Shown piece by piece: positions 1 through 64,000 of a DNA stretch of 64,000 bases. The stretch's first letter is position 1. Each line of letters opens with the position of its first letter. The notes beneath the pieces were generated by a model that was given only the letters and a program-made list of their open reading frames with translations, had not been told where the DNA came from and made no database searches. This stretch comes from Candidatus Sulfidibacterium hydrothermale (GTDB lineage: Bacteria; Bacteroidota; Bacteroidia; Bacteroidales; F082), in contig NZ_CP083760.1 in NCBI RefSeq assembly GCF_020149915.1, positions 1,488,001-1,552,000 of the forward strand, written 5' to 3'. Position numbers and translations under genes: made by a program.

Positions 1-1443
1 CAGTCGCGGAAAAGCCATGTATTCAATGTCCTGTAGATTGGTGACGGTTTCGCTCCATAAAGGCGATTCAATCCCGGCGATATCTTTTTTTGAGATTCCC
101 GGTATCAGGGTGTCGGGCTCCCAGTTATAAGCTTTCTTTACATTGACGTATCCGGCCCAGTGCAGCCCGAGTTTAGTTTGTTTATTGTATTTCATATCAA
201 GATAACAGCGTCCGCCGGGAGAGAGAATGACTTTGGCTCCTTTTTTTACAGCCATTTGGACATTTTTTTTATTGGCCCAGAATTGTACCATGGTTCCGGG
301 TTGTAAAGGCGTTTGGGCAATTTCATCCCAGCCAATGACTTTTTTGTGATGGGCAGCCACAATTTTCTGTACCTTTTCAATAAAAGGCAGGTAATCTTTT
401 TTTGGGGTAGCATGTGATTCATCACCACCAATGTGGAACCACGGACCGGGAGAGATGGCGGCAATTTCACCAACCACATCATTAATAAATTTATAGGTAA
501 TGGGTTTGTGTGTGCATAGCGTACTGAATCCTACCTGGATGCCAGTGAAAAGTTTTTTCTTTTTATTGTTACAGTTCAACGTGTCGTACGAAGCCAAAGC
601 CGCATGAATATGTCCGGGCATATCAATTTCGGGAACAATGGTGATGTAACGTTTGGCTGCATATCGTACCAGTTCTTTAAATTCTTTCTGAGTATAATAC
701 CCGCCTTTTCCGCCTCCTACTTCGGTGGAGCCGCCAATCTTGGTCAGATTGGGCCACGATTTGATCTGGATGCGCCATCCCTGGTCGTCCGAAAGATGAA
801 GATGCAAAACGTTGAGTTTGTACAAGGTCATTAAATCCATATATTTTTCTACCGTTTTTACATCAAAAAAATGACGGGCTACATCCAGCATAGCGCCCCG
901 GTAAGCGTAAGTGGGGTAGTCCGTAATTTTTACGGTTGGGATGTTCCACGGTCCGCTTTGTAACAGGCGTTTTTCAACCTGGGCAGGCATCAGTTGCCGT
1001 AAAGTTTGTATTCCTCTGAAAACCCCCTCCGGCGTATTGCCGGTAAGGTAAATTTTCTTTTTGGTTACGATAAGTTCATATCCTTCTTTTCCCAGTATTT
1101 TGTTCTTTTTTGATATGTCGAGATAGAGATAGATACATTTTCCGGAAGGTTTTCCTTTGAGTGCTATCACAGGAACCGGATAACCGGTTGATGGTCGTAA
1201 AAGCCGGGCAAGAAATTGTGCTGGATCCTTTAATCCGGGTTGCTTTTCCGGATAAAAAATGGATGTGTTGTAGTCAATGGTAAAATCTTTGCCGGTATAT
1301 TGTACAGAAACCGGAAGAGGAATCAAACTGGTGGGATTCAGGGTAATGTCTTTCGATGGGGTCCATGCCAGCAGCGTTCCTGCCAGGAGTAAAATAATAA
1401 CGGCTGTGAATTTGGGGATACCTGTTCTTTTCATGGGTTTCAT
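1..1443 (-). CDS. beta-N-acetylhexosaminidase, GH20 family (3' end cut by window edge)
   Basis: Exported glycosidase that removes terminal N-acetylglucosamine or N-acetylgalactosamine from glycans. The protein starts with a hydrophobic signal segment. An N-terminal GH20b-like domain follows, then the TIM barrel with YRGAMLDVARHFF, the LHLHLSDDQGWR strand and the catalytic Asp-Glu pair in HIGGDES (about 415-435). The window ends inside the barrel, so the C-terminus is missing. ATGs at 1443 and 1434 are both in frame; I prefer 1443 because a TAnnTTTG box sits 7 bases upstream. It is the last visible gene of a leftward group and is separated from the next gene by about 55 bp. Sequence motifs make the family call firm; the exact substrate is not readable. 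Confidence 0.93.
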   Translation of the reverse strand, partial: MKPMKRTGIPKFTAVIILLLAGTLLAWTPSKDITLNPTSLIPLPVSVQYTGKDFTIDYNTSIFYPEKQPGLKDPAQFLARLLRPSTGYPVPVIALKGKPSGKCIYLYLDISKKNKILGKEGYELIVTKKKIYLTGNTPEGVFRGIQTLRQLMPAQVEKRLLQSGPWNIPTVKITDYPTYAYRGAMLDVARHFFDVKTVEKYMDLMTLYKLNVLHLHLSDDQGWRIQIKSWPNLTKIGGSTEVGGGKGGYYTQKEFKELVRYAAKRYITIVPEIDMPGHIHAALASYDTLNCNNKKKKLFTGIQVGFSTLCTHKPITYKFINDVVGEIAAISPGPWFHIGGDESHATPKKDYLPFIEKVQKIVAAHHKKVIGWDEIAQTPLQPGTMVQFWANKKNVQMAVKKGAKVILSPGGRCYLDMKYNKQTKLGLHWAGYVNVKKAYNWEPDTLIPGISKKDIAGIESPLWSETVTNLQDIEYMAFPRL

Positions 1444-1450
1444 TTTTCCC

Positions 1451-1458
1451 CAAAATTA
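1451..1458 (-). promoter_or_regulatory. -7 promoter box of the GH20 gene
   Basis: Reads TAATTTTG on the minus strand, an exact TAnnTTTG match, ending 7 bases before the ATG at 1443. Transcription would begin at or next to the start codon. No TTTG -33 element at the usual spacing was found. Confidence 0.5.
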
Positions 1459-1499
1459 AAAACTTTTGTTCGACTGGCAGGACAAAAACAGACAGAAAA

Positions 1500-4400
1500 T
1501 TATTTTAATCTTCCTGCCCGTTTCATGGCACGTAAAAAGTTGACGACACGGGTTCGGGTGGTCAGTACGTATTCGTAATAATCCGTGTCGCTGTTGGGAT
1601 GCAATACCCGTTTATCCTCTTTTAAATTGTCAATGATATCATTGAATTGAATGTCGGAAGAGAGTACCTGCATGATGCCGTTGGCGTAATTGAAATAATA
1701 CCATTGCCGTTTCCCGTGTTGGAGAATCATTTCAATGGAGGTTCCGCTACGGTTCTTTTTGATCTGAATAATCCCGTTCATGTACTTGTTCAGGGTATTG
1801 TTTCCAATATTGCCAATTCCGATGGGTCCTTTTGAAATAAAAGAGCGTGTCAGCGGATCCCAGATCAGCGTAACATCATTAAGAGAAATGGTATTTTGTA
1901 ACGCCGGGGGAAGTTTTTTGGTTTGTCCGTATAATGAGAGTTCCGTAAGAATATTTTTTGCTTTGTCCGGCCCTAATAATTTATCCAAAGCCATGGGATA
2001 TAATCCTTTTGTAATATTTACCGGATGGGACGGGATCATTCGCAAGCTGTCGGCCATCAGGTTCAGTGCATTCTCGTCAAAGTAAAATTTCATCATCATG
2101 ACCACATGCAAAATCGTGCTGTCACGGACTACGTTATGTTTAAACTGGCCGATAAACCGGGTTTTCAGCATGTGATTTTTCATTCCGAGATTAAAAATTC
2201 CATCGCCTTCGAGCTGGCAATTTTTGGTATTTAAAGCGACAAAATTGTCTTTTACGTTGTGGTTTTTGAACCGGTCGGGCGATCCCATCATAAACCGGCC
2301 GGTTTTATGATCAATGGTAAGGTTTCCGGTGGCGGAAATCAGTACCTGGTCTGACGGGTTTCGCAGTGCCTGCAAAACCAGCGGATAATAATGGTGGTAC
2401 TGAAAACTGTAGGCCAGCCCAAACCAGGCTTTCAGACTGTCGGCTGTTTTTGATGTATCGGTAAACCGGAAAGCAATATGTTTGGGATTCAGATCCTGGT
2501 CCACCGCCATCCAGTTTCCGGTATTATCCACACAGTCTTCGTTCAGCTGGTATCCGCCACGGAAATGCAACAGCGGGTCGCGGGCGTGCATGATCACGGT
2601 TCCAGTGAAGAAGTATTCCGGACTGAGAAAGAAAATTTCTCCTTTGGGTATTTTCCCTATGGCTTCACTCTGGCCGGAACTGTCGGTAAAAACTTTTGTC
2701 ATTTGAATCGGCTGAACCGTTCCGTTCATGTCTTTATAATCCAGTTTGCCGGAAGCGGTATAACTTTTCCGGGAATGAATCTGTACTTCCGCCTCATAAA
2801 TCGTGTGGTACAGGTTGGCCGTATCCACCAGAATGGTTGCATTTTCCAGCGGAGCCAGTTTCCCTTTTTGTAAGATGGTAACGGCCTGGTTGCCGGGAAA
2901 AACAGCTGCATCTCCTGTTTTAATCAGTCTTACCCCTTCTGCATCAATCGAATATTGGCTGATGTTGTAAAATGCTTTTTGGGCATAGAACCGGAGAGAA
3001 TCGGCAGCCGGATCAACAGAGATAAATTCCGGACCCGGCTGATGCCAGGCAATTTGTTGCTTTCGGGTGAGAGAATCAAAGTTGGAAGAAGTTTTCCGGT
3101 GGGTGCTGTACAGGCTGAGTTTGTCCTGATCCATTAACCATTCCACTTCGTCCAGCGTACAGATATACCGGTTGAACGGAAAGGTGAGAAAAGAGTTTTG
3201 GTTGAGGTGATTAAACCATCCTTTTTGCATTTTGAAGTCAATATGGGCACGGTAATTTTTTGCCAGGAAAGTAGTATCTCCGGTTTGGGCGTTTTTGAGA
3301 ATGAAATTAGCCGAATCGGCATTTAATCCGCGATCGGTAAAAAGAAAATGTTTTGACGAGAGATCGGAATGTCCAAAGGCAAAATGTCCGGTTCCCGTAA
3401 AATCTTCCGGCGAAAGGGTAATGTTTCCTTCCAGCGTGGCATCGCTGTAAAGTGTAAAGGGATTTCGCGTGGTTGCGATTTGCATCCGGTTCACTTTTGT
3501 GTTCCATTTCAAATGGACGGTATCGCCATATACTTTTGGGAAGTGATATTTTACAGCATCTGATTTGCCAAAAAAATGCGTGGCTTTTTGTGCCAGGAGC
3601 GAGTCCGGATAGAAAACAAAGTCTTTTCCTTTTACCGAAGTGGTTAAATAATGCAGTTTGCCGCTCCCGTGAAATCCCTTCATATTGAGTGTCAAAGTGT
3701 CGTAAAACCGGGCTTTTCCTCCATAAGCTGTAATACCTTCGGGAGGTGTCCGGTACACAAAACCCAGCGAATGATCCGGCATTACGCGTAACGGTTGGCT
3801 GATGGGAGAAAAAATGCTGTCGGAAACCAAACTCCCCTGAAAAGCCAGTCCGTCGGTATTAAAAGTCATGATGGAATCAAAGACAAAAGGAGAAACGCGA
3901 TAGTAGAATTTTCCGGGTAACAGGGTGCTGTCCTGAATGTGACGGCTGTTGTAATAAACATAACATTCTGATTCGCTGACAAATTCGGGATATTTTGATA
4001 CATGCATCTTCCCCGATTTATTGAAGGGCAAGTCAACGTAAAGGCGGCCAGAAAGTTTCTGCAAGGTTTGTTTTACCGGAACCACATAGCGGCGATTACG
4101 AAGTGTGTCTTTTTCCCACACTCCAAAAGAAAGCGAATCCACGTAGTTCATGTTAATCATGAAACTGTCGTAAACAAAAGTGCTTTTGCGGGCATAGAAG
4201 TTGAACAATCCGGCACTTACTTTCCCGGTAAATGTAAAATTGCGGTTTTTCCGCAGGGCGATCTTTTTGTCGGCAGGGTAAATGTAAACTTTTTGTGAGT
4301 CGCTGATAAAAACCCGGGGAACTCCGTAAATGTTCAAACTGAGATCCTTCAGGTTCAGTGATGCATTGGGTTTGAGTTTTTCTTTGGAATAGAAATGGAT

Positions 4401-5993
4401 TACATCATAATCGGTACGACCCGCTTTGGCATTCAAAAAATACTTCAGGCGCGGAGTGGCCACTGCTTTTTTGGTGCCGGCATCATAAACAACAAAACCT
4501 CTGTTGGAAAGGCGCATCAACAAGTTTTCTATTTGTTCGGGCGGTTTGTTCATATAGCCGGCAAGGGCATTTACCGGAATGATGCGGGTCGAAAATGCTT
4601 TCATGAAATTATTTACCACATAAAGCGGATTAATCTCATCAATTCCCTGGATCTCATAAAATTGCCTTAAGTTGAAATAGCGGTCAGACTCGAACCGGGC
4701 CGGTTGTTTGTCGTTTACGCCTCTTAATTTCTTAAACAGCAGACTGTCTGCATTGATGTGCCAAACCAGGGCCGGCACATAAATATCCATTTTGTGGTAA
4801 GAATCAAAAAACGGAATTTGCCGGTCGGAGAGCGTATAAAGCTGAAGTGTTTTTGATGGTACGTCGTAACGCATGATGAGCCGGGGATGGTAAATGGAGT
4901 CGTTATCCAATAACAACCGGGCATCTACATCTGCCGAAACAAGTTTGTTTTTGCCAAATTCAAAACGTTTAGAACGGACAGTAAGCACCGGTTTTTGTTT
5001 TCGGTTAAAAATAACTTCGGGTTTATGTCCTTTTATTTCAATGCCGTACATCTTTTTACCCTCTCGTTCAATGCCGCCGCGGAAAGATACGTGGGGATAG
5101 ATGTTTGGCAGGAAAATATTGTTTTCGTAGGAAACAAATTGGGGATATATCGAATTTTTTCCCGGTTTTCCGGTGAGTACCCTGTCAGAAATCCGTCCGA
5201 TTATTCTTTGTTTTCCCAGAAATTCAGGGCTGGTTAAGGTAACCGAATCAATGTGATAAAGATTACTTTTCAGATTAAAATGGTATTGGCTTATAATGCG
5301 GTATTGTGCATTCATTCCGTTGGGAAACCGGTTCCATTGCAGCCGGCCGCCTGTTCCTTCCCACTGCCTGGCAGGATAGGTGAAAATACCGCGGGTTTGC
5401 ATGATCATTATGCTGTCGTTCCGGCTGGCTTTGATCAGGTTAAGGTGTTTAAAATGAACTGAAAATACAGAGTCGTAATGCAGCGTGAATTCAGCCCGGT
5501 TAAAATGCCAGGAGGCTGAACTTTTATTATAAAGAAGGTGTTTTTCCAATAAATTTTCGGTAAACCGGATGAAGCTCAGGAAGTTTCTCATCCGTCGCGG
5601 ATCAATCGTTTCGGAAAGATAACGGTTCCAGGCAGTAAATTCATTGTCTGAACGATGATTTTCGGCAAGTAGTGTAATTCCCCATAAATATTGATACAGA
5701 TACGGAAAAGTATGTAGTTTTTTTGTTCGCATTTTTTCCACCGTTTCCTGAACCTGCTGCTTTTCGTTTTTGGAAAACCCTTTGTTGTTCCACTGTCCGC
5801 CAAAGCGCAGAAGTAATGCTTGGGCTTTCGCCTGATAAGCCGGCGATTTGGTATTTAGCAGGATGGAAGAAATCTGGGTGAAAAATTGTGCCGGATCTTT
5901 TGAAAGAGAATCATTTTGTGCTGCTGCCGGGTTGGTGAGCAGCCCCAGTAGGAGTAAAAATATCGCAAATACAAAAGAAACCTTTCGCATCAT
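1500..5993 (-). CDS. very large secreted protein of unknown function (1497 aa)
   Basis: I do not recognise a named family. The protein has a clear signal peptide (residues 1-25, ending AAAQ). After it come about 150 mostly helical residues and then a very long beta-rich body without transmembrane helices. Several stretches look like a loose repeat (phrases such as FTGTGHFAF, FHGSGKLHY, LEGDGIFNL), so the body may be a chain of related beta modules. This would fit a periplasmic or surface scaffold, but that is inference. Its ATG directly abuts the prmA stop codon (TAA then ATG ATG), so it is translated from the prmA message. Codon use looks like that of its neighbours, with no sign of recent transfer. 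Confidence 0.85.
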   Translation of the reverse strand: MMRKVSFVFAIFLLLLGLLTNPAAAQNDSLSKDPAQFFTQISSILLNTKSPAYQAKAQALLLRFGGQWNNKGFSKNEKQQVQETVEKMRTKKLHTFPYLYQYLWGITLLAENHRSDNEFTAWNRYLSETIDPRRMRNFLSFIRFTENLLEKHLLYNKSSASWHFNRAEFTLHYDSVFSVHFKHLNLIKASRNDSIMIMQTRGIFTYPARQWEGTGGRLQWNRFPNGMNAQYRIISQYHFNLKSNLYHIDSVTLTSPEFLGKQRIIGRISDRVLTGKPGKNSIYPQFVSYENNIFLPNIYPHVSFRGGIEREGKKMYGIEIKGHKPEVIFNRKQKPVLTVRSKRFEFGKNKLVSADVDARLLLDNDSIYHPRLIMRYDVPSKTLQLYTLSDRQIPFFDSYHKMDIYVPALVWHINADSLLFKKLRGVNDKQPARFESDRYFNLRQFYEIQGIDEINPLYVVNNFMKAFSTRIIPVNALAGYMNKPPEQIENLLMRLSNRGFVVYDAGTKKAVATPRLKYFLNAKAGRTDYDVIHFYSKEKLKPNASLNLKDLSLNIYGVPRVFISDSQKVYIYPADKKIALRKNRNFTFTGKVSAGLFNFYARKSTFVYDSFMINMNYVDSLSFGVWEKDTLRNRRYVVPVKQTLQKLSGRLYVDLPFNKSGKMHVSKYPEFVSESECYVYYNSRHIQDSTLLPGKFYYRVSPFVFDSIMTFNTDGLAFQGSLVSDSIFSPISQPLRVMPDHSLGFVYRTPPEGITAYGGKARFYDTLTLNMKGFHGSGKLHYLTTSVKGKDFVFYPDSLLAQKATHFFGKSDAVKYHFPKVYGDTVHLKWNTKVNRMQIATTRNPFTLYSDATLEGNITLSPEDFTGTGHFAFGHSDLSSKHFLFTDRGLNADSANFILKNAQTGDTTFLAKNYRAHIDFKMQKGWFNHLNQNSFLTFPFNRYICTLDEVEWLMDQDKLSLYSTHRKTSSNFDSLTRKQQIAWHQPGPEFISVDPAADSLRFYAQKAFYNISQYSIDAEGVRLIKTGDAAVFPGNQAVTILQKGKLAPLENATILVDTANLYHTIYEAEVQIHSRKSYTASGKLDYKDMNGTVQPIQMTKVFTDSSGQSEAIGKIPKGEIFFLSPEYFFTGTVIMHARDPLLHFRGGYQLNEDCVDNTGNWMAVDQDLNPKHIAFRFTDTSKTADSLKAWFGLAYSFQYHHYYPLVLQALRNPSDQVLISATGNLTIDHKTGRFMMGSPDRFKNHNVKDNFVALNTKNCQLEGDGIFNLGMKNHMLKTRFIGQFKHNVVRDSTILHVVMMMKFYFDENALNLMADSLRMIPSHPVNITKGLYPMALDKLLGPDKAKNILTELSLYGQTKKLPPALQNTISLNDVTLIWDPLTRSFISKGPIGIGNIGNNTLNKYMNGIIQIKKNRSGTSIEMILQHGKRQWYYFNYANGIMQVLSSDIQFNDIIDNLKEDKRVLHPNSDTDYYEYVLTTRTRVVNFLRAMKRAGRLK

Positions 5994-6821
5994 TTAATTT
6001 TTAATGAAAACGGCAGCCACCCATTTGTTTTTTGTGCGATGGCTTTTGTATTGCAAACGTAAATGACCTGCTTTTGTTTTGATATCGGAAAGATCGGAGT
6101 CGTAAAAACCACTGAAGAATATTTTTCCGCCGGATTTCAGGGCTTGTACATATGCCGGCATATCGCGTAAAAGAATGTTCTTGTTGATGTTGGCAAGAAT
6201 TATGTCGTATGTAGCGGTTTTGTCTTCAAGAAAAGAAGCATCTCCTAAAACTGGTGTAATATTTTCAATCTGGTTGGCTTTGCTGTTTTCTTCCGTGTTG
6301 TTGTACGACCAGGTATCGTTATCCACGGCATCTACCTGTTTAGCGCCTTTCAGCGAGGCAAGAATGGACAGTACACCGGTACCGCAACCCATGTCAAGAA
6401 CCGTTTTTCCGGTAAAGTCTTCTTCGAGCATCAGCTCGATCATCTGGGCGGTAGTTTCGTGATGGGCTGTGCCGAAAGCCATTTTAGGGTGTACCAAGAT
6501 GTTGAATTCAGCTTCCGGATGTTTTTGGTGAAACGGCGCATAAATGTAACATCTGTCGGCAATCCATACCGGCGGATAATTACTCTCCCAGGCCGCATTC
6601 CAGTTTTGTTCGGGGATAAAGGTGATCTCAGGTGAAGTTTTCCGGCAGTATGCAATGTCGTCGGTCAGGTTTTCCCTGAAATCTTTTTCCGGGATGTAGG
6701 CAAGGATGTGGGTATCGGTTTCTTCAAAACTTTCAAAACCCACTTCAGCAAGACGGGCAATAAGAATTTCGTTTTGCTCCTGTGAAGATTGTTTCAGACA
6801 TTTTAACCGGTAGTAATTCAT
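5994..6821 (-). CDS. prmA: ribosomal protein L11 methyltransferase PrmA
   Basis: Cytosolic SAM-dependent enzyme that trimethylates ribosomal protein L11. The C-terminal Rossmann domain carries DMGCGTGVLSI (SAM-binding motif I) and the family's ANINKNIL motif. The N-terminal part is the short L11-recognition domain with the motif PPVWIADRC. The length (275 aa) fits the Bacteroidota type. An in-frame ATG at 6881 would add 20 residues, but that extension overlaps tpiA and is encoded by the hairpin at 6838-6870, so the start at 6821 (MNYYRLK) is preferred. It lies downstream of tpiA and is followed with no gap by the 1497-residue secreted protein. Confidence 0.93.
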   Translation of the reverse strand: MNYYRLKCLKQSSQEQNEILIARLAEVGFESFEETDTHILAYIPEKDFRENLTDDIAYCRKTSPEITFIPEQNWNAAWESNYPPVWIADRCYIYAPFHQKHPEAEFNILVHPKMAFGTAHHETTAQMIELMLEEDFTGKTVLDMGCGTGVLSILASLKGAKQVDAVDNDTWSYNNTEENSKANQIENITPVLGDASFLEDKTATYDIILANINKNILLRDMPAYVQALKSGGKIFFSGFYDSDLSDIKTKAGHLRLQYKSHRTKNKWVAAVFIKN

Positions 6822-6837
6822 GGTGGTCTGTGGTGAA

Positions 6838-6870
6838 TTTCCGGGAAAAGCCAACGGCTTTTCCCGGAAA
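6838..6870. terminator. strong stem-loop between tpiA and prmA
   Basis: A perfect 15-bp stem: 12 bp of CCGGGAAAAGCC and its complement plus three flanking T-A pairs, with a 3-base AAC loop. It starts 3 bp after the tpiA stop. There is no uridine run after it on either strand, so it may act as an mRNA 3'-end stabiliser or partial attenuator rather than a complete terminator. Confidence 0.6.
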
Positions 6871-6873
6871 AGA

Positions 6874-7632
6874 TTATTCAAAACTTTGAGCGATTTTCAG
6901 GAAATCATCGGCTTTAAGTGAAGCTCCGCCAATGAGTCCGCCATCTACATCTTTGTTGGCAAACAAGGCTTTGGCATTGCCCGGGTTACAACTTCCTCCG
7001 TAAAGGATGGTGGTTTCTTCGGCAGTGTCATCGCCGTATTTTCCGGCAATCAGACTGCGGATGTAGGCATGCATTTCCTGTGCCTGTTCCGGCGTAGCTG
7101 TTTTTCCGGTACCAATGGCCCAAACCGGTTCGTAAGCAATAACCAGATTGGAAAATTCGTCTTTGTTCAGGTGGAAAAGACTTTCTTCCAGCTGTTTTTT
7201 TACTACGTCAAAGTGGATTTCTTTTTCTCTTTCTTCCAACACCTCGCCACAACAAAAGATCGGTTTAATGTCATAATCCAGCAGAATATCTACTTTTTTT
7301 GCCAGTTGCTCATGGGTTTCATGGAAATATTTCCGCCTTTCGGAATGACCTACGATGCAGTATTCAATATCTACCGAAGCCAACATAGGGGCGGAGATTT
7401 CGCCTGTGTAGGCGCCTTTTTCGTGTTCACTGACATTTTGGGCGCCGATTTTAATGCGGCTTTCTTCGGCATAATCGGATGCCATTTCGAGATAAAGGGC
7501 AGGAGGACAGGCAATCACTTCGCATTTCAGACTCAGTTCTTCCATGCCCACAACAATCTGGTCAATCAACTCTTCGGCTTCACTGAAAGTTTTGTTCATT
7601 TTCCAGTTGCCGGCAACAATATTTTTTCTCAT
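6874..7632 (-). CDS. tpiA: triosephosphate isomerase
   Basis: Cytosolic glycolytic enzyme interconverting dihydroxyacetone phosphate and glyceraldehyde 3-phosphate. At 252 aa it is full length. All key parts are visible: GNWKMN with substrate-binding Asn and Lys near residues 7-12, the catalytic His in IVGHSERR, the catalytic Glu in AYEPVWAIGTG with the mobile lid just after it, and the phosphate-binding ILYGGS loop. A TAAATTTG box lies 30 bases upstream. It is the first gene of a leftward unit with prmA and the giant secreted protein, although a strong hairpin separates it from prmA. Confidence 0.98.
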   Translation of the reverse strand: MRKNIVAGNWKMNKTFSEAEELIDQIVVGMEELSLKCEVIACPPALYLEMASDYAEESRIKIGAQNVSEHEKGAYTGEISAPMLASVDIEYCIVGHSERRKYFHETHEQLAKKVDILLDYDIKPIFCCGEVLEEREKEIHFDVVKKQLEESLFHLNKDEFSNLVIAYEPVWAIGTGKTATPEQAQEMHAYIRSLIAGKYGDDTAEETTILYGGSCNPGNAKALFANKDVDGGLIGGASLKADDFLKIAQSFE

Positions 7633-7663
7633 GATGTATAAAAATGTTTTTCAAATGAATGAG

Positions 7664-7671
7664 CAAATTTA
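7664..7671 (-). promoter_or_regulatory. -7 promoter box of tpiA
   Basis: TAAATTTG on the minus strand, a TAnnTTTG match, 31 bases before the tpiA ATG. No good -33 TTTG was found at the standard distance. Confidence 0.4.
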
Positions 7672-8085
7672 CAATTTATGGAGGAACTGGAGACAGTTGG
7701 GAGGAATTTAATCCTGTGCGTTAAAAGGTCCGGATTTTTTCGAAGGCATACCCGTAATACAAATCCGAATGGGTATTGGGATCATTTGCTCATCCAGAGA
7801 TTTTCATCATCGGATTACACGAATGGAACGAATGGGGTTTTTCTTTGTTCATCCGGTCGCTCTACTTTTCAAGTTGGACAGGGCTTGAAAAGTAATGGCG
7901 TTCGCCCGGAGGATGAAATTAGCGAAAAGGAAAAAATGGAATTCCTCCGGTTGTTTAAAAACCCGTTCAAGGAAGATGAAATACCTTAATAAAGTATCTC
8001 TTTTTTAAAAATATTATTGTTGGAGTATTAAACGGAACTTGGCCAGCCTTACTCAGGCAATGAAAAAAACTTTTCAAAAAAATAA
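7672..8085. other. intergenic stretch with no convincing gene
   Basis: About 410 bp between the tpiA promoter and the rplS promoter. An open frame at 7678-7989 (103 codons) resembles no family I know. Its composition is irregular and it contains an 11-bp inverted repeat (TACTTTTCAAG at 7863-7873 with its complement at 7884-7894). It may be a decayed repeat or gene remnant. Nothing here looks like a tRNA or a known regulatory RNA. Confidence 0.4.
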
Positions 8086-8115
8086 TTTGTAATTCAGGAA
8101 ATAGCTGTATATTTG
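8086..8115 (+). promoter_or_regulatory. rplS promoter, Bacteroidota sigma-70 type
   Basis: TTTG at 8086-8089, 18 bases, then TATATTTG at 8108-8115, matching the phylum's TTTG / TAnnTTTG consensus. Transcription should start near 8122, about 30 bases before the rplS ATG. It also excludes an upstream in-frame ATG at 8113, which lies inside the -7 box. Confidence 0.8.
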
Positions 8116-8151
8116 CACTCATTTTTGAGAGAACGTTACAAACATAAAACC

Positions 8152-8505
8152 ATGAGCAAGCAGGAACTTATTAAATTGGTGGAAGACACGGTGGAAGTCA
8201 AAGATTTTCCGAAGTTTAAAGCGGGTGATACCATTACCGTTACTTATAAAATCAAAGAAGGAAACAAAGAGCGTTTGCAGAAATTTCAGGGGGTTGTATT
8301 GCAGCGTGCCGGCAGTGGTCCGACCGCTACTTTTACCGTCCGTAAAATTTCGGGTAATGTAGGCGTAGAACGTATTTTTCCTGTTTCTTCACCTTTTATT
8401 GAAGAAATTGTGGTAAACAAAGTGGGTGTTGTCCGTCGTGCACGTATTTTCTACTTCCGTAATCTGCGTGGTAAAAAAGCCCGTATCAAAGAAAAAAGAC
8501 AGTAA
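8152..8505 (+). CDS. rplS: 50S ribosomal protein L19
   Basis: Structural protein of the large ribosomal subunit at the interface with 30S. The 117-residue product has the usual family length, with the conserved core [24 protein letters not shown] and the basic tail [20 protein letters not shown]. The start at MSKQEL (8152) fits family length and the promoter position. It is a single-gene transcript: its own canonical promoter lies upstream and an intrinsic terminator follows 22 bases after the stop. The usual rpsP-rimM-trmD neighbours of other phyla are absent here. Confidence 0.98.
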
Positions 8506-8527
8506 ACATTTTGTTTTAAAGCATCGT

Positions 8528-8557
8528 AAGCCAATCCGGAAAGGGTTGGCTTTTTTT
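8528..8557 (+). terminator. intrinsic terminator of rplS
   Basis: A 10-bp stem AAGCCAATCC (8528-8537) pairs with GGGTTGGCTT (8543-8552, one G-U pair). The loop is 5 bases and seven T's follow. Confidence 0.9.
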
Positions 8558-8601
8558 ATGCCGTTTCTTGGGGTTGGGAAACTGAAAGATGCAAGAAGGA
8601 A

Positions 8602-9360
8602 TTATTCTTTTTCTTGCAGGCGCTGGCGTACCACTTCGTAAAGGATAACAGCCGTGGCGGCTGATACGTTGAGTGAAGCAATTTGTCCGAGCATAGGGAT
8701 GCGGATTTTTACATCGGCAAGTTTCAGGTATTCGGGTGAAATCCCTTCTCCTTCGGAGCCCATAATGAGTGCCAGAGGGCCGGTGAGGGTTGTCTCAAAA
8801 TGTACTTTTTCGGCTTTCTCCGTTACTGCCGCAATGCGCAAGCCGCTGTTTTTTAGAAAAGTGATGGCTGTTTTTAGGTTGTGTGTACGACATATGGGTA
8901 CCTTAAATATGGCTCCGGCTGAAGATTTAATGGTTCCGGAATTGAGTTGTGCAGCCCCTTTGGAAGGAATGAGCACTGCTTGTACCCCGGCACTTTCTGC
9001 TGTGCGCAAAATGGCCCCGAAGTTTCGTACATCACTGATTTTATCCAGGATAAGTATAAAAGGTGTTTCTCCTGATTCGTAGATGGTGGGGAGTAGTTGT
9101 TCGATATCATAAAAAGTAATGGGGGAGATATAGGCCACCACACCTTGATGATTTTTGCGTGTGAGCCGGTTCAGCTTTTCTACAGGAACTACCTGATAAG
9201 GTATTTGCCGTTCTTTTAAAAGCGGCATAAGTTCACGAAAAGTGTTTCCGCCCAGTCCTTTTTGAATAAAAACTTTTTCCACTTCTTTGCCTGCATCAAG
9301 GGCTTCCATTAGCGGACGGATACCGTAAACCATTTCTTGTTTGTCTTCTTTTTCGCGCAT
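8602..9360 (-). CDS. rlmB: 23S rRNA (guanosine-2'-O)-methyltransferase, TrmH/SpoU family (RlmB)
   Basis: Transfers a methyl group from SAM to a ribose 2'-OH, in RlmB of 23S rRNA G2251. An N-terminal L30e-like substrate-binding domain (about residues 10-85, beginning MVYGIRPLMEAL) precedes the knotted SPOUT domain. That domain shows motif 1 (RNFGAILRTAESAG), motif 2 (LIMGSEGEGIS) and motif 3 (GQIASLNVSAA). The start at 9360 sits just after the rmuC stop; an alternative ATG at 9375 would overlap it. The two genes are clearly co-transcribed. The family is certain and the exact rRNA position is inferred from best-known relatives. Confidence 0.92.
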   Translation of the reverse strand: MREKEDKQEMVYGIRPLMEALDAGKEVEKVFIQKGLGGNTFRELMPLLKERQIPYQVVPVEKLNRLTRKNHQGVVAYISPITFYDIEQLLPTIYESGETPFILILDKISDVRNFGAILRTAESAGVQAVLIPSKGAAQLNSGTIKSSAGAIFKVPICRTHNLKTAITFLKNSGLRIAAVTEKAEKVHFETTLTGPLALIMGSEGEGISPEYLKLADVKIRIPMLGQIASLNVSAATAVILYEVVRQRLQEKE

Positions 9361-9364
9361 GGAC

Positions 9365-10711
9365 TTATTCTTCAAGATATTTTTTGTCGATTTGTTTGGT
9401 GGCTTTGGCTCCCATCGTCTTCAGTTTTTCTACCTGTCCTAAAAGGTTTCCGCGTCCTGAAACCAGTTTTTTGTGTGCTTCGGTATAGGACATCTGTGCT
9501 TTATTCAGGTTATCACCGATTTTTTCCAGATCTTTGAGAAAGCCTTCAAACTTGTCATAAAGTTTTCCTCCTTGTTTGGCAATTTCAAGGGCATTACGGG
9601 TTTGCTTTTCATGACTCCAGATAGAAGCTACCGTACGCAGTGTGGCCAGCAGGGTAGTGGGACTGACAATGACAATGCGTTTTTCCCAGGCAAAGTTAAA
9701 CAAGTCGGCATCGGCCTGGACAGCAATACCGAAAGCCGGTTCTACCGGCATGAACATGAGTACAAAATCAGGGGTGTTCAGCTCTTTCAGGTTTTGATAG
9801 TTCTTTTCACTGAGTTCTTTCACGTGGTTGCGGATAGAGTGCAGGTGTTGTTTTAAAAACTGCTCTTTTTGGGTTTTATCTTCTGCTCCAATGTATTGTT
9901 GAAAAGCAGTAAGCGAAACTTTAGAGTCGATAACCAGGTGCTTGTTTTCAGGAAGCTTAATCACAACATCGGGACGGTAAATCTTATTTCCTTCTCCGGT
10001 TGTGGTTTGCTGCAGGAAATACTCTTCATTTTTAATGAGCCCTGAGCTTTCCAAAATACGTTCGAGTACCACTTCACCCCAGTTTCCTTGTTTTTTAGGA
10101 TCTGATTTCAAGGCTTTGGTGAGGTTGCCGGCTTCTTCACCCAGTTTGGCATTCAGTTCCTGCAGGCGTTTCAGCTCTTCTTTTAAAATGGTTTGGTCGA
10201 TTTTGCCTTTTTGATACGTTTCCTCCACCTTTTTTTCGAATGCGGTAATTTTTTCTTTTAGCGGATTCAGCAAATCGCTCATGTTTTTTTGCGAGGTTTC
10301 GTTAAACTCACGGGTATTTTGTTTTAGAATGGTGTTAGCCACATTTTGAAACTCGGTTTTGAATTTTTCCTGCAGTTTTTCAATTTCAGAACGTTCATTG
10401 TCCAGTTTTTCCTGTAGGTGTTTATATTCAGAACGCAAAGCTACGATCTGTTTTTCGGCGGTTTCTTTTTCTTCCCGGAGTTGTTCTGTTGATTTTAGAA
10501 CAGCCTCTTTTTCTTGTTGCAGGGATCGAATCCGTTCCTCCCGTATGCTGTTTTCTTTTTCCAGTGCCGTTTTTTCGGCAAGAAACTCTTTCTCCTGTTT
10601 TTCGAGTTGGTTTTGTAGTATGGCCTGGGATGCCGTAAGTTTTTGTTTGGTAAATAGATAGGTTGCTACAATGCCAATGAGAATGCCGGAAAAAAGATAG
10701 ACGAGTTCCAT
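9365..10711 (-). CDS. rmuC: DNA recombination protein RmuC
   Basis: Putative nuclease-fold protein that limits inversions at short inverted repeats in E. coli. The 448-residue product has one N-terminal membrane segment (residues 3-20) and a long coiled coil of Glu/Lys/Gln-rich sequence (about 25-165). The RmuC domain follows, with the conserved stretch KQGNWGEVVLERILE, then YRPDVVIKLP and VIDSKVSLTAF. Cytoplasmic, tethered to the inner membrane. It overlaps or abuts rlmB downstream. The 225 bp upstream (10712-10937) contains nothing I can identify. Confidence 0.95.
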   Translation of the reverse strand: MELVYLFSGILIGIVATYLFTKQKLTASQAILQNQLEKQEKEFLAEKTALEKENSIREERIRSLQQEKEAVLKSTEQLREEKETAEKQIVALRSEYKHLQEKLDNERSEIEKLQEKFKTEFQNVANTILKQNTREFNETSQKNMSDLLNPLKEKITAFEKKVEETYQKGKIDQTILKEELKRLQELNAKLGEEAGNLTKALKSDPKKQGNWGEVVLERILESSGLIKNEEYFLQQTTTGEGNKIYRPDVVIKLPENKHLVIDSKVSLTAFQQYIGAEDKTQKEQFLKQHLHSIRNHVKELSEKNYQNLKELNTPDFVLMFMPVEPAFGIAVQADADLFNFAWEKRIVIVSPTTLLATLRTVASIWSHEKQTRNALEIAKQGGKLYDKFEGFLKDLEKIGDNLNKAQMSYTEAHKKLVSGRGNLLGQVEKLKTMGAKATKQIDKKYLEE

Positions 10712-10937
10712 GCTTATTTTTTTGAGTAAAAATAACAGAATATTTTTAGAAAACAGCCGGTTTAACGAGAATCGGGGAAAGGTTGTCCAAAAAGCCTCCC
10801 TTCCGGTCTGCCTGGTTGGGGAAGAAGGAATTGTACAAAATCATATACATTGATGATGAGAAGCTTACTTCGTTATGTTTTTTCGAAAGACCGCATACTC
10901 ATCCTTTTGGGACGGTTCTTTATCCGGAATTTTCCTG

Positions 10938-11315
10938 TCATTTTGAGTGAGAACAGTAGTCTTCGCCTTTTATTTCGGTTGTTCCGCTGATTCCATCATA
11001 AGATACTTCAATACTTCCGTTATCGGCAGTCCCGCTTGCGGTAATAGAAATGGCATCACCGGCAGCAGCTTGTACGTCGATTGACCAGGGTAAAGAAGGA
11101 TTGGTGACTGTTTCTTTTGTGTTTCCTACCTCGTAGGTCAATGTCGCAATGGTTCCGTCACCAGTTTGTGTTGCCGAAAAATGGATATCCATTGCTATGG
11201 GAGCAGTATCAGATTTTCCTATGTTACAAGTGTTGTCTGAATCGTCTTTATTGCAGGAAATTAAACCAATAAAGAGGACTGCCAGGAAAAGAGTGGAAAA
11301 TGTGAATTTTTTCAT
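10938..11315 (-). CDS. small hypothetical lipoprotein
   Basis: A 125-residue lipoprotein with a signal peptide and lipobox LISC (Cys about residue 21), followed by an Asp-rich linker. The mature part is all-beta, rich in Thr/Ser/Gly/Ala (for example ATLTYEVGN and ISITASGTADNG), consistent with one immunoglobulin-like sandwich. I know no named family. The start at 11315 (MKKF) is preferred over the ATG two codons upstream. A TAAATTTG box lies at 11363-11370. It stands alone between two unrelated leftward genes. Confidence 0.75.
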   Translation of the reverse strand: MKKFTFSTLFLAVLFIGLISCNKDDSDNTCNIGKSDTAPIAMDIHFSATQTGDGTIATLTYEVGNTKETVTNPSLPWSIDVQAAAGDAISITASGTADNGSIEVSYDGISGTTEIKGEDYCSHSK

Positions 11316-11409
11316 TTGCAATATTTTATTTTAAAGAAGTTAAAAACATGTGAGTTACAGAACAAATTTAAAAAAATAAAAGTATAAAAAAAGAATTGAA
11401 TGAAAAATA

Positions 11410-12396
11410 TTATTCCTGCGATTCAAAGTATTCAAAAGCATCAATAACATCAAGATAAGCGCCGTCAAAGCCATCTTGCAGGATCTTATGCAGGTAAGAG
11501 CTGTCGTTGCCGTATATGATCGCTTGCCATTGCGGGTCCCAATATTTTACTTTGTAATTTCCGGGCCAGTTGGGATTTTCTTTTTCAAGCCAGCGTGGGG
11601 GCGTTTTCTGCCAAGTGGATTTCCAATAATAACGATAATCTTCTGCTTCCCCAATAGAAAGATAAGCAATGACTAATCGTTTGCCTCCGTGTGCTTTGGT
11701 TTGTAGCTCTTTTATTTCGTCAGCAGAAAACATCGTTCCGTCATTGAAGAATAAGTCCATGATGATTAAATCATAATCGGTACTATCTAGTGCTTTGATA
11801 AAATCAGATTTCGTTTTAAAATATTCTGGATTAATTAGATACAGAAAGTTTTTCGCATCGTTCAGGTTGTTAATGTTCCGGTCGTTTTTATTATAGGGTT
11901 GTTTGGGATAAGGAGGAATGCTGTTTAAATCCCGATGATCAGCAGCAAACGAAAGGTATCCTAAAAGCGAGTTCTTTTTATAGGATGTAGCTATTTGTAT
12001 TGTGTCGTTGGTATAATCGGTTACAAGAATGGTTTTTCCTGCATCTTTTGCTACATTCAGCCATGTTTTCAGGTTGTCCGAAACCGAAACCGGTGTAGCT
12101 TCGTTTTCTTTATCGTAACCGTAAAAAAGGTCTTCTTGTCCGTTTCCGTCAATGGCTTGAAGATAATAAGTTGCCGGTTTGTCATCCGGGTTTCCATTTT
12201 GGGTTACCAGCTCAATGCCGTTTTGAGGAATAATGATAAAATCAGGATGTTCACTTTTGGCGTATTGACTGATATTTTCCACAAAGTGGCGCATCTCCTC
12301 CCTGTAGTCAATGGTTGACTTTTCAACAGAACCGGTGCTGCATCCGGCAAATAGCAGCAAGAGTAAGAACAAGACGGGGAAGAGTTTTTTTAGCAT
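11410..12396 (-). CDS. putative glycoside hydrolase lipoprotein, TM1410/MJ1477 (GH114-like) family
   Basis: Outer-surface or periplasmic lipoprotein (signal, lipobox FAGC) of 328 residues. The body has the TIM-barrel signatures of the MJ1477/TM1410 group once misannotated as cysteinyl-tRNA synthetase-like: YDLIIMDLFFNDG, RLVIAYLSIGEAEDYRYYW, KYWDPQWQAIIYG and GFDGAYLDVIDAFEYF. The acidic residues in SIGEAEDYR and YLDVIDA are the likely catalytic carboxylates. Relatives include endo-alpha-1,4-polygalactosaminidases, so a galactosamine-type polysaccharide is a possible substrate, but that is inference. An upstream ATG at 12429 lies in the -7 box, so 12396 is the start. Confidence 0.85.
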   Translation of the reverse strand: MLKKLFPVLFLLLLLFAGCSTGSVEKSTIDYREEMRHFVENISQYAKSEHPDFIIIPQNGIELVTQNGNPDDKPATYYLQAIDGNGQEDLFYGYDKENEATPVSVSDNLKTWLNVAKDAGKTILVTDYTNDTIQIATSYKKNSLLGYLSFAADHRDLNSIPPYPKQPYNKNDRNINNLNDAKNFLYLINPEYFKTKSDFIKALDSTDYDLIIMDLFFNDGTMFSADEIKELQTKAHGGKRLVIAYLSIGEAEDYRYYWKSTWQKTPPRWLEKENPNWPGNYKVKYWDPQWQAIIYGNDSSYLHKILQDGFDGAYLDVIDAFEYFESQE

Positions 12397-12426
12397 AAAA
12401 GAAGTGCGTTTTTTGTTCAGGAAGTC

Positions 12427-12451
12427 CAAAAGTATAATTTTTTTACTTTTG
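12427..12451. promoter_or_regulatory. divergent -7 boxes between the GH114-like lipoprotein and the DUF3078 gene
   Basis: TACTTTTG on the minus strand at 12427-12434 faces left and TACTTTTG on the plus strand at 12444-12451 faces right. Both match TAnnTTTG. They drive the two diverging genes from about 25 and 40 bases upstream of their ATGs. No clear -33 elements were seen. Confidence 0.5.
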
Positions 12452-12500
12452 TCGCCCGGGATTATGAAAACGGATTTTCAATATTTTAAAATACTTTTTT

Positions 12501-13406
12501 ATGCGAAAAATTTCAATTCTACTGTTATTACTGGCAATTGCTGCAGGGTTACAGGCACAAAACGATACGGTTAAATACTGGAAAGTAAAAGGTAAAGTCG
12601 GGTTAAATGTTAACCAGAACTATTTCTCGAACTGGGCGGCCGGTGGAGAAAACAATTTTGGAATCATCGGGAAATATTCCATGCATCTTGATTATGCCAA
12701 AGGAAAAGATGCCTGGCTGAACTGGATAAATATGGCGTTGGGATATAGTGTGATAGGAGATGCCGATCCGATGAAAACCGATGACAAAATCGAATTTATT
12801 TCTACGTATAAACGAAATATTTCAAAATATTGGTCGATGACAGCGGTGGCCAGTTTTAAATCACAATTTGCCAATGGTTATGATTATGCGGTGGATTCGT
12901 CCACGGCGGTTTCTCATTTTCTGGCTCCGGCTTATATTGATTTTGGTCCCGGCTTTTTATATAAACCGGTAAAGTGGTTTTCTGTCAATATCTCGCCGGC
13001 AAATATGCATTGGGTCGTTGTAAACGACCAGCGATTGGCTGATTTGGGATCTTTTGGTTTAGATCCGGCTGTACGTGATGCTGATGGGAACATCATTGCC
13101 CATGCTAAAAAAAGCCGGCTTGACTTTGGAGCCCGGATGTTGATCATCTTGAAATATGAAATTGCCAAGAATGTTACACTGGCGACTAAACTCGACCTTT
13201 TTTCCAACTACCTGGATAAACCGCAAAATATAGTAACCGACTGGCAAACCGATATTAACATGAAGGTGAACAGTTGGTTGAATGTCAATTTCAGCACTAC
13301 GGTGTTGTATGACGACCGGGTGAAGATTGCGGATGCTGACGGAAATATCGGGCCGCGTACTCAGTTTAAACAGCTGCTCATGGTGGGAGTAGGATTTAAC
13401 TTTTAA
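12501..13406 (+). CDS. DUF3078 outer-membrane protein
   Basis: A Bacteroidota family of unknown role. The 301-residue protein has a signal peptide (residues 1-19, ending LQA). The mature part is made of alternating beta strands with the family phrases VGLNVNQNYFSNWAAGGENNF near the N-terminus and FSNYLDKPQNIVTDWQT near the C-terminus. It ends in Phe (VGVGFNF), typical of outer-membrane barrels. Four bases separate it from the metallophosphoesterase downstream, so the two are translated from one message. Confidence 0.88.
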   Translation: MRKISILLLLLAIAAGLQAQNDTVKYWKVKGKVGLNVNQNYFSNWAAGGENNFGIIGKYSMHLDYAKGKDAWLNWINMALGYSVIGDADPMKTDDKIEFISTYKRNISKYWSMTAVASFKSQFANGYDYAVDSSTAVSHFLAPAYIDFGPGFLYKPVKWFSVNISPANMHWVVVNDQRLADLGSFGLDPAVRDADGNIIAHAKKSRLDFGARMLIILKYEIAKNVTLATKLDLFSNYLDKPQNIVTDWQTDINMKVNSWLNVNFSTTVLYDDRVKIADADGNIGPRTQFKQLLMVGVGFNF

Positions 13407-13410
13407 CCGG

Positions 13411-13917
13411 TTGAAAAAGATTGGCTTATTGTCGGATACACACGGATTTTTCCATCCGCGAATTCCGGGGTTTTTTGCCGGTTGCGACGAAATTTGGCAT
13501 GCCGGTGATGTGGGTAGCCTGTCGGTAATTGACCAGCTGGAAACACTGGCCGTTGTGCGGGCGGTTTATGGAAATATCGACGGGCAGGAAATCCGGAAGC
13601 GTTTTCCTGAAATTAATCTGTTTACGGTGGAAGGGTTAAAAGTTCTGATGATCCATATTGGAGGTTATCCGGGACGTTATCTGCCGAAAGTAAGGAAGCT
13701 GATTGAAGAACACCGTCCCGGGCTTTTTATCTCTGGCCACTCCCATATTTTAAAGGTTATGCCCGATCAACGGCACCATTTATTGCATATCAATCCCGGT
13801 GCTGCCGGGAATTCCGGATTTCATAAAAGCATTACGCTGGTGCGTTTTAAAATAGAAAACGGGCGTCCGTCCGACCTGGAAATATTGGATATTGATCGCA
13901 AAAAACGATTAGCGTAA
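13411..13917 (+). CDS. metallophosphoesterase, YfcE/MJ0936 family
   Basis: Small cytosolic phosphodiesterase of 168 residues. The two-metal site is complete: SDTHG (residues 8-12), HAGDVG, YGNIDG (the GNxD variant), a metal His in MIHIGGYPG (usually GH), and SGHSH. The reading frame opens with TTG, four bases after the DUF3078 stop. No ATG precedes the SDTHG motif, so the TTG start is well supported. Its last nine bases overlap the oppositely oriented DUF4293 gene. The substrate is unknown; relatives cleave model phosphodiesters and cyclic nucleotides. Confidence 0.93.
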   Translation: MKKIGLLSDTHGFFHPRIPGFFAGCDEIWHAGDVGSLSVIDQLETLAVVRAVYGNIDGQEIRKRFPEINLFTVEGLKVLMIHIGGYPGRYLPKVRKLIEEHRPGLFISGHSHILKVMPDQRHHLLHINPGAAGNSGFHKSITLVRFKIENGRPSDLEILDIDRKKRLA

Positions 13918-14379
13918 ACGATCAGCGCTGCGCACCAACTTTTCGTCCTGTAACACGCCGCGATAGGCCAGTACAAGAAAAACCAGAGCAATCAGCGGCA
14001 TGAACACGGCTGTTTTATATTCGGCAGTGGCACCGGTAAGTTTTTGCAGCGTATTGACATAGTAAAAGAAGAAAAGTCCTATAAAAATTACTTCTACCAG
14101 AATACACACTTTGATGATTTGCATCTGGGTTTTCCGGTTTTTGTATAAGAATATGGTAATCAAAGAAAAAAGAATGACAAAACCGGTGGCCGAAAGCAGG
14201 GGAAGACTGAAATAAGTATTTTTGTTAAAAGCAGAATCCGGAACCAGACTGTGTGCTTTTTGTACGTATAGCACAATGGATTCTTTTGCTCCGATAAATT
14301 GGGCTAAAGGAAAAAAGAAACTGATAACGGAAGCTATAATGACCAATAAAAGAAAGATGGTTTGTTTACGTTGAATCAT
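13909..14379 (-). CDS. DUF4293 membrane protein
   Basis: Small integral inner-membrane protein of 156 residues found across Bacteroidota; function unknown. Four hydrophobic segments are visible (about residues 8-26, 60-82, 90-110 and 126-144). It ends with the family's hallmark basic tail DEKLVRSADRLR. The N-terminus begins MIQRKQT, also typical. It converges on the phosphoesterase gene with a 9-bp overlap. A TAATTTTG box lies at 14406-14413. Confidence 0.9.
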   Translation of the reverse strand: MIQRKQTIFLLLVIIASVISFFFPLAQFIGAKESIVLYVQKAHSLVPDSAFNKNTYFSLPLLSATGFVILFSLITIFLYKNRKTQMQIIKVCILVEVIFIGLFFFYYVNTLQKLTGATAEYKTAVFMPLIALVFLVLAYRGVLQDEKLVRSADRLR

Positions 14380-14475
14380 GGTTTTTCTATTTTGAAAATA
14401 CAGGGCAAAATTAAGGATAAACCTTTTTCTCTTTCCGGATTTTGGAAAGAAAATAACAGGAAACAGACATTCGGT

Positions 14476-16266
14476 TTACTCATTGAGTTTTAGTACAACA
14501 AGAAAAGCTTTTTGTGGGACTTCTACATTGCCTACCTGACGCATTCGTTTTTTCCCTTTTTTCTGTTTTTCAAGCAATTTCCGTTTTCGGGTGATGTCGC
14601 CACCGTAACATTTGGCAGTTACATCTTTCCGGACGGCTTTAATGGTTTCGCGGGCAATAATCTTTGCTCCGATAGCTGCCTGAATGGCAATGTCAAATTG
14701 TTGCCTTGGGATCAGCTCTTTTAGTTTGACACAAATTCTCCGGCCAAAGCTGTAAGCATTGTCCTGATGAATCAAGGTAGAAAGTGCATCTACCGGCTCG
14801 CCGTTAAGCAAAATATCCAGTTTGACCAGCTTGGCCGGACGATAGCCCGAAATGTGATAATCAAACGAAGCATAGCCTTTTGAGATGCTTTTCAGTTTGT
14901 CGTAAAAGTCAAAAACAATTTCTCCCAATGGCATATCCACGGTAAGTTCTACCCGGCTGGTGGACAGATACACCTGGTTTTTGAGCTCTCCCCGTTTGTC
15001 CAGACAGAGTTTGATGAGTGGGCCGATATATTCGGTACGGGTAATAATTTGTGCCCGGATAAAAGGTTCTTCAATGTGATCAATGTATTTTTGTTCAGGG
15101 AGCCCCGAAGGATTATGCACTTCGATTACTTCTTTTTTATTGGTAATTACCCGGTACGAAACATTGGGCATGGTGGTAATTACGCTCATGTCAAATTCGC
15201 GGTCAAGTCGCTCCTGAATAATTTCCATGTGCAGCAATCCGAGAAATCCGCAACGAAAACCAAAGCCCAGTGCCAGCGACGATTCGGGTTCAAAAGTAAG
15301 CGAAGCATCATTAAGCTGCAACTTCTCAATGGCTGCACGCAGCTCTTCATAATCATCGGCATCGGTAGGATAGATGCCGGCAAAAACCATGGGTTTTACA
15401 TCTTCAAAACCCGAAATGGCTTCGGAGCAAGGATTTTCTACGTGGGTAATGGTGTCGCCCACTTTTACTTCCCGTGACGTTTTGATTCCCGAGATGATGT
15501 ATCCCACATCGCCAGTTTCCAGTTTTTGCCGCGGCTCTTGTTTCAGGCGCAACACTCCGATTTCATCAGCATTGTATTCCCTGCCGGTGTTGACGAATTT
15601 TACCCGGTCTCCTTTTCTGATCTCGCCGTTAAAAATCCGGAAATAAGCAATAATTCCTCTAAAAGGATTAAAAACCGAATCAAAGATAAGGGCCTGTAGC
15701 GGAGCTTTCGGATCGCCTTTGGGTGCCGGAACTTTGTGGACAATATTTTCGAGAATTTTGTCTACGCCGTATCCTGTTTTTCCGCTGGCTTCAATAATAT
15801 CTTCATAATCACATCCCAGCATGTCCACAATCTGGTCTTTTACTTCATCAGGCATGGCGTTGGCCAGATCCATTTTGTTGAGTACAGGAATAATTTCCAG
15901 ATCGTGTTCAATGGCCAGGTAAAGGTTCGAAATGGTTTGTGCCTGAATACCTTGCGTGGCATCTACCACCAGTAGGGCGCCTTCGCAGGCAGCAATAGAC
16001 CGTGAAACTTCATAAGAAAAATCCACATGACCAGGCGTGTCAATCAGGTTCAGTACATATTTTTGTCCGTCCTGTTCATAATCCATCTGTATGGCGTGGC
16101 TTTTAATGGTGATTCCCCGCTCGCGTTCCAAATCCATATCGTCCAGTACCTGTGCCTGAGCTTCGCGTTGAGAGACCGTTCCGGTGTATTCCAGTAACCG
16201 GTCTGCTAACGTGCTTTTACCGTGGTCGATATGGGCAATAATGCAAAAGTTTCTTATGTTTTTCAT
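14476..16266 (-). CDS. lepA: translation elongation factor 4 (LepA)
   Basis: Ribosome-bound GTPase that back-translocates or remodels stalled ribosomes. At 596 aa it is full length. G1 [10 protein letters not shown]3 DTPGH and G4 NKMD are intact. Domain II, the EF-G-like domains III and V ([18 protein letters not shown]) and the LepA-specific C-terminal domain ([21 protein letters not shown]) all follow in order. It is a single gene with a -7 box only 7 bases upstream of the ATG, so its mRNA may be leaderless. Confidence 0.98.
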
Positions 16267-16273
16267 AGGGTGG

Positions 16274-16281
16274 CAAAAGTA
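16274..16281 (-). promoter_or_regulatory. -7 promoter box of lepA
   Basis: TACTTTTG on the minus strand, ending 7 bases before the lepA ATG. A weak TTTC (16299-16302, minus) is at -33 spacing. Confidence 0.5.
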
Positions 16282-16369
16282 CGAAAATATTGGCAGAAGA
16301 AACGGATATTTGCTTTGTTTGGAGAATCAGACAGGGGTTATAAACCCGAGATATGAATCTGATTAACTT

Positions 16370-16760
16370 TAAGTACTTTTAACTTCAAACTTCAAGTACT
16401 TCAAATACTTCAAGTGCCTAAAGTTTGAAGTGCCTAAAGTGGGAAATCCCAAAAGACAAAAAAGCAAATGACAAACGAAGTTCCAAAAAACAAAAGACAA
16501 ATTCCAGAAATCAACTTCTTTTGTCCTTCTGAGCATAGCAAAGAATCTATTTTAACTATTGCCAGTTTTTTGAGATCCTTCACTTCGTTCAGGATGACAG
16601 TGAAAATACAGGTAAAATACTGAAAATCAACAATTCACCATTCACTATTCACTATTCACCAATCACCATTCATCACTTATCGTTCATCATTCCGAATGAC
16701 CAGTGACCAGGTTAAAAATCCCAAAAGACAAAAAGACAAATCCCAAGAAAAATTCCAAAC
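16370..16760. repeat. gene-free spacer made of short degenerate repeats
   Basis: Four kinds of low-complexity sequence lie side by side. 16372-16440 has repeated CTTCAAGTACTTCAA-like units. AATCCCAAAAGACAAAAA occurs at about 16445 and again at 16717. 16520-16602 holds an interspersed repeat of the form TTCTGAGCATAGCAAAGAAT ... GAGATCCTTCACTTCGTTCA, with outer ends that are partly complementary. 16634-16690 is a run of TTCACCATTCACTATTCACC-type heptamers. Such mixtures are common in Bacteroidota intergenic DNA and suggest a small non-coding mobile repeat. No gene is seen. Confidence 0.6.
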
Positions 16761-19700
16761 TAAAACCTGAAATCCAAAGGTTCGTTTCCATCCTGGATAG
16801 GGTAGTGGCCTTTGTAAACGTTTCCGAGCAGGCCGTCAATAGCAATCTTGTCGCCTACGTGGAAAACATCATTGTTCAGCTGACATACTTTTTTGTCTTC
16901 GTTCACGTACAGGGCGGTACAGTTAACCACGGAGGCTTTTCCAAGCCGTACTGCAGTGACGGCAGCATGAGATGTGGCGCCGCCTTTGGCGGTTAGCAAC
17001 GCGTCGGTTTCGAAAATCATGCCGATGTCATCGGGAACCGTATCAGGACGCAGCAAAACAACTGCTTCGTCAGGATATTTATTACGAAGAAAGTTGATAT
17101 CGTCCATATCGATGGCTACACGGCCGTTCAGTGCCCCGCCGCCAATACCAATACCGCGACCGGAGAGATGCATTTTATCCGGTGACGTTTTAAACCGTTG
17201 AATGGTCTGGAACGATGACATGTCCATATCGCGGATTTGCAAAATGTATAAATCTTCCGGGTTTTCCGATTCGAAGGTGAATTCTATTTCCTGAGGATTA
17301 TATCCCAGATTTTCGGTAAGGTCTACTGCAATGTCGTACAGCTTTTTATAAAGCAACGGGTATTTTTCTTCGAGAGAAATCATTTCTTCGCGGTCACCCA
17401 GTTTTTGAGATTTGCTGACAGGATAAGGTTTTACCAGCCCGGCTACAATATCTTCCCCCTGACTTTGGAAAGTGAAGTCGCCATAAAGATTGACGCCTTG
17501 CTTTGAGATTTTCGGGTTTTGGGTAAAGACCACACCGCTTCCCGAACTGCTTTTTTTGTTGCCGAAGATCATTTGTTGGATGATAACAGCGGTACCCCAT
17601 TCGTCGGCTATTTGCAGATGCTTGCGGTAAACAATGGCCCGCTCGGATGACCAGGATTCGAAAACCAGATTAACGGTGGTCATGAGTTGTTCAAAGACAT
17701 TTTCTTCAAAATGAATTTTCGAATCGATAAGCTTTTGTTTGTATGCGTAAGCAATTTTGCGCATGGTAGTGGGCGGGAAATCTCCCTTTTGTTCAATTCC
17801 CGTTTTTACTTTAAAGCCATTCATGATTTCGTCAAATTCATCGCGGGTAAGTCCGAAGGCCATTCCCCAGCTTTGCAGCAAGCGCCGGTACGAATCCCAT
17901 GCCGACCATTCAAAGCCGGGTTTCCGGCTTAATTTTTCGGTAATCTCGTCATTCATTCCCACGTTAAGGACTGTGTCCATGGCTCCGGGCATCGAGATGG
18001 CTGTGCCGGAACGTACCGAAAGCAAAAGCGGATTTTTAGGATTGCCAAATTGTTTTCCGGCTACTTTTTCCACTTTATGCAAATGTTGACGGATCATGTC
18101 ATACATCTCTTTGCGTAGTTCCGGATGTTTCATGATGGCGGCATGACGCCGGAAAACCTCAGTGGTGATTACAAAACCGGGGGGGACCGGAAAACCGGCC
18201 ATACGTAAAATTTTCAGGTGGTACGCTTTGGAGCCGAGAAAAACCTGATTGTCGAGATTCGGATTGGCATGGGCCAGCCGGGCAATGATAAGGTCAGAAT
18301 TGTATGACATCACCTCTTTGATCATTTCGGGCGGCAGGTTATCAGCCATATTGCGGAGCGATTCAAGAATACGCGATACAAAGTTGTCCAGTGGCTGCAT
18401 CAAAAAGGCTTCTGCAATGGTATCACGGTAAAATTCTTCCGAAACTTTATTGATCAATTCCTGCCTTTTTTTGTCGCTTAGCTTGTGTTCTTTGTCAAAG
18501 AGCTGGGGAATGACAATCTTTAGCGGGACTTCGTAAGTTTTTAAAAAGTATTTAATGAGTGTTTTCTTGACGTTATCGGCTACAAACTGAAAGATGTTGA
18601 TATATTGATCGAAGGAGAAACTTTGCGAAACCAGACTGTATTTCAGCATGAGCAGGTTAGAGTTGAAACTTTGGTTGGTGATTCCGTCCAGGTCAAGTCC
18701 TTCTTTGAAATAGTTTAGGATGACATAAATGTTGCTTAGTGTTTTCCCTGAAATGTAATTAAGGTTGATGTTTTCCACCACTTTCTCCATCAGCCGGGTG
18801 GCTACTTTTTCCAACCGGAACGTAAGTCCGAGTGCTTCGAATTTGGGCTCGCGGTATACGCCGTACATCGATGGAATGCCAATGGCAATGTGTCGTTTAT
18901 GGTAAATGTTTTCCCAGCTTTGACTGGGTTTGGGATTAAAAATAATTTCTTTCAGGTGATTCATGAAACTGTAAATCAGCTTGAGCGAACTTTCTATATC
19001 CTGGTTGTCAAGGGCTACCCGTAGCTTTTCAATATCTTTATCCGGAATATAGGCGTATTTTTTCAGCAGGTTGATGATGTCAACCGTTTCAAAGGAATAT
19101 TTTTCTTTTAGAAAGGCGTACAGCGAACGGATATCACGCAGTCGTTCAATGTCTTTTTCGTTTTTATAGATGATTTTATCCAGCCACTGTTCAAATTCAT
19201 CTTCTTCAAGAGATAAGACCTCGCGTGGTGACATTTGAGCCGTTTCGCATAATTCGCGAACCATTTTATGCACCGGGGCAAACCACCGGCTTTTTTTGTC
19301 AATGCTGTCGTACACATTTTGAGGAAGTGCATCTTTCAAATTTTCCAGATTGCCATCATACCAGAATTGAAAGATCCGGTAAGTCAAATCAATCAATGTG
19401 TTATTACTTTCGGTATGCACCTGCTTGCGCAGAAAATGGATGAGCTTGTCTTCGCGATGCGAAATTTCATCCATGGTGGTGGTTACCTTCCGGATTTCAC
19501 CTTCGGCACCGATTTCGTTGAAATAAACCGGAAAAATCCGGGTAAGCTGCTTGACCTTTTTGTAAAAGGGTGCAATGTTTGAATTGAGAATCTTGGTAAT
19601 CTCGCGTTGGAACAAATCCGTATCGCTAATGAAAATACCGCCGAGTTTCAGGTTAACAATGAGTGCCGACAACAGGTTTTCCATTTCCGACTGGGAGTAT

Positions 19701-20884
19701 TCGATCAGCTCAAGCCAGACCCGGATGTTTTTGATGTGGTTTTCGTTGATGTGCAGCTGCCAGTCTTCGTTCACATAAACCATTCCGGGAGTTTCAAATC
19801 CAAAATGGATCAGCTTGTTTTCCATGTGTGTGATAAGCAGTCGCTCATCGGTGTCGTCAATATCGATAACTTTTTTCCCTACGGTGAGCAGGATGTCCAA
19901 TACCGCTGAGCCATAATCTGCTTTTAGCTCTTCAAGGTATTGAAATAGTTGGTCAATAAACGCAATGACGTTGGTTTTGTCCACCTCTTTCATGGTTTGA
20001 ACCAACATCTTATTCAGCCGCCAGATGAGTCGTTCTTTTTCGTCCCGAAGTCCGTCGAGTTTGAGTAAGTAAAAGATGTAATAGAATTTTTCAATAAAAG
20101 TGGGGAAAAGGTCAACGGCTTGGGTAAACCGTTCGCCGATCTCGTCAAAGTCAGGAATTTGACTGGTCAGTTCGTCCCAGGTTTTTATTTTCGGAAGCTG
20201 GCTTTTCAATTCTTTGAACCATGGTTGTCCGATTTGATCTTTTAAAACTTTGGGATTAATCTTTAGAACATTCTTTTTGTTTTTAATCCATTCTTCAATG
20301 CGGCTGTCATTTTCCCAAAAGATAATAGAAGCTTCGTAAATATTATAGGTTAGCTGAAAAACCGATGGGGAGAATTGCGGATCGTCAGCCATTTCTTTCA
20401 AATATTTCTTGAAATAACGCGAAGCTTCAATGTAACTTTTCTTATTGTCCGTAAACTGGTCGGTGAGTATTTGGCAACAAAATTCCAGCAGAGGTTTCAG
20501 TGGTTTCTTTTCGCGATGTATTTGCCGGCTAAACTCGAGCAGTGTGCGCAGAATAAAGGTTTTAAGCAGGTCGTTTACTTTTGGGTCGCCCAGTAAATTC
20601 CCTAATAATTTCAGGGGAACACGGAAGGCTTGTGCCGGATTTTCCAGCGCGATATAAAACCAATAATCGGTAATTAATATTTTGCGGAGTTCTTCAATAA
20701 CAAATTTTTTGTTACTGAAAGGGTGCTGATATTCGATTATGCAATCGTTTGCGCGTTTGTGAATTCCGTAATACTTTTTTGACAGATTTATAAATGCCTG
20801 ATATTCAGGGGGGATTTTAATGTCTCGATAACGGGTTTCGGCCAGGTTGGCTTCAAGGGCTTTGGAGATGAATTTTTTTTCCAT
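16760..20884 (-). CDS. large PEP/pyruvate-binding (PPDK-like) protein, 1374 aa
   Basis: The C-terminal third resembles the first two domains of pyruvate phosphate dikinase and PEP synthase. An ATP-grasp nucleotide-binding domain starts near residue 878 (GSKAYHLKILRMAGFPVPPG, with LLSVRSGTAISMPGAMDT). A swivelling domain near residue 1300 carries the phosphohistidine in KGGATSHAAVTAVRLGK. The PEP/pyruvate-binding TIM barrel of true PPDK is missing: the protein ends about 70 residues after the His. The first 870 residues are mainly alpha-helical and match nothing I know. The His-phosphorylation chemistry is therefore probably kept, but the acceptor is unknown. The start at 20884 avoids a 24-residue extension that would overlap the gap promoter. 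Confidence 0.88.
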   Translation of the reverse strand: MEKKFISKALEANLAETRYRDIKIPPEYQAFINLSKKYYGIHKRANDCIIEYQHPFSNKKFVIEELRKILITDYWFYIALENPAQAFRVPLKLLGNLLGDPKVNDLLKTFILRTLLEFSRQIHREKKPLKPLLEFCCQILTDQFTDNKKSYIEASRYFKKYLKEMADDPQFSPSVFQLTYNIYEASIIFWENDSRIEEWIKNKKNVLKINPKVLKDQIGQPWFKELKSQLPKIKTWDELTSQIPDFDEIGERFTQAVDLFPTFIEKFYYIFYLLKLDGLRDEKERLIWRLNKMLVQTMKEVDKTNVIAFIDQLFQYLEELKADYGSAVLDILLTVGKKVIDIDDTDERLLITHMENKLIHFGFETPGMVYVNEDWQLHINENHIKNIRVWLELIEYSQSEMENLLSALIVNLKLGGIFISDTDLFQREITKILNSNIAPFYKKVKQLTRIFPVYFNEIGAEGEIRKVTTTMDEISHREDKLIHFLRKQVHTESNNTLIDLTYRIFQFWYDGNLENLKDALPQNVYDSIDKKSRWFAPVHKMVRELCETAQMSPREVLSLEEDEFEQWLDKIIYKNEKDIERLRDIRSLYAFLKEKYSFETVDIINLLKKYAYIPDKDIEKLRVALDNQDIESSLKLIYSFMNHLKEIIFNPKPSQSWENIYHKRHIAIGIPSMYGVYREPKFEALGLTFRLEKVATRLMEKVVENINLNYISGKTLSNIYVILNYFKEGLDLDGITNQSFNSNLLMLKYSLVSQSFSFDQYINIFQFVADNVKKTLIKYFLKTYEVPLKIVIPQLFDKEHKLSDKKRQELINKVSEEFYRDTIAEAFLMQPLDNFVSRILESLRNMADNLPPEMIKEVMSYNSDLIIARLAHANPNLDNQVFLGSKAYHLKILRMAGFPVPPGFVITTEVFRRHAAIMKHPELRKEMYDMIRQHLHKVEKVAGKQFGNPKNPLLLSVRSGTAISMPGAMDTVLNVGMNDEITEKLSRKPGFEWSAWDSYRRLLQSWGMAFGLTRDEFDEIMNGFKVKTGIEQKGDFPPTTMRKIAYAYKQKLIDSKIHFEENVFEQLMTTVNLVFESWSSERAIVYRKHLQIADEWGTAVIIQQMIFGNKKSSSGSGVVFTQNPKISKQGVNLYGDFTFQSQGEDIVAGLVKPYPVSKSQKLGDREEMISLEEKYPLLYKKLYDIAVDLTENLGYNPQEIEFTFESENPEDLYILQIRDMDMSSFQTIQRFKTSPDKMHLSGRGIGIGGGALNGRVAIDMDDINFLRNKYPDEAVVLLRPDTVPDDIGMIFETDALLTAKGGATSHAAVTAVRLGKASVVNCTALYVNEDKKVCQLNNDVFHVGDKIAIDGLLGNVYKGHYPIQDGNEPLDFRF

Positions 20885-20924
20885 GGTTGATCGCTTCGAA
20901 TGAAAATTTACTTCTTTTATTTGG

Positions 20925-20932
20925 TATTTTTG
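20925..20932 (+). promoter_or_regulatory. -7 promoter box of gap
   Basis: TATTTTTG on the plus strand, an exact TAnnTTTG match, about 77 bases upstream of the gap ATG. No -33 TTTG at the usual distance. Confidence 0.45.
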
Positions 20933-20987
20933 CTCTCGCAAACAGATAATGGACAAAGTTAGCTTATTCTTTAAAACTCATTAATGA

Positions 20988-22016
<1,029 letters not shown>

Positions 22017-22091
22017 TAAAAATGGAAATATTCTTGCTCGTTAAAAGTAAGTTTTTTCATAGGTAATTTAGGTTAATTAAAGTTGAAAATG

Positions 22092-22117
22092 AAAAAGGGG
22101 GCCTTGGCCCCCTTTTT
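22092..22117. terminator. bidirectional intrinsic terminator after gap
   Basis: Perfect 12-bp stem AAAAAGGGGGCC with its complement and a 2-base loop. The A and T runs at its edges supply a uridine tract in both directions, so it can end gap from the left and the SGNH gene from the right. Confidence 0.92.
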
Positions 22118-22165
22118 CTATTGACTACTATAAACAAACGGTAATTAATTTGGCATTTTTATATT

Positions 22166-23629
22166 TCACGGGTACGATACGGGTTTGATGCATACTTTCG
22201 CTGTTTTGTCCGGTATTTGAATTGCCGGGAAAGTACTGACGTCAATTTCCGGAATTTTAGTTCCATATTTATCGTTGATAGCCTGAACAAAATAATTAGC
22301 TACGGCAGCATTTCCCTGAGGAGTCAGATGGATTCCGTCCAGAGAGAAGAGGTTTCCGGTAATGTATTTTGTAGTAAAGGTGATCCCGTTCATGGTGATC
22401 CCGTTTTGATCGATATCTTTCATGATGCTGTTGAAATCCACAAAAGCCAGGTTGTATTCATCTGCCAGGTTTTTCATTATGGCATTAAAATCATCCGTAG
22501 CTTTTTTTACGGTTGCAATTTCATTTTCAGTTAAAATATATTGGTTAGCCACCGGTTTAATGGTTCCCCAGCCCCCACATTTAATAGAATCCAGCGGAGT
22601 TTCAAGGATAACCAACTCGTCGCTTTTCATTTGTCTGATTTTCAGGAAAGAAAGGCTGTCGGGAAGTGGCATGTCTGCGTCAGCAATAACCATGGGATTT
22701 GCTCCTACCTGAAAATTAATCCTGTAGGGAAGTCCCAGGCTTTCCATGGTGGCATTGTAATTTGCATAAGCCGCATTCAGTTGATCGGCCTGGCTTTGAT
22801 TGGTTAAGGTAATTGCATCGTATGGGATGGTATTAAAATAAGGAATTGATGTGATATCGGGGATGTCTGCAATGACTCCGCCGGTAGTAATGGATGTGAG
22901 ATATTTTACTTCGGCTTCCATACTTGCCTGGAATCCAGTTCCTACATCGCCTTCCATCGGTGTGATGGCTTCGGTTCCTCCCGAAGTTGCATAGCCAAGT
23001 ACATCATTATTTCCTATCCACAACGTGAAAAAGGTGGGATGTACTTTAGCAGCATAAGTTTCGAGCGTATCGGTGGTGTTGTAAGCAATACGTCCGAAGT
23101 AAGGATTTTTTTCCGCTAAATCGGGATCAAACAAATCCGTAACCCGGATACCGGGAACACCAATATTGTTGTAAGGTCCCATAGCTGCCACATTTGCAAC
23201 TAAATAAAAATAGAGTACGGCCTGTGAGGCATTCGGATCGGCCAGAACGGGACCTATGCCATTGCTTCCCAAGCAGTCGGTTGTTTGTCCCAATACCAAT
23301 TTGGTACGCAGAACCGGTGTTCCGGTTGAGCTTTCTGAAACGCCGACGCCTAATTCTGTAGGCATGTAAGGAATCCGGAATGTTCCATTGCCACCTACAG
23401 TAGTCAGCTGTTTGGATAAGTCGTTGGCCCAGCTGTATTTCTGGCCGGATATATACAGCGCTCCGTCAGCGTAACCTGCGGTTAAAGAATTCCCTACCGC
23501 TACATAACTTGTGAAATCGACATTTCCTGTAACCGGTGAAGGGTTATCGTCGGAACTATCTGAACAGGAAGCAAAGAATAAAAGTCCTGTAAAAATAAAA
23601 AGGTAAAAAATGTGAATAATTTTTTTCAT
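22166..23629 (-). CDS. SGNH/GDSL-type hydrolase lipoprotein
   Basis: Exported lipoprotein of 487 residues (lipobox FASC, then a Ser/Asp-rich linker). The SGNH catalytic blocks are visible. Block I is VAVGNSLTAGYADG with the nucleophile Ser, block III is WIGNNDVLGYA with the oxyanion Asn, and block V is LFSLDGIHLTPQGNAAVA with the catalytic Asp and His. Such proteins are esterases or lipases acting on acylated lipids or polysaccharides; the substrate here is unknown. It stands alone, converging on gap across a shared terminator. Confidence 0.88.
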   Translation of the reverse strand: MKKIIHIFYLFIFTGLLFFASCSDSSDDNPSPVTGNVDFTSYVAVGNSLTAGYADGALYISGQKYSWANDLSKQLTTVGGNGTFRIPYMPTELGVGVSESSTGTPVLRTKLVLGQTTDCLGSNGIGPVLADPNASQAVLYFYLVANVAAMGPYNNIGVPGIRVTDLFDPDLAEKNPYFGRIAYNTTDTLETYAAKVHPTFFTLWIGNNDVLGYATSGGTEAITPMEGDVGTGFQASMEAEVKYLTSITTGGVIADIPDITSIPYFNTIPYDAITLTNQSQADQLNAAYANYNATMESLGLPYRINFQVGANPMVIADADMPLPDSLSFLKIRQMKSDELVILETPLDSIKCGGWGTIKPVANQYILTENEIATVKKATDDFNAIMKNLADEYNLAFVDFNSIMKDIDQNGITMNGITFTTKYITGNLFSLDGIHLTPQGNAAVANYFVQAINDKYGTKIPEIDVSTFPAIQIPDKTAKVCIKPVSYP

Positions 23630-23977
23630 GTGAACTATTTTTAAAGTTAATATGGAAAATAAATATACCGGATAAAATATCCGTAAAAAATAATCATAAA
23701 GCTTTTGGGAATTTATGGAAATGGTTCTCCGTTTTTCCTGCGCTTTATTTTGGTCAAACGATTTTGCATGCGGGTAAAAATAAATGTTTTATTGAAGTTA
23801 TGCAAACGTTTTTGTGATAATTTAACAATTTTTCAAGAACGGTTTTTAGGCGAAAATTCTAGAAGAACAAAAGCCAAGCCCCTGCAAATTAATTTGAAGA
23901 GACTGGCTTAAGCGGGAAAAGAATTTTTAACGCATTGATTTGTAATTTTTAATAAGTAGGCAATTCCGGGAAGTAAT
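23630..23977. other. intergenic stretch, no gene recognised
   Basis: About 350 bp of A+T-rich sequence between two leftward genes. A 68-codon frame at 23705-23911 has no recognisable features. A weak inverted repeat AAGCCA ... TGGCTT spans about 23872-23909. I see no RNA gene. Confidence 0.4.
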
Positions 23978-24008
23978 GGAAAGCGGCAGAATTATATTAC
24001 CGCTTTCC
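23978..24008 (-). terminator. hairpin overlapping the stop codon of the TSP3 gene
   Basis: GGAAAGCGG at 23978-23986 pairs with CCGCTTTCC at 24000-24008. The stem includes the last codons of the leftward gene. No uridine tract follows, so termination is only likely, not certain. Confidence 0.4.
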
Positions 24009-24434
24009 ACCTCCTTTTTTTATGTGATTTTTTGTTGTTGACATTTTAGTGTTGATGGAGCTTCCTGTCTTGTCCATTTCTCCTGGGCTGTTCAATTTCA
24101 GCTCATTCTTCTTCTGGTTTCCTGTCATCGGGGTGTGGTTATCTCCCTCGAGATAGTCGTTAATTCCGTCGCCATTTTCATCAATATATGGAACAGATGC
24201 TTTGTGGTTCTTTTTCTTATACCAATCCGGATCAAGGCTGTTGGGAATCCCGTCGCCATCATCATCGGGTGCATTATCGTTGTATCCGTCCCCATCTTTA
24301 TCAATAAAAACATGGGTTTTATGCATGGTCTTTTGTGACCGGAGCGTGTCGGATGATTGTGCTTTGAGTGTATAGGAGCCCAGCAGCATGAGAGCTGTGA
24401 ATAGTGTAGTTAGAAGTGCCGTTTTTGTTTTCAT
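23997..24434 (-). CDS. small secreted thrombospondin type 3 repeat protein
   Basis: A 145-residue protein with a signal peptide (cleavage after about residue 25, LKAQ). It carries calcium-binding Asp-rich loops of the thrombospondin type 3 kind: FIDKDGDGYNDNAPDDDGDG, IPNSLDPDW and YIDENGDGINDYLEGD. The C-terminus is basic and ends KKGGGKR, nearly the same ending as the paralogue at 27330-27839. It starts 10 bases after the response-regulator stop, so it is the last gene of the barrel-regulator-TSP3 operon. It probably acts outside the cell as a calcium-stabilised element, but its partner is not known. Confidence 0.85.
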   Translation of the reverse strand: MKTKTALLTTLFTALMLLGSYTLKAQSSDTLRSQKTMHKTHVFIDKDGDGYNDNAPDDDGDGIPNSLDPDWYKKKNHKASVPYIDENGDGINDYLEGDNHTPMTGNQKKNELKLNSPGEMDKTGSSINTKMSTTKNHIKKGGGKR

Positions 24435-24444
24435 GGTTTTCCTG

Positions 24445-25821
24445 TTATTTTCTTGGATTTGTAATATTGAGTTTTTGCATGCGTGACCGCAGATGTCGCT
24501 CGCTTATGCCGAGAAGTTGTGCGGCCCGGCTTTGATTTCCTTCTTTTAATTTTAATGCTTTTTCAATCATAGCGGTTTCAAATGCCGCTACTTTTTCGGT
24601 ATACGGATCTGAAAAATCTTCCGGATCGAGTAAGTTATTTTCTGAAACAACAGAAAGTCCCCGGGGAAGATCGTGTGTGGTGATTATATTTTCTCGTGTA
24701 AGCACCACGGCTCTTTCAATAATATTTTCCAGCTCCCTGATGTTGCCCGGAAAATGATATTTCATCAGATAATCCTGCGCTTCTTTGCTGATTCCCTCTA
24801 CCTGTTTGCCATTTTCTTTGGCATAACGCGAAATAAAATAGCGAATGAGAAGCGGGATATCGGTTTTGCGTTCGCGTAAAGGCGGCAAAGTAATGGTAAT
24901 CACGTTAATCCGGTAGAAAAGATCTTCGCGAAAAGCTCCTTTTTTAATCAATTCTTCCAAATTACGGTTGGTAGCGGTAATTACCCGTACATCAACTTTA
25001 ATGGTTTTGGATCCGCCCACCCGTTCGAATTCGCCAAACTGCAAAGCCCGGAGAAGTTTTACCTGGGTTTGCAAAGGAATGTCTCCTACTTCGTCAATGA
25101 ATAATGTACCCCCGTTGGCTTGTTCAAACCGGCCGATATGCTGTGATGTGGCACCGGTAAAAGCGCCTTTTTCGTGTCCGAAAAGTTCACTCTCCAGCAA
25201 TCCTTCCGACAAAGCCGCGCAGTTTACTGTAATCATTGGCTTGTCGCTCCGGTCGCTGGCATAATGAATGGCTTTGGCAATTAATTCTTTACCGGTTCCT
25301 GTTTCGCCCCGAATCAAAACGGTAACCTTGCTGCGGGCTACCCGACTTACGGTATTCAGTATATTTTCCAGTTCGCTGCTTTGCGATATGATGTTGTCGA
25401 ATTTATATTTTTCTTTCAGTTGTTCTTTGAGCAACTTGTTTTCAGATTTCAGATAATTGAGTTCCTGTGTTTTTCGTACAAGAATTTCCAATTCATCTAA
25501 ATCTACTGGTTTCGGAAGATAGTCAAAAGCGCCTTCTTTCATAACGTTTACGGCTTCTTCCGTATCGCTGAAAGCAGTGATTACAATTACCGGAATTTCT
25601 GGGTTGAACGCCTTGATGGCTTTCACTACTTCCAACCCGTTCATGTCAGGCATACGGAAATCGGTAAAAACCAGGTCGATCATCTCATTATTGAGGATCT
25701 TCATGGCTTCTACTCCGGAACCGGCAGTGAAAACCCGGTAATGGCGCCGTTTTAAAAACGCCTTGATGGAGGTAATCTGAGCAGGCTCGTCATCGATTAA
25801 CAATATACTGAATTCCGGCAT
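24445..25821 (-). CDS. sigma-54-dependent response regulator, NtrC family
   Basis: Cytosolic transcription activator of 458 residues. The receiver domain (about 1-120) has the acidic pair DDE at 10-12, phospho-acceptor Asp54 in FTDFRMPDMNG and Lys104 in LPKPVD. The AAA+ domain (about 143-375) has Walker A GETGTGKE at 172-179, the sigma-54-contacting GAFTGA loop at 219-224 and Walker B TLFIDE at 239-244. A Fis-type helix-turn-helix ends the protein (GNQSRAAQLLGISERHLRSR). The intact GAFTGA loop means it should work with RpoN. It lies in an operon with an outer-membrane barrel upstream (12-base gap) and a TSP3 protein downstream. The kinase at 28114-30144 is the likely partner. Confidence 0.96.
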   Translation of the reverse strand: MPEFSILLIDDEPAQITSIKAFLKRRHYRVFTAGSGVEAMKILNNEMIDLVFTDFRMPDMNGLEVVKAIKAFNPEIPVIVITAFSDTEEAVNVMKEGAFDYLPKPVDLDELEILVRKTQELNYLKSENKLLKEQLKEKYKFDNIISQSSELENILNTVSRVARSKVTVLIRGETGTGKELIAKAIHYASDRSDKPMITVNCAALSEGLLESELFGHEKGAFTGATSQHIGRFEQANGGTLFIDEVGDIPLQTQVKLLRALQFGEFERVGGSKTIKVDVRVITATNRNLEELIKKGAFREDLFYRINVITITLPPLRERKTDIPLLIRYFISRYAKENGKQVEGISKEAQDYLMKYHFPGNIRELENIIERAVVLTRENIITTHDLPRGLSVVSENNLLDPEDFSDPYTEKVAAFETAMIEKALKLKEGNQSRAAQLLGISERHLRSRMQKLNITNPRK

Positions 25822-25833
25822 GGTTTTAATTAT

Positions 25834-27015
25834 TTAAAATTGAAAAGATAAACCAAATGAGATTGTGCTATTATCATAGTTATACCAGTAACTGTTCGAC
25901 TGGTTGTAAATATAATTGTAATTTAAAAATGTTTTTATGGATTGAATGTGTTTGTTTTTGGGCGAGAAGCTTTTTGAGATATTCATATTCATCCCTTGTT
26001 TGGTATCTTCCCTGATATCTCCCAATCCCTCGGTGTCGTCCTCTGAGATATAAGCTTTTTCGCTGATGTAATTCTTTTTGGTATAATAACCCGATATTTC
26101 CATTTTGAATGCTTTAGGAAAAATAAAGGTGAGTTTGGATGAAACTCCCGAACTGCTGTAACTGAAAGGTTCGTCAAACAATTCGTCGTTTTGTGAGTAA
26201 GAGTCAAAGTTGATATAGTCGGTTTTATCGGTCAGGCTGATTTGTCTTTTATATTGAACGTAGATTCCTATTTTTTTGGTGATCGATTGGGCCACACGGG
26301 CTAAAATGATAATGTGGCTCATTGATGGCCTGACTGTTTCGGAAGTGGTTTGGGATGTGGTTGTATGTCGCCCGCCACGTCCTGTGGGAACCGTAATCAC
26401 CGAGTAAGTTTCCACTCCTTTAAAAGATTTATAACCAAAGTCTGTTTCAAAAATAATGGATGTACGGGTCTGGAAAGAATGGTTGAGCTGTAAAAACAGA
26501 TAGTGTTGGGCATTCGATAGATCGGTTAAGTAAGCATAATCTCTGTATCGGAAATTATACCCCACTTTCAGAAAAGTTTTATTGATCTGTATTTGCCAGT
26601 TATTGTACATATATATTTGGTTGTAGTCGTAATAGTTGTATTCGGTTCTGTTCTTTCTGAGAAACCAGTTACCCCCTAAATAGAGTTTCACATGTTTATC
26701 TTTTCCCAGTGCGTGTACATAAGCTGCTCCCAGGTTATTTAAGAAGATGTTTTTTTCGCCGTATTGCATGTAAGCGATGTATTCAAAATTATTATACAAG
26801 CTCAAAACCGATTTCTGGGGATGAGGCTTGATAAAATATCCCAGACGCAGCTCGGCATCTTCTATAAAATCACTTATTTTATCAGGTGTAAGATAAATAT
26901 TATTATCGTAGGAAGTTGTTGTACTTACTTCTGCATTGATCTGGGCATAACTGTTAGATGCCAGCATGGAGAGCAGCACGACCGTAATTCCTTTTAAAAT
27001 AATTTTCTTCGACAT
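25834..27015 (-). CDS. outer-membrane beta-barrel protein of unknown function
   Basis: A 393-residue protein with a signal peptide (ending NSYAQ) and about 16 amphipathic beta strands rich in Tyr/Phe/Asn. It ends in Phe (TISFGLSFQF), the usual barrel signature. Phrases such as LRLGYFIKPH, YVHALGKDKHVKLYLGGNWF and HYLFLQLNHSF alternate as expected for transmembrane strands. There is no TonB box or plug. It heads the operon with the sigma-54-type regulator and a TSP3 protein. I infer a porin-like or anchoring role linked to those genes, but no specific function can be read. Confidence 0.82.
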   Translation of the reverse strand: MSKKIILKGITVVLLSMLASNSYAQINAEVSTTTSYDNNIYLTPDKISDFIEDAELRLGYFIKPHPQKSVLSLYNNFEYIAYMQYGEKNIFLNNLGAAYVHALGKDKHVKLYLGGNWFLRKNRTEYNYYDYNQIYMYNNWQIQINKTFLKVGYNFRYRDYAYLTDLSNAQHYLFLQLNHSFQTRTSIIFETDFGYKSFKGVETYSVITVPTGRGGRHTTTSQTTSETVRPSMSHIIILARVAQSITKKIGIYVQYKRQISLTDKTDYINFDSYSQNDELFDEPFSYSSSGVSSKLTFIFPKAFKMEISGYYTKKNYISEKAYISEDDTEGLGDIREDTKQGMNMNISKSFSPKNKHIQSIKTFLNYNYIYNQSNSYWYNYDNSTISFGLSFQF

Positions 27016-27029
27016 TGTTTTTCTTTTTG

Positions 27030-27060
27030 CAAAGATAAATTTCCCTTTTTCAATTCCAAA
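27030..27060 (-). promoter_or_regulatory. sigma-70-type promoter of the barrel / regulator / TSP3 operon
   Basis: On the minus strand TTTG (27060-27057), 19 bases, then TATCTTTG (27037-27030), the full phylum consensus. Transcription would start about 8 bases before the ATG at 27015. Confidence 0.75.
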
Positions 27061-27087
27061 ATGCTACTGAAAGATTTATCTTTCTAA

Positions 27088-27103
27088 AACAATAAATGTG
27101 CCG
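27088..27103 (-). promoter_or_regulatory. possible sigma-54 (-24/-12) element upstream of the barrel operon
   Basis: Minus strand reads CGGCACATTTATTGTT. It keeps the GG-N10-G spacing and the GGCAC and TTG parts of the TGGCACGNNNNTTGC consensus, but has GT instead of GC at -12. It sits upstream of the sigma-70-type promoter. Confidence 0.35.
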
Positions 27104-27167
27104 GTAATATTATTATATTGATGATTAGTATCTTATGCTGTTTTCCGGCTTTTTTGAACGAAAGGTA

Positions 27168-27205
27168 TTCGACCAAATGGTCGATGACAAGAATTTTTGG
27201 TCGAA
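27168..27205. promoter_or_regulatory. palindromic operator-like repeats, candidate activator binding site
   Basis: Contains the perfect palindrome TCGACCA-AA-TGGTCGA (27169-27184) and a further half-site TTTGGTCGAA (27196-27205). The ten bases AAATGGTCGA recur at 28018-28027 upstream of the other TSP3 gene. The distance to the sigma-54-like element (roughly 70-100 bases) suits an upstream activator site for the encoded regulator. Confidence 0.5.
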
Positions 27206-27272
27206 CTTTTTTATGAAAAGGGAAATAATAAACCCGTCGAAATTTCTATTGTTCCTTTTGATGTTTAACGAA

Positions 27273-27300
27273 AAAGAGCCGGTAAGTGAACCGGCTCTTT
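27273..27300 (-). terminator. intrinsic terminator of the TSP3 gene
   Basis: Perfect 11-bp stem AAAGAGCCGGT (27273-27283) and complement (27290-27300) with a 6-base loop. On the minus strand it runs into TTTTTCG. It lies 30 bases after the leftward gene's stop. Confidence 0.88.
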
Positions 27301-27329
27301 GGAATATATATATGGATTGGAGTCAGAGA

Positions 27330-27839
27330 CTATTTTCTGCCTCCTTTTTTGCTGGCTTTGGTAGTAGTGGTTGCCGTACCAGTTCCGGTGCAATCGCCAG
27401 TTCCAAGAGCGCCAGCGCTGTTTGCATTGAGTCCTTTACCATGCTGGGCACCTGTTCCGTCCATCGGTTTTACATAGTCAGGATCCTGTCCGTTCGGAAT
27501 ACCATCACCATCGGCATCTAAAGCATTGTCGTTTATGCCATCACCGTCGGCATCAATAAATCCTTTTCCATTCTGCATTGCTTTGCTGGTTGTGGAACGT
27601 ACATAATCCGGATCCTGGCCGTTGGGAATACCATCACCATCATCATCCGGTGCGTTATCATTGTAGCCGTCTCCGTTTAAATCAACAAATTGTTTGCTCA
27701 TGTTCTGGTCAGTGTTCATTTTTTGACCTTTGTACTGATGTTTGTTCTGGTGTTGTACTTGCAATGAGTCTTGTGCAAAAAGATTTCCTGCTGCGAAGAA
27801 TGCAATGATGAGTGCTAAGATTTTTACTGAATTTTTCAT
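27330..27839 (-). CDS. small secreted thrombospondin type 3 repeat protein (paralogue)
   Basis: A 169-residue protein with a signal peptide (ending NLFAQ). It has two near-perfect tandem calcium-binding units, each reading F[VI]D..GDG.NDNA.D.DGDG and then IPNGQDPDYV (about residues 51-80 and 94-123). A Gly/Thr/Ala-rich linker follows and the protein ends in the basic tail KASKKGGRK. The tail matches the KKGGGKR ending of the paralogue at 23997-24434, although the regions before it differ. It is transcribed alone: a terminator follows, and a -24-like sequence lies 62-75 bases upstream with no sigma-70 box near. Its placement between the regulator operon and the kinase suggests it is a target of that system. 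Confidence 0.87.
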   Translation of the reverse strand: MKNSVKILALIIAFFAAGNLFAQDSLQVQHQNKHQYKGQKMNTDQNMSKQFVDLNGDGYNDNAPDDDGDGIPNGQDPDYVRSTTSKAMQNGKGFIDADGDGINDNALDADGDGIPNGQDPDYVKPMDGTGAQHGKGLNANSAGALGTGDCTGTGTATTTTKASKKGGRK

Positions 27840-27899
27840 GACTTTTAAAATTTTAGTGGTTAATAAAAAAATTATTTTCTGTTTCTGTGTCTCTTCTTA

Positions 27900-27915
27900 T
27901 CTAAAGGCGTGCCAA
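27900..27915 (-). promoter_or_regulatory. possible sigma-54 promoter of the TSP3 gene
   Basis: Minus strand reads TTGGCACGCCTTTAGA. The -24 part (TTGGCACG) is perfect. The -12 part keeps the G at the right distance (GG-N10-GA) but lacks the C of GC. The start codon is about 60 bases downstream. Confidence 0.45.
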
Positions 27916-28017
27916 AGATTGTAATATATTGTTATAGAGTGTGTTAGTCGGATACTTGTTTTCTTGCCCTGTTGGGGATACCGGCTTGAGTCGACAGGTA
28001 AGGCGATAAAAAGTACG

Positions 28018-28027
28018 AAATGGTCGA
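28018..28027. promoter_or_regulatory. second AAATGGTCGA box, candidate activator site
   Basis: Same ten bases as at 27175-27184, here about 105 bases upstream of the -24-like sequence of the TSP3 gene. The left half of the palindrome is degenerate (12 of 16 positions match). Confidence 0.4.
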
Positions 28028-28113
28028 AAATAAGATTGGCTTTTCCTTTGTGCGAAACCAGATTTTTAACTTGTTATATAGGAAGAAGGGATCCTCAGCT
28101 GAGATGATCAGAT

Positions 28114-30144
28114 TCAGGCGTCGTTTCCGGCTTTTTTGGGTAACCGGATAATGAAGCTGGTTCCCTGGCGGGGCTTGCTTTCCACTGAAATTACCCCTCC
28201 GTGTTCAAAAATGATTCGTTGAACAATACTCAGGCCAATACCTGTTCCTTTGGCCTTGGTGGTAAAATAAAGATTGAAAATATTGTCTTTGGTCGTATCA
28301 TCCATGCCCGGTCCGTCATCAGTAATGGTGATTACAACATCTTCGTTGTCTTCATGAAGGGCAATGGTAATATTTCCTTTGTTGTTGATGGCGTCGATGG
28401 CATTTTGAATAATATTGATAAAAACCTGTTTGATTTGGTTTTTATCCCACTGTACCATGCCATCCCATTGCAGATCAATATTTAATTTTATGTTGTGTTC
28501 TTTGGCAACCGTTTCGTATTGTTTTTGGATTTCGTGTATCAGGTTGCTGATCTTGAACTGGGAAGTGTTGACGGGTTCCGGTCGTGCAAAGCGGAGAAAA
28601 TCCTGGATGGTTTGGTTAATACGTTTTACTTCGCCATAAACAATGTTCATGAGCTCGTGATATTCTTCGGCATCTTCTTTGGGCTCAAAATCTTTTTTTA
28701 TTTGTTGAACAATGGTGCTGATGGCGTTGAGTGGGTTCCTGATTTCATGGGCAACTCCCGAGGCCAATTCGCCCATAGCCGTTAACCGTTCTTTCCTTTC
28801 GATTTGTTTTTCCATCAGCTTTTGATCGGTAAGATCACGAATTACCAGGATCGTATATTTCTTTTTCTCTGCATCCAGAAAACTGCTTTTGGAAACCAAC
28901 AAATATTTAAGCTGTCCGTTAATGCGGAAATTAAGTTGATGAAGAGCTGATTTTTGTTCCAGTATATGGTTAAAATCTTCTGTCGGAAAAAGGCTGTCTA
29001 CTCCGGAGCGTTCAATTACCTTTTTGCTTATGCCGAAAATTTCTCGGGCAGCCTGGTTGAAAATCCGGACAGCCCCCTCTTCGTCAAAAACAATGATGGC
29101 ATCACTTACATTTTCAATGATGTTGCTCGAATAGGTCTCCACCAGCTGATATCTTTTCTGTAAAAGGTCAAACCGTTGCCGGGTAAAAATAAAAGTAAAC
29201 ATGAATACGCCGATGATAATCAATATGATGGTGATCATTACCATGCGCCGTAAAATCCTCTTGTTTATAATATTAATTGGTTCGATGGATAAGCCTAAAC
29301 GCAGTAACCCCAGCGTGTGATGATGAAATGTATAAGGGTGAACGGATTCAAAAACATCCAGGGAACCAAAATGGGCAATACGGCTCATGACAACAGAATC
29401 GTGTAATGACCGGGAAAGAAACTCCGACTGCGAAATTGGTTCCAGTTCGTCAACTTTTCCTGTAGCGGCTAAAATATCGTCTTCATTCTGTAAAGCAATG
29501 TAAATGATATGTGGATTGGCTGCTGCCACATTCCGGATGAGCGGGCCAAACCCTACTTCTTTACGGAATTGACGAAATGGGACGGAAGTCATGTTTAATA
29601 CAACAGCCCCACCTTGTTTCATGGAAAGTGCCACAACAAATCCCAAACGCGACGACGGATTAAACTTTTTGGGGCCTAAAAAAAGAGTGTCTGTCTGGCC
29701 GGTGAGAACGGGCTGAATCATTTTTTTCAATAAGACGGTATCCGGCTCGTATTTATTGGCCGGATTGTTCCCCGAAAGAATGATTTTCCCCTGACGGTTA
29801 TATAAATAGATGTCTTCGATGTGATTTTCCTGGCAAATTCTTCTTAAAGTGGATGGGTAAATATCGCGGTTATTATAGAGTATTTTCACCATGTTGGCAT
29901 TGTCAATAAAACGTGCTCTGGTTAGTGAAGTGAGATACTGATTGGCCAGTAATGAATTTTGCGATGCTTTTAAAAGAGACTCAAGCAGGGTATGCGACTC
30001 TTCTTTCATGAGCCCGAACAAATCTTTTTTGCTTTGGTTCAACTCAATAAGGGCACTGCTGATCATTAAAATGGCCAGTGAGATGAAAATCAGTAAAATG
30101 ATCTTCGATTGTTGAAGCAAAGATTGTAATTTGTTTTTCACCAT
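28114..30144 (-). CDS. membrane sensor histidine kinase with PAS domain
   Basis: A 676-residue inner-membrane kinase. Transmembrane segments lie at about 14-34 and 303-325 and enclose a periplasmic sensor of about 265 residues. A PAS domain follows (about 345-450, IIENVSDAIIVFDEEG). The HisKA domain has the phospho-acceptor His in GVAHEIRNPLNA (about residue 470), and the HATPase domain shows NIIQNAIDAINNKG, DDGPGMD and GTGIGLSIVQRI. The layout is that of NtrB/AtoS/ZraS-type kinases, which pair with NtrC-family regulators, so it is very probably the partner of the regulator at 24445-25821. The ligand is not predictable. Confidence 0.95.
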   Translation of the reverse strand: MVKNKLQSLLQQSKIILLIFISLAILMISSALIELNQSKKDLFGLMKEESHTLLESLLKASQNSLLANQYLTSLTRARFIDNANMVKILYNNRDIYPSTLRRICQENHIEDIYLYNRQGKIILSGNNPANKYEPDTVLLKKMIQPVLTGQTDTLFLGPKKFNPSSRLGFVVALSMKQGGAVVLNMTSVPFRQFRKEVGFGPLIRNVAAANPHIIYIALQNEDDILAATGKVDELEPISQSEFLSRSLHDSVVMSRIAHFGSLDVFESVHPYTFHHHTLGLLRLGLSIEPINIINKRILRRMVMITIILIIIGVFMFTFIFTRQRFDLLQKRYQLVETYSSNIIENVSDAIIVFDEEGAVRIFNQAAREIFGISKKVIERSGVDSLFPTEDFNHILEQKSALHQLNFRINGQLKYLLVSKSSFLDAEKKKYTILVIRDLTDQKLMEKQIERKERLTAMGELASGVAHEIRNPLNAISTIVQQIKKDFEPKEDAEEYHELMNIVYGEVKRINQTIQDFLRFARPEPVNTSQFKISNLIHEIQKQYETVAKEHNIKLNIDLQWDGMVQWDKNQIKQVFINIIQNAIDAINNKGNITIALHEDNEDVVITITDDGPGMDDTTKDNIFNLYFTTKAKGTGIGLSIVQRIIFEHGGVISVESKPRQGTSFIIRLPKKAGNDA

Positions 30145-30327
30145 GAAAATTCTTTAACAAAAAGAATGCCTAAAAATAATTCTTTTTACAATATGTATCC
30201 CGTTGTATTGTTTCCGGGGGGACAAAAAATATAAATTACCCGGCAGCAGAAAGACCTGAAGCAAAGTTTGTAAAAGGTTATTGATTTATGGGGAAATTTT
30301 TAATTTTATAGCATAAAAAGGTTCTTT

Positions 30328-31674
30328 ATGATGAGATTGATTACGCGTTTCACTGATTTTTTGCGTCGCATTCTTCCTTCTCCTTTTACCATTGCGGTGC
30401 TGTTGACTTATCTTACGTTTGCTCTTGCTTTGTGGCTTACGCCGGTAAAACATCCGGGAGAGCCTCATCTTTTTGAACTGGCCGGGTTTTGGGCCAAAGG
30501 TTTTTGGGAGCTGCTGGGATTTTCCATGCAAATGATGTTGATGCTGGTGCTGGGGTATGTGCTGGCATTGACCAAACCGGTAAACCGGCTTATTCAAATC
30601 ATGACCAATTATGCTGATACCATGCCCAAGGCTGCTTTTTTGGTTACTTTTCTGACGTTGGTGTTCAGTTTTCTGAACTGGGGACTGGGGCTTATTTTCG
30701 GTGCCGTTTTTGCCCGTAAAGTGGGTGAGGATTTTTCAAAACGCAAACAAGCTTTTAATTATCCGTTAATCGGGGCAGCCGGTTATGCCGGATTGATGGT
30801 TTGGCATGGCGGACTTTCCGGATCGGCACCACTGAAGATTGCCGAAAAAGGACATTTTTTGGTGGACAAAATTGGTGTGATCCCGTTGAATGAAACCATT
30901 TTTTCTCACATGAACCTGGTGGTTAGTCTGACATTGCTGATCGTTTTGCCGTTGGTGATGATGTGGGCGGCAAAAAAGGGAGAAAAACAGAAAATTGTAT
31001 TGAAAGAACTTTCAGAAAAGGCTGTTGATGAACATCCGGAAAATCCGACAGGTGCGGATAAACTGGATTATTCCCGTGGGTTTGCCCTGTTTTTGGGGGT
31101 GGTTTTTCTTTTTACGTCGGTATATCTTGCGGTGAAAGCCGGAAACCTGGGATTCATCAATCTGAATTACATTAATTTTTCATTGTTTACTCTGGGGATT
31201 TTGCTGACGCCAAATGTGGCTGTTTTCCAGGATTTTGTGTCAAAATCTATCCGGGCTGCATCCGGTATTCTGATTCAGTTTCCTTTATATGCCGGTATTA
31301 TGGGGCTCATGAAATATTCGGGACTGTTTTTGGTATTTACCGATGCCTTTGTCCATATTTCTTCTCCCGTGCTTTTGCCGGTAAATACTTTGTTTAGCGC
31401 CGGGCTGGTCAATTTCTTCGTGCCGTCGGGTGGCGGACAATGGGCTGTGCAGGGACCCGTGATTGTGGAAGCGGCCAAGCATTTGGGCGTTTCCATTCCC
31501 AAAGTGGTGATGGCATTGGCTTACGGTGATGAATGGACCAATATGCTGCAACCCTTTTGGGCTTTGCCGTTGTTGGGAATTACCGGACTCAAAGCCCGCG
31601 ATATCGTTCCTTATACTTTTTTGCTTTTCCTTTGTGGTGGGGTAATCTTTATTGCCGGCTTGTTGTTGTTTTAA
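30328..31674 (+). CDS. atoE: short-chain fatty acid transporter, AtoE family
   Basis: Inner-membrane carrier of 448 residues with about 11-12 hydrophobic segments. Conserved family stretches are visible: SFLNWGLGLIFGAVFARKV, GYAGLMVWHGGLSGSAPL and FFVPSGGGQWAVQGPV. The family takes up short-chain fatty acids such as acetoacetate or butyrate. No ato catabolic genes are next to it, so the substrate is uncertain. AtoE is linked to an AtoS/AtoC sigma-54 system in E. coli, and here a sigma-54-type kinase gene lies immediately upstream, divergently oriented. That adjacency is suggestive, but no shared operator was seen in the 183-bp gap. The ATG at 30328 has a second Met right after it. Confidence 0.92.
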   Translation: MMRLITRFTDFLRRILPSPFTIAVLLTYLTFALALWLTPVKHPGEPHLFELAGFWAKGFWELLGFSMQMMLMLVLGYVLALTKPVNRLIQIMTNYADTMPKAAFLVTFLTLVFSFLNWGLGLIFGAVFARKVGEDFSKRKQAFNYPLIGAAGYAGLMVWHGGLSGSAPLKIAEKGHFLVDKIGVIPLNETIFSHMNLVVSLTLLIVLPLVMMWAAKKGEKQKIVLKELSEKAVDEHPENPTGADKLDYSRGFALFLGVVFLFTSVYLAVKAGNLGFINLNYINFSLFTLGILLTPNVAVFQDFVSKSIRAASGILIQFPLYAGIMGLMKYSGLFLVFTDAFVHISSPVLLPVNTLFSAGLVNFFVPSGGGQWAVQGPVIVEAAKHLGVSIPKVVMALAYGDEWTNMLQPFWALPLLGITGLKARDIVPYTFLLFLCGGVIFIAGLLLF

Positions 31675-31683
31675 ATTTCCGGT

Positions 31684-32139
31684 TTAAAAATCGTTTTCGT
31701 CCAGTATTTTTCGTGCCAGTTCCGGTTGGAATCCTTTCTGAACAGCATACCGGATCAGTTTATTTTTCCGGGTAAATTCGTCGTTGGCTTTTACGGTTTT
31801 GTTAGATAAAACGGCTTTAAGCGTGTTCAGATATTCTTCTTCGTCAATTTCACCCAGCCCGATTTGTATATATAAATCGGGAATTTGCTTCTGTTTTAAA
31901 GCCTGAATGATTTTGTTGCGTCCCCATTTGTTATGACGTAGTTTTCCGATGGCAAAAGCTTTTACAAAACGTTCTTCGTTGATATAATTTTCTGCTTTCA
32001 GCGTTTTGATTATCTCCTGGATAGCTGTTTCGGAAGCTTTCCATTGTTGTAGTTTTTGTTTTACATCAAAAATAGACCGTTCCTGGTAAGCACAGTAATG
32101 ACGCGCTTTTTCAAGAAGATATTCCGGAGGAGGTGTCAT
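31684..32139 (-). CDS. recX: regulatory protein RecX
   Basis: Small cytosolic modulator of RecA of 151 residues. It is built of three-helix repeats and shows the family patterns ARHYCAYQERSIFDVKQKL, YINEERFVKAFAIGKL and NKWGRNKI. Length and motifs are standard. It converges on atoE with a 9-base gap and recA is not nearby. The likely start is the ATG at 32139. Confidence 0.92.
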   Translation of the reverse strand: MTPPPEYLLEKARHYCAYQERSIFDVKQKLQQWKASETAIQEIIKTLKAENYINEERFVKAFAIGKLRHNKWGRNKIIQALKQKQIPDLYIQIGLGEIDEEEYLNTLKAVLSNKTVKANDEFTRKNKLIRYAVQKGFQPELARKILDENDF

Positions 32140-32204
32140 AAGGGTTGCCTTTTAAAAAAATTATCCGGTCGAAAATACAAAAATATTGTTTTAAGCAGGG
32201 AGCC

Positions 32205-32816
32205 TCAGGGTAAAAAGGTTTCGAACCGGTAACCTTTTTTGGAAAAGTGTTCCAAAAAGCGGGGGAGGGCATAAAGCATGTTTTTTTCTGCTTTCAAACT
32301 GTCGTGGAATACCACAATGCTACCGCGGTTCGTTTTGCTGATGGCCGTTTCCAGGCATTCTTTCTCAGAAACATCAGCGGCATAGTCAAAGGTAACGACC
32401 GACCACATAACCAGCTGGTAATGTTTTTTAAGAACCTTCATTTGAGAAGGTCTTATTTTTCCATAAGGCGGCCTGAAATAGCGGGCATGCACCAGTTTTT
32501 GACAATCGGCAACATCACGGAAATAAATTTCATCCGGAGTACGCCATCCGTTGATGTGATGAAAAGTATGGTTTCCTGTCAGATGTCCGGCTTTTTGTAC
32601 GGCATGAAAAACTTTGGGATATTTCCGGACATTATCCCCGACACAAAAAAAACAGGCTTTGGCTTCAAACTGCGCAAGAATATTCAGTACTTTTGGCGTG
32701 ATGTCCGGATGAGGTCCGTCATCGAAAGTGAGATAAATAACAGGGTCTGTAACTGGTACGTTCCAAAGGAGTTCCGGAAACAGGCGGTGAATAAATGTTG
32801 GTGTTTGAAATTTCAT
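32205..32816 (-). CDS. polysaccharide deacetylase (NodB homology domain, CE4)
   Basis: A 203-residue CE4 hydrolase that removes N- or O-acetyl groups from glycans such as peptidoglycan or chitin-like polymers. It has motif 1 LTFDDGPHPD (catalytic and metal Asp), motif 2 GNHTFHH (metal His pair), motif 3 RYFRPPYGKIRPS and the later WSVVTFDYAADV. A hydrophobic signal peptide is not obvious, so it may be cytosolic or use an atypical export route. Its -7 box ends only 8 bases before the ATG, suggesting a leaderless message. Confidence 0.92.
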   Translation of the reverse strand: MKFQTPTFIHRLFPELLWNVPVTDPVIYLTFDDGPHPDITPKVLNILAQFEAKACFFCVGDNVRKYPKVFHAVQKAGHLTGNHTFHHINGWRTPDEIYFRDVADCQKLVHARYFRPPYGKIRPSQMKVLKKHYQLVMWSVVTFDYAADVSEKECLETAISKTNRGSIVVFHDSLKAEKNMLYALPRFLEHFSKKGYRFETFLP

Positions 32817-32824
32817 GACGACTA

Positions 32825-32832
32825 CAAAGATA
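32825..32832 (-). promoter_or_regulatory. -7 promoter box of the polysaccharide deacetylase
   Basis: TATCTTTG on the minus strand, exact TAnnTTTG, 8 bases before the ATG at 32816. No -33 element was found. Confidence 0.5.
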
Positions 32833-32877
32833 CGGCCTTGCCGGGAATAAAAAAATAAAAATTAAATTTTAAAAGTT

Positions 32878-33624
32878 ATGAAAAGACTGGTATTGGTTCG
32901 ACACGGAGAAAGTGTCTGGAATAAGGAAAACCGGTTTACGGGATGGACAGATGTTCCGCTTTCGGAACAAGGAATTCAGGAAGCCAAAAAAGCAGGACAA
33001 ACCCTGAAAAAAGAAGGTTTCCAGTTTAGGCTGGCTTACACCTCATATCTTACACGTGCCATTAAAACGTTGTGGCTGATGCTGGAAGAAATGGATTTGA
33101 TGTGGATTGAAGAACGCAAAAGCTGGCGGTTGAACGAAAAACATTACGGAAATTTGCAAGGGCTGAACAAAGCCGAAACCGCTAAAAAGTTTGGCGAAGA
33201 AAAAGTACTGATGTGGCGCCGCAGTTTTGACGTTCCGCCGGAACCACTGGCTGACGACGACGAACGGAATCCGCGTTTCGATCCGCGTTATGCCGATTTG
33301 AGCCCGGATGAACTTCCTAAAACCGAATCCCTGAAAGAAGTGATCGAACGGATGCTTCCTTACTGGGAAAGTGAAATTAAACCGTCGCTTGAAAAACAGG
33401 GCGATTTGCTGGTGGCTGCCCACGGAAACAGTTTGCGGGCACTGGTGATGCATTTAAAAGGAATGAGTAAGGAAGAAATCCTGAAATTCAATATCCCTAC
33501 AGGAATTCCTTATGTATTTGAGTTTGATGATGAGATGAACTTTGTGAAGGATTACTTCCTTGGTGATCCGGAAGAAGTGAAAAAACTGATGGAAAAAGTC
33601 GCTAATCAAGCGAAAGCAAAATAG
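32878..33624 (+). CDS. gpmA: 2,3-bisphosphoglycerate-dependent phosphoglycerate mutase
   Basis: Glycolytic enzyme of 248 residues interconverting 3- and 2-phosphoglycerate. The phospho-acceptor His is in [10 protein letters not shown] (residue about 9). [15 protein letters not shown], the RHYGNLQG-like stretch [14 protein letters not shown], and the second active-site His in [10 protein letters not shown] are all present. The length is standard for the dimeric or tetrameric dPGM type. A 17-bp hairpin follows the stop, so it is probably transcribed alone. Confidence 0.97.
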
Positions 33625-33662
33625 TCTTTTTATGGCGGGGCATTTGCCCCGCCATAAAAAGA
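33625..33662 (+). terminator. hairpin after gpmA
   Basis: Perfect 17-bp stem (33625-33641 with 33646-33662) around a 4-base loop, beginning at the gpmA stop codon. It is G+C-rich at the top and A-T at the base. No uridine run beyond the stem. It overlaps an upstream ATG of the next gene, supporting the later start there. Confidence 0.75.
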
Positions 33663-33697
33663 TTTCTCTCCTGCCAACAAAGTTCGATAATAACTTT

Positions 33698-34435
33698 ATG
33701 CCTAAAACCTGGATCATACCCGATTTGCATGGCTGTGCTGCCACATTGGAAACTTTACTCCATCAAAAAATTAAACCCGATAAAGCCGACCGGCTGATTT
33801 TTCTTGGTGACTATATCGACCGTGGACCGGACAGCAAAGGAGTGCTGGATTTGATTATGGATTTGCAAAAGAACGGTTTCCGGGTGACTGCACTCAAGGG
33901 GAATCATGAAGAATCATGCGTAAAAGCCTGGTATGCCGAAAAGGATAAAAAGTCTTTTTGGGGAATAAAAGGCAAAACCACCGAACAAAAACAGTGGGAA
34001 AAATTTGGGGGAAAACAAACGCTCGACAGTTTTGGGGTTTCAAATGCTGCCGGAATTCCTGAAAAGTATATCCGCTGGATGGAACAGCTCGAATATTATG
34101 TGGAAACCGGGAAATTTGTGGCTGTACATGCCGGTTTGGATTTTGATGATGACAATCCTTTTGAAAATCTTCGTTACATGCTTTGGGTCCGGGAGTTTGT
34201 GGTGAAACCGGAAAAAATTAATCATAAAATATTGATTCACGGCCACGTGCCGGTTAATCTCGAACTGATTGATATGGCCGTTAAACAAAAAAATCCGCCT
34301 TTTATTGATCTGGACAACGGAATTTACATGACCGGCAGGGCGGGCTACGGTAATCTGGTTGTTCTGGAAACCGAAGCCATGAAATATTGGGTGCAAACAG
34401 TGGTGGATGCGGTGGATTACAACAAACCTTTTTAA
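33698..34435 (+). CDS. serine/threonine protein phosphatase, PPP family
   Basis: Cytosolic metallophosphatase of 245 residues similar to bacterial PrpA/PrpE-like and lambda-type phosphatases. The metal and catalytic motifs are complete: IPDLHGC, GDYIDRGPDS, LKGNHEES, a His in AVHAGLDFDD and ILIHGHVPV. It probably dephosphorylates proteins or small phosphates; the target is unknown. The start at 33698 (MPKTWIIPDLHG) is chosen because the upstream ATG at 33632 lies in the gpmA terminator. Confidence 0.92.
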   Translation: MPKTWIIPDLHGCAATLETLLHQKIKPDKADRLIFLGDYIDRGPDSKGVLDLIMDLQKNGFRVTALKGNHEESCVKAWYAEKDKKSFWGIKGKTTEQKQWEKFGGKQTLDSFGVSNAAGIPEKYIRWMEQLEYYVETGKFVAVHAGLDFDDDNPFENLRYMLWVREFVVKPEKINHKILIHGHVPVNLELIDMAVKQKNPPFIDLDNGIYMTGRAGYGNLVVLETEAMKYWVQTVVDAVDYNKPF

Positions 34436-34440
34436 GCTGG

Positions 34441-35025
34441 TTATTCGGGCAGTCTCTTTTCTCCCGGAAGAAAAAAGCCGCTTTTATCTTTTTCTATCTG
34501 TTTTGTTATTCTGTTAAATTCGATTTCGTTAAGGGCATTTATCACTACATCAGCCTTTTGTAGTAATCCGGAAACCTCTTTTGGGGCTGTTGTAGTTTCA
34601 TCTCCTTTCACCATGATAAAAATTCCGGGACGCACATAATCAATCAAACTGTTTGATTCACAAATAATCCAGGATGCAGAGCCCAGAATTTTTTCCATCT
34701 CCGGAAAAGTTTCGTCCAAAAATTCATCTTTTGTCTGAATAAACCATGAAGTTTGGGCTCCGGCGGTTAAAAAACGCATGGTGTCTTTGTTCCCGTTTAT
34801 CCGGGTTTCTTTCTCCATCCGGATTTTTGAATTGAAAAGATGTACATCATGTCCGTGAAAATTTTCATTTTCCGGCCGGATATTGGAAATTTTTACTGCA
34901 GTTACCGCAATGGTTTGGCTGAATTTTTTAATCAGTTTCTCTGTCAGTGTGGTTTTTCCGACATTTCTTCCCGTACCTCCGATAATAATCCAGTTTCTAT
35001 AATTCTTTCTTTTTGTAAGGTTCAC
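34441..35025 (-). CDS. P-loop NTPase, MobB-like
   Basis: A 194-residue cytosolic protein with an excellent Walker A, IIGGTGRNVGKTTLTEKL, near the N-terminus. A later SNSLIDYVRPGIFIMVKGD resembles the beta-strand region of MobB-type GTPases in molybdenum cofactor assembly, and DVVINALNE sits where the base-recognition NKxD-like motif is expected. No other molybdopterin gene is close. The assignment is to the MobB-like fold only; the substrate is not known. It converges on the phosphatase gene with a 5-base gap. Confidence 0.7.
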   Translation of the reverse strand: MNLTKRKNYRNWIIIGGTGRNVGKTTLTEKLIKKFSQTIAVTAVKISNIRPENENFHGHDVHLFNSKIRMEKETRINGNKDTMRFLTAGAQTSWFIQTKDEFLDETFPEMEKILGSASWIICESNSLIDYVRPGIFIMVKGDETTTAPKEVSGLLQKADVVINALNEIEFNRITKQIEKDKSGFFLPGEKRLPE

Positions 35026-35111
35026 AATAATAGTTTCTTATGATGGTAGTTTTATTGTTTATAAATTAACAATATTTTTTCTATAAAAGCCCATTAGATA
35101 TTAAATAATTG

Positions 35112-35119
35112 TACTTTTG
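35112..35119 (+). promoter_or_regulatory. -7 promoter box of maeB
   Basis: TACTTTTG, exact TAnnTTTG match, 22 bases before the ATG at 35142. It excludes an upstream in-frame ATG at 35109. No standard -33 element. Confidence 0.5.
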
Positions 35120-35141
35120 TGAGGTCATAAAAATAAAAAAA

Positions 35142-37406
35142 ATGGACAAATTATTTCGAAAGGATGCTTTCAATTATCATGCATTAGGGCGCCCCGGGAA
35201 AATTGAAGTGATTCCCACCAAACCCTATTCAACGCAAAGAGATTTATCTTTGGCTTATACTCCTGGTGTGGCCGATCCGTGTCTGGCCATCAAAAAGAAC
35301 CCTGAAGATGTTTACAAATACACTGCCAAAGGCAATTTGGTGGCAGTGATTTCAAACGGTACGGCTGTTTTAGGACTGGGTGATATCGGTCCGTTGGCCG
35401 GAAAACCGGTTATGGAAGGTAAAGGATTGTTATTTAAAGTCTTTGCCGATGTGGATGTCTTTGATATCGAGATCAATGAAAAGGATCCCGACAAATTGAT
35501 CGAAGCGGTAAAAGCGATTGCTCCGACTTTCGGAGGGATCAACCTTGAAGATATCAAAGCCCCCGAGTGTTTTTATATTGAAGACCGGCTAAAAGAAGAG
35601 CTGGATATTCCGTTGATGCACGATGATCAACACGGAACCGCTATTATTTCATCAGCAGGCCTTCTGAATGCGCTGGATCTCATCGGTAAAAAAATTGAAG
35701 ATATAAAAATCGTAGTGAGTGGAGCCGGGGCAGCAGCCGTTTCCTGTACCCGTTTATATATCAAGCTGGGAGCCAATCCTAAAAATATCGTTTTGGTCGA
35801 TAGCCACGGTGTTATTCACAAAGACCGGACGGATTTGAACGAGATTAAAAAACAATTTGCTACCGACTTGCCGGTACATACCCTGGAAGAAGCGATTAAA
35901 GGGGCCGATATGTTTCTCGGACTTTCTGTAGCCGATTTGTTATCTCCGGAAATGCTTCTTTCCATGGCGGATAACCCGATTGTTTTTGCGCTGGCCAATC
36001 CGGTTCCTGAAATTTCTTACGATTTGGCTACCAAAACCCGCGATGACGTTATCATGGCTACCGGACGTTCCGATTATCCCAATCAAATTAATAATGTGTT
36101 GGGATTTCCGTTTATTTTCCGTGGTGCTTTGGATGTCAGGGCTTCCAAGATCAATGATGAGATGAAACTGGCGGCTGCAAAAGCACTGGCCGGACTGGCT
36201 CGCGAGCCTGTACCGGAAGAAGTAAATATTGCTTTTGGAACCAATAACCTTAAATTCGGTCCGGATTACCTTATCCCTAAACCGACCGACCCGCGTTTGA
36301 TCGAAACGGTAGCCCCTGCTGTTGCATTGGCGGCTATGGAGTCGGGTGTAGCTCGTCGCTCCATTGAAGATTGGGAAAAATACAAAGAAGAACTGCGGAA
36401 ACGGATGGGATTGACCAATCCGCTGAAACGGCAAATGAAAGCTACCTGCCGGAAAGATCCTAAACGGGTGTTGTTGGCAGATGCCGAGCATTACAAAGTG
36501 CTGAAAGCTGCAGAAATCGTGGTCAACGAAAAATTGGCTGAGCCGGTTTTGATGGGAAGTGAAAGAAAAATCAAAAAGATTATTGCCGAACACGAACTGG
36601 AACTGAACGATGTACGGATTATCGATCCGAAAGCACCGGAAAACAAAGAAAAGATGAAAGACTATGTCCGGCAGCTTTTCGAAAAGAGAAAACGCCGCGG
36701 CATGACCCTTCTGGCTGCCAAAGAGTACATGAAATTAGACAGTTACTACAGCTCCATGTTGGTTGAGAACGGAGAAGCAGATGCGGTTTTGTCCGGAATT
36801 AACCGGAATTATCCGGATACTATCCGGCCGGCCCTTCATGTTATCGGAATTAAAGAAGGTGTACAAATTGTAAGTGGTATCTATATTGTGATAACCAAAG
36901 AAGGTCCGTTGTTCCTGAGCGATTGTACGGTAAACAAACAGCCTTCGGCAGACGATCTGGTTGAAATTACCCTGCAAACAGCCGAAGTGGTAAAACGTTT
37001 TGGTATGGAGCCTAACATCGCCATGCTTTCGTACTCTAATTTTGGCTCGGTGGATGCTTCGGAACCCGTGAAAGTGCGTCAGGCCGTAAGTATTTTGCAT
37101 GAGAAAAATCCGGAGTTAATGGTGGATGGTGAAATTCAGGCCAATATTGCCTTGGATCAGGAACTGATGAAAGAAAGTTTCTCCTTTGCTAAGATTTTGG
37201 GTAAACGGGTGAATACGCTCATCTTCCCCGATCTTTCTTCGGCTAATATTGCGTACAAATTGTTGAATAAAGCCGCCGGATTTGAAATTATCGGCCCCAT
37301 TTTGAACGGAATGAACAAACCGGTTCACGTTTTGCAAATGGGTAGTGGCGTCAATGAAATTGTAAATATGATTATGGTCGCCGTTATGGATGCCCAGAAT
37401 CAGTAG
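35142..37406 (+). CDS. maeB: NADP-dependent malic enzyme (malic enzyme / phosphotransacetylase-like fusion)
   Basis: Decarboxylates malate to pyruvate with NADP, linking C4 acids to pyruvate and NADPH. It is a 754-residue fusion. The malic enzyme part (about 1-430) has [28 protein letters not shown], the metal-site HDDQHGTAI and the nucleotide-binding [12 protein letters not shown]. The C-terminal part (about 430-754) resembles phosphate acetyltransferase and is thought to regulate by binding acetyl-CoA. The fusion is standard for this type. Single transcript with a -7 box before it and a terminator after. Confidence 0.97.
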
Positions 37407-37441
37407 TTACAGGTTCCGGCAAAGTCCGGTTCCGAAATAAA

Positions 37442-37476
37442 AAACAGCCCTGAGATTTCTCGGGGCTGTTTTTTTT
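37442..37476 (+). terminator. intrinsic terminator of maeB
   Basis: A 14-bp stem AAACAGCCCTGAGA (37442-37455) pairs with TCTCGGGGCTGTTT (one G-U) around a 2-base loop, then a run of T's. Confidence 0.92.
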
Positions 37477-37578
37477 ATCTGTAATTCAAAAGTTTATGCC
37501 GATGATGAAAGGAGTGTTCCTGTTTCAAAAAATCTTAGTATTTTGCCCGCTAAAATTTCCAATTAAAAACAAAAGCGA

Positions 37579-39495
37579 ATGACAATCCCTTTTTTATTTG
37601 AAGAAAGCGTAAAAAAATATCCCGATAATGTTTTGGTTTGGGAAAAAGAAAATGGAGAGTACAAAGGAATTACTTTTCGCCAGATTCAGGAACAGGTATA
37701 CCATCTTGCGGCAGGATTGTCGGCAATCGGGGTGGAAAAAGGTGACCGTGTGGCGATGCTTTCGGAAGGACGCAGCGAGTGGCTGGTTGCAGAACTGGCT
37801 ATTCTTTATCTGGGAGCGGTAAATATTCCCCTTTCTGTAAAAATTAATGAGCCCAAAGAGCTGTCGTTCAGGATAAAACATGCTGAATGCCGTTGGGTGA
37901 TTTGTAGTGAACGGCAGGCTGACAAGGTGAGAAATATCCGGGACGATATTCCTAAAGCCCAAACTTTCATTGTGATAGGTCGTGCCAATACGCTTTCCGG
38001 CAACGAGAAGAGTTATCAGGATGTGTATGATAACGGAAAGAAAATCTTTCCGGAATGGAGAGCTGAACTGGAGACACGCTGGAAATCAATACAACCCGGT
38101 GACTTGGCCAACATCAGTTATACTTCCGGTACTACAGCCGATCCGAAAGGAATTATGCTGACCCACCGCAATTATACGGCCAATGTGGAACAAGCCAATT
38201 CGTTGATGACGGTTACGGAAGATTTTGTGACCCTGTTGATATTGCCCTGGGATCATTCGTTTGCACATACGGTAGGCCTTTATACGCTAATTCGTCAGGG
38301 GGCTTCCATGGCGGTGGTTGAATTGGGGAAAACCCCGATGGAAACACTGCGGAATATTCCTAAAAACATCAAAGAAATTAAGCCTACTTTTCTTTTGAGC
38401 GTTCCGGCCCTGTCAAAAAATTTCCGGAAAAATATTGAAGCGGGCATCCGGGCTAAAGGAAAAGTGACCGAAAAGCTGTTTCAGCAGGCCATGAAAGTGG
38501 CTTATACCTATAATGGAATTGGTTGGGACAAAGGAAAAGGCTGGCGAAAAGTGCTGAAACCCTTGGTGCAGTTATACGACAAAATTTTGTTCAGTAAAAT
38601 TCGCGAAGGTTTTGGCGGACGTCTCCGCTTTTTTATCGGTGGGGGTGCCTTGCTCGATATCGATTTGCAGCGGTTTTTCTATGCCATCGGAATTCCTGTT
38701 TATCAGGGATATGGACTTTCTGAAGCGTCTCCGGTTATTTCATCCAATAGTCCGGATAAGCATAAACTGGGTTCGTCCGGTTATTTGGTGAAAAATCTGG
38801 AGCTGAAGATTTGTGATGATAACGGAAAAGAATTACCGGTTGGCGAAAAAGGCGAAATTGTTATCCGTGGCGAAAATGTCATGAAGGGATATTGGAAAAA
38901 TGAAACGGCTACTGCAGAAACCATCAAAGAAGGATGGCTCCATACCGGAGATATGGGTTATATGGACAAGGATGGATTTTTGTATGTGCTCGGACGGTTT
39001 AAAAGCCTGCTGATTGGTAATGATGGCGAAAAATACAGCCCCGAAGGTATTGAAGAAGCCCTTGTTGAGCAGTCGCGTTACATCGAACAATGCATGTTGT
39101 ATAACAATCAGAATGCCTATACCATCGGATTGATCTATCCGAATATGCCGGCACTCAAAGCCGCATTAAAAGAGTTGGATCTGACGAGAGAGAATGCGGA
39201 TTATGACAAGATTATGCTGGAATTGATAAAAACAGACATCGATCAGTTTTTGCCCGGCGGAAAATATGAAAACATGTTTCCGGGACGGTGGTTGCCGGCA
39301 GCTGTGGGAATCATGGATGAACCGTTTACCGAAGAAAACCGTATGCTGAACTCTACCATGAAAATGGTGCGAAACCGGGTGGTGGAACATTATAAAGACC
39401 TGATTGATTACCTGTATTCCCCGGCCGGAAAAAATATTTTGAATGAGCGAAACATGGCGGCTATCCAAAAACTTTTCGGAAACAAATCGGATTAG
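37579..39495 (+). CDS. AMP-dependent long-chain acyl-CoA synthetase
   Basis: Cytosolic or membrane-associated acyl-activating enzyme of 638 residues. It has the P-loop SYTSGTTADPKGIMLTH, the adenylate-binding YQGYGLSEASPV, the hinge aspartate in WLHTGDMGYMDKDGFLYVLGR and the following KSLLIGNDGEKYSPEGIEE lysine region. It couples fatty acids to CoA through an acyl-adenylate. The substrate chain length is not determined by sequence alone. It stands alone; TATTTTG near 37539, one base short of consensus, may be its -7 box. Confidence 0.93.
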   Translation: MTIPFLFEESVKKYPDNVLVWEKENGEYKGITFRQIQEQVYHLAAGLSAIGVEKGDRVAMLSEGRSEWLVAELAILYLGAVNIPLSVKINEPKELSFRIKHAECRWVICSERQADKVRNIRDDIPKAQTFIVIGRANTLSGNEKSYQDVYDNGKKIFPEWRAELETRWKSIQPGDLANISYTSGTTADPKGIMLTHRNYTANVEQANSLMTVTEDFVTLLILPWDHSFAHTVGLYTLIRQGASMAVVELGKTPMETLRNIPKNIKEIKPTFLLSVPALSKNFRKNIEAGIRAKGKVTEKLFQQAMKVAYTYNGIGWDKGKGWRKVLKPLVQLYDKILFSKIREGFGGRLRFFIGGGALLDIDLQRFFYAIGIPVYQGYGLSEASPVISSNSPDKHKLGSSGYLVKNLELKICDDNGKELPVGEKGEIVIRGENVMKGYWKNETATAETIKEGWLHTGDMGYMDKDGFLYVLGRFKSLLIGNDGEKYSPEGIEEALVEQSRYIEQCMLYNNQNAYTIGLIYPNMPALKAALKELDLTRENADYDKIMLELIKTDIDQFLPGGKYENMFPGRWLPAAVGIMDEPFTEENRMLNSTMKMVRNRVVEHYKDLIDYLYSPAGKNILNERNMAAIQKLFGNKSD

Positions 39496-39716
39496 TTTTT
39501 AAGCCGGTCGGTCCCCGCCTTTTCTGAGATAAACAATTCTTGTTTTACCTTTATAAACAGAATGAGAATGTTCGGTAAAAACCGGACGCTTGTTCGTGTG
39601 GGTGAGGGATGTCTTGCTTTTTACCGGGAGAGGCCGGGTTAATTTAGATGCGCTATAAATTCACAGTCAAACAGAGATTTATCATTTTTTAAGAATCATT
39701 TTCTTTGGAGAATTTG

Positions 39717-39724
39717 TAATTTTG
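39717..39724 (+). promoter_or_regulatory. -7 promoter box of mdh
   Basis: TAATTTTG, exact TAnnTTTG, 38 bases upstream of the mdh ATG. The 220 bp before it (39496-39716) hold no recognisable gene, only a small imperfect hairpin near 39570-39590. Confidence 0.45.
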
Positions 39725-39762
39725 GATGAAAATTTAAGCGAGTTCATTTAAAAAATAAAGTC

Positions 39763-40701
39763 ATGAAAAAAGTAACTGTAGTAGGTGCAGGCGCCGTGGG
39801 TGCTACCTGTGCTGATGTTTTAGCCCAAAAGAATTTTCTCGATGAAGTGGTGATCGTTGATATTAAAGAAGGACTGGCCGAAGGCAAAGCCCTTGATATA
39901 TGGGAAAGTTCTGCTATTAATCATTTTGATACACGTGTAATTGGTTCTACCAATGATTATTCTAAAACTGAAGGATCGGATGTTGTGGTGATTACATCGG
40001 GTATTCCGCGTAAACCCGGAATGTCACGTGATGATTTGATTTCCACTAATGCCAAAATTGTAAAATCGGTTACCGATAATGTAATGGCCGCTTCGCCGGA
40101 TGCTATTATTATTGTGGTTTCCAATCCTTTGGACGTAATGACTTATGCTGCTCATATGGCTTCCGGAAAAGATGCCAGCAAAGTATTTGGTCAGGCTGGC
40201 GTATTGGATACTGCCCGCTATCGTGCTTTCATTGCCACTGAACTGAATGTTTCTCCAATGGATATTCAGGCTTTGCTGCTGGGTGGTCATGGTGATACCA
40301 TGGTTCCATTGCCGCGTTACACCACGGTTTCCGGTATTCCGGTTACTGAGCTGATTCCTAAAGAACGTTTGGATGCCATTGTTGAACGGACCAAAAAAGG
40401 TGGTGGCGAAATTGTAAACCTGTTGGGTACTTCTGCCTGGTATGCTCCGGGTGCTTCTGCTGCACAGATGGTAGAGTCAGTTATCCTGAACCAGAACCAT
40501 ATCTTCCCCTGCTGTGTGCGTCTTGACGGACAATGGGGCGAAAAAGATGTCTATCTGGGTTCACCGGTGAAACTGGGACGTAATGGAATTGAAGAAATCA
40601 TTGAAATTGAACTGAATGACGAAGAATTGGCTCTGTTGCACGCTTCTTCGCAACACGTGAAAGACGTGATGAAGGTTTATGATGATATGAAACTGTTCTA
40701 A
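39763..40701 (+). CDS. mdh: malate dehydrogenase (LDH-like type)
   Basis: NAD-dependent enzyme of 312 residues interconverting malate and oxaloacetate. It has the nucleotide-binding VVGAGAVGATCADVLA, the substrate-specificity loop IPRKPGMSRDDL with Arg residues typical of malate rather than lactate enzymes, VSNPLDVMTYAA, GVLDTARYR and the catalytic His in LLGGHGDTMVPLPR. Single gene with a terminator just downstream. Together with maeB it handles malate in this genome. Confidence 0.97.
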   Translation: MKKVTVVGAGAVGATCADVLAQKNFLDEVVIVDIKEGLAEGKALDIWESSAINHFDTRVIGSTNDYSKTEGSDVVVITSGIPRKPGMSRDDLISTNAKIVKSVTDNVMAASPDAIIIVVSNPLDVMTYAAHMASGKDASKVFGQAGVLDTARYRAFIATELNVSPMDIQALLLGGHGDTMVPLPRYTTVSGIPVTELIPKERLDAIVERTKKGGGEIVNLLGTSAWYAPGASAAQMVESVILNQNHIFPCCVRLDGQWGEKDVYLGSPVKLGRNGIEEIIEIELNDEELALLHASSQHVKDVMKVYDDMKLF

Positions 40702-40724
40702 AAGAGTATTCATAACTCTGATTT

Positions 40725-40757
40725 AAAAGCGTTTCCTTTTGGGAAACGCTTTTTTTG
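40725..40757 (+). terminator. intrinsic terminator of mdh
   Basis: A 12-bp stem AAAAGCGTTTCC (40725-40736) with its complement (40742-40753) and a T run of seven. Confidence 0.92.
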
Positions 40758-40784
40758 TATCTTGACTTCAAAAAACAAAAGCCT

Positions 40785-41477
40785 ATGAAATGCTTGGTGG
40801 TTTTAACCGGTGCCGGGATGAGTGCCGAAAGCGGGATCCGTACTTTTCGGGATAGTAACGGCTTGTGGAATAATTACCGGATTGAGGAAGTGGCTTCGCC
40901 GGAAGCCTGGGAAAAACATCCGGAAGTGGTACTGGAATTTTATAACCAGCGCCGGAAACAATTGTTTGAAGTGGAACCCAATGCCGGACATCGTGCCTTG
41001 GTGCGGTTAGAAGAAAAATTTGATGTACAGATTATTACCCAGAATGTGGATGATCTGCATGAGCGGGCCGGTTCGTCACATGTTCTTCATCTGCATGGCG
41101 AATTGAAAAAAGCCCGTAGCACAGTAGATCCGGATTTGGTCTATGAACTCGACCATTGGGAGCTGAAAATGGGAGATACCTGCGAAAAAGGTTCCCAGCT
41201 CAGACCGCATATTGTTTGGTTTGGCGAGCCGGTTCCCCTGTTTGATCAAGCGGTACAAATAGCAAAAACTGCGGATATTTTTTTGGTGATTGGAACTTCG
41301 CTGGTGGTTTATCCGGCTGCCGGATTGATTCGATATGTCGAAAGGGATGTGCCCAAATTTTATGTGGATCCGCAGGCTTTTCCGGTACACGGGGTGCCAA
41401 AACTTGAAGTGATCCGTGAAAAAGCAGGAAAAGTATTGCCTAAATTAGTTGAAAAAATGTTAAATCGGTTTGCCTGA
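40785..41477 (+). CDS. NAD-dependent protein deacylase, Sir2 family class III, zinc ribbon degenerate
   Basis: A 230-residue sirtuin. The NAD-binding TGAGMSAESGIRTFRDSNG, TQNVDDLHERAG and catalytic His in LHLHGEL are intact. The FYNQRR stretch supplies the Tyr-x-x-Arg pair that marks class III (desuccinylase/demalonylase-type) sirtuins. The usual four zinc cysteines are not there: only one Cys remains in the ribbon segment (KKARSTVDP ... GDTCEKGSQ). This zinc-less form is familiar from Bacteroidota. ATG 40785 is preferred because an upstream ATG at 40755 lies at the foot of the mdh terminator. Confidence 0.92.
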   Translation: MKCLVVLTGAGMSAESGIRTFRDSNGLWNNYRIEEVASPEAWEKHPEVVLEFYNQRRKQLFEVEPNAGHRALVRLEEKFDVQIITQNVDDLHERAGSSHVLHLHGELKKARSTVDPDLVYELDHWELKMGDTCEKGSQLRPHIVWFGEPVPLFDQAVQIAKTADIFLVIGTSLVVYPAAGLIRYVERDVPKFYVDPQAFPVHGVPKLEVIREKAGKVLPKLVEKMLNRFA

Positions 41478-41608
41478 CCAGTTTTTTTGTATTTTTGACA
41501 CTCTTTGTGGACAGGGAAAAGGAAGTAAAAGCAAAGTGGTTGTCTCGTATTACTGGGTGTGCTACTTTGTGATTACCTTGTAAGTAGTAATTTCTAAATT
41601 TTAAACAA

Positions 41609-42073
41609 ATGAAAAAAATGGTTTTACCCGCTTTGGGTATGTTTATGGCTTTGGTTTTATTTTCCATGACCGGCTGTTCCAAGAGTGATGATCAGGCAGA
41701 AAAAGATCACGAACTGATTCTGGATTACGTAGCTTCTCATCAATTGAATGGTGAGTTTACAGAGTCCGGACTTTATTATGTAATTGAAGACAGTGGTTCG
41801 TCAGTCCATCCGGATATGAGTTCAACCTGTACTGTCGATTATACGGGTTATTTTATGGATGACCGGATTTTTGATCAGGGAACAGATGTTTCGTTTACCT
41901 TACCGGAAGTGATTGACGGATGGCAAGAAGGATTGCCGCTTATTGGCGAAGGTGGAAAAATAACCTTGCTGATTCCCTCGGCTGCTGCGTATGGAGAAAG
42001 CGGCGCGGGCATAATACCTCCGAATACTGTGCTGGGATTCGATGTGACTTTGCATACCGTTTCAAACGAATAA
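41609..42073 (+). CDS. FKBP-type peptidyl-prolyl isomerase lipoprotein
   Basis: Exported lipoprotein of 154 residues with lipobox MTGC. After a short linker the FKBP fold covers about residues 55-152. It shows VDYTGYFMDDRIFDQG, the strand EVIDGWQEGLPLIGEGGKI, IPSAAAYGESG and IPPNTVLGFDVTL. The drug- and proline-binding positions are largely kept (Tyr, Phe, Asp, Trp, Tyr). It probably catalyses proline isomerisation of exported proteins. A strong hairpin follows its stop. Confidence 0.93.
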   Translation: MKKMVLPALGMFMALVLFSMTGCSKSDDQAEKDHELILDYVASHQLNGEFTESGLYYVIEDSGSSVHPDMSSTCTVDYTGYFMDDRIFDQGTDVSFTLPEVIDGWQEGLPLIGEGGKITLLIPSAAAYGESGAGIIPPNTVLGFDVTLHTVSNE

Positions 42074-42105
42074 TGTTTGATCTAACAGCGGTGTAAACCG
42101 AAATG

Positions 42106-42135
42106 TATCCACTACATTTTCAAATGTAGTGGGTA
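42106..42135 (+). terminator. stem-loop after the FKBP gene
   Basis: Stem CCACTACATTT (42109-42119) with its complement (42122-42132), extended by further pairs, 2-base loop. Only a weak T-rich stretch follows. Confidence 0.7.
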
Positions 42136-42189
42136 TAATTTATCGGGCTTTGCCACGGTGAATGGTTTATTTTTTGCATCTTTGTCCTG

Positions 42190-43971
42190 ATGAAATTACA
42201 GAGTTTTTTCCGGAAAGTACTGTTGTTTTCGTTGGTGGTTTTGATGGTTGCAGCTTTGTTCCGTTGTGCCAACGTAATGGCCCCAACAGGAGGCCCAAAG
42301 GATGTTACTCCGCCTAAAATTGTGGAAGCGGTTCCTCCTAACCACAGTACGGGTTTTACAGGAAATAAATTCAGCCTGACTTTTGATGAATATGTACAGC
42401 TGAAAGAAATTGGCAAACAGTTGCTTGTTTCGCCTCCCATGCTAAAGCCGCCTGATTTTCGGATACGGAAAAAAACTTTGATTGTCCGTTTTAATGAGCC
42501 GCTTAAGCCCAATACGACTTATTCCGTATTTTTTGGTGATGCCATTCAGGATGTGGATGAAGGAAATCCTTTACACAATTTCACCTACGTTTTTTCAACG
42601 GGTAAAAAAATCGATTCGTTAAGCCTGCGGGGAAAAGTAGTTGATGCCCGTGATCTGAAACCGGTGGACGGCGTTTTTGTCATGTTGTACAAAAATGATA
42701 ATGATACCGTTCCTTTTGATAGTTTGCCGTTACGGGTTAAGCCTTATTATTTGAGTAAAACCGATAAAAACGGAAAATTCTTTTTTAACGGACTGGCCGA
42801 TACATCGTATTTGATTTTTGCCCTGAAAGATCAGAACTATAGTCTGACCTACGATCAGCCGGGAGAAGATATTGCTTTTCTTGATTCATTGGTTACCCCG
42901 CAATACCGTCCGAAACCACATATCGATACGGTTTTGCTGGATTCGCTGACTAAAGGACTGCCTTCTGATTCTGCTCAAATGATTTCCGATTCTTTATGGA
43001 AAGTTGCTGATTCATTGGCTAATAGTAAGCTGACGCCGTATCAGCTGTATCTTTTTAAAGAAACTCCGAAGGTGCAGCAGATAGAAGAAATTTCTTTGGC
43101 CCGGCTCAACACCATCCGGTTTGTTTTTCGGATTCCGGCAAAGAATATTACGATTCATTCCCTTCATTATCATCCGGAAAATGTTTGGTACCGGAGCGAA
43201 TGGACCAAAAACCGCGATACGCTTTTTTGGTATTTACGTATTCCTCATCCGGATACGCTGGACCTTTTGGTGATGAACGGGAAAGATACACTTGAGAATA
43301 AAAGTTTGCGGGTTGTTCCGCGCCGGGGGCTTACAGGAAGAAAACGAAAACATCACAAGAAAAAAGTGGTGTATTTGTCATGGAAGGCCAATCATGATGG
43401 AAATATAAAACCCGGCGAAAAACTGGTACTTACTTTTGGTCAACCTGTTGAAAAGATTATTGACGATTCTATTTTGCTGGTTCAAAATAAAGATTCTGTC
43501 TGGCATCCGGCTTACTCTTTTCTCGACGATTTGCACCGGAAAGTATATTTTCCGATGAAAATAAAAGATGAGAGTTCCTATAAGCTGATTATTCCCGACT
43601 CATCGGTAATCGACTGGAATGGTTTTTATAATAAAAAGATTGTCATTGTTTTAAGGGCAAAACCCTTGAAAGATTACGGAGAGATAAATGTAAAGGTTCA
43701 GCCCAAACAAACCGGACATTATATTTTTAAGCTGCTGGACGCCAAAGGAAATCTGATTGCTGTAAGGTATTTTGCGTCTCCTACAACCTTGCATTTTGTC
43801 CGGATGAATCCCGGAAAATACCGGTTCAAGATTATTTTTGACACCAATGGAAATAAAAAATGGGATCCGGGCAATTATCTTCAGAAAAAACTTCCCGAAA
43901 AAGTAATTTACTTTGGTAAGACCATCCAGTTACGTGCTAACTGGGATATGAATGAAACGTGGAAATTCTGA
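42190..43971 (+). CDS. Ig-like domain lipoprotein (Bacteroidota envelope protein)
   Basis: A 593-residue protein with a signal segment and a possible lipobox around LFRC (residue about 26). The N-terminal 100 residues form a Big_5/SbsA-type Ig-like domain (PPKIVEAVPPNHSTGF, LKPNTTYSVFFGDAIQD). A carboxypeptidase-regulatory-like domain follows (LRGKVVDARDLKPVDGVFVMLYK). The rest is beta-rich, ending with KYRFKIIFDTNGNKKWDPG. Similar genes are widespread in Bacteroidota without a known function. An imperfect -7 box (CATCTTTG) ends 5 bases before the ATG, hinting at a leaderless mRNA. Confidence 0.87.
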   Translation: MKLQSFFRKVLLFSLVVLMVAALFRCANVMAPTGGPKDVTPPKIVEAVPPNHSTGFTGNKFSLTFDEYVQLKEIGKQLLVSPPMLKPPDFRIRKKTLIVRFNEPLKPNTTYSVFFGDAIQDVDEGNPLHNFTYVFSTGKKIDSLSLRGKVVDARDLKPVDGVFVMLYKNDNDTVPFDSLPLRVKPYYLSKTDKNGKFFFNGLADTSYLIFALKDQNYSLTYDQPGEDIAFLDSLVTPQYRPKPHIDTVLLDSLTKGLPSDSAQMISDSLWKVADSLANSKLTPYQLYLFKETPKVQQIEEISLARLNTIRFVFRIPAKNITIHSLHYHPENVWYRSEWTKNRDTLFWYLRIPHPDTLDLLVMNGKDTLENKSLRVVPRRGLTGRKRKHHKKKVVYLSWKANHDGNIKPGEKLVLTFGQPVEKIIDDSILLVQNKDSVWHPAYSFLDDLHRKVYFPMKIKDESSYKLIIPDSSVIDWNGFYNKKIVIVLRAKPLKDYGEINVKVQPKQTGHYIFKLLDAKGNLIAVRYFASPTTLHFVRMNPGKYRFKIIFDTNGNKKWDPGNYLQKKLPEKVIYFGKTIQLRANWDMNETWKF

Positions 43972-43986
43972 TTTTGTGGAAGACTA

Positions 43987-44286
43987 TTATTCTTCGTTAC
44001 ACCGGTTGATGCATTCGATAATTTCCATTAACGTGTTGCTCCGGAGTGAATAAAAAATCTTTTTTCCGTCGCGTTTTGAAACCAGAACATTTTTATTTTT
44101 CAAAATATTGAGATGGTGTGAAGCCGTTGCTTGTTCTATTTTTAACGTTTTATAAATCTCAGTAACACTCAAAGGCTTGCCTTGAGCCAGTAATTCCAGA
44201 ATAGCAATGCGTAATGGGTGAGAAATGGCTCTTAATTTCCCGGCTGCCATTTCCAGTTTCTCGATGTTAATTTCAAAGTTTGCCAT
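43987..44286 (-). CDS. ArsR-family winged-helix transcription regulator
   Basis: Small DNA-binding repressor of 99 residues. The winged helix is clear: LRAISHPLRIAILELLAQG, the recognition helix IEQATASHHLNILKNKNV and the wing RDGKKIFYSL. The metal site of ArsR/SmtB (ELCVCDL) is not present (LSVTEIYKTL in that place), so it probably responds to something other than arsenic; the Cys near the end (ECINRC) could be redox- or metal-sensitive. No target operon adjoins it. Start 44286 (MANF) is chosen because the -7 box overlaps the upstream ATG at 44307. Confidence 0.88.
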   Translation of the reverse strand: MANFEINIEKLEMAAGKLRAISHPLRIAILELLAQGKPLSVTEIYKTLKIEQATASHHLNILKNKNVLVSKRDGKKIFYSLRSNTLMEIIECINRCNEE

Positions 44287-44304
44287 AATGATGATATTTT
44301 TCTG

Positions 44305-44312
44305 CAAAAATA
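44305..44312 (-). promoter_or_regulatory. -7 promoter box of the ArsR gene
   Basis: TATTTTTG on the minus strand. A TTTG lies at 44330-44327, but the spacing of 14 is shorter than the usual 18-19. Confidence 0.45.
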
Positions 44313-44583
44313 GAATAATTTTTTTACAAAGAAATAAATATGTATATATGTTAGCTATATCTATGTTTTTATACTGGGTCTAAATAAGAAAGAATCAGAT
44401 ATAAAAAAAGAGTGGCTGTTCGGCTACTTTTCATAATCAATTGTTTTTTTAGGAGTTAATAACAGAATGAAAGTTTATGCACATTTAAGTACATTTGGTT
44501 TTTTCTGACTCATAAGCCGAAATAAAAACCAAAAGAGCTTAAATATTGGTCAGTACACAGAAAAAGGTAAAATAAAAAATAAA
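44313..44583. other. intergenic A+T-rich stretch
   Basis: About 270 bp of very A+T-rich DNA between the ArsR gene and the duplicated FISUMP promoter region. I see no ORF, RNA or repeat that I can name. Confidence 0.4.
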
Positions 44584-45284
44584 AAACTGATATACAATGT
44601 ATAATGAAGTTAATTCTTAAATAATGCAAAAATATTAGTGGTTAAGTTTAAATAGATATTTTTTTTTGCTAATTTGCAATTTTTAAATTTGTAGTTTATA
44701 TGTTGTATATATGTAAAGCCATTCATATGAACGAATTACAATATTATACTATGAATAGAATAATTCAGATTAATCTTTATAACAGAACCTTGTATCATGA
44801 AAAATTTTTTACTAATCCTATTAATTCTTTTTTCATTTAATGCACTGTATTCGCAAGATGTCATTTATACCATTAATGGAAAAATAGATAATCAGAACAC
44901 TTCCCTTGATTCCATTCTTGTGGAAAATTTAACCAACAATACCCGACTTTTATTCAAAAACCTTCCGGATTTACCCGATTACAATATCAATTTAACAAAA
45001 CAGGCCTTTTGGGGTGCCACGGGAATACACAACTTAAAAGAATCATCAGCCTTTTCCACGTATATTAATACCCCCGGATTATTGAGCCTTGCCTGTAATA
45101 TAAACGATTTTTCATCATTAAACATCTTTGTTTATAATATGCAGGGACAAAGGGTATATGCTGCCAGCAATGTAAGGTTAAACAGAAATAGCCTGATCAA
45201 CTTTCATTTTGGGTCCCCCGGATTATACCTGGTTGAAATAAAATCGGATTTAGGTATTCAGACTTTTAAAGGCGCAGGGTTAAA
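44584..45284 (+). repeat. direct repeat, copy 1 (promoter region plus first 162 codons of a FISUMP gene)
   Basis: About 700 bp that recurs almost unchanged at 47420-48120 with a constant offset of 2836 bp and no gaps. Only two base differences are visible in the 213 bp before the ATG, and the coding part is near identical until about residue 163. The two genes remain clearly homologous after that but diverge steadily. Confidence 0.95.
44684..44691 (+). promoter_or_regulatory. -7 promoter box of the first FISUMP gene
   Basis: TAAATTTG, exact TAnnTTTG match, about 105 bases before the ATG. TTTG at 44665-44668 is 15 bases upstream, a little short. The identical box recurs at 47520-47527 before the second gene. 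The leader would be about 100 bases. Confidence 0.45.
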
Positions 45285-47229
45285 AAAAGAGGGGACTTCT
45301 GCTGTAACCATGAGTATTCAAAATGCGACCCCGCTGTCCAATGGATTTAAAGACACAAAACAAACATCCACAAGCGATTTTAGTTTTAAGTTGGGAGACA
45401 GTCTTCGGTTTTCCGTTTATAAAAATCAATATTATGCATCTCCAATTACAATTAAAGTTTCCGGTTCGGGAACAATAAGTTTTGTTTTAAAACACGATAC
45501 CTTATTGACCGGTACTTTCACCGATTCCCGTGATGGTCAAACCTACAAAACGGTAAAAATAGGGAACCAGGAATGGATGGCCGAAAACCTGAAATATATG
45601 CCAAGTGTAAGCCCGCCTTCGCAGGGTTCTAAAGATTCTGCCTATTATTATGTTTATGGTTATCGGGGGGACAGTGTATCGGAAGCGAAGGATACAACAA
45701 ATTATAAAACTTATGGTGTATTGTACAACTGGACTGCTGCCAAAAATGCCTGTCCCAGCGGCTGGCACTTGCCCAGCGATGATGAATGGAAAATCCTGGA
45801 GATGTATCTTGGCATGAGCCAAAGTGCTGCCGATAGTAGTGATGTCCATGGCACAGATGAAGGCAAAAAGCTAAAAAGCACAAGTGGCTGGCAAAACGAT
45901 GGCAACGGTACCGATGCTGTTGGCTTTTCGGCGCTTCCGGGGGGGTACTGCGACGGCGGTGGAGATTTTGGCGATTTGGGTAACGGCGGTTACTGGTGGT
46001 CGGCTACGGTATGTCTCCCAAGACACGCATGGTACCGTTACCTAAGCTCCGGTTTCAGCGGAGTAGGCCACAACGCCAATGGTAAGGCGACCGGATATAG
46101 TGTCCGGTGTGTCAGGGACAGTGACCATGCCCCCGTTGCTAACTTTACAGCAAGTACCACAAGTGGTAAAGTCCCCTTAACGGTTACTTTCACCGACCAC
46201 TCTTCAAACACCCCTGTATTCTGGCATTGGGATTTTGGCGATGGATATACCAGTACCCTGCAGAACCCGACTCACACATATGTCTATGCTGGGACTTATC
46301 GGGTAACCTTAACCGTTACCAACAGCTATGGTTCAGGTGCTATAAAAACCGATTCAATCGTTGTTGGAGATATTCCCATTGCTAGATTTACAGCAAGCCC
46401 TACAGGTGGTACAGCCCCCTTAACGGTTACTTTCACGAACCACTCTCTCCATACCCCTACGAGCTGGCATTGGGATTTTGGCGATGGAGATAGCAGTACC
46501 CTGCGGAACCCGACCCACACATACACTCAGGTTGGAGTCTACACGGTAACCCTTACCGCAACAAATAAATATGGTACAGATACGAAAACTGAAAAATGCA
46601 TAGTCTATTCTACCGGTACATTTACCGATTCCCGTGATGGCCAAACCTACAAAACGGTAAAAATAGGGAACCAGGAATGGATGGCCGAAAACCTGAAATA
46701 TTTGCCAAGTGTAAACCCGCCTTCTGATAGTTCTTCTGTCAATCCTTATTATTATGTTTATGGTTATCAGGGGGACAGTGTATCGGAAGCGAAGGACTCA
46801 ACGAATTATAAAACCTATGGTGTATTGTACAACTGGACTGCTGCCAAAAATGCCTGCCCCAGCGGCTGGCACTTGCCCAGCGATGATGAATGGAAAACCC
46901 TGGAGATGAATCTTGGCATGAGCCAAAGAGATGCTGATGATGATGGTATTTTCCGTGGCACCGATGAAGGCAAAAAGCTCAAAAGCACAAGTGGCTGGGA
47001 CTATGGCAACGGTACCAATGCTGTTGGCTTTTCGGCGCTTCCGGGGGGGTGCCGCAGCAATAGGGTATATTTCTACGATTTGGGTAATGGCGGTTACTGG
47101 TGGTCGGTTACGGCGAGTGACTCACTAAATGCATGGTGCCGTTGCCTGGACTCCGGTTTCAGCGAAATAAGCCGCTATAGCGACCATAAGGCGTCCGGTT
47201 TTAGTGTCCGGTGTGTACGGGATCAATAG
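44797..47229 (+). CDS. FISUMP/PKD repeat surface protein (810 aa)
   Basis: Exported protein with a signal peptide (residues 1-19, ending LYSQ). Residues about 100-165 resemble the type IX secretion tail domain (SLNIFVYNMQGQRVYAA, GSPGLYLVEIKSDLG) but sit near the N-terminus. Then come FISUMP domain 1 (239-444), two PKD domains (445-606, each with the WHWDFGDG core) and FISUMP domain 2 (607-810, the C-terminus). FISUMP domains (Fibrobacter succinogenes major paralogous, TIGR02145) are thought to have a C-type-lectin-like fold. Each ends in a 147-bp variable segment (45946-46092 and 47050-47196). It probably binds ligands at the cell surface or when secreted; the ligand is unknown. It is followed by a near-identical promoter and a longer paralogue. 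Confidence 0.9.
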   Translation: MKNFLLILLILFSFNALYSQDVIYTINGKIDNQNTSLDSILVENLTNNTRLLFKNLPDLPDYNINLTKQAFWGATGIHNLKESSAFSTYINTPGLLSLACNINDFSSLNIFVYNMQGQRVYAASNVRLNRNSLINFHFGSPGLYLVEIKSDLGIQTFKGAGLKKEGTSAVTMSIQNATPLSNGFKDTKQTSTSDFSFKLGDSLRFSVYKNQYYASPITIKVSGSGTISFVLKHDTLLTGTFTDSRDGQTYKTVKIGNQEWMAENLKYMPSVSPPSQGSKDSAYYYVYGYRGDSVSEAKDTTNYKTYGVLYNWTAAKNACPSGWHLPSDDEWKILEMYLGMSQSAADSSDVHGTDEGKKLKSTSGWQNDGNGTDAVGFSALPGGYCDGGGDFGDLGNGGYWWSATVCLPRHAWYRYLSSGFSGVGHNANGKATGYSVRCVRDSDHAPVANFTASTTSGKVPLTVTFTDHSSNTPVFWHWDFGDGYTSTLQNPTHTYVYAGTYRVTLTVTNSYGSGAIKTDSIVVGDIPIARFTASPTGGTAPLTVTFTNHSLHTPTSWHWDFGDGDSSTLRNPTHTYTQVGVYTVTLTATNKYGTDTKTEKCIVYSTGTFTDSRDGQTYKTVKIGNQEWMAENLKYLPSVNPPSDSSSVNPYYYVYGYQGDSVSEAKDSTNYKTYGVLYNWTAAKNACPSGWHLPSDDEWKTLEMNLGMSQRDADDDGIFRGTDEGKKLKSTSGWDYGNGTNAVGFSALPGGCRSNRVYFYDLGNGGYWWSVTASDSLNAWCRCLDSGFSEISRYSDHKASGFSVRCVRDQ
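45946..46092 (+). other. hypervariable segment VR1 of a FISUMP domain
   Basis: 49 codons between the conserved GFSALPGG and GYSVRCVRD. All five such segments in the two genes have exactly 147 bp, no indels, and differ mainly at the first two bases of NNC/NNT codons. Confidence 0.6.
47050..47196 (+). other. hypervariable segment VR2 of a FISUMP domain
   Basis: Second domain of the first protein, near the gene's 3' end, same length and conserved edges as VR1. Starts TGC CGC AGC and ends at TCC. Confidence 0.6.
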
Positions 47230-47419
47230 GCTGTTTGGCGATTGTGGGGTTCCAAATTAATTACTACTCGCTGGTCATTGTCGAAACTATGTTTACCGGT
47301 TGTAAAGGATGTCAGGACAAAAGCCAACCGCTTAAAATACCGGGATTTGAAGCGGCTGGCTTTGCTGGGGCCAAAACAGCCCGCAGGGCCATTAAGGGAA
47401 TCACTTCGCCGGCAGAGAG
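47230..47419. other. unique spacer between the two FISUMP genes
   Basis: About 190 bp that is richer in G+C than the flanking repeat. The first about 15 bp (GGCTGTTTGG) match the bases after the second gene's stop. It contains an inverted repeat, AAAGCCAACCGCTT (47320-47333) with AAGCGGCTGGCTTT (47350-47363), which can form a 14-bp stem with one mismatch and may serve as a terminator. No convincing gene. Confidence 0.5.
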
Positions 47420-48120
47420 AAACTGATATACAATGTATAATGAAGTTAACTCTTAAATAATGCAAAAATATTAGTGGTTAAGTTTAAATAGATATTTTTT
47501 TTTGCTAATTTGCAATTTTTAAATTTGTAGTTTATATGTTGTATATATGTAAAACCATTCATATGAACGAATTACAATATTATACTATGAATAGAATAAT
47601 TCAGATTAATCTTTATAACAGAACCTTGTATCATGAAAAATTTTTTACTAATCCTATTAATTCTTTTTTCATTTAATGCACTGTATTCGCAAGATGTCAT
47701 TTATACCATTAATGGAAAAATAGATAATCAGAACACTTCCCTTGATTCCATTCTTGTGGAAAATTTAACCAACAATACCCGACTTTTATTCAAAAACCTT
47801 CCGGATTTACCCGATTACAATATCAATTTAACAAAACAGGCCTTTTGGGGTGCCACGGGAATACACAACTTAAAAGAATCATCAGCCTTTTCCACGTATA
47901 TTAATACCCCCGGATTATTGAGCCTTGCCTGTAATATAAACGATTTTTCATCATTAAACATCTTTGTTTATAATATGCAGGGACAAAGGGTATATGCTGC
48001 CAGCAATGTAAGGTTAAACAGAAATAGCCTGATCAACTTTCATTTTGGGTCCCCCGGATTATACCTGGTTGAAATAAAATCGGATTTAGGTATTCAGACT
48101 TTTAAAGGCGCAGGGTTAAG
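47420..48120 (+). repeat. direct repeat, copy 2 (promoter region plus first codons of second FISUMP gene)
   Basis: Partner of 44584-45284, offset 2836 bp. It includes the same -7 box (47520-47527) and the same about 100-base leader. Confidence 0.95.
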
Positions 48121-51100
48121 AAAAGAGGGGGCTTCTGTTGTAACCATGGATATTCGAAATGCGGCCCCGCTGCCCTATGGATTTAAAGACACAAAACAAA
48201 CATCCACAAGCGATTTTAGTTTTAAGTTGGGAGACAGTCTTCGGTTTTCCGTATATAAAAATCAATATTATGCATCTCCAATTACAATTAAAGTTTCCGG
48301 TTCGGGAACAATAAGTTTTGTTTTAAAACACGATACCTTATTGACCGGTACTTTCACCGATTCCCGTGATGGTCAAACCTACAAAACGGTAAAAATAGGG
48401 AACCAGGAATGGATGGCCGAGAACCTGAAATATTTACCAAGTGTAAGCTCACCTTCGCAGGGTTCTGAAGATTCTGCCTATTATTATGTTTATGATTATC
48501 AGGGGACCAATGTATCGGAAGCGAAGGCCACAACGAATTATAAAACCTATGGAGTATTGTATAACTGGACTGCTGCCAAAAATGCCTGCCCCAGCGGCTG
48601 GCACTTGTCCAGCGATGATGAATGGAAAATCCTGGAAATGTATCTTGGCATGAGCCAAAAAGATGCTGATGATTGGAATTTCCGTGGCACCGATGAAGGT
48701 ATAAAGCTGAGAAGCACAAGTGGTTGGAAGTACGATGGCAACGGTACCGATGTTGCTGGCTTTTCGGCGCTTCCGGGGGGGAAGCGCTACGGCAGTGGAA
48801 GTTTTGGCGCTTTGGGTCAAGGCGGTGGCTGGTGGTCGGCTACGACAAATGGCTCGGGATACGTATGGTACCGTTACCTGGCCTCCGGTTTTAGCGGAGT
48901 ATTCCGCAACTTCAGCAATAAGGCGCCCGGTTATAGTGTCCGGTGTGTCAGGGACAGTGACCATGCCCCCGTTGCTAACTTTACAGCAAGTACCACAAGA
49001 GGTAAAGCCCCCTTAACGGTTACTTTCACCGACCACTCTTCAAACACCCCTGTGTTCTGGCATTGGGATTTTGGCGATGGACATACAGGTATACTGCAGA
49101 ACCCGAGTCACACATACACCCAGGCCGGGACTTATCGGGTAACCTTAACCGCTACCAATAGCTATGGTTCAGGTACTATAAAAACCGATTCAATTGTTGT
49201 TGGTTATGCACCCGTTGCCAGCTTTACAGTGAGCCAAACAAGTGGTGACGCCCCCTTAACAGTTACTTTCACGGACCAATCTACCCATACCCCTACGAGC
49301 TGGCATTGGGATTTTGGCGATGGAGATACCAGTACCCTGCAGAACCCGACCCACACATACACTCAGGTCGGGGTTTATCATGTGGCGTTAACCGCTACCA
49401 ACAGCTATGGTTCTAATACTTACTTAGAAGCCGATTCAATTATTGTTGGTGATGTTCCTGTTGCTAACTTTACAGCAAGTCCAACAAGTGGTGACGCTCC
49501 CTTAACGGTTACTTTCACGGACCAATCTATCCATACCCCCACGAGTTGGTATTGGGATTTTGGCGATGGAGATACCAGTACCCTGCAGAACCCGACCCAC
49601 ACATACACTCAGGTTGGAAACTATACGGTAACCCTTACTGCGACAAATAAATATGCTACAAATACGAAAGCTGAAAAATGCATAACCGTCTATTCGATTG
49701 GTACTTTCACCGATTCCCGTGATGGTCAAACCTACAAAACGGTAAAAATAGGGAACCAGGAATGGATGGCCGAAAACCTGAAATACTTACCGAGTGTAAG
49801 TCCGTCTTCGCAGGTTTCTGAAGATTCTGCCTATTATTATGTTTATGGTTATCAGGGAACCAATGTATCGGAAGCAAAGGACACAACAAATTATAAAACC
49901 TATGGTGTATTGTATAACTGGACTGCTGCCCAAAATGCCTGTCCCAGCGGCTGGCACTTGCCCAGCGATGATGAATGGAAAATCCTGGAAATGTATCTTG
50001 GCATGAGCCAAAAAGATGCTGATAATTGGAATTTCCGTGGCACCGATGAAGGCAAAAAGCTCAAAAGTACCAGTGGCTGGCAAAACGATGGCAACGGTAC
50101 CGATGCTGTTGGCTTTTCGGCGCTTCCGGGGGGGGACTGCTTCGGCGGTGGATATTTTGGCGATTTGGGTAACGGCGGTTACTGGTGGTCGGCTACGGTA
50201 GGTGGTTCGGGATACGTATGGTACCGTTACCTGGACGCCGGTAAAAGCGGGATAGATCGCGACTTACACGGGAAGACGGCCGGTTATAGTGTCCGGTGTG
50301 TCAGGGACAGTGACCATGCCCCTGTTGCTAACTTTACAGCAAGTACCACAACTGGAAAAGCCCCCTTAACGGTTACTTTCACGGACCACTCTTCAAACAC
50401 CCCTGTATTCTGGCATTGGGATTTTGGAGATGGAGGTAAAAGTACCCTGCAGAATCCGACTCACACATACACCCAGGCCGGGACTTATCGGGTAACGTTA
50501 ACTGCTATCAACAGCTATGGTTCAGGTACTATAAAAACCGATTCAATCGTTGTTGTCGATGCTCCCGTTGCTAATTTTACAGCAAGCCCTGCAGGTAGTA
50601 CGGCCCCCGTAACGGTTACTTTCACGGACCACTCTTCCAATACCCCCACGAGCTGGCATTGGGATTTTGGCGATGGGGATACCAGTACCCTGCAGAACCC
50701 GACCCACACATACACTCAGGTTGGCGCCTACATGGTAATCCTTACCGCAACAAATAAATATGGTACAAATACGAAAACTGAAAAATACACCGTCTATTCT
50801 ACCGGTACATTCACCGACTCCCGTGATGGCCAAACCTACAAAACGGTAAAAATAGGGAACCAGGAATGGATGGCCGAAAACCTGAAATATTTACCAAGTG
50901 TAAGCCCGTCTTCGCAGGGTTCTGAAGATTCTGCCTATTATTATGTTTATGGTTATCAAGGAGATAGTGTATTGGAAGCAAAGGACTCAACGAATTATAA
51001 AACCTATGGAGTATTGTACAACTGGACTGCTGCCCAAAATGCCTGCCCCAGCGGCTGGCACTTGCCCAGCGATGATGAATGGAAAACCCTGGAGATGTAT

Positions 51101-51418
51101 CTTGGCATGAGCCAAAGTGATGTCAGTAATTGGAATTTCCGTGGCACCGATGAAGGCAAAAAGCTCAAAAGCACAAGTGGCTGGGAGTACGATGGCAACG
51201 GTACCAATGCTGTTGGGTTTTCGGCGCTTCCGGGGGGGAACCGCAACGAAGGTGGATATTTTGGCGATTTGGGTAACGGCGGTTACTGGTGGTCGGCTAC
51301 AGCAAGTGATTCACTACGCGCATGGCGCCGTTATCTGGACGGTGCTTACGGCGGAGTAGCCCGCTACTTCTACGATAAGGCGAACGGTTATAGTGTCCGG
51401 TGTGTACGGGATCAATAG
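47633..51418 (+). CDS. FISUMP/PKD repeat surface protein (1261 aa), paralogue
   Basis: Same architecture as the preceding gene but longer: signal peptide (1-19), an identical N-terminal part with a type IX tail-like module (about 100-165), FISUMP 1 (239-443), three PKD domains (444-689), FISUMP 2 (690-893), two PKD domains (894-1057) and FISUMP 3 (1058-1261). Each FISUMP domain has GTFTDSRDGQTYKTVKIGNQ at its start, the YNWTAAKNACPSGWHLPSDD block and the SVRCVRD end. The extra FISUMP-PKD modules suggest internal duplication. PKD domains act as rigid spacers and FISUMP domains as probable binding heads. The variable segments are at 48782-48928, 50135-50281 and 51239-51385. Confidence 0.9.
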   Translation: MKNFLLILLILFSFNALYSQDVIYTINGKIDNQNTSLDSILVENLTNNTRLLFKNLPDLPDYNINLTKQAFWGATGIHNLKESSAFSTYINTPGLLSLACNINDFSSLNIFVYNMQGQRVYAASNVRLNRNSLINFHFGSPGLYLVEIKSDLGIQTFKGAGLRKEGASVVTMDIRNAAPLPYGFKDTKQTSTSDFSFKLGDSLRFSVYKNQYYASPITIKVSGSGTISFVLKHDTLLTGTFTDSRDGQTYKTVKIGNQEWMAENLKYLPSVSSPSQGSEDSAYYYVYDYQGTNVSEAKATTNYKTYGVLYNWTAAKNACPSGWHLSSDDEWKILEMYLGMSQKDADDWNFRGTDEGIKLRSTSGWKYDGNGTDVAGFSALPGGKRYGSGSFGALGQGGGWWSATTNGSGYVWYRYLASGFSGVFRNFSNKAPGYSVRCVRDSDHAPVANFTASTTRGKAPLTVTFTDHSSNTPVFWHWDFGDGHTGILQNPSHTYTQAGTYRVTLTATNSYGSGTIKTDSIVVGYAPVASFTVSQTSGDAPLTVTFTDQSTHTPTSWHWDFGDGDTSTLQNPTHTYTQVGVYHVALTATNSYGSNTYLEADSIIVGDVPVANFTASPTSGDAPLTVTFTDQSIHTPTSWYWDFGDGDTSTLQNPTHTYTQVGNYTVTLTATNKYATNTKAEKCITVYSIGTFTDSRDGQTYKTVKIGNQEWMAENLKYLPSVSPSSQVSEDSAYYYVYGYQGTNVSEAKDTTNYKTYGVLYNWTAAQNACPSGWHLPSDDEWKILEMYLGMSQKDADNWNFRGTDEGKKLKSTSGWQNDGNGTDAVGFSALPGGDCFGGGYFGDLGNGGYWWSATVGGSGYVWYRYLDAGKSGIDRDLHGKTAGYSVRCVRDSDHAPVANFTASTTTGKAPLTVTFTDHSSNTPVFWHWDFGDGGKSTLQNPTHTYTQAGTYRVTLTAINSYGSGTIKTDSIVVVDAPVANFTASPAGSTAPVTVTFTDHSSNTPTSWHWDFGDGDTSTLQNPTHTYTQVGAYMVILTATNKYGTNTKTEKYTVYSTGTFTDSRDGQTYKTVKIGNQEWMAENLKYLPSVSPSSQGSEDSAYYYVYGYQGDSVLEAKDSTNYKTYGVLYNWTAAQNACPSGWHLPSDDEWKTLEMYLGMSQSDVSNWNFRGTDEGKKLKSTSGWEYDGNGTNAVGFSALPGGNRNEGGYFGDLGNGGYWWSATASDSLRAWRRYLDGAYGGVARYFYDKANGYSVRCVRDQ
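48782..48928 (+). other. hypervariable segment VR3
   Basis: First FISUMP domain of the second protein. 147 bp; starts AAG CGC TAC and ends CCC. Edges match the other copies. Confidence 0.6.
50135..50281 (+). other. hypervariable segment VR4
   Basis: Second FISUMP domain of the second protein. 147 bp; starts GAC TGC TTC and ends GCC. Confidence 0.6.
51239..51385 (+). other. hypervariable segment VR5
   Basis: Last FISUMP domain, at the 3' end of the second gene. 147 bp; starts AAC CGC AAC and ends AAC, the copy richest in intact AAC codons at the variable positions. Confidence 0.6.
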
Positions 51419-51440
51419 GCTGTTTGGTGATTTTTTAAAT

Positions 51441-51474
51441 ACCCCGCCTGTGGCGGGGTTAAAATTTTTTTGAA
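51441..51474 (+). terminator. terminator of the second FISUMP gene
   Basis: Stem ACCCCGCC (51441-51448) and complement (51452-51459) with a 3-base loop, followed by TAAAATTTTTTTG. Confidence 0.75.
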
Positions 51475-51497
51475 TTTGGGCTTATACGAAAATTTTA

Positions 51498-51535
51498 CCG
51501 ATACTAAATCAAAGCACTTTTTGATTTAGTATCGG
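51498..51535. other. long perfect hairpin in the intergenic region
   Basis: A 16-bp perfect stem, CCGATACTAAATCAAA and its complement, around a 6-base loop. A+T-rich, without a clear T run. It may be a bidirectional terminator or a binding site. The rest of 51536-51725 shows nothing recognisable. Confidence 0.5.
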
Positions 51536-51725
51536 CATTTATTCCCGTTTTAAATGGGATAAATTTTAAAATGCACTTTTACGCGGTTTAAAATACAATT
51601 GGTATAACATCACCTTATGTTTCATGGTTCAAGTGATTGAAGATAAAGTGATTAGTCGTTGGTTAAATATATTGGTAAATTGAAAAATTAAACAGTAAAA
51701 TGAGCCACGTAACATGCCCTGTACG

Positions 51726-53366
51726 TTAGTCATAAAGAGAGGTAAAACTAAACGTTTTACCGTCAAATAAACCTTTGTCGCTCAGCTTCAATTCCGGAAT
51801 TACCAACAAAGCCATGAACGAAAGTGTCATGAAAGGTGCACGTAATGTAGCTCCCATATCATGTAACATTTTATCCAGTGTTTCATACCGGCTGGCTACC
51901 TGGTAACCATTTTCAACCGACATGAGTCCGGCCACCGGCAGGGACAAAGTATGTTCTTCACCATCTTTTACTACAACTACACCGCCTTTACTCTTGACGA
52001 TGGCATTCACCGCCTGAACAATGGCTTCGTCACTGGTGCCTACCGCAAGAATATTGTGGCTGTCGTGGGCTACACTCGAAGCAAAAGCGCCCTCTTTGAG
52101 TCCGATGTTTTTAATGAAACCTACGGCCGGTTTTGCTTTCTCATAACGGTTTAAAACAACCATTTTCAGGATGTCGTTTTCCGTATCGCTTACCAGGTTG
52201 CCCTGGACAACTTTTGGCCGGGCGTGGGCTGTTCCGGTAATAAGCTCTCCATCGTATGAAACAATGACTTTGATGTCTCCTCCTTTGTCTTCTACCCGGA
52301 TATCTTCCAGAGTAATGGTTTCGGCATGAAAATTATTGGGCATTTGTTCGATTACGGAAGAAATGAGCGGGAGTCCGTTTTCTGCTACTTTTTCTCCGTT
52401 GATGTATGTGGCCAGAACACTGAAATCTTCCAGGTTATCCACCACAATCATATCGGCCGGGTCGCCTTCGCGTAACAGGCCTACATCCATTTTATAATGG
52501 ACCACCGGGTTAAGAATGGCACTTTTCAAAACTTTTAACGGATCATGTCCTTTGGCAATAGCCCGTTTTACCAGGTCGTTAATATGTCCGGCCGCCAGAT
52601 CATTGGGATGCCGGTCGTCTGAACAGAAAAGCACTTTGTCGGCATGATCTTTCATTAAGTCAATCAGAGCTTCAAAGTTTTTGGCGGCACTTCCTTCTCT
52701 GATCTGAATTTTCATTCCGTATTTTATCTTTTCCAAAGCTTCTTCCATGGTAGAGCACTCATGATCGGTGCTGATTCCTGCAGAAGCATATTTTTGGGCA
52801 TCTTCTCCTTTGATCCCTGGAGCATGTCCGTCCACCGGTTTATGGTACTTGCGGGCAATTTCGATTTTCTTCATTTCCGAAGGCATCCGGTTGATGACAC
52901 CGGGGAAGTTCATCATTTCGGAGAGATACGCGATCTCGTCCATAGAGAGCAATTCATCCAGCTCTTTCTCGCTAAATTGTGCTCCGGCCGTTTCAAAAGG
53001 AGTGGCAGGAACACATGATGGAGCCCCAAAATAAAATTTGAACGGAACTTTTTTCCCGTTTTCAATCATGAACTTCACGCCGTCAATACCTAAAACATTG
53101 GCAACTTCGTGCGGGTCAGAAACGGTGGCAACCGTGCCGTGCACTACTGCCAGTCGTGCAAATTCCGAAGGAATCAGCATGGAGCTTTCCACATGGATGT
53201 GGGCATCAATGAGGCCGGGAAGAATGACTTGTGTCTGGGTTATTGAAGCATCTTCCTCAATCGACTGAATCTTGCCGTTTTTTACATGAACACGGCCTTT
53301 TATTACTTTTTCATTGATCAGGTCAACAATCTGACCTGAAAGTGTAAAATCATTTTTTGTTTCCAT
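51726..53366 (-). CDS. ade: adenine deaminase
   Basis: Cytosolic amidohydrolase of 546 residues deaminating adenine to hypoxanthine in purine salvage. The metal motif HIHVESSM near residue 55 follows LPGLIDA. HGTVATVSDPHEVANVLG, DGHAPGIKG, STDHECSTMEEA and FCSDDRHPNDL supply the remaining metal and catalytic residues. The C-terminal Ade domain (SVAHDSHNILAVG) is present. It stands alone. A -7 box ends 8 bases before the ATG. Confidence 0.97.
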   Translation of the reverse strand: METKNDFTLSGQIVDLINEKVIKGRVHVKNGKIQSIEEDASITQTQVILPGLIDAHIHVESSMLIPSEFARLAVVHGTVATVSDPHEVANVLGIDGVKFMIENGKKVPFKFYFGAPSCVPATPFETAGAQFSEKELDELLSMDEIAYLSEMMNFPGVINRMPSEMKKIEIARKYHKPVDGHAPGIKGEDAQKYASAGISTDHECSTMEEALEKIKYGMKIQIREGSAAKNFEALIDLMKDHADKVLFCSDDRHPNDLAAGHINDLVKRAIAKGHDPLKVLKSAILNPVVHYKMDVGLLREGDPADMIVVDNLEDFSVLATYINGEKVAENGLPLISSVIEQMPNNFHAETITLEDIRVEDKGGDIKVIVSYDGELITGTAHARPKVVQGNLVSDTENDILKMVVLNRYEKAKPAVGFIKNIGLKEGAFASSVAHDSHNILAVGTSDEAIVQAVNAIVKSKGGVVVVKDGEEHTLSLPVAGLMSVENGYQVASRYETLDKMLHDMGATLRAPFMTLSFMALLVIPELKLSDKGLFDGKTFSFTSLYD

Positions 53367-53374
53367 AGTAAAAA

Positions 53375-53382
53375 CAAAAATA
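53375..53382 (-). promoter_or_regulatory. -7 promoter box of ade
   Basis: TATTTTTG on the minus strand, exact TAnnTTTG, ending 8 bases before the ade ATG. Confidence 0.45.
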
Positions 53383-53453
53383 CAAAAAAGATTTTCTCGA
53401 ATTTTTTTCGAATAAAAGATTATAAAATTTTAAGAAAAATCAGGGGAAAATCG

Positions 53454-53461
53454 TACATTTG
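53454..53461 (+). promoter_or_regulatory. -7 promoter box of the MBL hydrolase gene
   Basis: TACATTTG, exact TAnnTTTG, 38 bases upstream of the ATG at 53500. No standard -33. Confidence 0.5.
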
Positions 53462-53499
53462 AACCATGGTTTAAATAAAAAATAAAAAAATTTAATCCC

Positions 53500-54342
53500 A
53501 TGAAATTAACACCTATAGAAACCGGAAATTTAAAACTGGATGGCGGGGCCATGTTTGGTGTGGTACCTAAAGTAATGTGGTCGAAAGTGTATCCGGCCGA
53601 CGAAAATAACCTGGCCAATTGGGCCATGCGTTGTTTGCTGATTGAAGACGGTGACCGCAAAATTTTGATTGATAATGGTATAGGAGACAAGCAAGATGAG
53701 AAATTTCTCCGTCATTATTATCTGAATGGCGATGCCACGCTGGAATCTTCGTTGGCAAAAGCCGGTGTAAAACCGGAAGAAATTACGGATATGGTGATTA
53801 CCCATATGCACTTTGATCATTGTGGCGGCAGTGTAAAATATAATGCGGATAAAACCGGATTTGAACTCACTTTTCCGAATGCTACTTACTGGACAAGCCG
53901 GCAACAGTACGAATGGGCTACTCATCCAAACCGGCGCGAAAAAGCCTCTTTTCTGAAAGAAAATATTTTGCCAATACAGGAAAGCGGCCATTTGAAATTG
54001 ATTGAAGAAGAAGGAGAATATATTCCGGGAATTGAATTTAAACTTTATTCCGGGCATACCGACGGGCAGGTTATCCCGCACATTCATACGGATGGAAAAA
54101 CGGTGGTTTTTATGGGCGACTTAATGCCATCGGCAGCACATATTCCTATGCCCTGGATTATGTCTTACGATACCCGTCCTTTACTTACGTTAAAAGATCG
54201 TGAACGCTTTTATAAAGAAGCTTTGGAGAATGACTATATTCTCTTTTTTGAACACGACCTTTACCATGAAGCAGCCGTGTTGGAAGATACGCCCAAAGGA
54301 GTTCGTGTGAAAGAAGCCGGCAAGCTTGAACAGTTTTTGTAA
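53500..54342 (+). CDS. MBL-fold metallo-hydrolase
   Basis: Cytosolic hydrolase of 280 residues in the quorum-quenching-lactonase-like branch of the metallo-beta-lactamase fold. The metal motif THMHFDHCGG is complete. Later metal ligands appear as His in YSGHTDGQVIPHI, Asp in FMGDLMPSAAHI and His in FEHDLYHEA. The N-terminal strand DRKILIDNGIGDKQ fits the family. The substrate is unknown. It converges on the Bax-like gene with a 3-base gap. Confidence 0.92.
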   Translation: MKLTPIETGNLKLDGGAMFGVVPKVMWSKVYPADENNLANWAMRCLLIEDGDRKILIDNGIGDKQDEKFLRHYYLNGDATLESSLAKAGVKPEEITDMVITHMHFDHCGGSVKYNADKTGFELTFPNATYWTSRQQYEWATHPNRREKASFLKENILPIQESGHLKLIEEEGEYIPGIEFKLYSGHTDGQVIPHIHTDGKTVVFMGDLMPSAAHIPMPWIMSYDTRPLLTLKDRERFYKEALENDYILFFEHDLYHEAAVLEDTPKGVRVKEAGKLEQFL

Positions 54343-54345
54343 AAC

Positions 54346-55179
54346 TTACCGGATGATGTAGGCCGGATCAATATGGCAGGAGTCATATTTCTGAAGATGG
54401 TTGACCCGGATCATGCGGGCAAGGTCATCAATATAATCCTTTCCACGTTCCGAATAGATCTTTAATGAATCAATGAGAAGGAACGGATTGTCTGTTTTTT
54501 GCAGAATGGCCCGGAAAGAAGCAAAACTGGTACGGGTATTCAGCATCGTAAAATAGGCATCGATTGATTCTTCAAGATTATTGAATTTTTGGAGGTAAAT
54601 CTTAGTACCGTTGCGGTGTGATAAGGCCGGAATCCGGTTTTCGGTGCTGTCGAATGACCACATTCCGAAAACATTGTTTCCCTCTTTGAAAAATCGTGAA
54701 CTTCCCCAGCCACTTTCAATAGCGGCCTGAGCCAGTACAATACTTGTCGGTACTGTTCTGAGCCGGTTAATCAGTTGCGCGGTATTTTTAGCGCGGTATT
54801 TTTTCATCAAGGGCATTAAGAAAAGTGTGTCTTTTGGAGTCATTGTTTTTTTCAGTGCCAGTTGTTCCACCACCTGCCGGGTATAATCCAGATTGGTTTT
54901 GGCCACAAGAACGGATGGCAGTAACATATCGAAAAACTTTTGTTTTTTTTCATGGACCGGAAGTCCTTTGAGTGAAACCGGACGGGTGTAAACATAAGGA
55001 ATAACATTTGGGCAGTTTACCGGTTCAATGTCTTTTACCGTATGTGGTGTTTTTACAACCACTTTTACCCGTTTTAGGACCTGGGCATGAAGTGAGAAGT
55101 GAAAAATTAAAAATCCGATCCAAAAAATAAGAATACGTTTTCTCTCTGTAAAAAAACAGGCGAAGTTATTTTTTCCCAT
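54346..55179 (-). CDS. glucosaminidase domain protein, Bax-like
   Basis: Exported protein of 277 residues with an N-terminal hydrophobic segment (about 15-32, ending SLHAQ). The C-terminal glucosaminidase domain has the catalytic Glu in AQAAIESGWGSSRFF, then GNNVFGMWSF and YFTMLNTRTSFASFR. Such enzymes cleave the glycan strands of peptidoglycan. The layout matches E. coli Bax. It stands alone, divergent from the PEGA operon. Confidence 0.92.
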   Translation of the reverse strand: MGKNNFACFFTERKRILIFWIGFLIFHFSLHAQVLKRVKVVVKTPHTVKDIEPVNCPNVIPYVYTRPVSLKGLPVHEKKQKFFDMLLPSVLVAKTNLDYTRQVVEQLALKKTMTPKDTLFLMPLMKKYRAKNTAQLINRLRTVPTSIVLAQAAIESGWGSSRFFKEGNNVFGMWSFDSTENRIPALSHRNGTKIYLQKFNNLEESIDAYFTMLNTRTSFASFRAILQKTDNPFLLIDSLKIYSERGKDYIDDLARMIRVNHLQKYDSCHIDPAYIIR

Positions 55180-55297
55180 AAAAAAAGATTATTCGAAAAA
55201 GGATGGTTTATCCAAAACGGTTGTTTATTATTTGCGGCAAAGATACAATTTTTTAAAAATGCCCTACAGGCGCCTGGAATCCGGGCTTTCGTTTCGT

Positions 55298-55327
55298 TTT
55301 GATTTCTGAATGAAAAGCTTAACTTTG
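55298..55327 (+). promoter_or_regulatory. promoter of the PEGA / LPP20 / transglutaminase cluster
   Basis: TTTG (55298-55301), 18 bases, TAACTTTG (55320-55327): a full Bacteroidota sigma-70 promoter with the same spacing as rplS. Transcription should start near 55334, which rules out an in-frame ATG at 55310. Confidence 0.75.
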
Positions 55328-55426
55328 TGGCTTATTGTCATTTTGAAAACCCACATTTCGCAGGCCGTGATAAAAAGTAGCATGGTTCTTGCAGGTTTTC
55401 AAAAGCAGATTCTGGAAACTTTTTAT

Positions 55427-57499
55427 ATGATAAAATTTTTACAAAAGCATTTTTTGCATCTGTTCTCTGTTCCCGTCCGGAAATATTTTTATGCCGGGCC
55501 GTGGCTCTTTTTTCTGTTTTTGTTGCTGCCTTTGGCTTTGCAGGCGAATGAGTTTAAAGTGCTTTCCTTTCGTAAAGTTCCCAATGATATTTCGGCCATT
55601 CAAAATAAGTATAAGCGGTATGACGATAATGATATGCTTTGTGCTATCATTAAGGTGAGAAGCGACGTGCCCAATCTGCGTTTTTCGGCTTCCAATCCGG
55701 TGGTGGGCAATGTGGAACGCCGGCAGGGAGAGTATTGGGTTTATCTTTCTGAAGGAACCCGTCAGCTTTATGTATTTACCGAAGGTTTTATTAAACTCTC
55801 GTACACTTTTCCGATGCGTATAGAAAAAGGAACGGTTTACCTGCTGGAAATCACTTCGGTGGATCCATTGGGTATTGACCGTGGGAAAGGAAGCCTGAAT
55901 TTTGCTTCTGAGCCCGATTCGGTAAAAGTAACCATTGACGGCTTTCCTGATTTGGTAAAGTGGACTCCCTGTTCTTTTAAAAATTACCGTACGGGAAGTT
56001 ATAAGTTTATGTTCCAGTACAAAAGGTACCAGCCTCTGGATACCATCATTCACATCGACCGGAACAAAGAAAAAAATATCTTCATCCGGCTTACTCCGAA
56101 ATGGGGAAATCTGGTGGTTACTTCGCAGGATACCCTTTCTTACACATTTCAAATTAATGGGAAAGAATATGTGGGGAGAAAACTGGAACTGGTGGGTGAA
56201 CGACAAGGATTGGATGCCGGTGATTATTTGTTGCGGATATCGCACAACCATTATTATGATACTGCTTTTACGGTGCATCTTGTTCCTTATGATACGGTTT
56301 TTTATACCATTGGATTAAAACCGGTATTGACAACTTTGCGAGTGCTGACGGCTCCTCCGGGTGCTTCAGTTTTTCTTGACGGTTCTTATTTAGGGAAAAC
56401 ACCGCTGCAGAAACAGGTGATTACCGGCAAACATCATTTGCATATTGAGCTTCGCAATTTTGCCGATGAAGACCGGGAGATTACTTTGACAAAAGGACAG
56501 GAGAAAATAGTGGATTTGGTCATGGTGCGGCATGTTCCGGTGCAAATTACATCACTTCCTGATGATGCTTCGGTTTATGTAAATGGCATTTTTAAAGGGA
56601 AAACACCACTTACGTTGCAGATGGCTCCGCGAAAAGTACTTTTAACCATAAAAAAAGACCTTTACCAGACGCGTGAAGACAGTGTAATTATCCGGAAAGC
56701 CCGGCAATTGCATTTTACCCTGCAAAAGCAGAAATATAATTTGTCGGTGGTGACCTTGCCTTCGGCAGCTCAAATCTATATCAACGGAGAACGGGTCGGA
56801 ATTACTCCCGAAAATTTTTCGCTTCCCTTTGGAAATTATAAAGTTCACGTGGAAAAAAGAGGATACATTTCCAAAAATAAAAGTGTAAATCTGAAACACG
56901 ACCAAAAGGTTTCTTTTTCATTACGAAAAAAATTAAATGGATATATTTCCGCTACTTTTACCTTTCCGGATAACGAATATGAACTGTTGAAGATCGGAGG
57001 GGAGGTTGGCTGGACTTACCGGTCGGCTCCCTTTTTTATGACAGCGCTGGGTTATACTTACGGATATACGGATGATGTTTCCGGAAATTTGAGTGATGTG
57101 AAAAGTATTTATGCCGACAGTTATCCCGGATTATCGGTTCATGCCCTCAAAACGGATGGTTTCGCTGAAGAAGAAGTGAATATTTTTTATCTAAAAGCCG
57201 GCTTGGTGATTCCCAAACCGTTCATCATGGTTTTTAGTGCCACGCTGGGTGTTTATCATCAGTCGGGATATCCTGTTTATGTGTCAGATGATTCTTACTC
57301 TTCCGCTTTGGGCCCCGATCTTTATTCAGGAGATAAATTCATGGATCTGGATGGACAGGAAACACGGTATACGCCTTTGTATGGATTTGGTTACCAGATG
57401 AAAATCAGTACATTTTATTTCTTTGGCGATTATTGGATATCCAATAGCTTCAATCAGAGAGGATCCCGGTGGGTGTTAGGACTCGGACTGGCATTCTAA
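55427..57499 (+). CDS. PEGA-repeat outer-membrane protein
   Basis: Envelope protein of 690 residues with an N-terminal signal segment (LFFLFLLLPLALQAN). The middle part has at least three PEGA-type repeats (LTAPPGASVFLDGSYLGKTP, LPDDASVYVNGIFKGKTP, LPSAAQIYINGERVGITP). The last about 180 residues are beta-barrel-like and end in Phe (LGLGLAF). PEGA domains are common in S-layer and surface proteins. The start at 55427 (MIKFLQ) is downstream of the predicted transcription start; an ATG at 55382 is an alternative. It heads a cluster with two LPP20 proteins and a transglutaminase-like protein, 16 bases before the next gene. Confidence 0.85.
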   Translation: MIKFLQKHFLHLFSVPVRKYFYAGPWLFFLFLLLPLALQANEFKVLSFRKVPNDISAIQNKYKRYDDNDMLCAIIKVRSDVPNLRFSASNPVVGNVERRQGEYWVYLSEGTRQLYVFTEGFIKLSYTFPMRIEKGTVYLLEITSVDPLGIDRGKGSLNFASEPDSVKVTIDGFPDLVKWTPCSFKNYRTGSYKFMFQYKRYQPLDTIIHIDRNKEKNIFIRLTPKWGNLVVTSQDTLSYTFQINGKEYVGRKLELVGERQGLDAGDYLLRISHNHYYDTAFTVHLVPYDTVFYTIGLKPVLTTLRVLTAPPGASVFLDGSYLGKTPLQKQVITGKHHLHIELRNFADEDREITLTKGQEKIVDLVMVRHVPVQITSLPDDASVYVNGIFKGKTPLTLQMAPRKVLLTIKKDLYQTREDSVIIRKARQLHFTLQKQKYNLSVVTLPSAAQIYINGERVGITPENFSLPFGNYKVHVEKRGYISKNKSVNLKHDQKVSFSLRKKLNGYISATFTFPDNEYELLKIGGEVGWTYRSAPFFMTALGYTYGYTDDVSGNLSDVKSIYADSYPGLSVHALKTDGFAEEEVNIFYLKAGLVIPKPFIMVFSATLGVYHQSGYPVYVSDDSYSSALGPDLYSGDKFMDLDGQETRYTPLYGFGYQMKISTFYFFGDYWISNSFNQRGSRWVLGLGLAF

Positions 57500-57515
57500 T
57501 TAAAAAATCTATAGA

Positions 57516-59348
57516 ATGAATAACAAAAAAACATACGGATTAGTCATAGTGCTTTTGTTGATGTTGCCGTTGATGGTTACTGCCCAGAAAAAAATGTTTG
57601 ATGAAATTAAAAATTCAGGAGCATATATTTGGGGCTACGGACAGTCGGAAGATTATGACGAGGCCAATAAGCGGGCACTGGATGACCTGATCGGAAAAAT
57701 ATCGGTACATGTGGAAAGCCACTTTGAAAACCGTACCGAAGTGGCGGGAAAGAATCTGAAAAAATATACCGAATCGATTATTAAAACCTATTCCAGTGTT
57801 TCGTTAACGAACACCAAACAACTGGTGTATGAAAAGAGAAAAGTTTTTTATGTGTTGCGATACATTCGCGCAGAAAGCCTGAGCCAGATTTTTGCTAACC
57901 GGGAAAATAAAATCAGGGATTATCTGATGATGGGAACCCAGGCACAGCGTCAGTACCGTTTGGGAGATGCTTTGCGGTATTATTACTGGGCTTATGCCCT
58001 TTGGCTGAGCCATCCGTATCGTGAGAATATAAAAGTGAACGATGATGGTAAAGAAGTATTAGCCGGAATTTTACTGAACAACCGTATTCAGGAACTTTTG
58101 TCGGGAATCCGGTTTCGTGTGGAAGAAAAACTGAAAAATCCAAAAGACAATAATACGCGGATAATCTTATCGTGTACTTACAACGGCCATGCCGTGCAGA
58201 ATCTGGATTATACCTACTTTACAGGACAGGGAAATTCTTCGCCGCAGGAAGTAACCGACGGGATTACCGAAGTTTATCTTTTTGGAGCAGAACAAAAGGC
58301 CATGGAAAAGATTGTCCTGCGTATTGAGTATAAATATATTCGCAAAAGTTATCAGGATCGTTCCTTGTCGGCGGTGTTACAAACCGTAGCCATTCCGTTT
58401 TTTAAAAAATCGGTCAAGGTGGTTTATTTAACCGGAGAGAATGTACGGGATGTAAAAGCCAGGAAACTGATTCAACCCCGTTTTCATGCAGTGAACACCT
58501 ACCGTAAGAATGATAATTATTACCGGAAAACGGTGCGGAATCTTTTGATCGATATAACGAACGGGGAATATTCAAAAGCCTATAAATATTTTAGTCCGCA
58601 AGGACTGGAGATGTTCAAAAAGTTGTTGCAATACGGCCATGCTTCGGTTTTGCCTTTGCAGGATACCCTGAAGATCATCCGGCTAAATGATGAAATTATG
58701 GTGCGCCAGGTGCCGATGTCGTTTTATTTTCCGCACAGTTCCCGTCATTTTATGGAAAATGTGGTTTTTGTTTTTAATGCGGATAAAAAGATAGAATCCA
58801 TATCCTTTGCTTTGTCCGAAAAAACCATTCATGATATTCTTCGTCATGGAAAAGCTTTTGGAAGTGTGGCCGATAAGTACACGCTTATTCGTTTTATGGA
58901 AGATTATAAAACGGCGTATAGTCTGAAAAGGCTGAATTATATCTCTTCCATTTTCTCGGATGATGCGCTGATTATTGTGGGAACTGTTTTGCAACACGCC
59001 CGTCCTATTGACGGAATGTATCAGCAAATTGGCGATAAAGCCGTTCGTTACCAGCGGTATACCAAAAAGGAGTACATCAGCCGGCTGAAAAATGTTTTCC
59101 GGAGTAACGAATACATCAATATTGATTTTGAAGAAGCTACCGTAAAAAAGGTAAACGGGAAGGATAAAATTTATGGCATACAAATTGCACAACATTATTA
59201 TTCGTCGGATTATGATGATTTCGGTTATCTTTTCCTGATGATTGATTTGAATGATTCGTTAAAACCGACCATTTATGTGCGAACCTGGCAACCGAAAAAA
59301 AATCCGGATGGAAGTATTTACGGCTTAAACGATTTTAAAATTAACTAA
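57516..59348 (+). CDS. LPP20-domain exported protein (610 aa)
   Basis: A 610-residue exported protein with a signal peptide (ending MVTAQ). The N-terminal 150 residues match the LPP20 fold (IWGYGQSEDYDEANKRALDD, VFYVLRYIRAES). A helical segment follows that looks TPR-like (GDALRYYYWAYALW). The remainder is alpha/beta, with a late domain around FMEDYKTAYSLKRLNYISS similar in shape to NTF2/SnoaL-like folds. The role is unknown. It is probably periplasmic and works with its neighbours: 16 bases after the PEGA gene and 26 before the next LPP20 gene. Confidence 0.78.
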   Translation: MNNKKTYGLVIVLLLMLPLMVTAQKKMFDEIKNSGAYIWGYGQSEDYDEANKRALDDLIGKISVHVESHFENRTEVAGKNLKKYTESIIKTYSSVSLTNTKQLVYEKRKVFYVLRYIRAESLSQIFANRENKIRDYLMMGTQAQRQYRLGDALRYYYWAYALWLSHPYRENIKVNDDGKEVLAGILLNNRIQELLSGIRFRVEEKLKNPKDNNTRIILSCTYNGHAVQNLDYTYFTGQGNSSPQEVTDGITEVYLFGAEQKAMEKIVLRIEYKYIRKSYQDRSLSAVLQTVAIPFFKKSVKVVYLTGENVRDVKARKLIQPRFHAVNTYRKNDNYYRKTVRNLLIDITNGEYSKAYKYFSPQGLEMFKKLLQYGHASVLPLQDTLKIIRLNDEIMVRQVPMSFYFPHSSRHFMENVVFVFNADKKIESISFALSEKTIHDILRHGKAFGSVADKYTLIRFMEDYKTAYSLKRLNYISSIFSDDALIIVGTVLQHARPIDGMYQQIGDKAVRYQRYTKKEYISRLKNVFRSNEYINIDFEEATVKKVNGKDKIYGIQIAQHYYSSDYDDFGYLFLMIDLNDSLKPTIYVRTWQPKKNPDGSIYGLNDFKIN

Positions 59349-59374
59349 ATTAATAACCATAAAAATAGTGCTTT

Positions 59375-59953
59375 ATGAAAAAAATGAGACCCATTTCGCT
59401 TGCTTTAGTGCTCCTTTTCGGAGTGAGCATTTTTATGTCGGCCTGTAAGTCTGAAAAGAAAATAGCCAAAGAAAATAAAGAAAAACTGGTGGAAGTTTTC
59501 TGTTCCGGACCAAAATATGAAACCGACAACAAAACGTTTCGGGCCAACAGCGTGGGCCAAAGTATTGATCAGGCGATCAGTAAAAAAATTGCGCTGAACA
59601 ATGCCCGCACGCAGCTGGCTTCCGAAATAAAAGTGACGGTGCAAAGTGCGCTGGATAATTATGCCAAACAGCAGGTACACAACAAAAATGCCGATCTGGA
59701 AAAGAACTTTCAGAGCCTGAGTCGTGAAGTTGTGAACCAGGAGTTGATCGGAACACGTACGATCTGCGAAAAAGTAACCAAAACCCGTAAAGGACAGTAC
59801 AAAACGTACATTGCCATCGAATTGGCCAGTGATAAGGTGCTGAAATCGCTTGACGACCGTCTTTCGAAAGATGAAAAACTGAAAATCGATTACGATTACG
59901 AAAAGTTTAAAAAAGAGTTTGACAAAGCGCTGCAAAACATGCAAAATCAGTAA
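59375..59953 (+). CDS. LPP20-family lipoprotein
   Basis: A 192-residue lipoprotein with lipobox MSAC (Cys about residue 24). It consists mainly of an LPP20 domain: ISKKIALNNARTQLASEIKV is the typical helix and TRTICEKVTKTRKGQYKTYIAIEL the following strands. LPP20 proteins are outer-membrane lipoproteins of unknown function. It is third in the PEGA cluster and is followed by a strong terminator. Confidence 0.87.
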   Translation: MKKMRPISLALVLLFGVSIFMSACKSEKKIAKENKEKLVEVFCSGPKYETDNKTFRANSVGQSIDQAISKKIALNNARTQLASEIKVTVQSALDNYAKQQVHNKNADLEKNFQSLSREVVNQELIGTRTICEKVTKTRKGQYKTYIAIELASDKVLKSLDDRLSKDEKLKIDYDYEKFKKEFDKALQNMQNQ

Positions 59954-59962
59954 AAAATTTTT

Positions 59963-60008
59963 CACTCCTTTGTCTTAAAATATCGTTTGAGGCAAAGGAG
60001 TGTTTTTT
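59963..60008 (+). terminator. terminator between the LPP20 and transglutaminase genes
   Basis: CACTCCTTTG (59963-59972) pairs with its complement (59993-60002). The stem continues inward with G-U pairs to about 17 bp and six T's follow. The downstream gene therefore depends on read-through or its own promoter. Confidence 0.88.
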
Positions 60009-60047
60009 ATTGAATTTATTCTGTTTCGGAATCTAAAAAATCCTGCC

Positions 60048-61547
60048 ATGAAAACAAAAACCACACTATTTGTGATGCTGACTTTTCTTTTTGCCGTTCC
60101 GCTTTTTGGACAAACGGTGGACGAGCTGAAAAAACAGTCGGAGCAGGATATGCAGCGGATGCGGCAGCAGCAGGAACAGCTCATGGGGAAAATGCAGCAG
60201 GATTTTAATGCTTTTGTGCAGCAGGCCGACCGCGAATTTGCCGCTTTTTTAAAGCAAAGCTGGAAAGAATTTGAAGCTTTCAGGGCAAAACGTGCCCCGT
60301 TAAATCCGAAGCCATTAACTTTTCCCCGTTTTAATCCGGAAACTACTCCGGTTCCTTCACAGCAAAAAGAGATTATTCCGTTGCCGGTAGTTACACCGGC
60401 TCCATTACCCAAACAAAATCCTCCGGTAGCGATAGCGCCGGAAGAAAACCTTTCAAAAACAGGACTTTTGCCGGTTCATTTTCTGTTTTACGGCAGGGAA
60501 ATACAGTTGCAGGCCAACCGGAAGCTCAATCAGCTTTTTCCGGCAAATTACAACCGGCGAACCGTAAGCCGTTGGTGGACGCTCTGCAGCCGTACAGAAT
60601 ATGGCGTTTTGGTAAATGGTTTGCTTGCGGAAAAAGAGAATCTTCAGCTGAACGATTGGGGATATTTTCAATTGGTAAAAGCTGCCGCTAAACAGTTGGC
60701 TCCGCAAAATCCGACACATGCGCTGCTGTTGAGTTGGTTTATCATGATCCATTCGGGATATGATATGAAAATCGCTTCTTCGCGGGGAAATCTGTTTTTG
60801 CTTTTCCCGGCAGATGGGGAAGTGTATGAGCGCAAATATATTGTGGTGAAAAACCGGACCTATTATTTTGATACCCCTTCGCAGGTTTCCACTTTTCAAA
60901 CGTATGATTACATTTTTCCCAAGGCTACCCGGCGTATTGATCTGACCATGAAACGTTCGCCACTTTTGGGAGAGAATACGTTGGTGAAAACCGTTTCTTT
61001 TTCATTCCGGGGCAGAAAATACACTTTCCCGGTGGTGCTAAATCGTGAAAATCTGCAATTTGTACGTAATTACCCCATGACTTCCCTGCCGGTATATTTT
61101 GATGCTTCCATGCCCGGAGTAACCCGGGTTTCTTTGGACCATGCGCTGAAAAATGTTTTGCAGGAAATGGATTTGAATACCCGGATTGCTTTTCTGCTTC
61201 ATTTTGTACAAACGGCTTTTGCGTATGAAACGGATCAGCAACAGTTTGGCCGTGAGAAATTCTTTTTCCCGCAGGAACTGTTTTATTACAAAGGATCAGA
61301 TTGTGAAGACCGGGCGGTACTTTTTACCTGGCTGGTCCGTCATTTTACAAAACTGCCGGTTATCGGATTGGTTTATCCGGATCATGTGTCGGCAGCGGTA
61401 GCTGCTCCGGGAAACATGCCGGGCGATTATGTGCTGTATCACGGAAAAAAATATTGGGTTACCGATCCAACATACATTGGTGCACCTCCGGGCGTTTCCA
61501 TGCCCCGTTACCGGAATATTCCGCCTAAGGTTATCCCAGTGAATTAA
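60048..61547 (+). CDS. transglutaminase-like exported protein
   Basis: A 499-residue exported protein. After a signal peptide (ending PLFGQ) comes a Gln/Glu/Met-rich coiled coil (about 20-80, DMQRMRQQQEQL), then a Pro-rich linker and the main domain. Near the C-terminus a transglutaminase-like triad is visible: Cys in YYKGSDCEDRAVLFTWLV, His in YPDHVSAAVA and Asp in KYWVTDPTYIGAP. Such folds act as proteases or amidases; here a cell-wall or protein-processing role is only inferred. ATG 60048 is used because the upstream ATG at 60000 lies in the terminator. It overlaps the hemN end by 4 bases, convergently. Confidence 0.85.
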   Translation: MKTKTTLFVMLTFLFAVPLFGQTVDELKKQSEQDMQRMRQQQEQLMGKMQQDFNAFVQQADREFAAFLKQSWKEFEAFRAKRAPLNPKPLTFPRFNPETTPVPSQQKEIIPLPVVTPAPLPKQNPPVAIAPEENLSKTGLLPVHFLFYGREIQLQANRKLNQLFPANYNRRTVSRWWTLCSRTEYGVLVNGLLAEKENLQLNDWGYFQLVKAAAKQLAPQNPTHALLLSWFIMIHSGYDMKIASSRGNLFLLFPADGEVYERKYIVVKNRTYYFDTPSQVSTFQTYDYIFPKATRRIDLTMKRSPLLGENTLVKTVSFSFRGRKYTFPVVLNRENLQFVRNYPMTSLPVYFDASMPGVTRVSLDHALKNVLQEMDLNTRIAFLLHFVQTAFAYETDQQQFGREKFFFPQELFYYKGSDCEDRAVLFTWLVRHFTKLPVIGLVYPDHVSAAVAAPGNMPGDYVLYHGKKYWVTDPTYIGAPPGVSMPRYRNIPPKVIPVN

Positions 61548-62914
61548 ATGGTTTTTGAATACATGGCTTCGGTGGTTTTTAACAACGGGTCAAAAGCCAT
61601 GGCAATATTCCGGACGATGAAAAATCCTTCACGATGAACCTGTATCCGGTTTCCGTCAATACTGATCAATTGGTCTTGTAAAAATTCATTTAATTTTTCC
61701 GGAGAAAATTCGGTGATCTTTTTTACTTCTTCCGCCGTTTTCCCGAATTGTTGCCCGATTTCGTCAAAGTCAACCAGGCCGTTACACATCACTTCGGCAA
61801 TGACCTGACGTACCACAAGATCATTTTCCTTCATCAGATACGCTTTGTCAGGAGCCAGTCCGTGCTTCTCAATTTCTTTTACATATTGTGCCGATGTTTT
61901 TACATTCTGGATATAACCGCCATAGAGCTGGGTGATGGAAGAGCTGCCGAAACCGTAAACCTGTCCGGTAGTTTCGCGGGTGGCATATCCCTGGAAATTG
62001 CGGTGCAAGGTTTTGTTATGCAGTGCTTTGGTCAGATCGTCATCGGCTTTGGCATAATGATCCATGCCAATGGCAACATAACCGGCATCGGTTAACAGCC
62101 GGTGACCGGTTTCAAACATTTCCAGCTTCTGGTCTGGTGTGGGAAGTCCCCGCTTTTCCAGAATCTTTTGAGCGGCTTTTACCCACGGAACATGGGCATA
62201 AGAGAAAGTAGCCAGCCGGTCGGGTGATACTTCGATGGTTTTTTCAATATTCCGGGCAAAGCTTTCTTTGGTTTGTCCGGGTAATCCGTAAATCAGGTCC
62301 AGATTTACCCCGCGGAAACCTTTTTGTTTCAGGTATTGTACCAGTTCTTTCACCGGATGTTTGGATGGTGCCCGGTTGACCAGCCGGAGTACTTCTTCAT
62401 CAAAATCCTGGACTCCCAGGCTTAGCCGGTTGAAACCGGTAGCCTGAAGCCGGTCGATATCTTTATATTCGAGATAAGCCGGATGGCATTCCATGGCAAT
62501 TTCCGGATTTTCAATGAACTGGAAATGTTTCTGAAAAACAGCCATGATTTCTTCCACATAATTTAAATTAATGGAATTCGGTGTTCCGCCACCCCAGTGG
62601 ATTTGACTTACTTTTCTGCTTTTGTCCAGGTGCTTCGCCACATTCTCAATTTCGGTAATCACTGCATCTACATAACGCCTGATCACTTCTTCTTTTTGCG
62701 ATATGCCGGTGTTGCATCCGCAAAAGTGGCACAGACGCGGACAAAACGGAATGTGAACATAAAACGACAGGTTTTGCGGCTTGTCGTTATTCGATTGGAC
62801 GATCTGTTCAATGTATTGCCGGGGAGTAAAACCGCTTTTGAAAAAAGTAGCCGGCGGATAACTGGTGTATCGGGGGCCGGGCTTGTTATATTTTTTAAAA
62901 ATTTCCAGATTCAT
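61544..62914 (-). CDS. hemN: oxygen-independent coproporphyrinogen III oxidase
   Basis: Radical SAM enzyme of 456 residues that decarboxylates coproporphyrinogen III to protoporphyrinogen IX without oxygen. The iron-sulfur motif is in YVHIPFCPRLCHFCGCN (CxxxCxxC, with the extra Cys of true HemN). GGGTPNSINL, the LSLGVQDFDEEV strand and the C-terminal HemN domain (FGSSSITQLYG) follow. It starts 1 base after hemE, so the two form a heme operon. Confidence 0.95.
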   Translation of the reverse strand: MNLEIFKKYNKPGPRYTSYPPATFFKSGFTPRQYIEQIVQSNNDKPQNLSFYVHIPFCPRLCHFCGCNTGISQKEEVIRRYVDAVITEIENVAKHLDKSRKVSQIHWGGGTPNSINLNYVEEIMAVFQKHFQFIENPEIAMECHPAYLEYKDIDRLQATGFNRLSLGVQDFDEEVLRLVNRAPSKHPVKELVQYLKQKGFRGVNLDLIYGLPGQTKESFARNIEKTIEVSPDRLATFSYAHVPWVKAAQKILEKRGLPTPDQKLEMFETGHRLLTDAGYVAIGMDHYAKADDDLTKALHNKTLHRNFQGYATRETTGQVYGFGSSSITQLYGGYIQNVKTSAQYVKEIEKHGLAPDKAYLMKENDLVVRQVIAEVMCNGLVDFDEIGQQFGKTAEEVKKITEFSPEKLNEFLQDQLISIDGNRIQVHREGFFIVRNIAMAFDPLLKTTEAMYSKTI

Positions 62915-62915
62915 A

Positions 62916-63941
62916 TTATTCCCATTTTTGTTCTTTTACCCAGTCGGTAACAAACCGGGCGTTTTCAAAAGGTGTTCCGGGCAAAAAACCATGACCGAGA
63001 TTAAAAATCCAGTTTTTATGCTCTCTGCCGAAAACAAGATACTTTTCCAATTCTTTTTCGATGGTCTTTTTATCAGAAAACAGTAGCCTGGGGTCAAGGT
63101 TCCCTTGTAATCCGATTGCTTTGTCTAAAACTTTGCGGGCCCGCTCAAGTGGGGTAAGCCAGTCAACGCTGATAAAGTCAGCGTGTTGTGGTGTGATCAT
63201 GTGTAATCCGTCGCCAATGCCTTTGGGGAAAAAGATAAAAGGAACTCCTTCTTCCCGTACAGCTGCGGCAATCTTTTCCACCGAAGGGAGAAAAACTTTC
63301 TCGTACATCCGGTTAGGAATCAGCCCGGCGTGCGTTTCGAAAAGTTGAAAAGCATCAATGCCGTGCCGGATTTGATTTTTGATATAAACCAATGTAATTT
63401 CGGTGACGGCATCTACCAATGCAGGCAGTTTATCTTCATGCGAAAACATCCATTTCACTGCATCTGTAAAATCAGAACGGCTTCCCAGTCCCTGAAGCAT
63501 GTAACTGATCACTGTCAGCGGGGCGCCACAGAATCCAATGAGCGGTGTATTTTCAGGGCGGATTTTACGGATTTGATCGATTACGCGATAGATGTATTCC
63601 AGCTTTTCCGGCCGGGGATGCATTTTCTTTTCCGGATGATCAAAATGCTTCAGCGGCTCTTCAAAAACCGGTCCGGTTTCGGTAAAATCGAGTCCCATGC
63701 CAAGCGCATACGGAATAACCAAAATATCGGAAAACAGGATAGCGGCATCCACGCCGAGGTCGTGTACCGGCAGCAAAGTAACTTCTGCTGCCAGTTCCGG
63801 ATTCTTCATGAGTTGCCAAAAAGTGTATTTCTCTTTGATTTTTAGGTAAGAAGGAAGAACTCTGCCGGCTTGTCTCATGTACCATACAGGTGGCCGTGAC
63901 TGCGGTTTTCCCTGAAGCGTATCTAAAAAAATGGATGCCAT
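62916..63941 (-). CDS. hemE: uroporphyrinogen decarboxylase
   Basis: Cytosolic enzyme of 341 residues that decarboxylates uroporphyrinogen III to coproporphyrinogen III, the step before HemN. It has the N-terminal signature PPVWYMRQAGR (catalytic Arg), the catalytic Asp in ILFSDILVIP, GFCGAPLTVISYML, VDWLTPLERAR and LQGNLDPRLL, and the terminal NLGHGFLPGTP. It precedes hemN with a 1-base gap. Confidence 0.97.
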   Translation of the reverse strand: MASIFLDTLQGKPQSRPPVWYMRQAGRVLPSYLKIKEKYTFWQLMKNPELAAEVTLLPVHDLGVDAAILFSDILVIPYALGMGLDFTETGPVFEEPLKHFDHPEKKMHPRPEKLEYIYRVIDQIRKIRPENTPLIGFCGAPLTVISYMLQGLGSRSDFTDAVKWMFSHEDKLPALVDAVTEITLVYIKNQIRHGIDAFQLFETHAGLIPNRMYEKVFLPSVEKIAAAVREEGVPFIFFPKGIGDGLHMITPQHADFISVDWLTPLERARKVLDKAIGLQGNLDPRLLFSDKKTIEKELEKYLVFGREHKNWIFNLGHGFLPGTPFENARFVTDWVKEQKWE

Positions 63942-63970
63942 CTCTTTGGTATTGTGTTAATGATTAGATG

Positions 63971-64000
63971 TTATGTGCCGGATTGCATTTTTTCCAATGC
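63971..64000 (-). CDS. possible 3' end of another leftward gene
   Basis: The minus strand entering from the right edge reads ALEKMQSGT then a TAA stop at 63971-63973. This is 29 bases before hemE and may be the tail of the preceding gene of the heme operon. Only nine codons are visible, so the identity cannot be told. Confidence 0.3.
   Translation of the reverse strand, partial: ALEKMQSGT

Follow-up and report, generated by a model that had tools for sequence, protein, structure and literature searches.

The analysed window, the whole stretch of 64,000 nucleotides from Candidatus Sulfidibacterium hydrothermale, contains an array of five FISUMP domains (PF09603/TIGR02145) distributed over two neighbouring genes (Table 1). 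Each domain carries a hypervariable segment of 49 codons, hereafter called the “cassette”, and the initial annotation was right about the positions of the five cassettes, their equal length, and their lack of indels. It had also let the cassette close the domain, which is nearly the case: nine residues, G(Y/F)SVRCVRD, still follow each cassette, so that it is not the very end of the domain. The products of both genes are probably secreted or surface proteins composed of PKD spacers and FISUMP domains. The FISUMP domain is probably a lectin-like binding domain, the last ~50 residues of which would form the ligand-facing tip. The structure model of the domain is of high confidence (pLDDT 96.0, pTM 0.92). 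With regard to the C-type-lectin-like fold proposed earlier, the best PDB match is the C-terminal domain of Lcl (E = 0.01), C-type lectins are weaker, and none reaches E ≤ 0.001.

Table 1. Features of the FISUMP array (positions in the window)
Feature	Position	Strand	Description
5′ region of gene 1	44584-45283	+	Sequence upstream of gene 1 plus its 5′ part; differs at 2 of 700 bases from 47420-48119
Gene 1	44797-47229	+	810 aa; two PKD domains lying between two FISUMP domains
Cassette of domain 1	45946-46092	+	Hypervariable; domain 45511-46119
Cassette of domain 2	47050-47196	+	Hypervariable; domain 46615-47223
5′ region of gene 2	47420-48119	+	Sequence upstream of gene 2 plus its 5′ part; nearly identical to 44584-45283
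Gene 2	47633-51418	+	1261 aa; PKD domains separating three FISUMP domains
Cassette of domain 3	48782-48928	+	Hypervariable; domain 48347-48955
Cassette of domain 4	50135-50281	+	Hypervariable; domain 49700-50308
Cassette of domain 5	51239-51385	+	Hypervariable; domain 50804-51412
Lone attC-like repeat	51606-51727	+	Lies ~190 bases downstream of gene 2

Replacement changes are concentrated in the cassettes

Columns with at least three different residues number 20 of 49 in the cassettes (about 19 had been estimated), as compared to 7 of the 155 columns in the rest of the domain (Fisher 3e-9), and four of these seven lie at alignment columns 105-111. The codons previously quoted for columns 1, 3, 45, and 49 are correct. 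Among the five copies, pN is 0.288 in the cassettes and 0.066 in the flanks, while pS is similar in both (0.223 and 0.191, respectively). The flanks therefore “barely change” at the protein level, as the initial annotation stated, but not at the level of silent sites, and they include the seven variable columns. Its statement that silent changes are few in the cassettes did not hold, since third positions vary in 20 of the 49 codons.

The replacement distances of cassette and flank are correlated over the ten pairs of domains (r = 0.73). In the pair with the closest flanks, domains 3 and 4, the pN of the cassette is still 0.286; the excess thus does not shrink with relatedness, contrary to simple accumulation.

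Related diversity-generating retroelements and the codon signature

FISUMP (Fib_succ_major) is a documented target domain of diversity-generating retroelements (DGRs) (PMC4159848, PMC8143477, PMC8934634), so that the initial annotation was right in kind, and the Fib_succ_major variable proteins of PMC4159848 contain the same domain, PF09603, as the window array. Moreover, complete DGRs occur in two further genera of this family, each with a FISUMP target, Avd, a template, and a GxxxSQ reverse transcriptase (RT) (loci L186/L243 in genome G041 and L187/L242 in genome G060). These DGRs rewrite the same segment of PF09603, between LPGG and GFSVRC, and their variable columns largely coincide with those of the window. 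Both templates are 49 codons long and align with the window cassettes without a gap. In a tree calculated with the cassette excluded, and with L263 left out since its start motif was not found, the five window domains form one clade (support 98/97), and the nearest row outside the array is one of these two true DGR targets.

The two systems nevertheless differ from the window array in several respects. Avd, template, and RT lie beside their targets, while the array has none of them; the array comprises five copies, of which three are internal to an ORF and not at its end; and the mismatches of the two DGRs face adenines in 24/24 and 23/24 cases, while the window copies lack any such focus.

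These relationships bring in the leading alternative to the reading that we prefer below: an ancestral multi-target DGR would have used an AAY-rich template to write all five cassettes, and the copies would have drifted once the RT, Avd, and template had disappeared. We regard this as a tentative explanation. The gap-free alignment to both templates and the position of a DGR target as the nearest relative are consistent with it, and so is part of the codon usage. We call the 26 columns in which one or both of the two related templates have AAY “AAY-type columns”. There, 113 of 130 codons end in C or T, as the earlier description had it. The fourfold codons of these columns end in C or T in 42/51 cases, as compared to 212/338 in the flanks and 28/71 at the other cassette columns, and the excess persists when each column and codon is counted once (26/31 versus 65/104). 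Furthermore, 18 of the 20 highly variable columns correspond to AAY in one or both related templates, adenine is among the bases at 16 of the 17 first- or second-base sites with at least three bases, and, of the 66 positions at which the L186 template has A, 46 vary in the window cassettes.

Against this, 30 of the 81 non-A positions of that template vary as well, and the earlier statement that the third base mostly stays was not confirmed: C↔T differences among pyrimidine-ending codons occur in 39/212 pair-cells at AAY-type columns and 82/888 in the flanks, about twofold, or in 7/17 versus 18/85 when counted per column (p = 0.08). The adenine-specific change claimed for the cassettes was not found. 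Adenine is involved in 63% of their first- and second-base mismatches, as compared to 72% in the flanks, and variable first and second bases that include A are no more common in the cassettes (41/56) than in the flanks (35/47). Self-comparison of the window yielded no pair with mismatches facing adenines, while the same method was positive in 17 of 18 DGR regions.

Search for DGR components in the genome and genus

The genome is a single contig and is 99.18% complete. Searches with RVT_1, the BPP-1 Brt, and the RT of a FISUMP DGR (L186) found no DGR RT in it. Only three RVT_1 matches were present, with retron RT_III-A, DRT UG19, and DRT UG14 as their best PADLOC models; Brt and the L186 RT gave no match, while the Brt search does detect RTs elsewhere in the family (18 matches with E ≤ 1e-35, spread over 15 of 149 genomes). 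The other 11 genomes of the genus contain no DGR-grade RT. One of them, G002, carries a broken RT.

A template was likewise not detected in the genome. A DNA search with positions 51150-51418 returned only the five copies, followed by matches at E = 0.41 and 1.42, and the template motif pattern had no match. Among the 149 family genomes, this pattern matched 13 times: nine matches, including that of the same-genus G006, were judged from their context to be chance, and the remaining four belong to the templates in G041 and G060 and to copies of FISUMP genes in G029 and G052. The L187 Avd had no match in the 12 genus genomes, nor in any control genome. The bAvd model PF22296 had none in the genome itself and weak sub-cut-off matches in G006 and G009, and again no control genome matched. 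The inter-gene spacer 47221-47432, considered as a DGR remnant, was rejected, as its best match beyond its own locus spans 24 bases (E = 0.9).

Our best reading is that no DGR acts on the five domains in this genome, although an ancestral, since-lost DGR is possible. The initial annotation had named in advance two observations that would count against a DGR, the lack of an RT and template and the lack of adenine bias; both were made, as far as present-day action is concerned. Its proposal is thus partly supported: it was right in kind, and a DGR may have acted in the past, but as the present mechanism in this genome it is not supported. FISUMP was already known as a class of DGR targets, and the array is best read as orphan members of this class without the machine.

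FISUMP domains without a DGR

FISUMP cassettes without a DGR seen in the locus vary at the same columns as those of the window (22 cassettes, rho = 0.66). Of 76 cassettes, 34 have 49 codons, from which 12 were dropped: the five window copies, two of L186, the L187 template, L218, L219, and two without W at column 18 (before this last filter, the set consisted of the 24 cassettes used for the C/T-ending count). The overlap of the variable columns with those of the templates is thus not decisive. As the variable columns of FISUMP tips are the same whether or not the locus holds a DGR, DGR calls require caution, and hypervariable AAY-like codons alone are poor grounds for them. The sister genera with FISUMP DGRs offer a natural comparison, in which one domain is diversified with and without the machine.

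Tandem FISUMP domains of two other lineages behave in the same manner. In the pairs of L089 (Lac Pavin Bacteroidia) and L112 (Kiritimatiellae), the pN of the cassette exceeds that of the flank (0.41 versus 0.10 and 0.32 versus 0.17, respectively), and neither genome has a match to the L186 RT at E ≤ 1e-6. Unlike the window domains, these copies are more divergent overall, and several of their cassettes differ in length. Only these two other pairs with a flank pS below 0.45, and one pair with a pS below 0.5, were available for comparison; for L218/L219 and L025/L037, where one partner is truncated, only the cassettes were compared.

A DGR-grade RT (E ≤ 1e-13) was present in 5 of the 48 FISUMP-bearing genomes examined, in a survey whose input was 49 of 79 FISUMP loci. 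Of the 96 FISUMP loci L072-L167, 8 had loosely RT-like ORFs in a motif scan. By Pfam, these are a group II intron maturase (L099), FISUMP genes themselves (L125 and L157), and five ORFs without RVT_1.

Origin of the cassette diversity

We favour the explanation, with a probability of roughly 0.57, that the array consists of orphan paralogues of a DGR-target domain class, diversified by duplication, selection, and gene conversion. The five copies would have arisen by duplication within this lineage and diverged at the tip through diversifying selection, and the other parts may have been kept uniform by gene conversion or partial duplication. Since the genome has no such retroelement, duplication and selection are the most likely source of the tip differences, with diversifying selection as the presumed driver. 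The replacement excess with normal silent divergence, the correlation of cassette and flank distances, the near-identical 5′ ends of the two genes, the single clade, and the variability of non-DGR domains all argue for this explanation. The C/T-ending excess, the AAY and adenine counts at variable sites, the DGR target as the nearest row, and the undiminished difference between domains 3 and 4 weigh against it.

The alternative of an ancient, lost DGR also has a precedent: Treponema denticola isolates keep hypervariable lectin-type target genes in genomes without an RT or template, as described in PMC4891356. In addition, L218 and L219, from another genus, look like frozen leftovers. For the Treponema leftovers, however, the corresponding template is known (in one example, 19 of 21 mutations lie at adenines), while none is known for the window array in its species or genus, and the lack of any RT, template, or Avd trace in the genome, and of a DGR-grade RT in the 11 others, also speaks against a lost DGR.

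It is highly improbable that a DGR on a phage or plasmid of other strains, missing from this assembly, rewrites the cassettes in trans. Phage DGRs with Fib_succ_major targets exist (PMC8143477), but the genome holds no template-like copy, the copies show no adenine focus, the surroundings of 17 related viral loci gave no recognisable DGR RT, and a relative occurs in just two phage records, both ~28% identical.

Block replacement of the cassettes, with FISUMP donors beyond this genome as the source (horizontal transfer being one route), is another explanation, which we consider improbable. The near-identical 5′ ends beside diverged domains indicate either exchange or recent duplication at the locus, a broken FISUMP gene lies in an attC-like array at ~2.019 Mb, and a lone attC-like site follows gene 2 at the locus itself (Table 1). 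The whole array is nevertheless one clade outside the cassette, and no donor was seen, as identity to the closest FISUMP relatives (the best ~20 loci of the scanned collections) reaches only 45-54% in the best segments.

The window array might represent a fossil multi-target DGR repertoire, in which the lineage retained several lectin tips written by a DGR, discarded the machine, and then diversified them further by duplication, selection, and gene conversion. As FISUMP genes also occur inside the integron-like array of the genome, such specificities could then have been written by a retroelement and mobilised as cassettes as well; we consider this combination unlikely. The DNA fold of the region around the attC-like site (51595-51740) has a z of 0.46.

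Hypervariable cassettes in two adjoining genes

The genome is a single contig of 3,266,086 bases, of which the window spans bases 1488001-1552000. FISUMP genes 1 and 2 together encode five FISUMP (Fib_succ_major, PF09603) domains, with PKD domains as spacers. The five 49-codon cassettes, and the codons quoted for them in the initial annotation, were exact upon re-checking. At least three residues occur in 20 of the 49 cassette columns, as compared to 7 of 155 in the rest of the domain (the flanks). The hypervariability is real, and its position is that of a bona fide target segment of diversity-generating retroelements (DGRs). In Nei-Gojobori counts over the ten pairs among the five domains, pS and pN are 0.223 and 0.288 in the cassettes, and 0.191 and 0.066 in the flanks. 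The cassettes carry a large replacement excess; silent changes, previously described as few, are at least as frequent as in the flanks, and the cassettes are therefore neither younger nor silently frozen.

The 5′ ends of the two genes with their upstream sequences (44584-45283 and 47420-48119) differ at 2 of 700 bases, while the domains are far more diverged, which points to gene conversion or a recent partial duplication. We favor the reading, with a probability slightly below 0.6, that the array comprises orphan paralogues, shaped by diversifying selection together with gene conversion.

A run of 7-8 G residues, within the LPGG codons, lies immediately 5′ of every cassette. These account for five of the nine runs of at least six G in the window, and could be slippage-prone sites (phase variation).

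Features of the FISUMP genes, reverse transcriptases (RTs) and attC-like repeats
Feature	Location	Strand	Remarks
FISUMP gene 1	44797-47229	+	FISUMP domains, PKD domains between
FISUMP gene 2	47633-51418	+	Adjoins gene 1; FISUMP domains, PKD domains between
Cassettes	45946-46092, 47050-47196, 48782-48928, 50135-50281, 51239-51385		49 codons each
G runs before cassettes	45939-45945, 47043-47049, 48775-48781, 50128-50135, 51232-51238		Putative slippage sites
Lone attC-like repeat	51606-51727		3′ of FISUMP gene 2
Tyrosine recombinase	L318:14151-15314		About 1 kb before first array repeat
RT L001			Best PADLOC model retron RT_III-A
RT L002			Best PADLOC model DRT UG19; gene split across two frames
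RT L003			Best PADLOC model DRT UG14

Search for DGR components

Fib_succ_major is an already known DGR target domain: excerpts of PMC4159848 list nine such variable proteins, an excerpt of PMC8143477 describes such a target in Bacteroides uniformis phages, and one of PMC8934634 repeats the domain as a target. Our literature search found this name, and neither “FISUMP” coupled with DGRs nor the phrase “FISUMP domain”. Two FISUMP-target DGRs occur in other genera of the same family, L186 (genome G041) and L187 (G060), each with bAvd and the RT motif GNLTSQ; their mismatches fall at A in 24/24 and 23/24 cases, respectively. The same holds for 20/20 mismatches in the G185 DGR, the target of which looks like a candidate FISUMP from its end (...GFSARCVRD), and for 25/31 in a decayed DGR of G179. 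When 217 sequences were compared with themselves, near-copy pairs with mismatches facing A appeared in 17 of 18 family DGR regions (L199-L216) and in phage BPP-1; the window and the FISUMP loci compared contained none, except for the DGR loci themselves.

An RVT_1 search of the genome found three RTs. The GxxxSQ motif is typical of DGR RTs, and none was seen in their translations. The BPP-1 Brt query had no match in this genome at E <= 0.001; the search is effective, since it gave 18 matches at E <= 1e-35, spread over 15 of 149 family genomes, all of other genera. Of the 11 other genomes of the genus, a single one, G002, yielded an RT match; its frame contains three stops, and it matches the L186 RT weakly (E 6e-5). 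A DNA query (51150-51418) recovered the five copies, with 79-100% identity, and beyond them nothing but hits of 28-36 bases (E 0.41 and 1.42); a template, if present, should show at this sensitivity. Avd searches were silent in this genome, and equally so in control genomes. The genome-wide search thus finds no DGR RT, template or Avd, which argues against a DGR acting here.

Comparison with DGR templates

The L186 and L187 templates each comprise 49 codons between PGG and GFSVRC, and align to the window cassettes without gaps. AAC/AAT (AAY) codons occur in at least one template at 18 of the 20 highly variable window columns, versus 8 among the remaining 29 columns (p = 1.5e-5). However, these columns are also the variable ones in 22 FISUMP cassettes whose loci lack a DGR (rho 0.66 with the window; template rho 0.57), and the overlap therefore mostly says that DGRs write where the domain tolerates change.

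Could a DGR, since lost, have written the cassettes? We rank this explanation next and consider it less likely. Fourfold codons end in C/T in 42/51 cases at AAY-type columns versus 212/338 in the flanks, which fits AAY ancestry, as does, weakly, the presence of A at 16/17 multi-base sites. In contrast, the higher frequency of C<->T flips at AAY-type codons (39/212 versus 82/888 in the flanks) does not fit a purely adenine-based mechanism. Moreover, the share of A is not above that of the flanks, either among variable first and second bases (41/56 versus 35/47) or among mismatches (194/309 versus 162/224). Of the DGR origin initially proposed, the location in a true target segment stands, while no DGR part is found in the genome and the substitutions are not adenine-led.

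Relatives of the array

A tree of 52 rows, built on the non-cassette part of the domain, groups the five window domains as a single clade (support 98/97). This lies within a clade of ten (100/98) that adds L187, the nearest outside row, plus four rows whose loci lack a DGR. The four same-genus rows of this tree branch elsewhere. FISUMP exceeds the cut-off in 67 of 149 family genomes, with up to 20 matches per genome, and among 48 genomes behind the other FISUMP loci, the L186 RT has matches in 9 at E <= 1e-6 and in 5 at E <= 1e-13. Therefore, orphan FISUMP is the usual state among the genomes examined. FISUMP cassettes need not evolve fast: those of L218 and L219 are one residue apart, and those of L025 and L037 two.

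The L218/L219 cassettes (G029 and G052, two species of one genus; also L233/L234) retain the template-like string VNRNNNNK. A motif scan recognized no RT in the 6-16 kb covered at these loci, and they are possible frozen DGR leftovers.

Integron-like array

An integron-like array lies at 1944379-2026824 of the genome (stretches L318, L309, L319, L310 and L311). Across these five stretches, a repeat of about 124 bases with attC-like inverted ends is matched 68 times on the same strand and 4 times on the opposite one (profile E <= 1e-3), often at spacings of 500-1200 bases. The array carries a retron and DRT UG14 as well as a broken FISUMP gene. The lone repeat 3′ of FISUMP gene 2 in the window is a further copy. 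The L318 recombinase exceeds the cut-off for “site-specific tyrosine recombinase/integron integrase” and is below that of the integron-integrase model. Split DRT UG19 genes near 2.69 Mb (L312:9535-11919) have a copy of the repeat on either side, resembling a cassette outside the array.

Fold and location

The AlphaFold2 model of the FISUMP domain (38 sequences) has a pLDDT of 96.0 and a pTM of 0.92. A sequence search of the PDB gave no match, and a structure search none at E 0.001 or better; its best match is the C-terminal domain of Legionella Lcl (E 0.01, probability 0.99), followed by 4eps, a Bdellovibrio Bd2740 domain and weak C-type lectins. The T9SS sorting-domain model TIGR04183 matches both proteins marginally above its cut-off, but the match covers residues 103-158 instead of the terminus. 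Both proteins are likely to be secreted and to act in binding.
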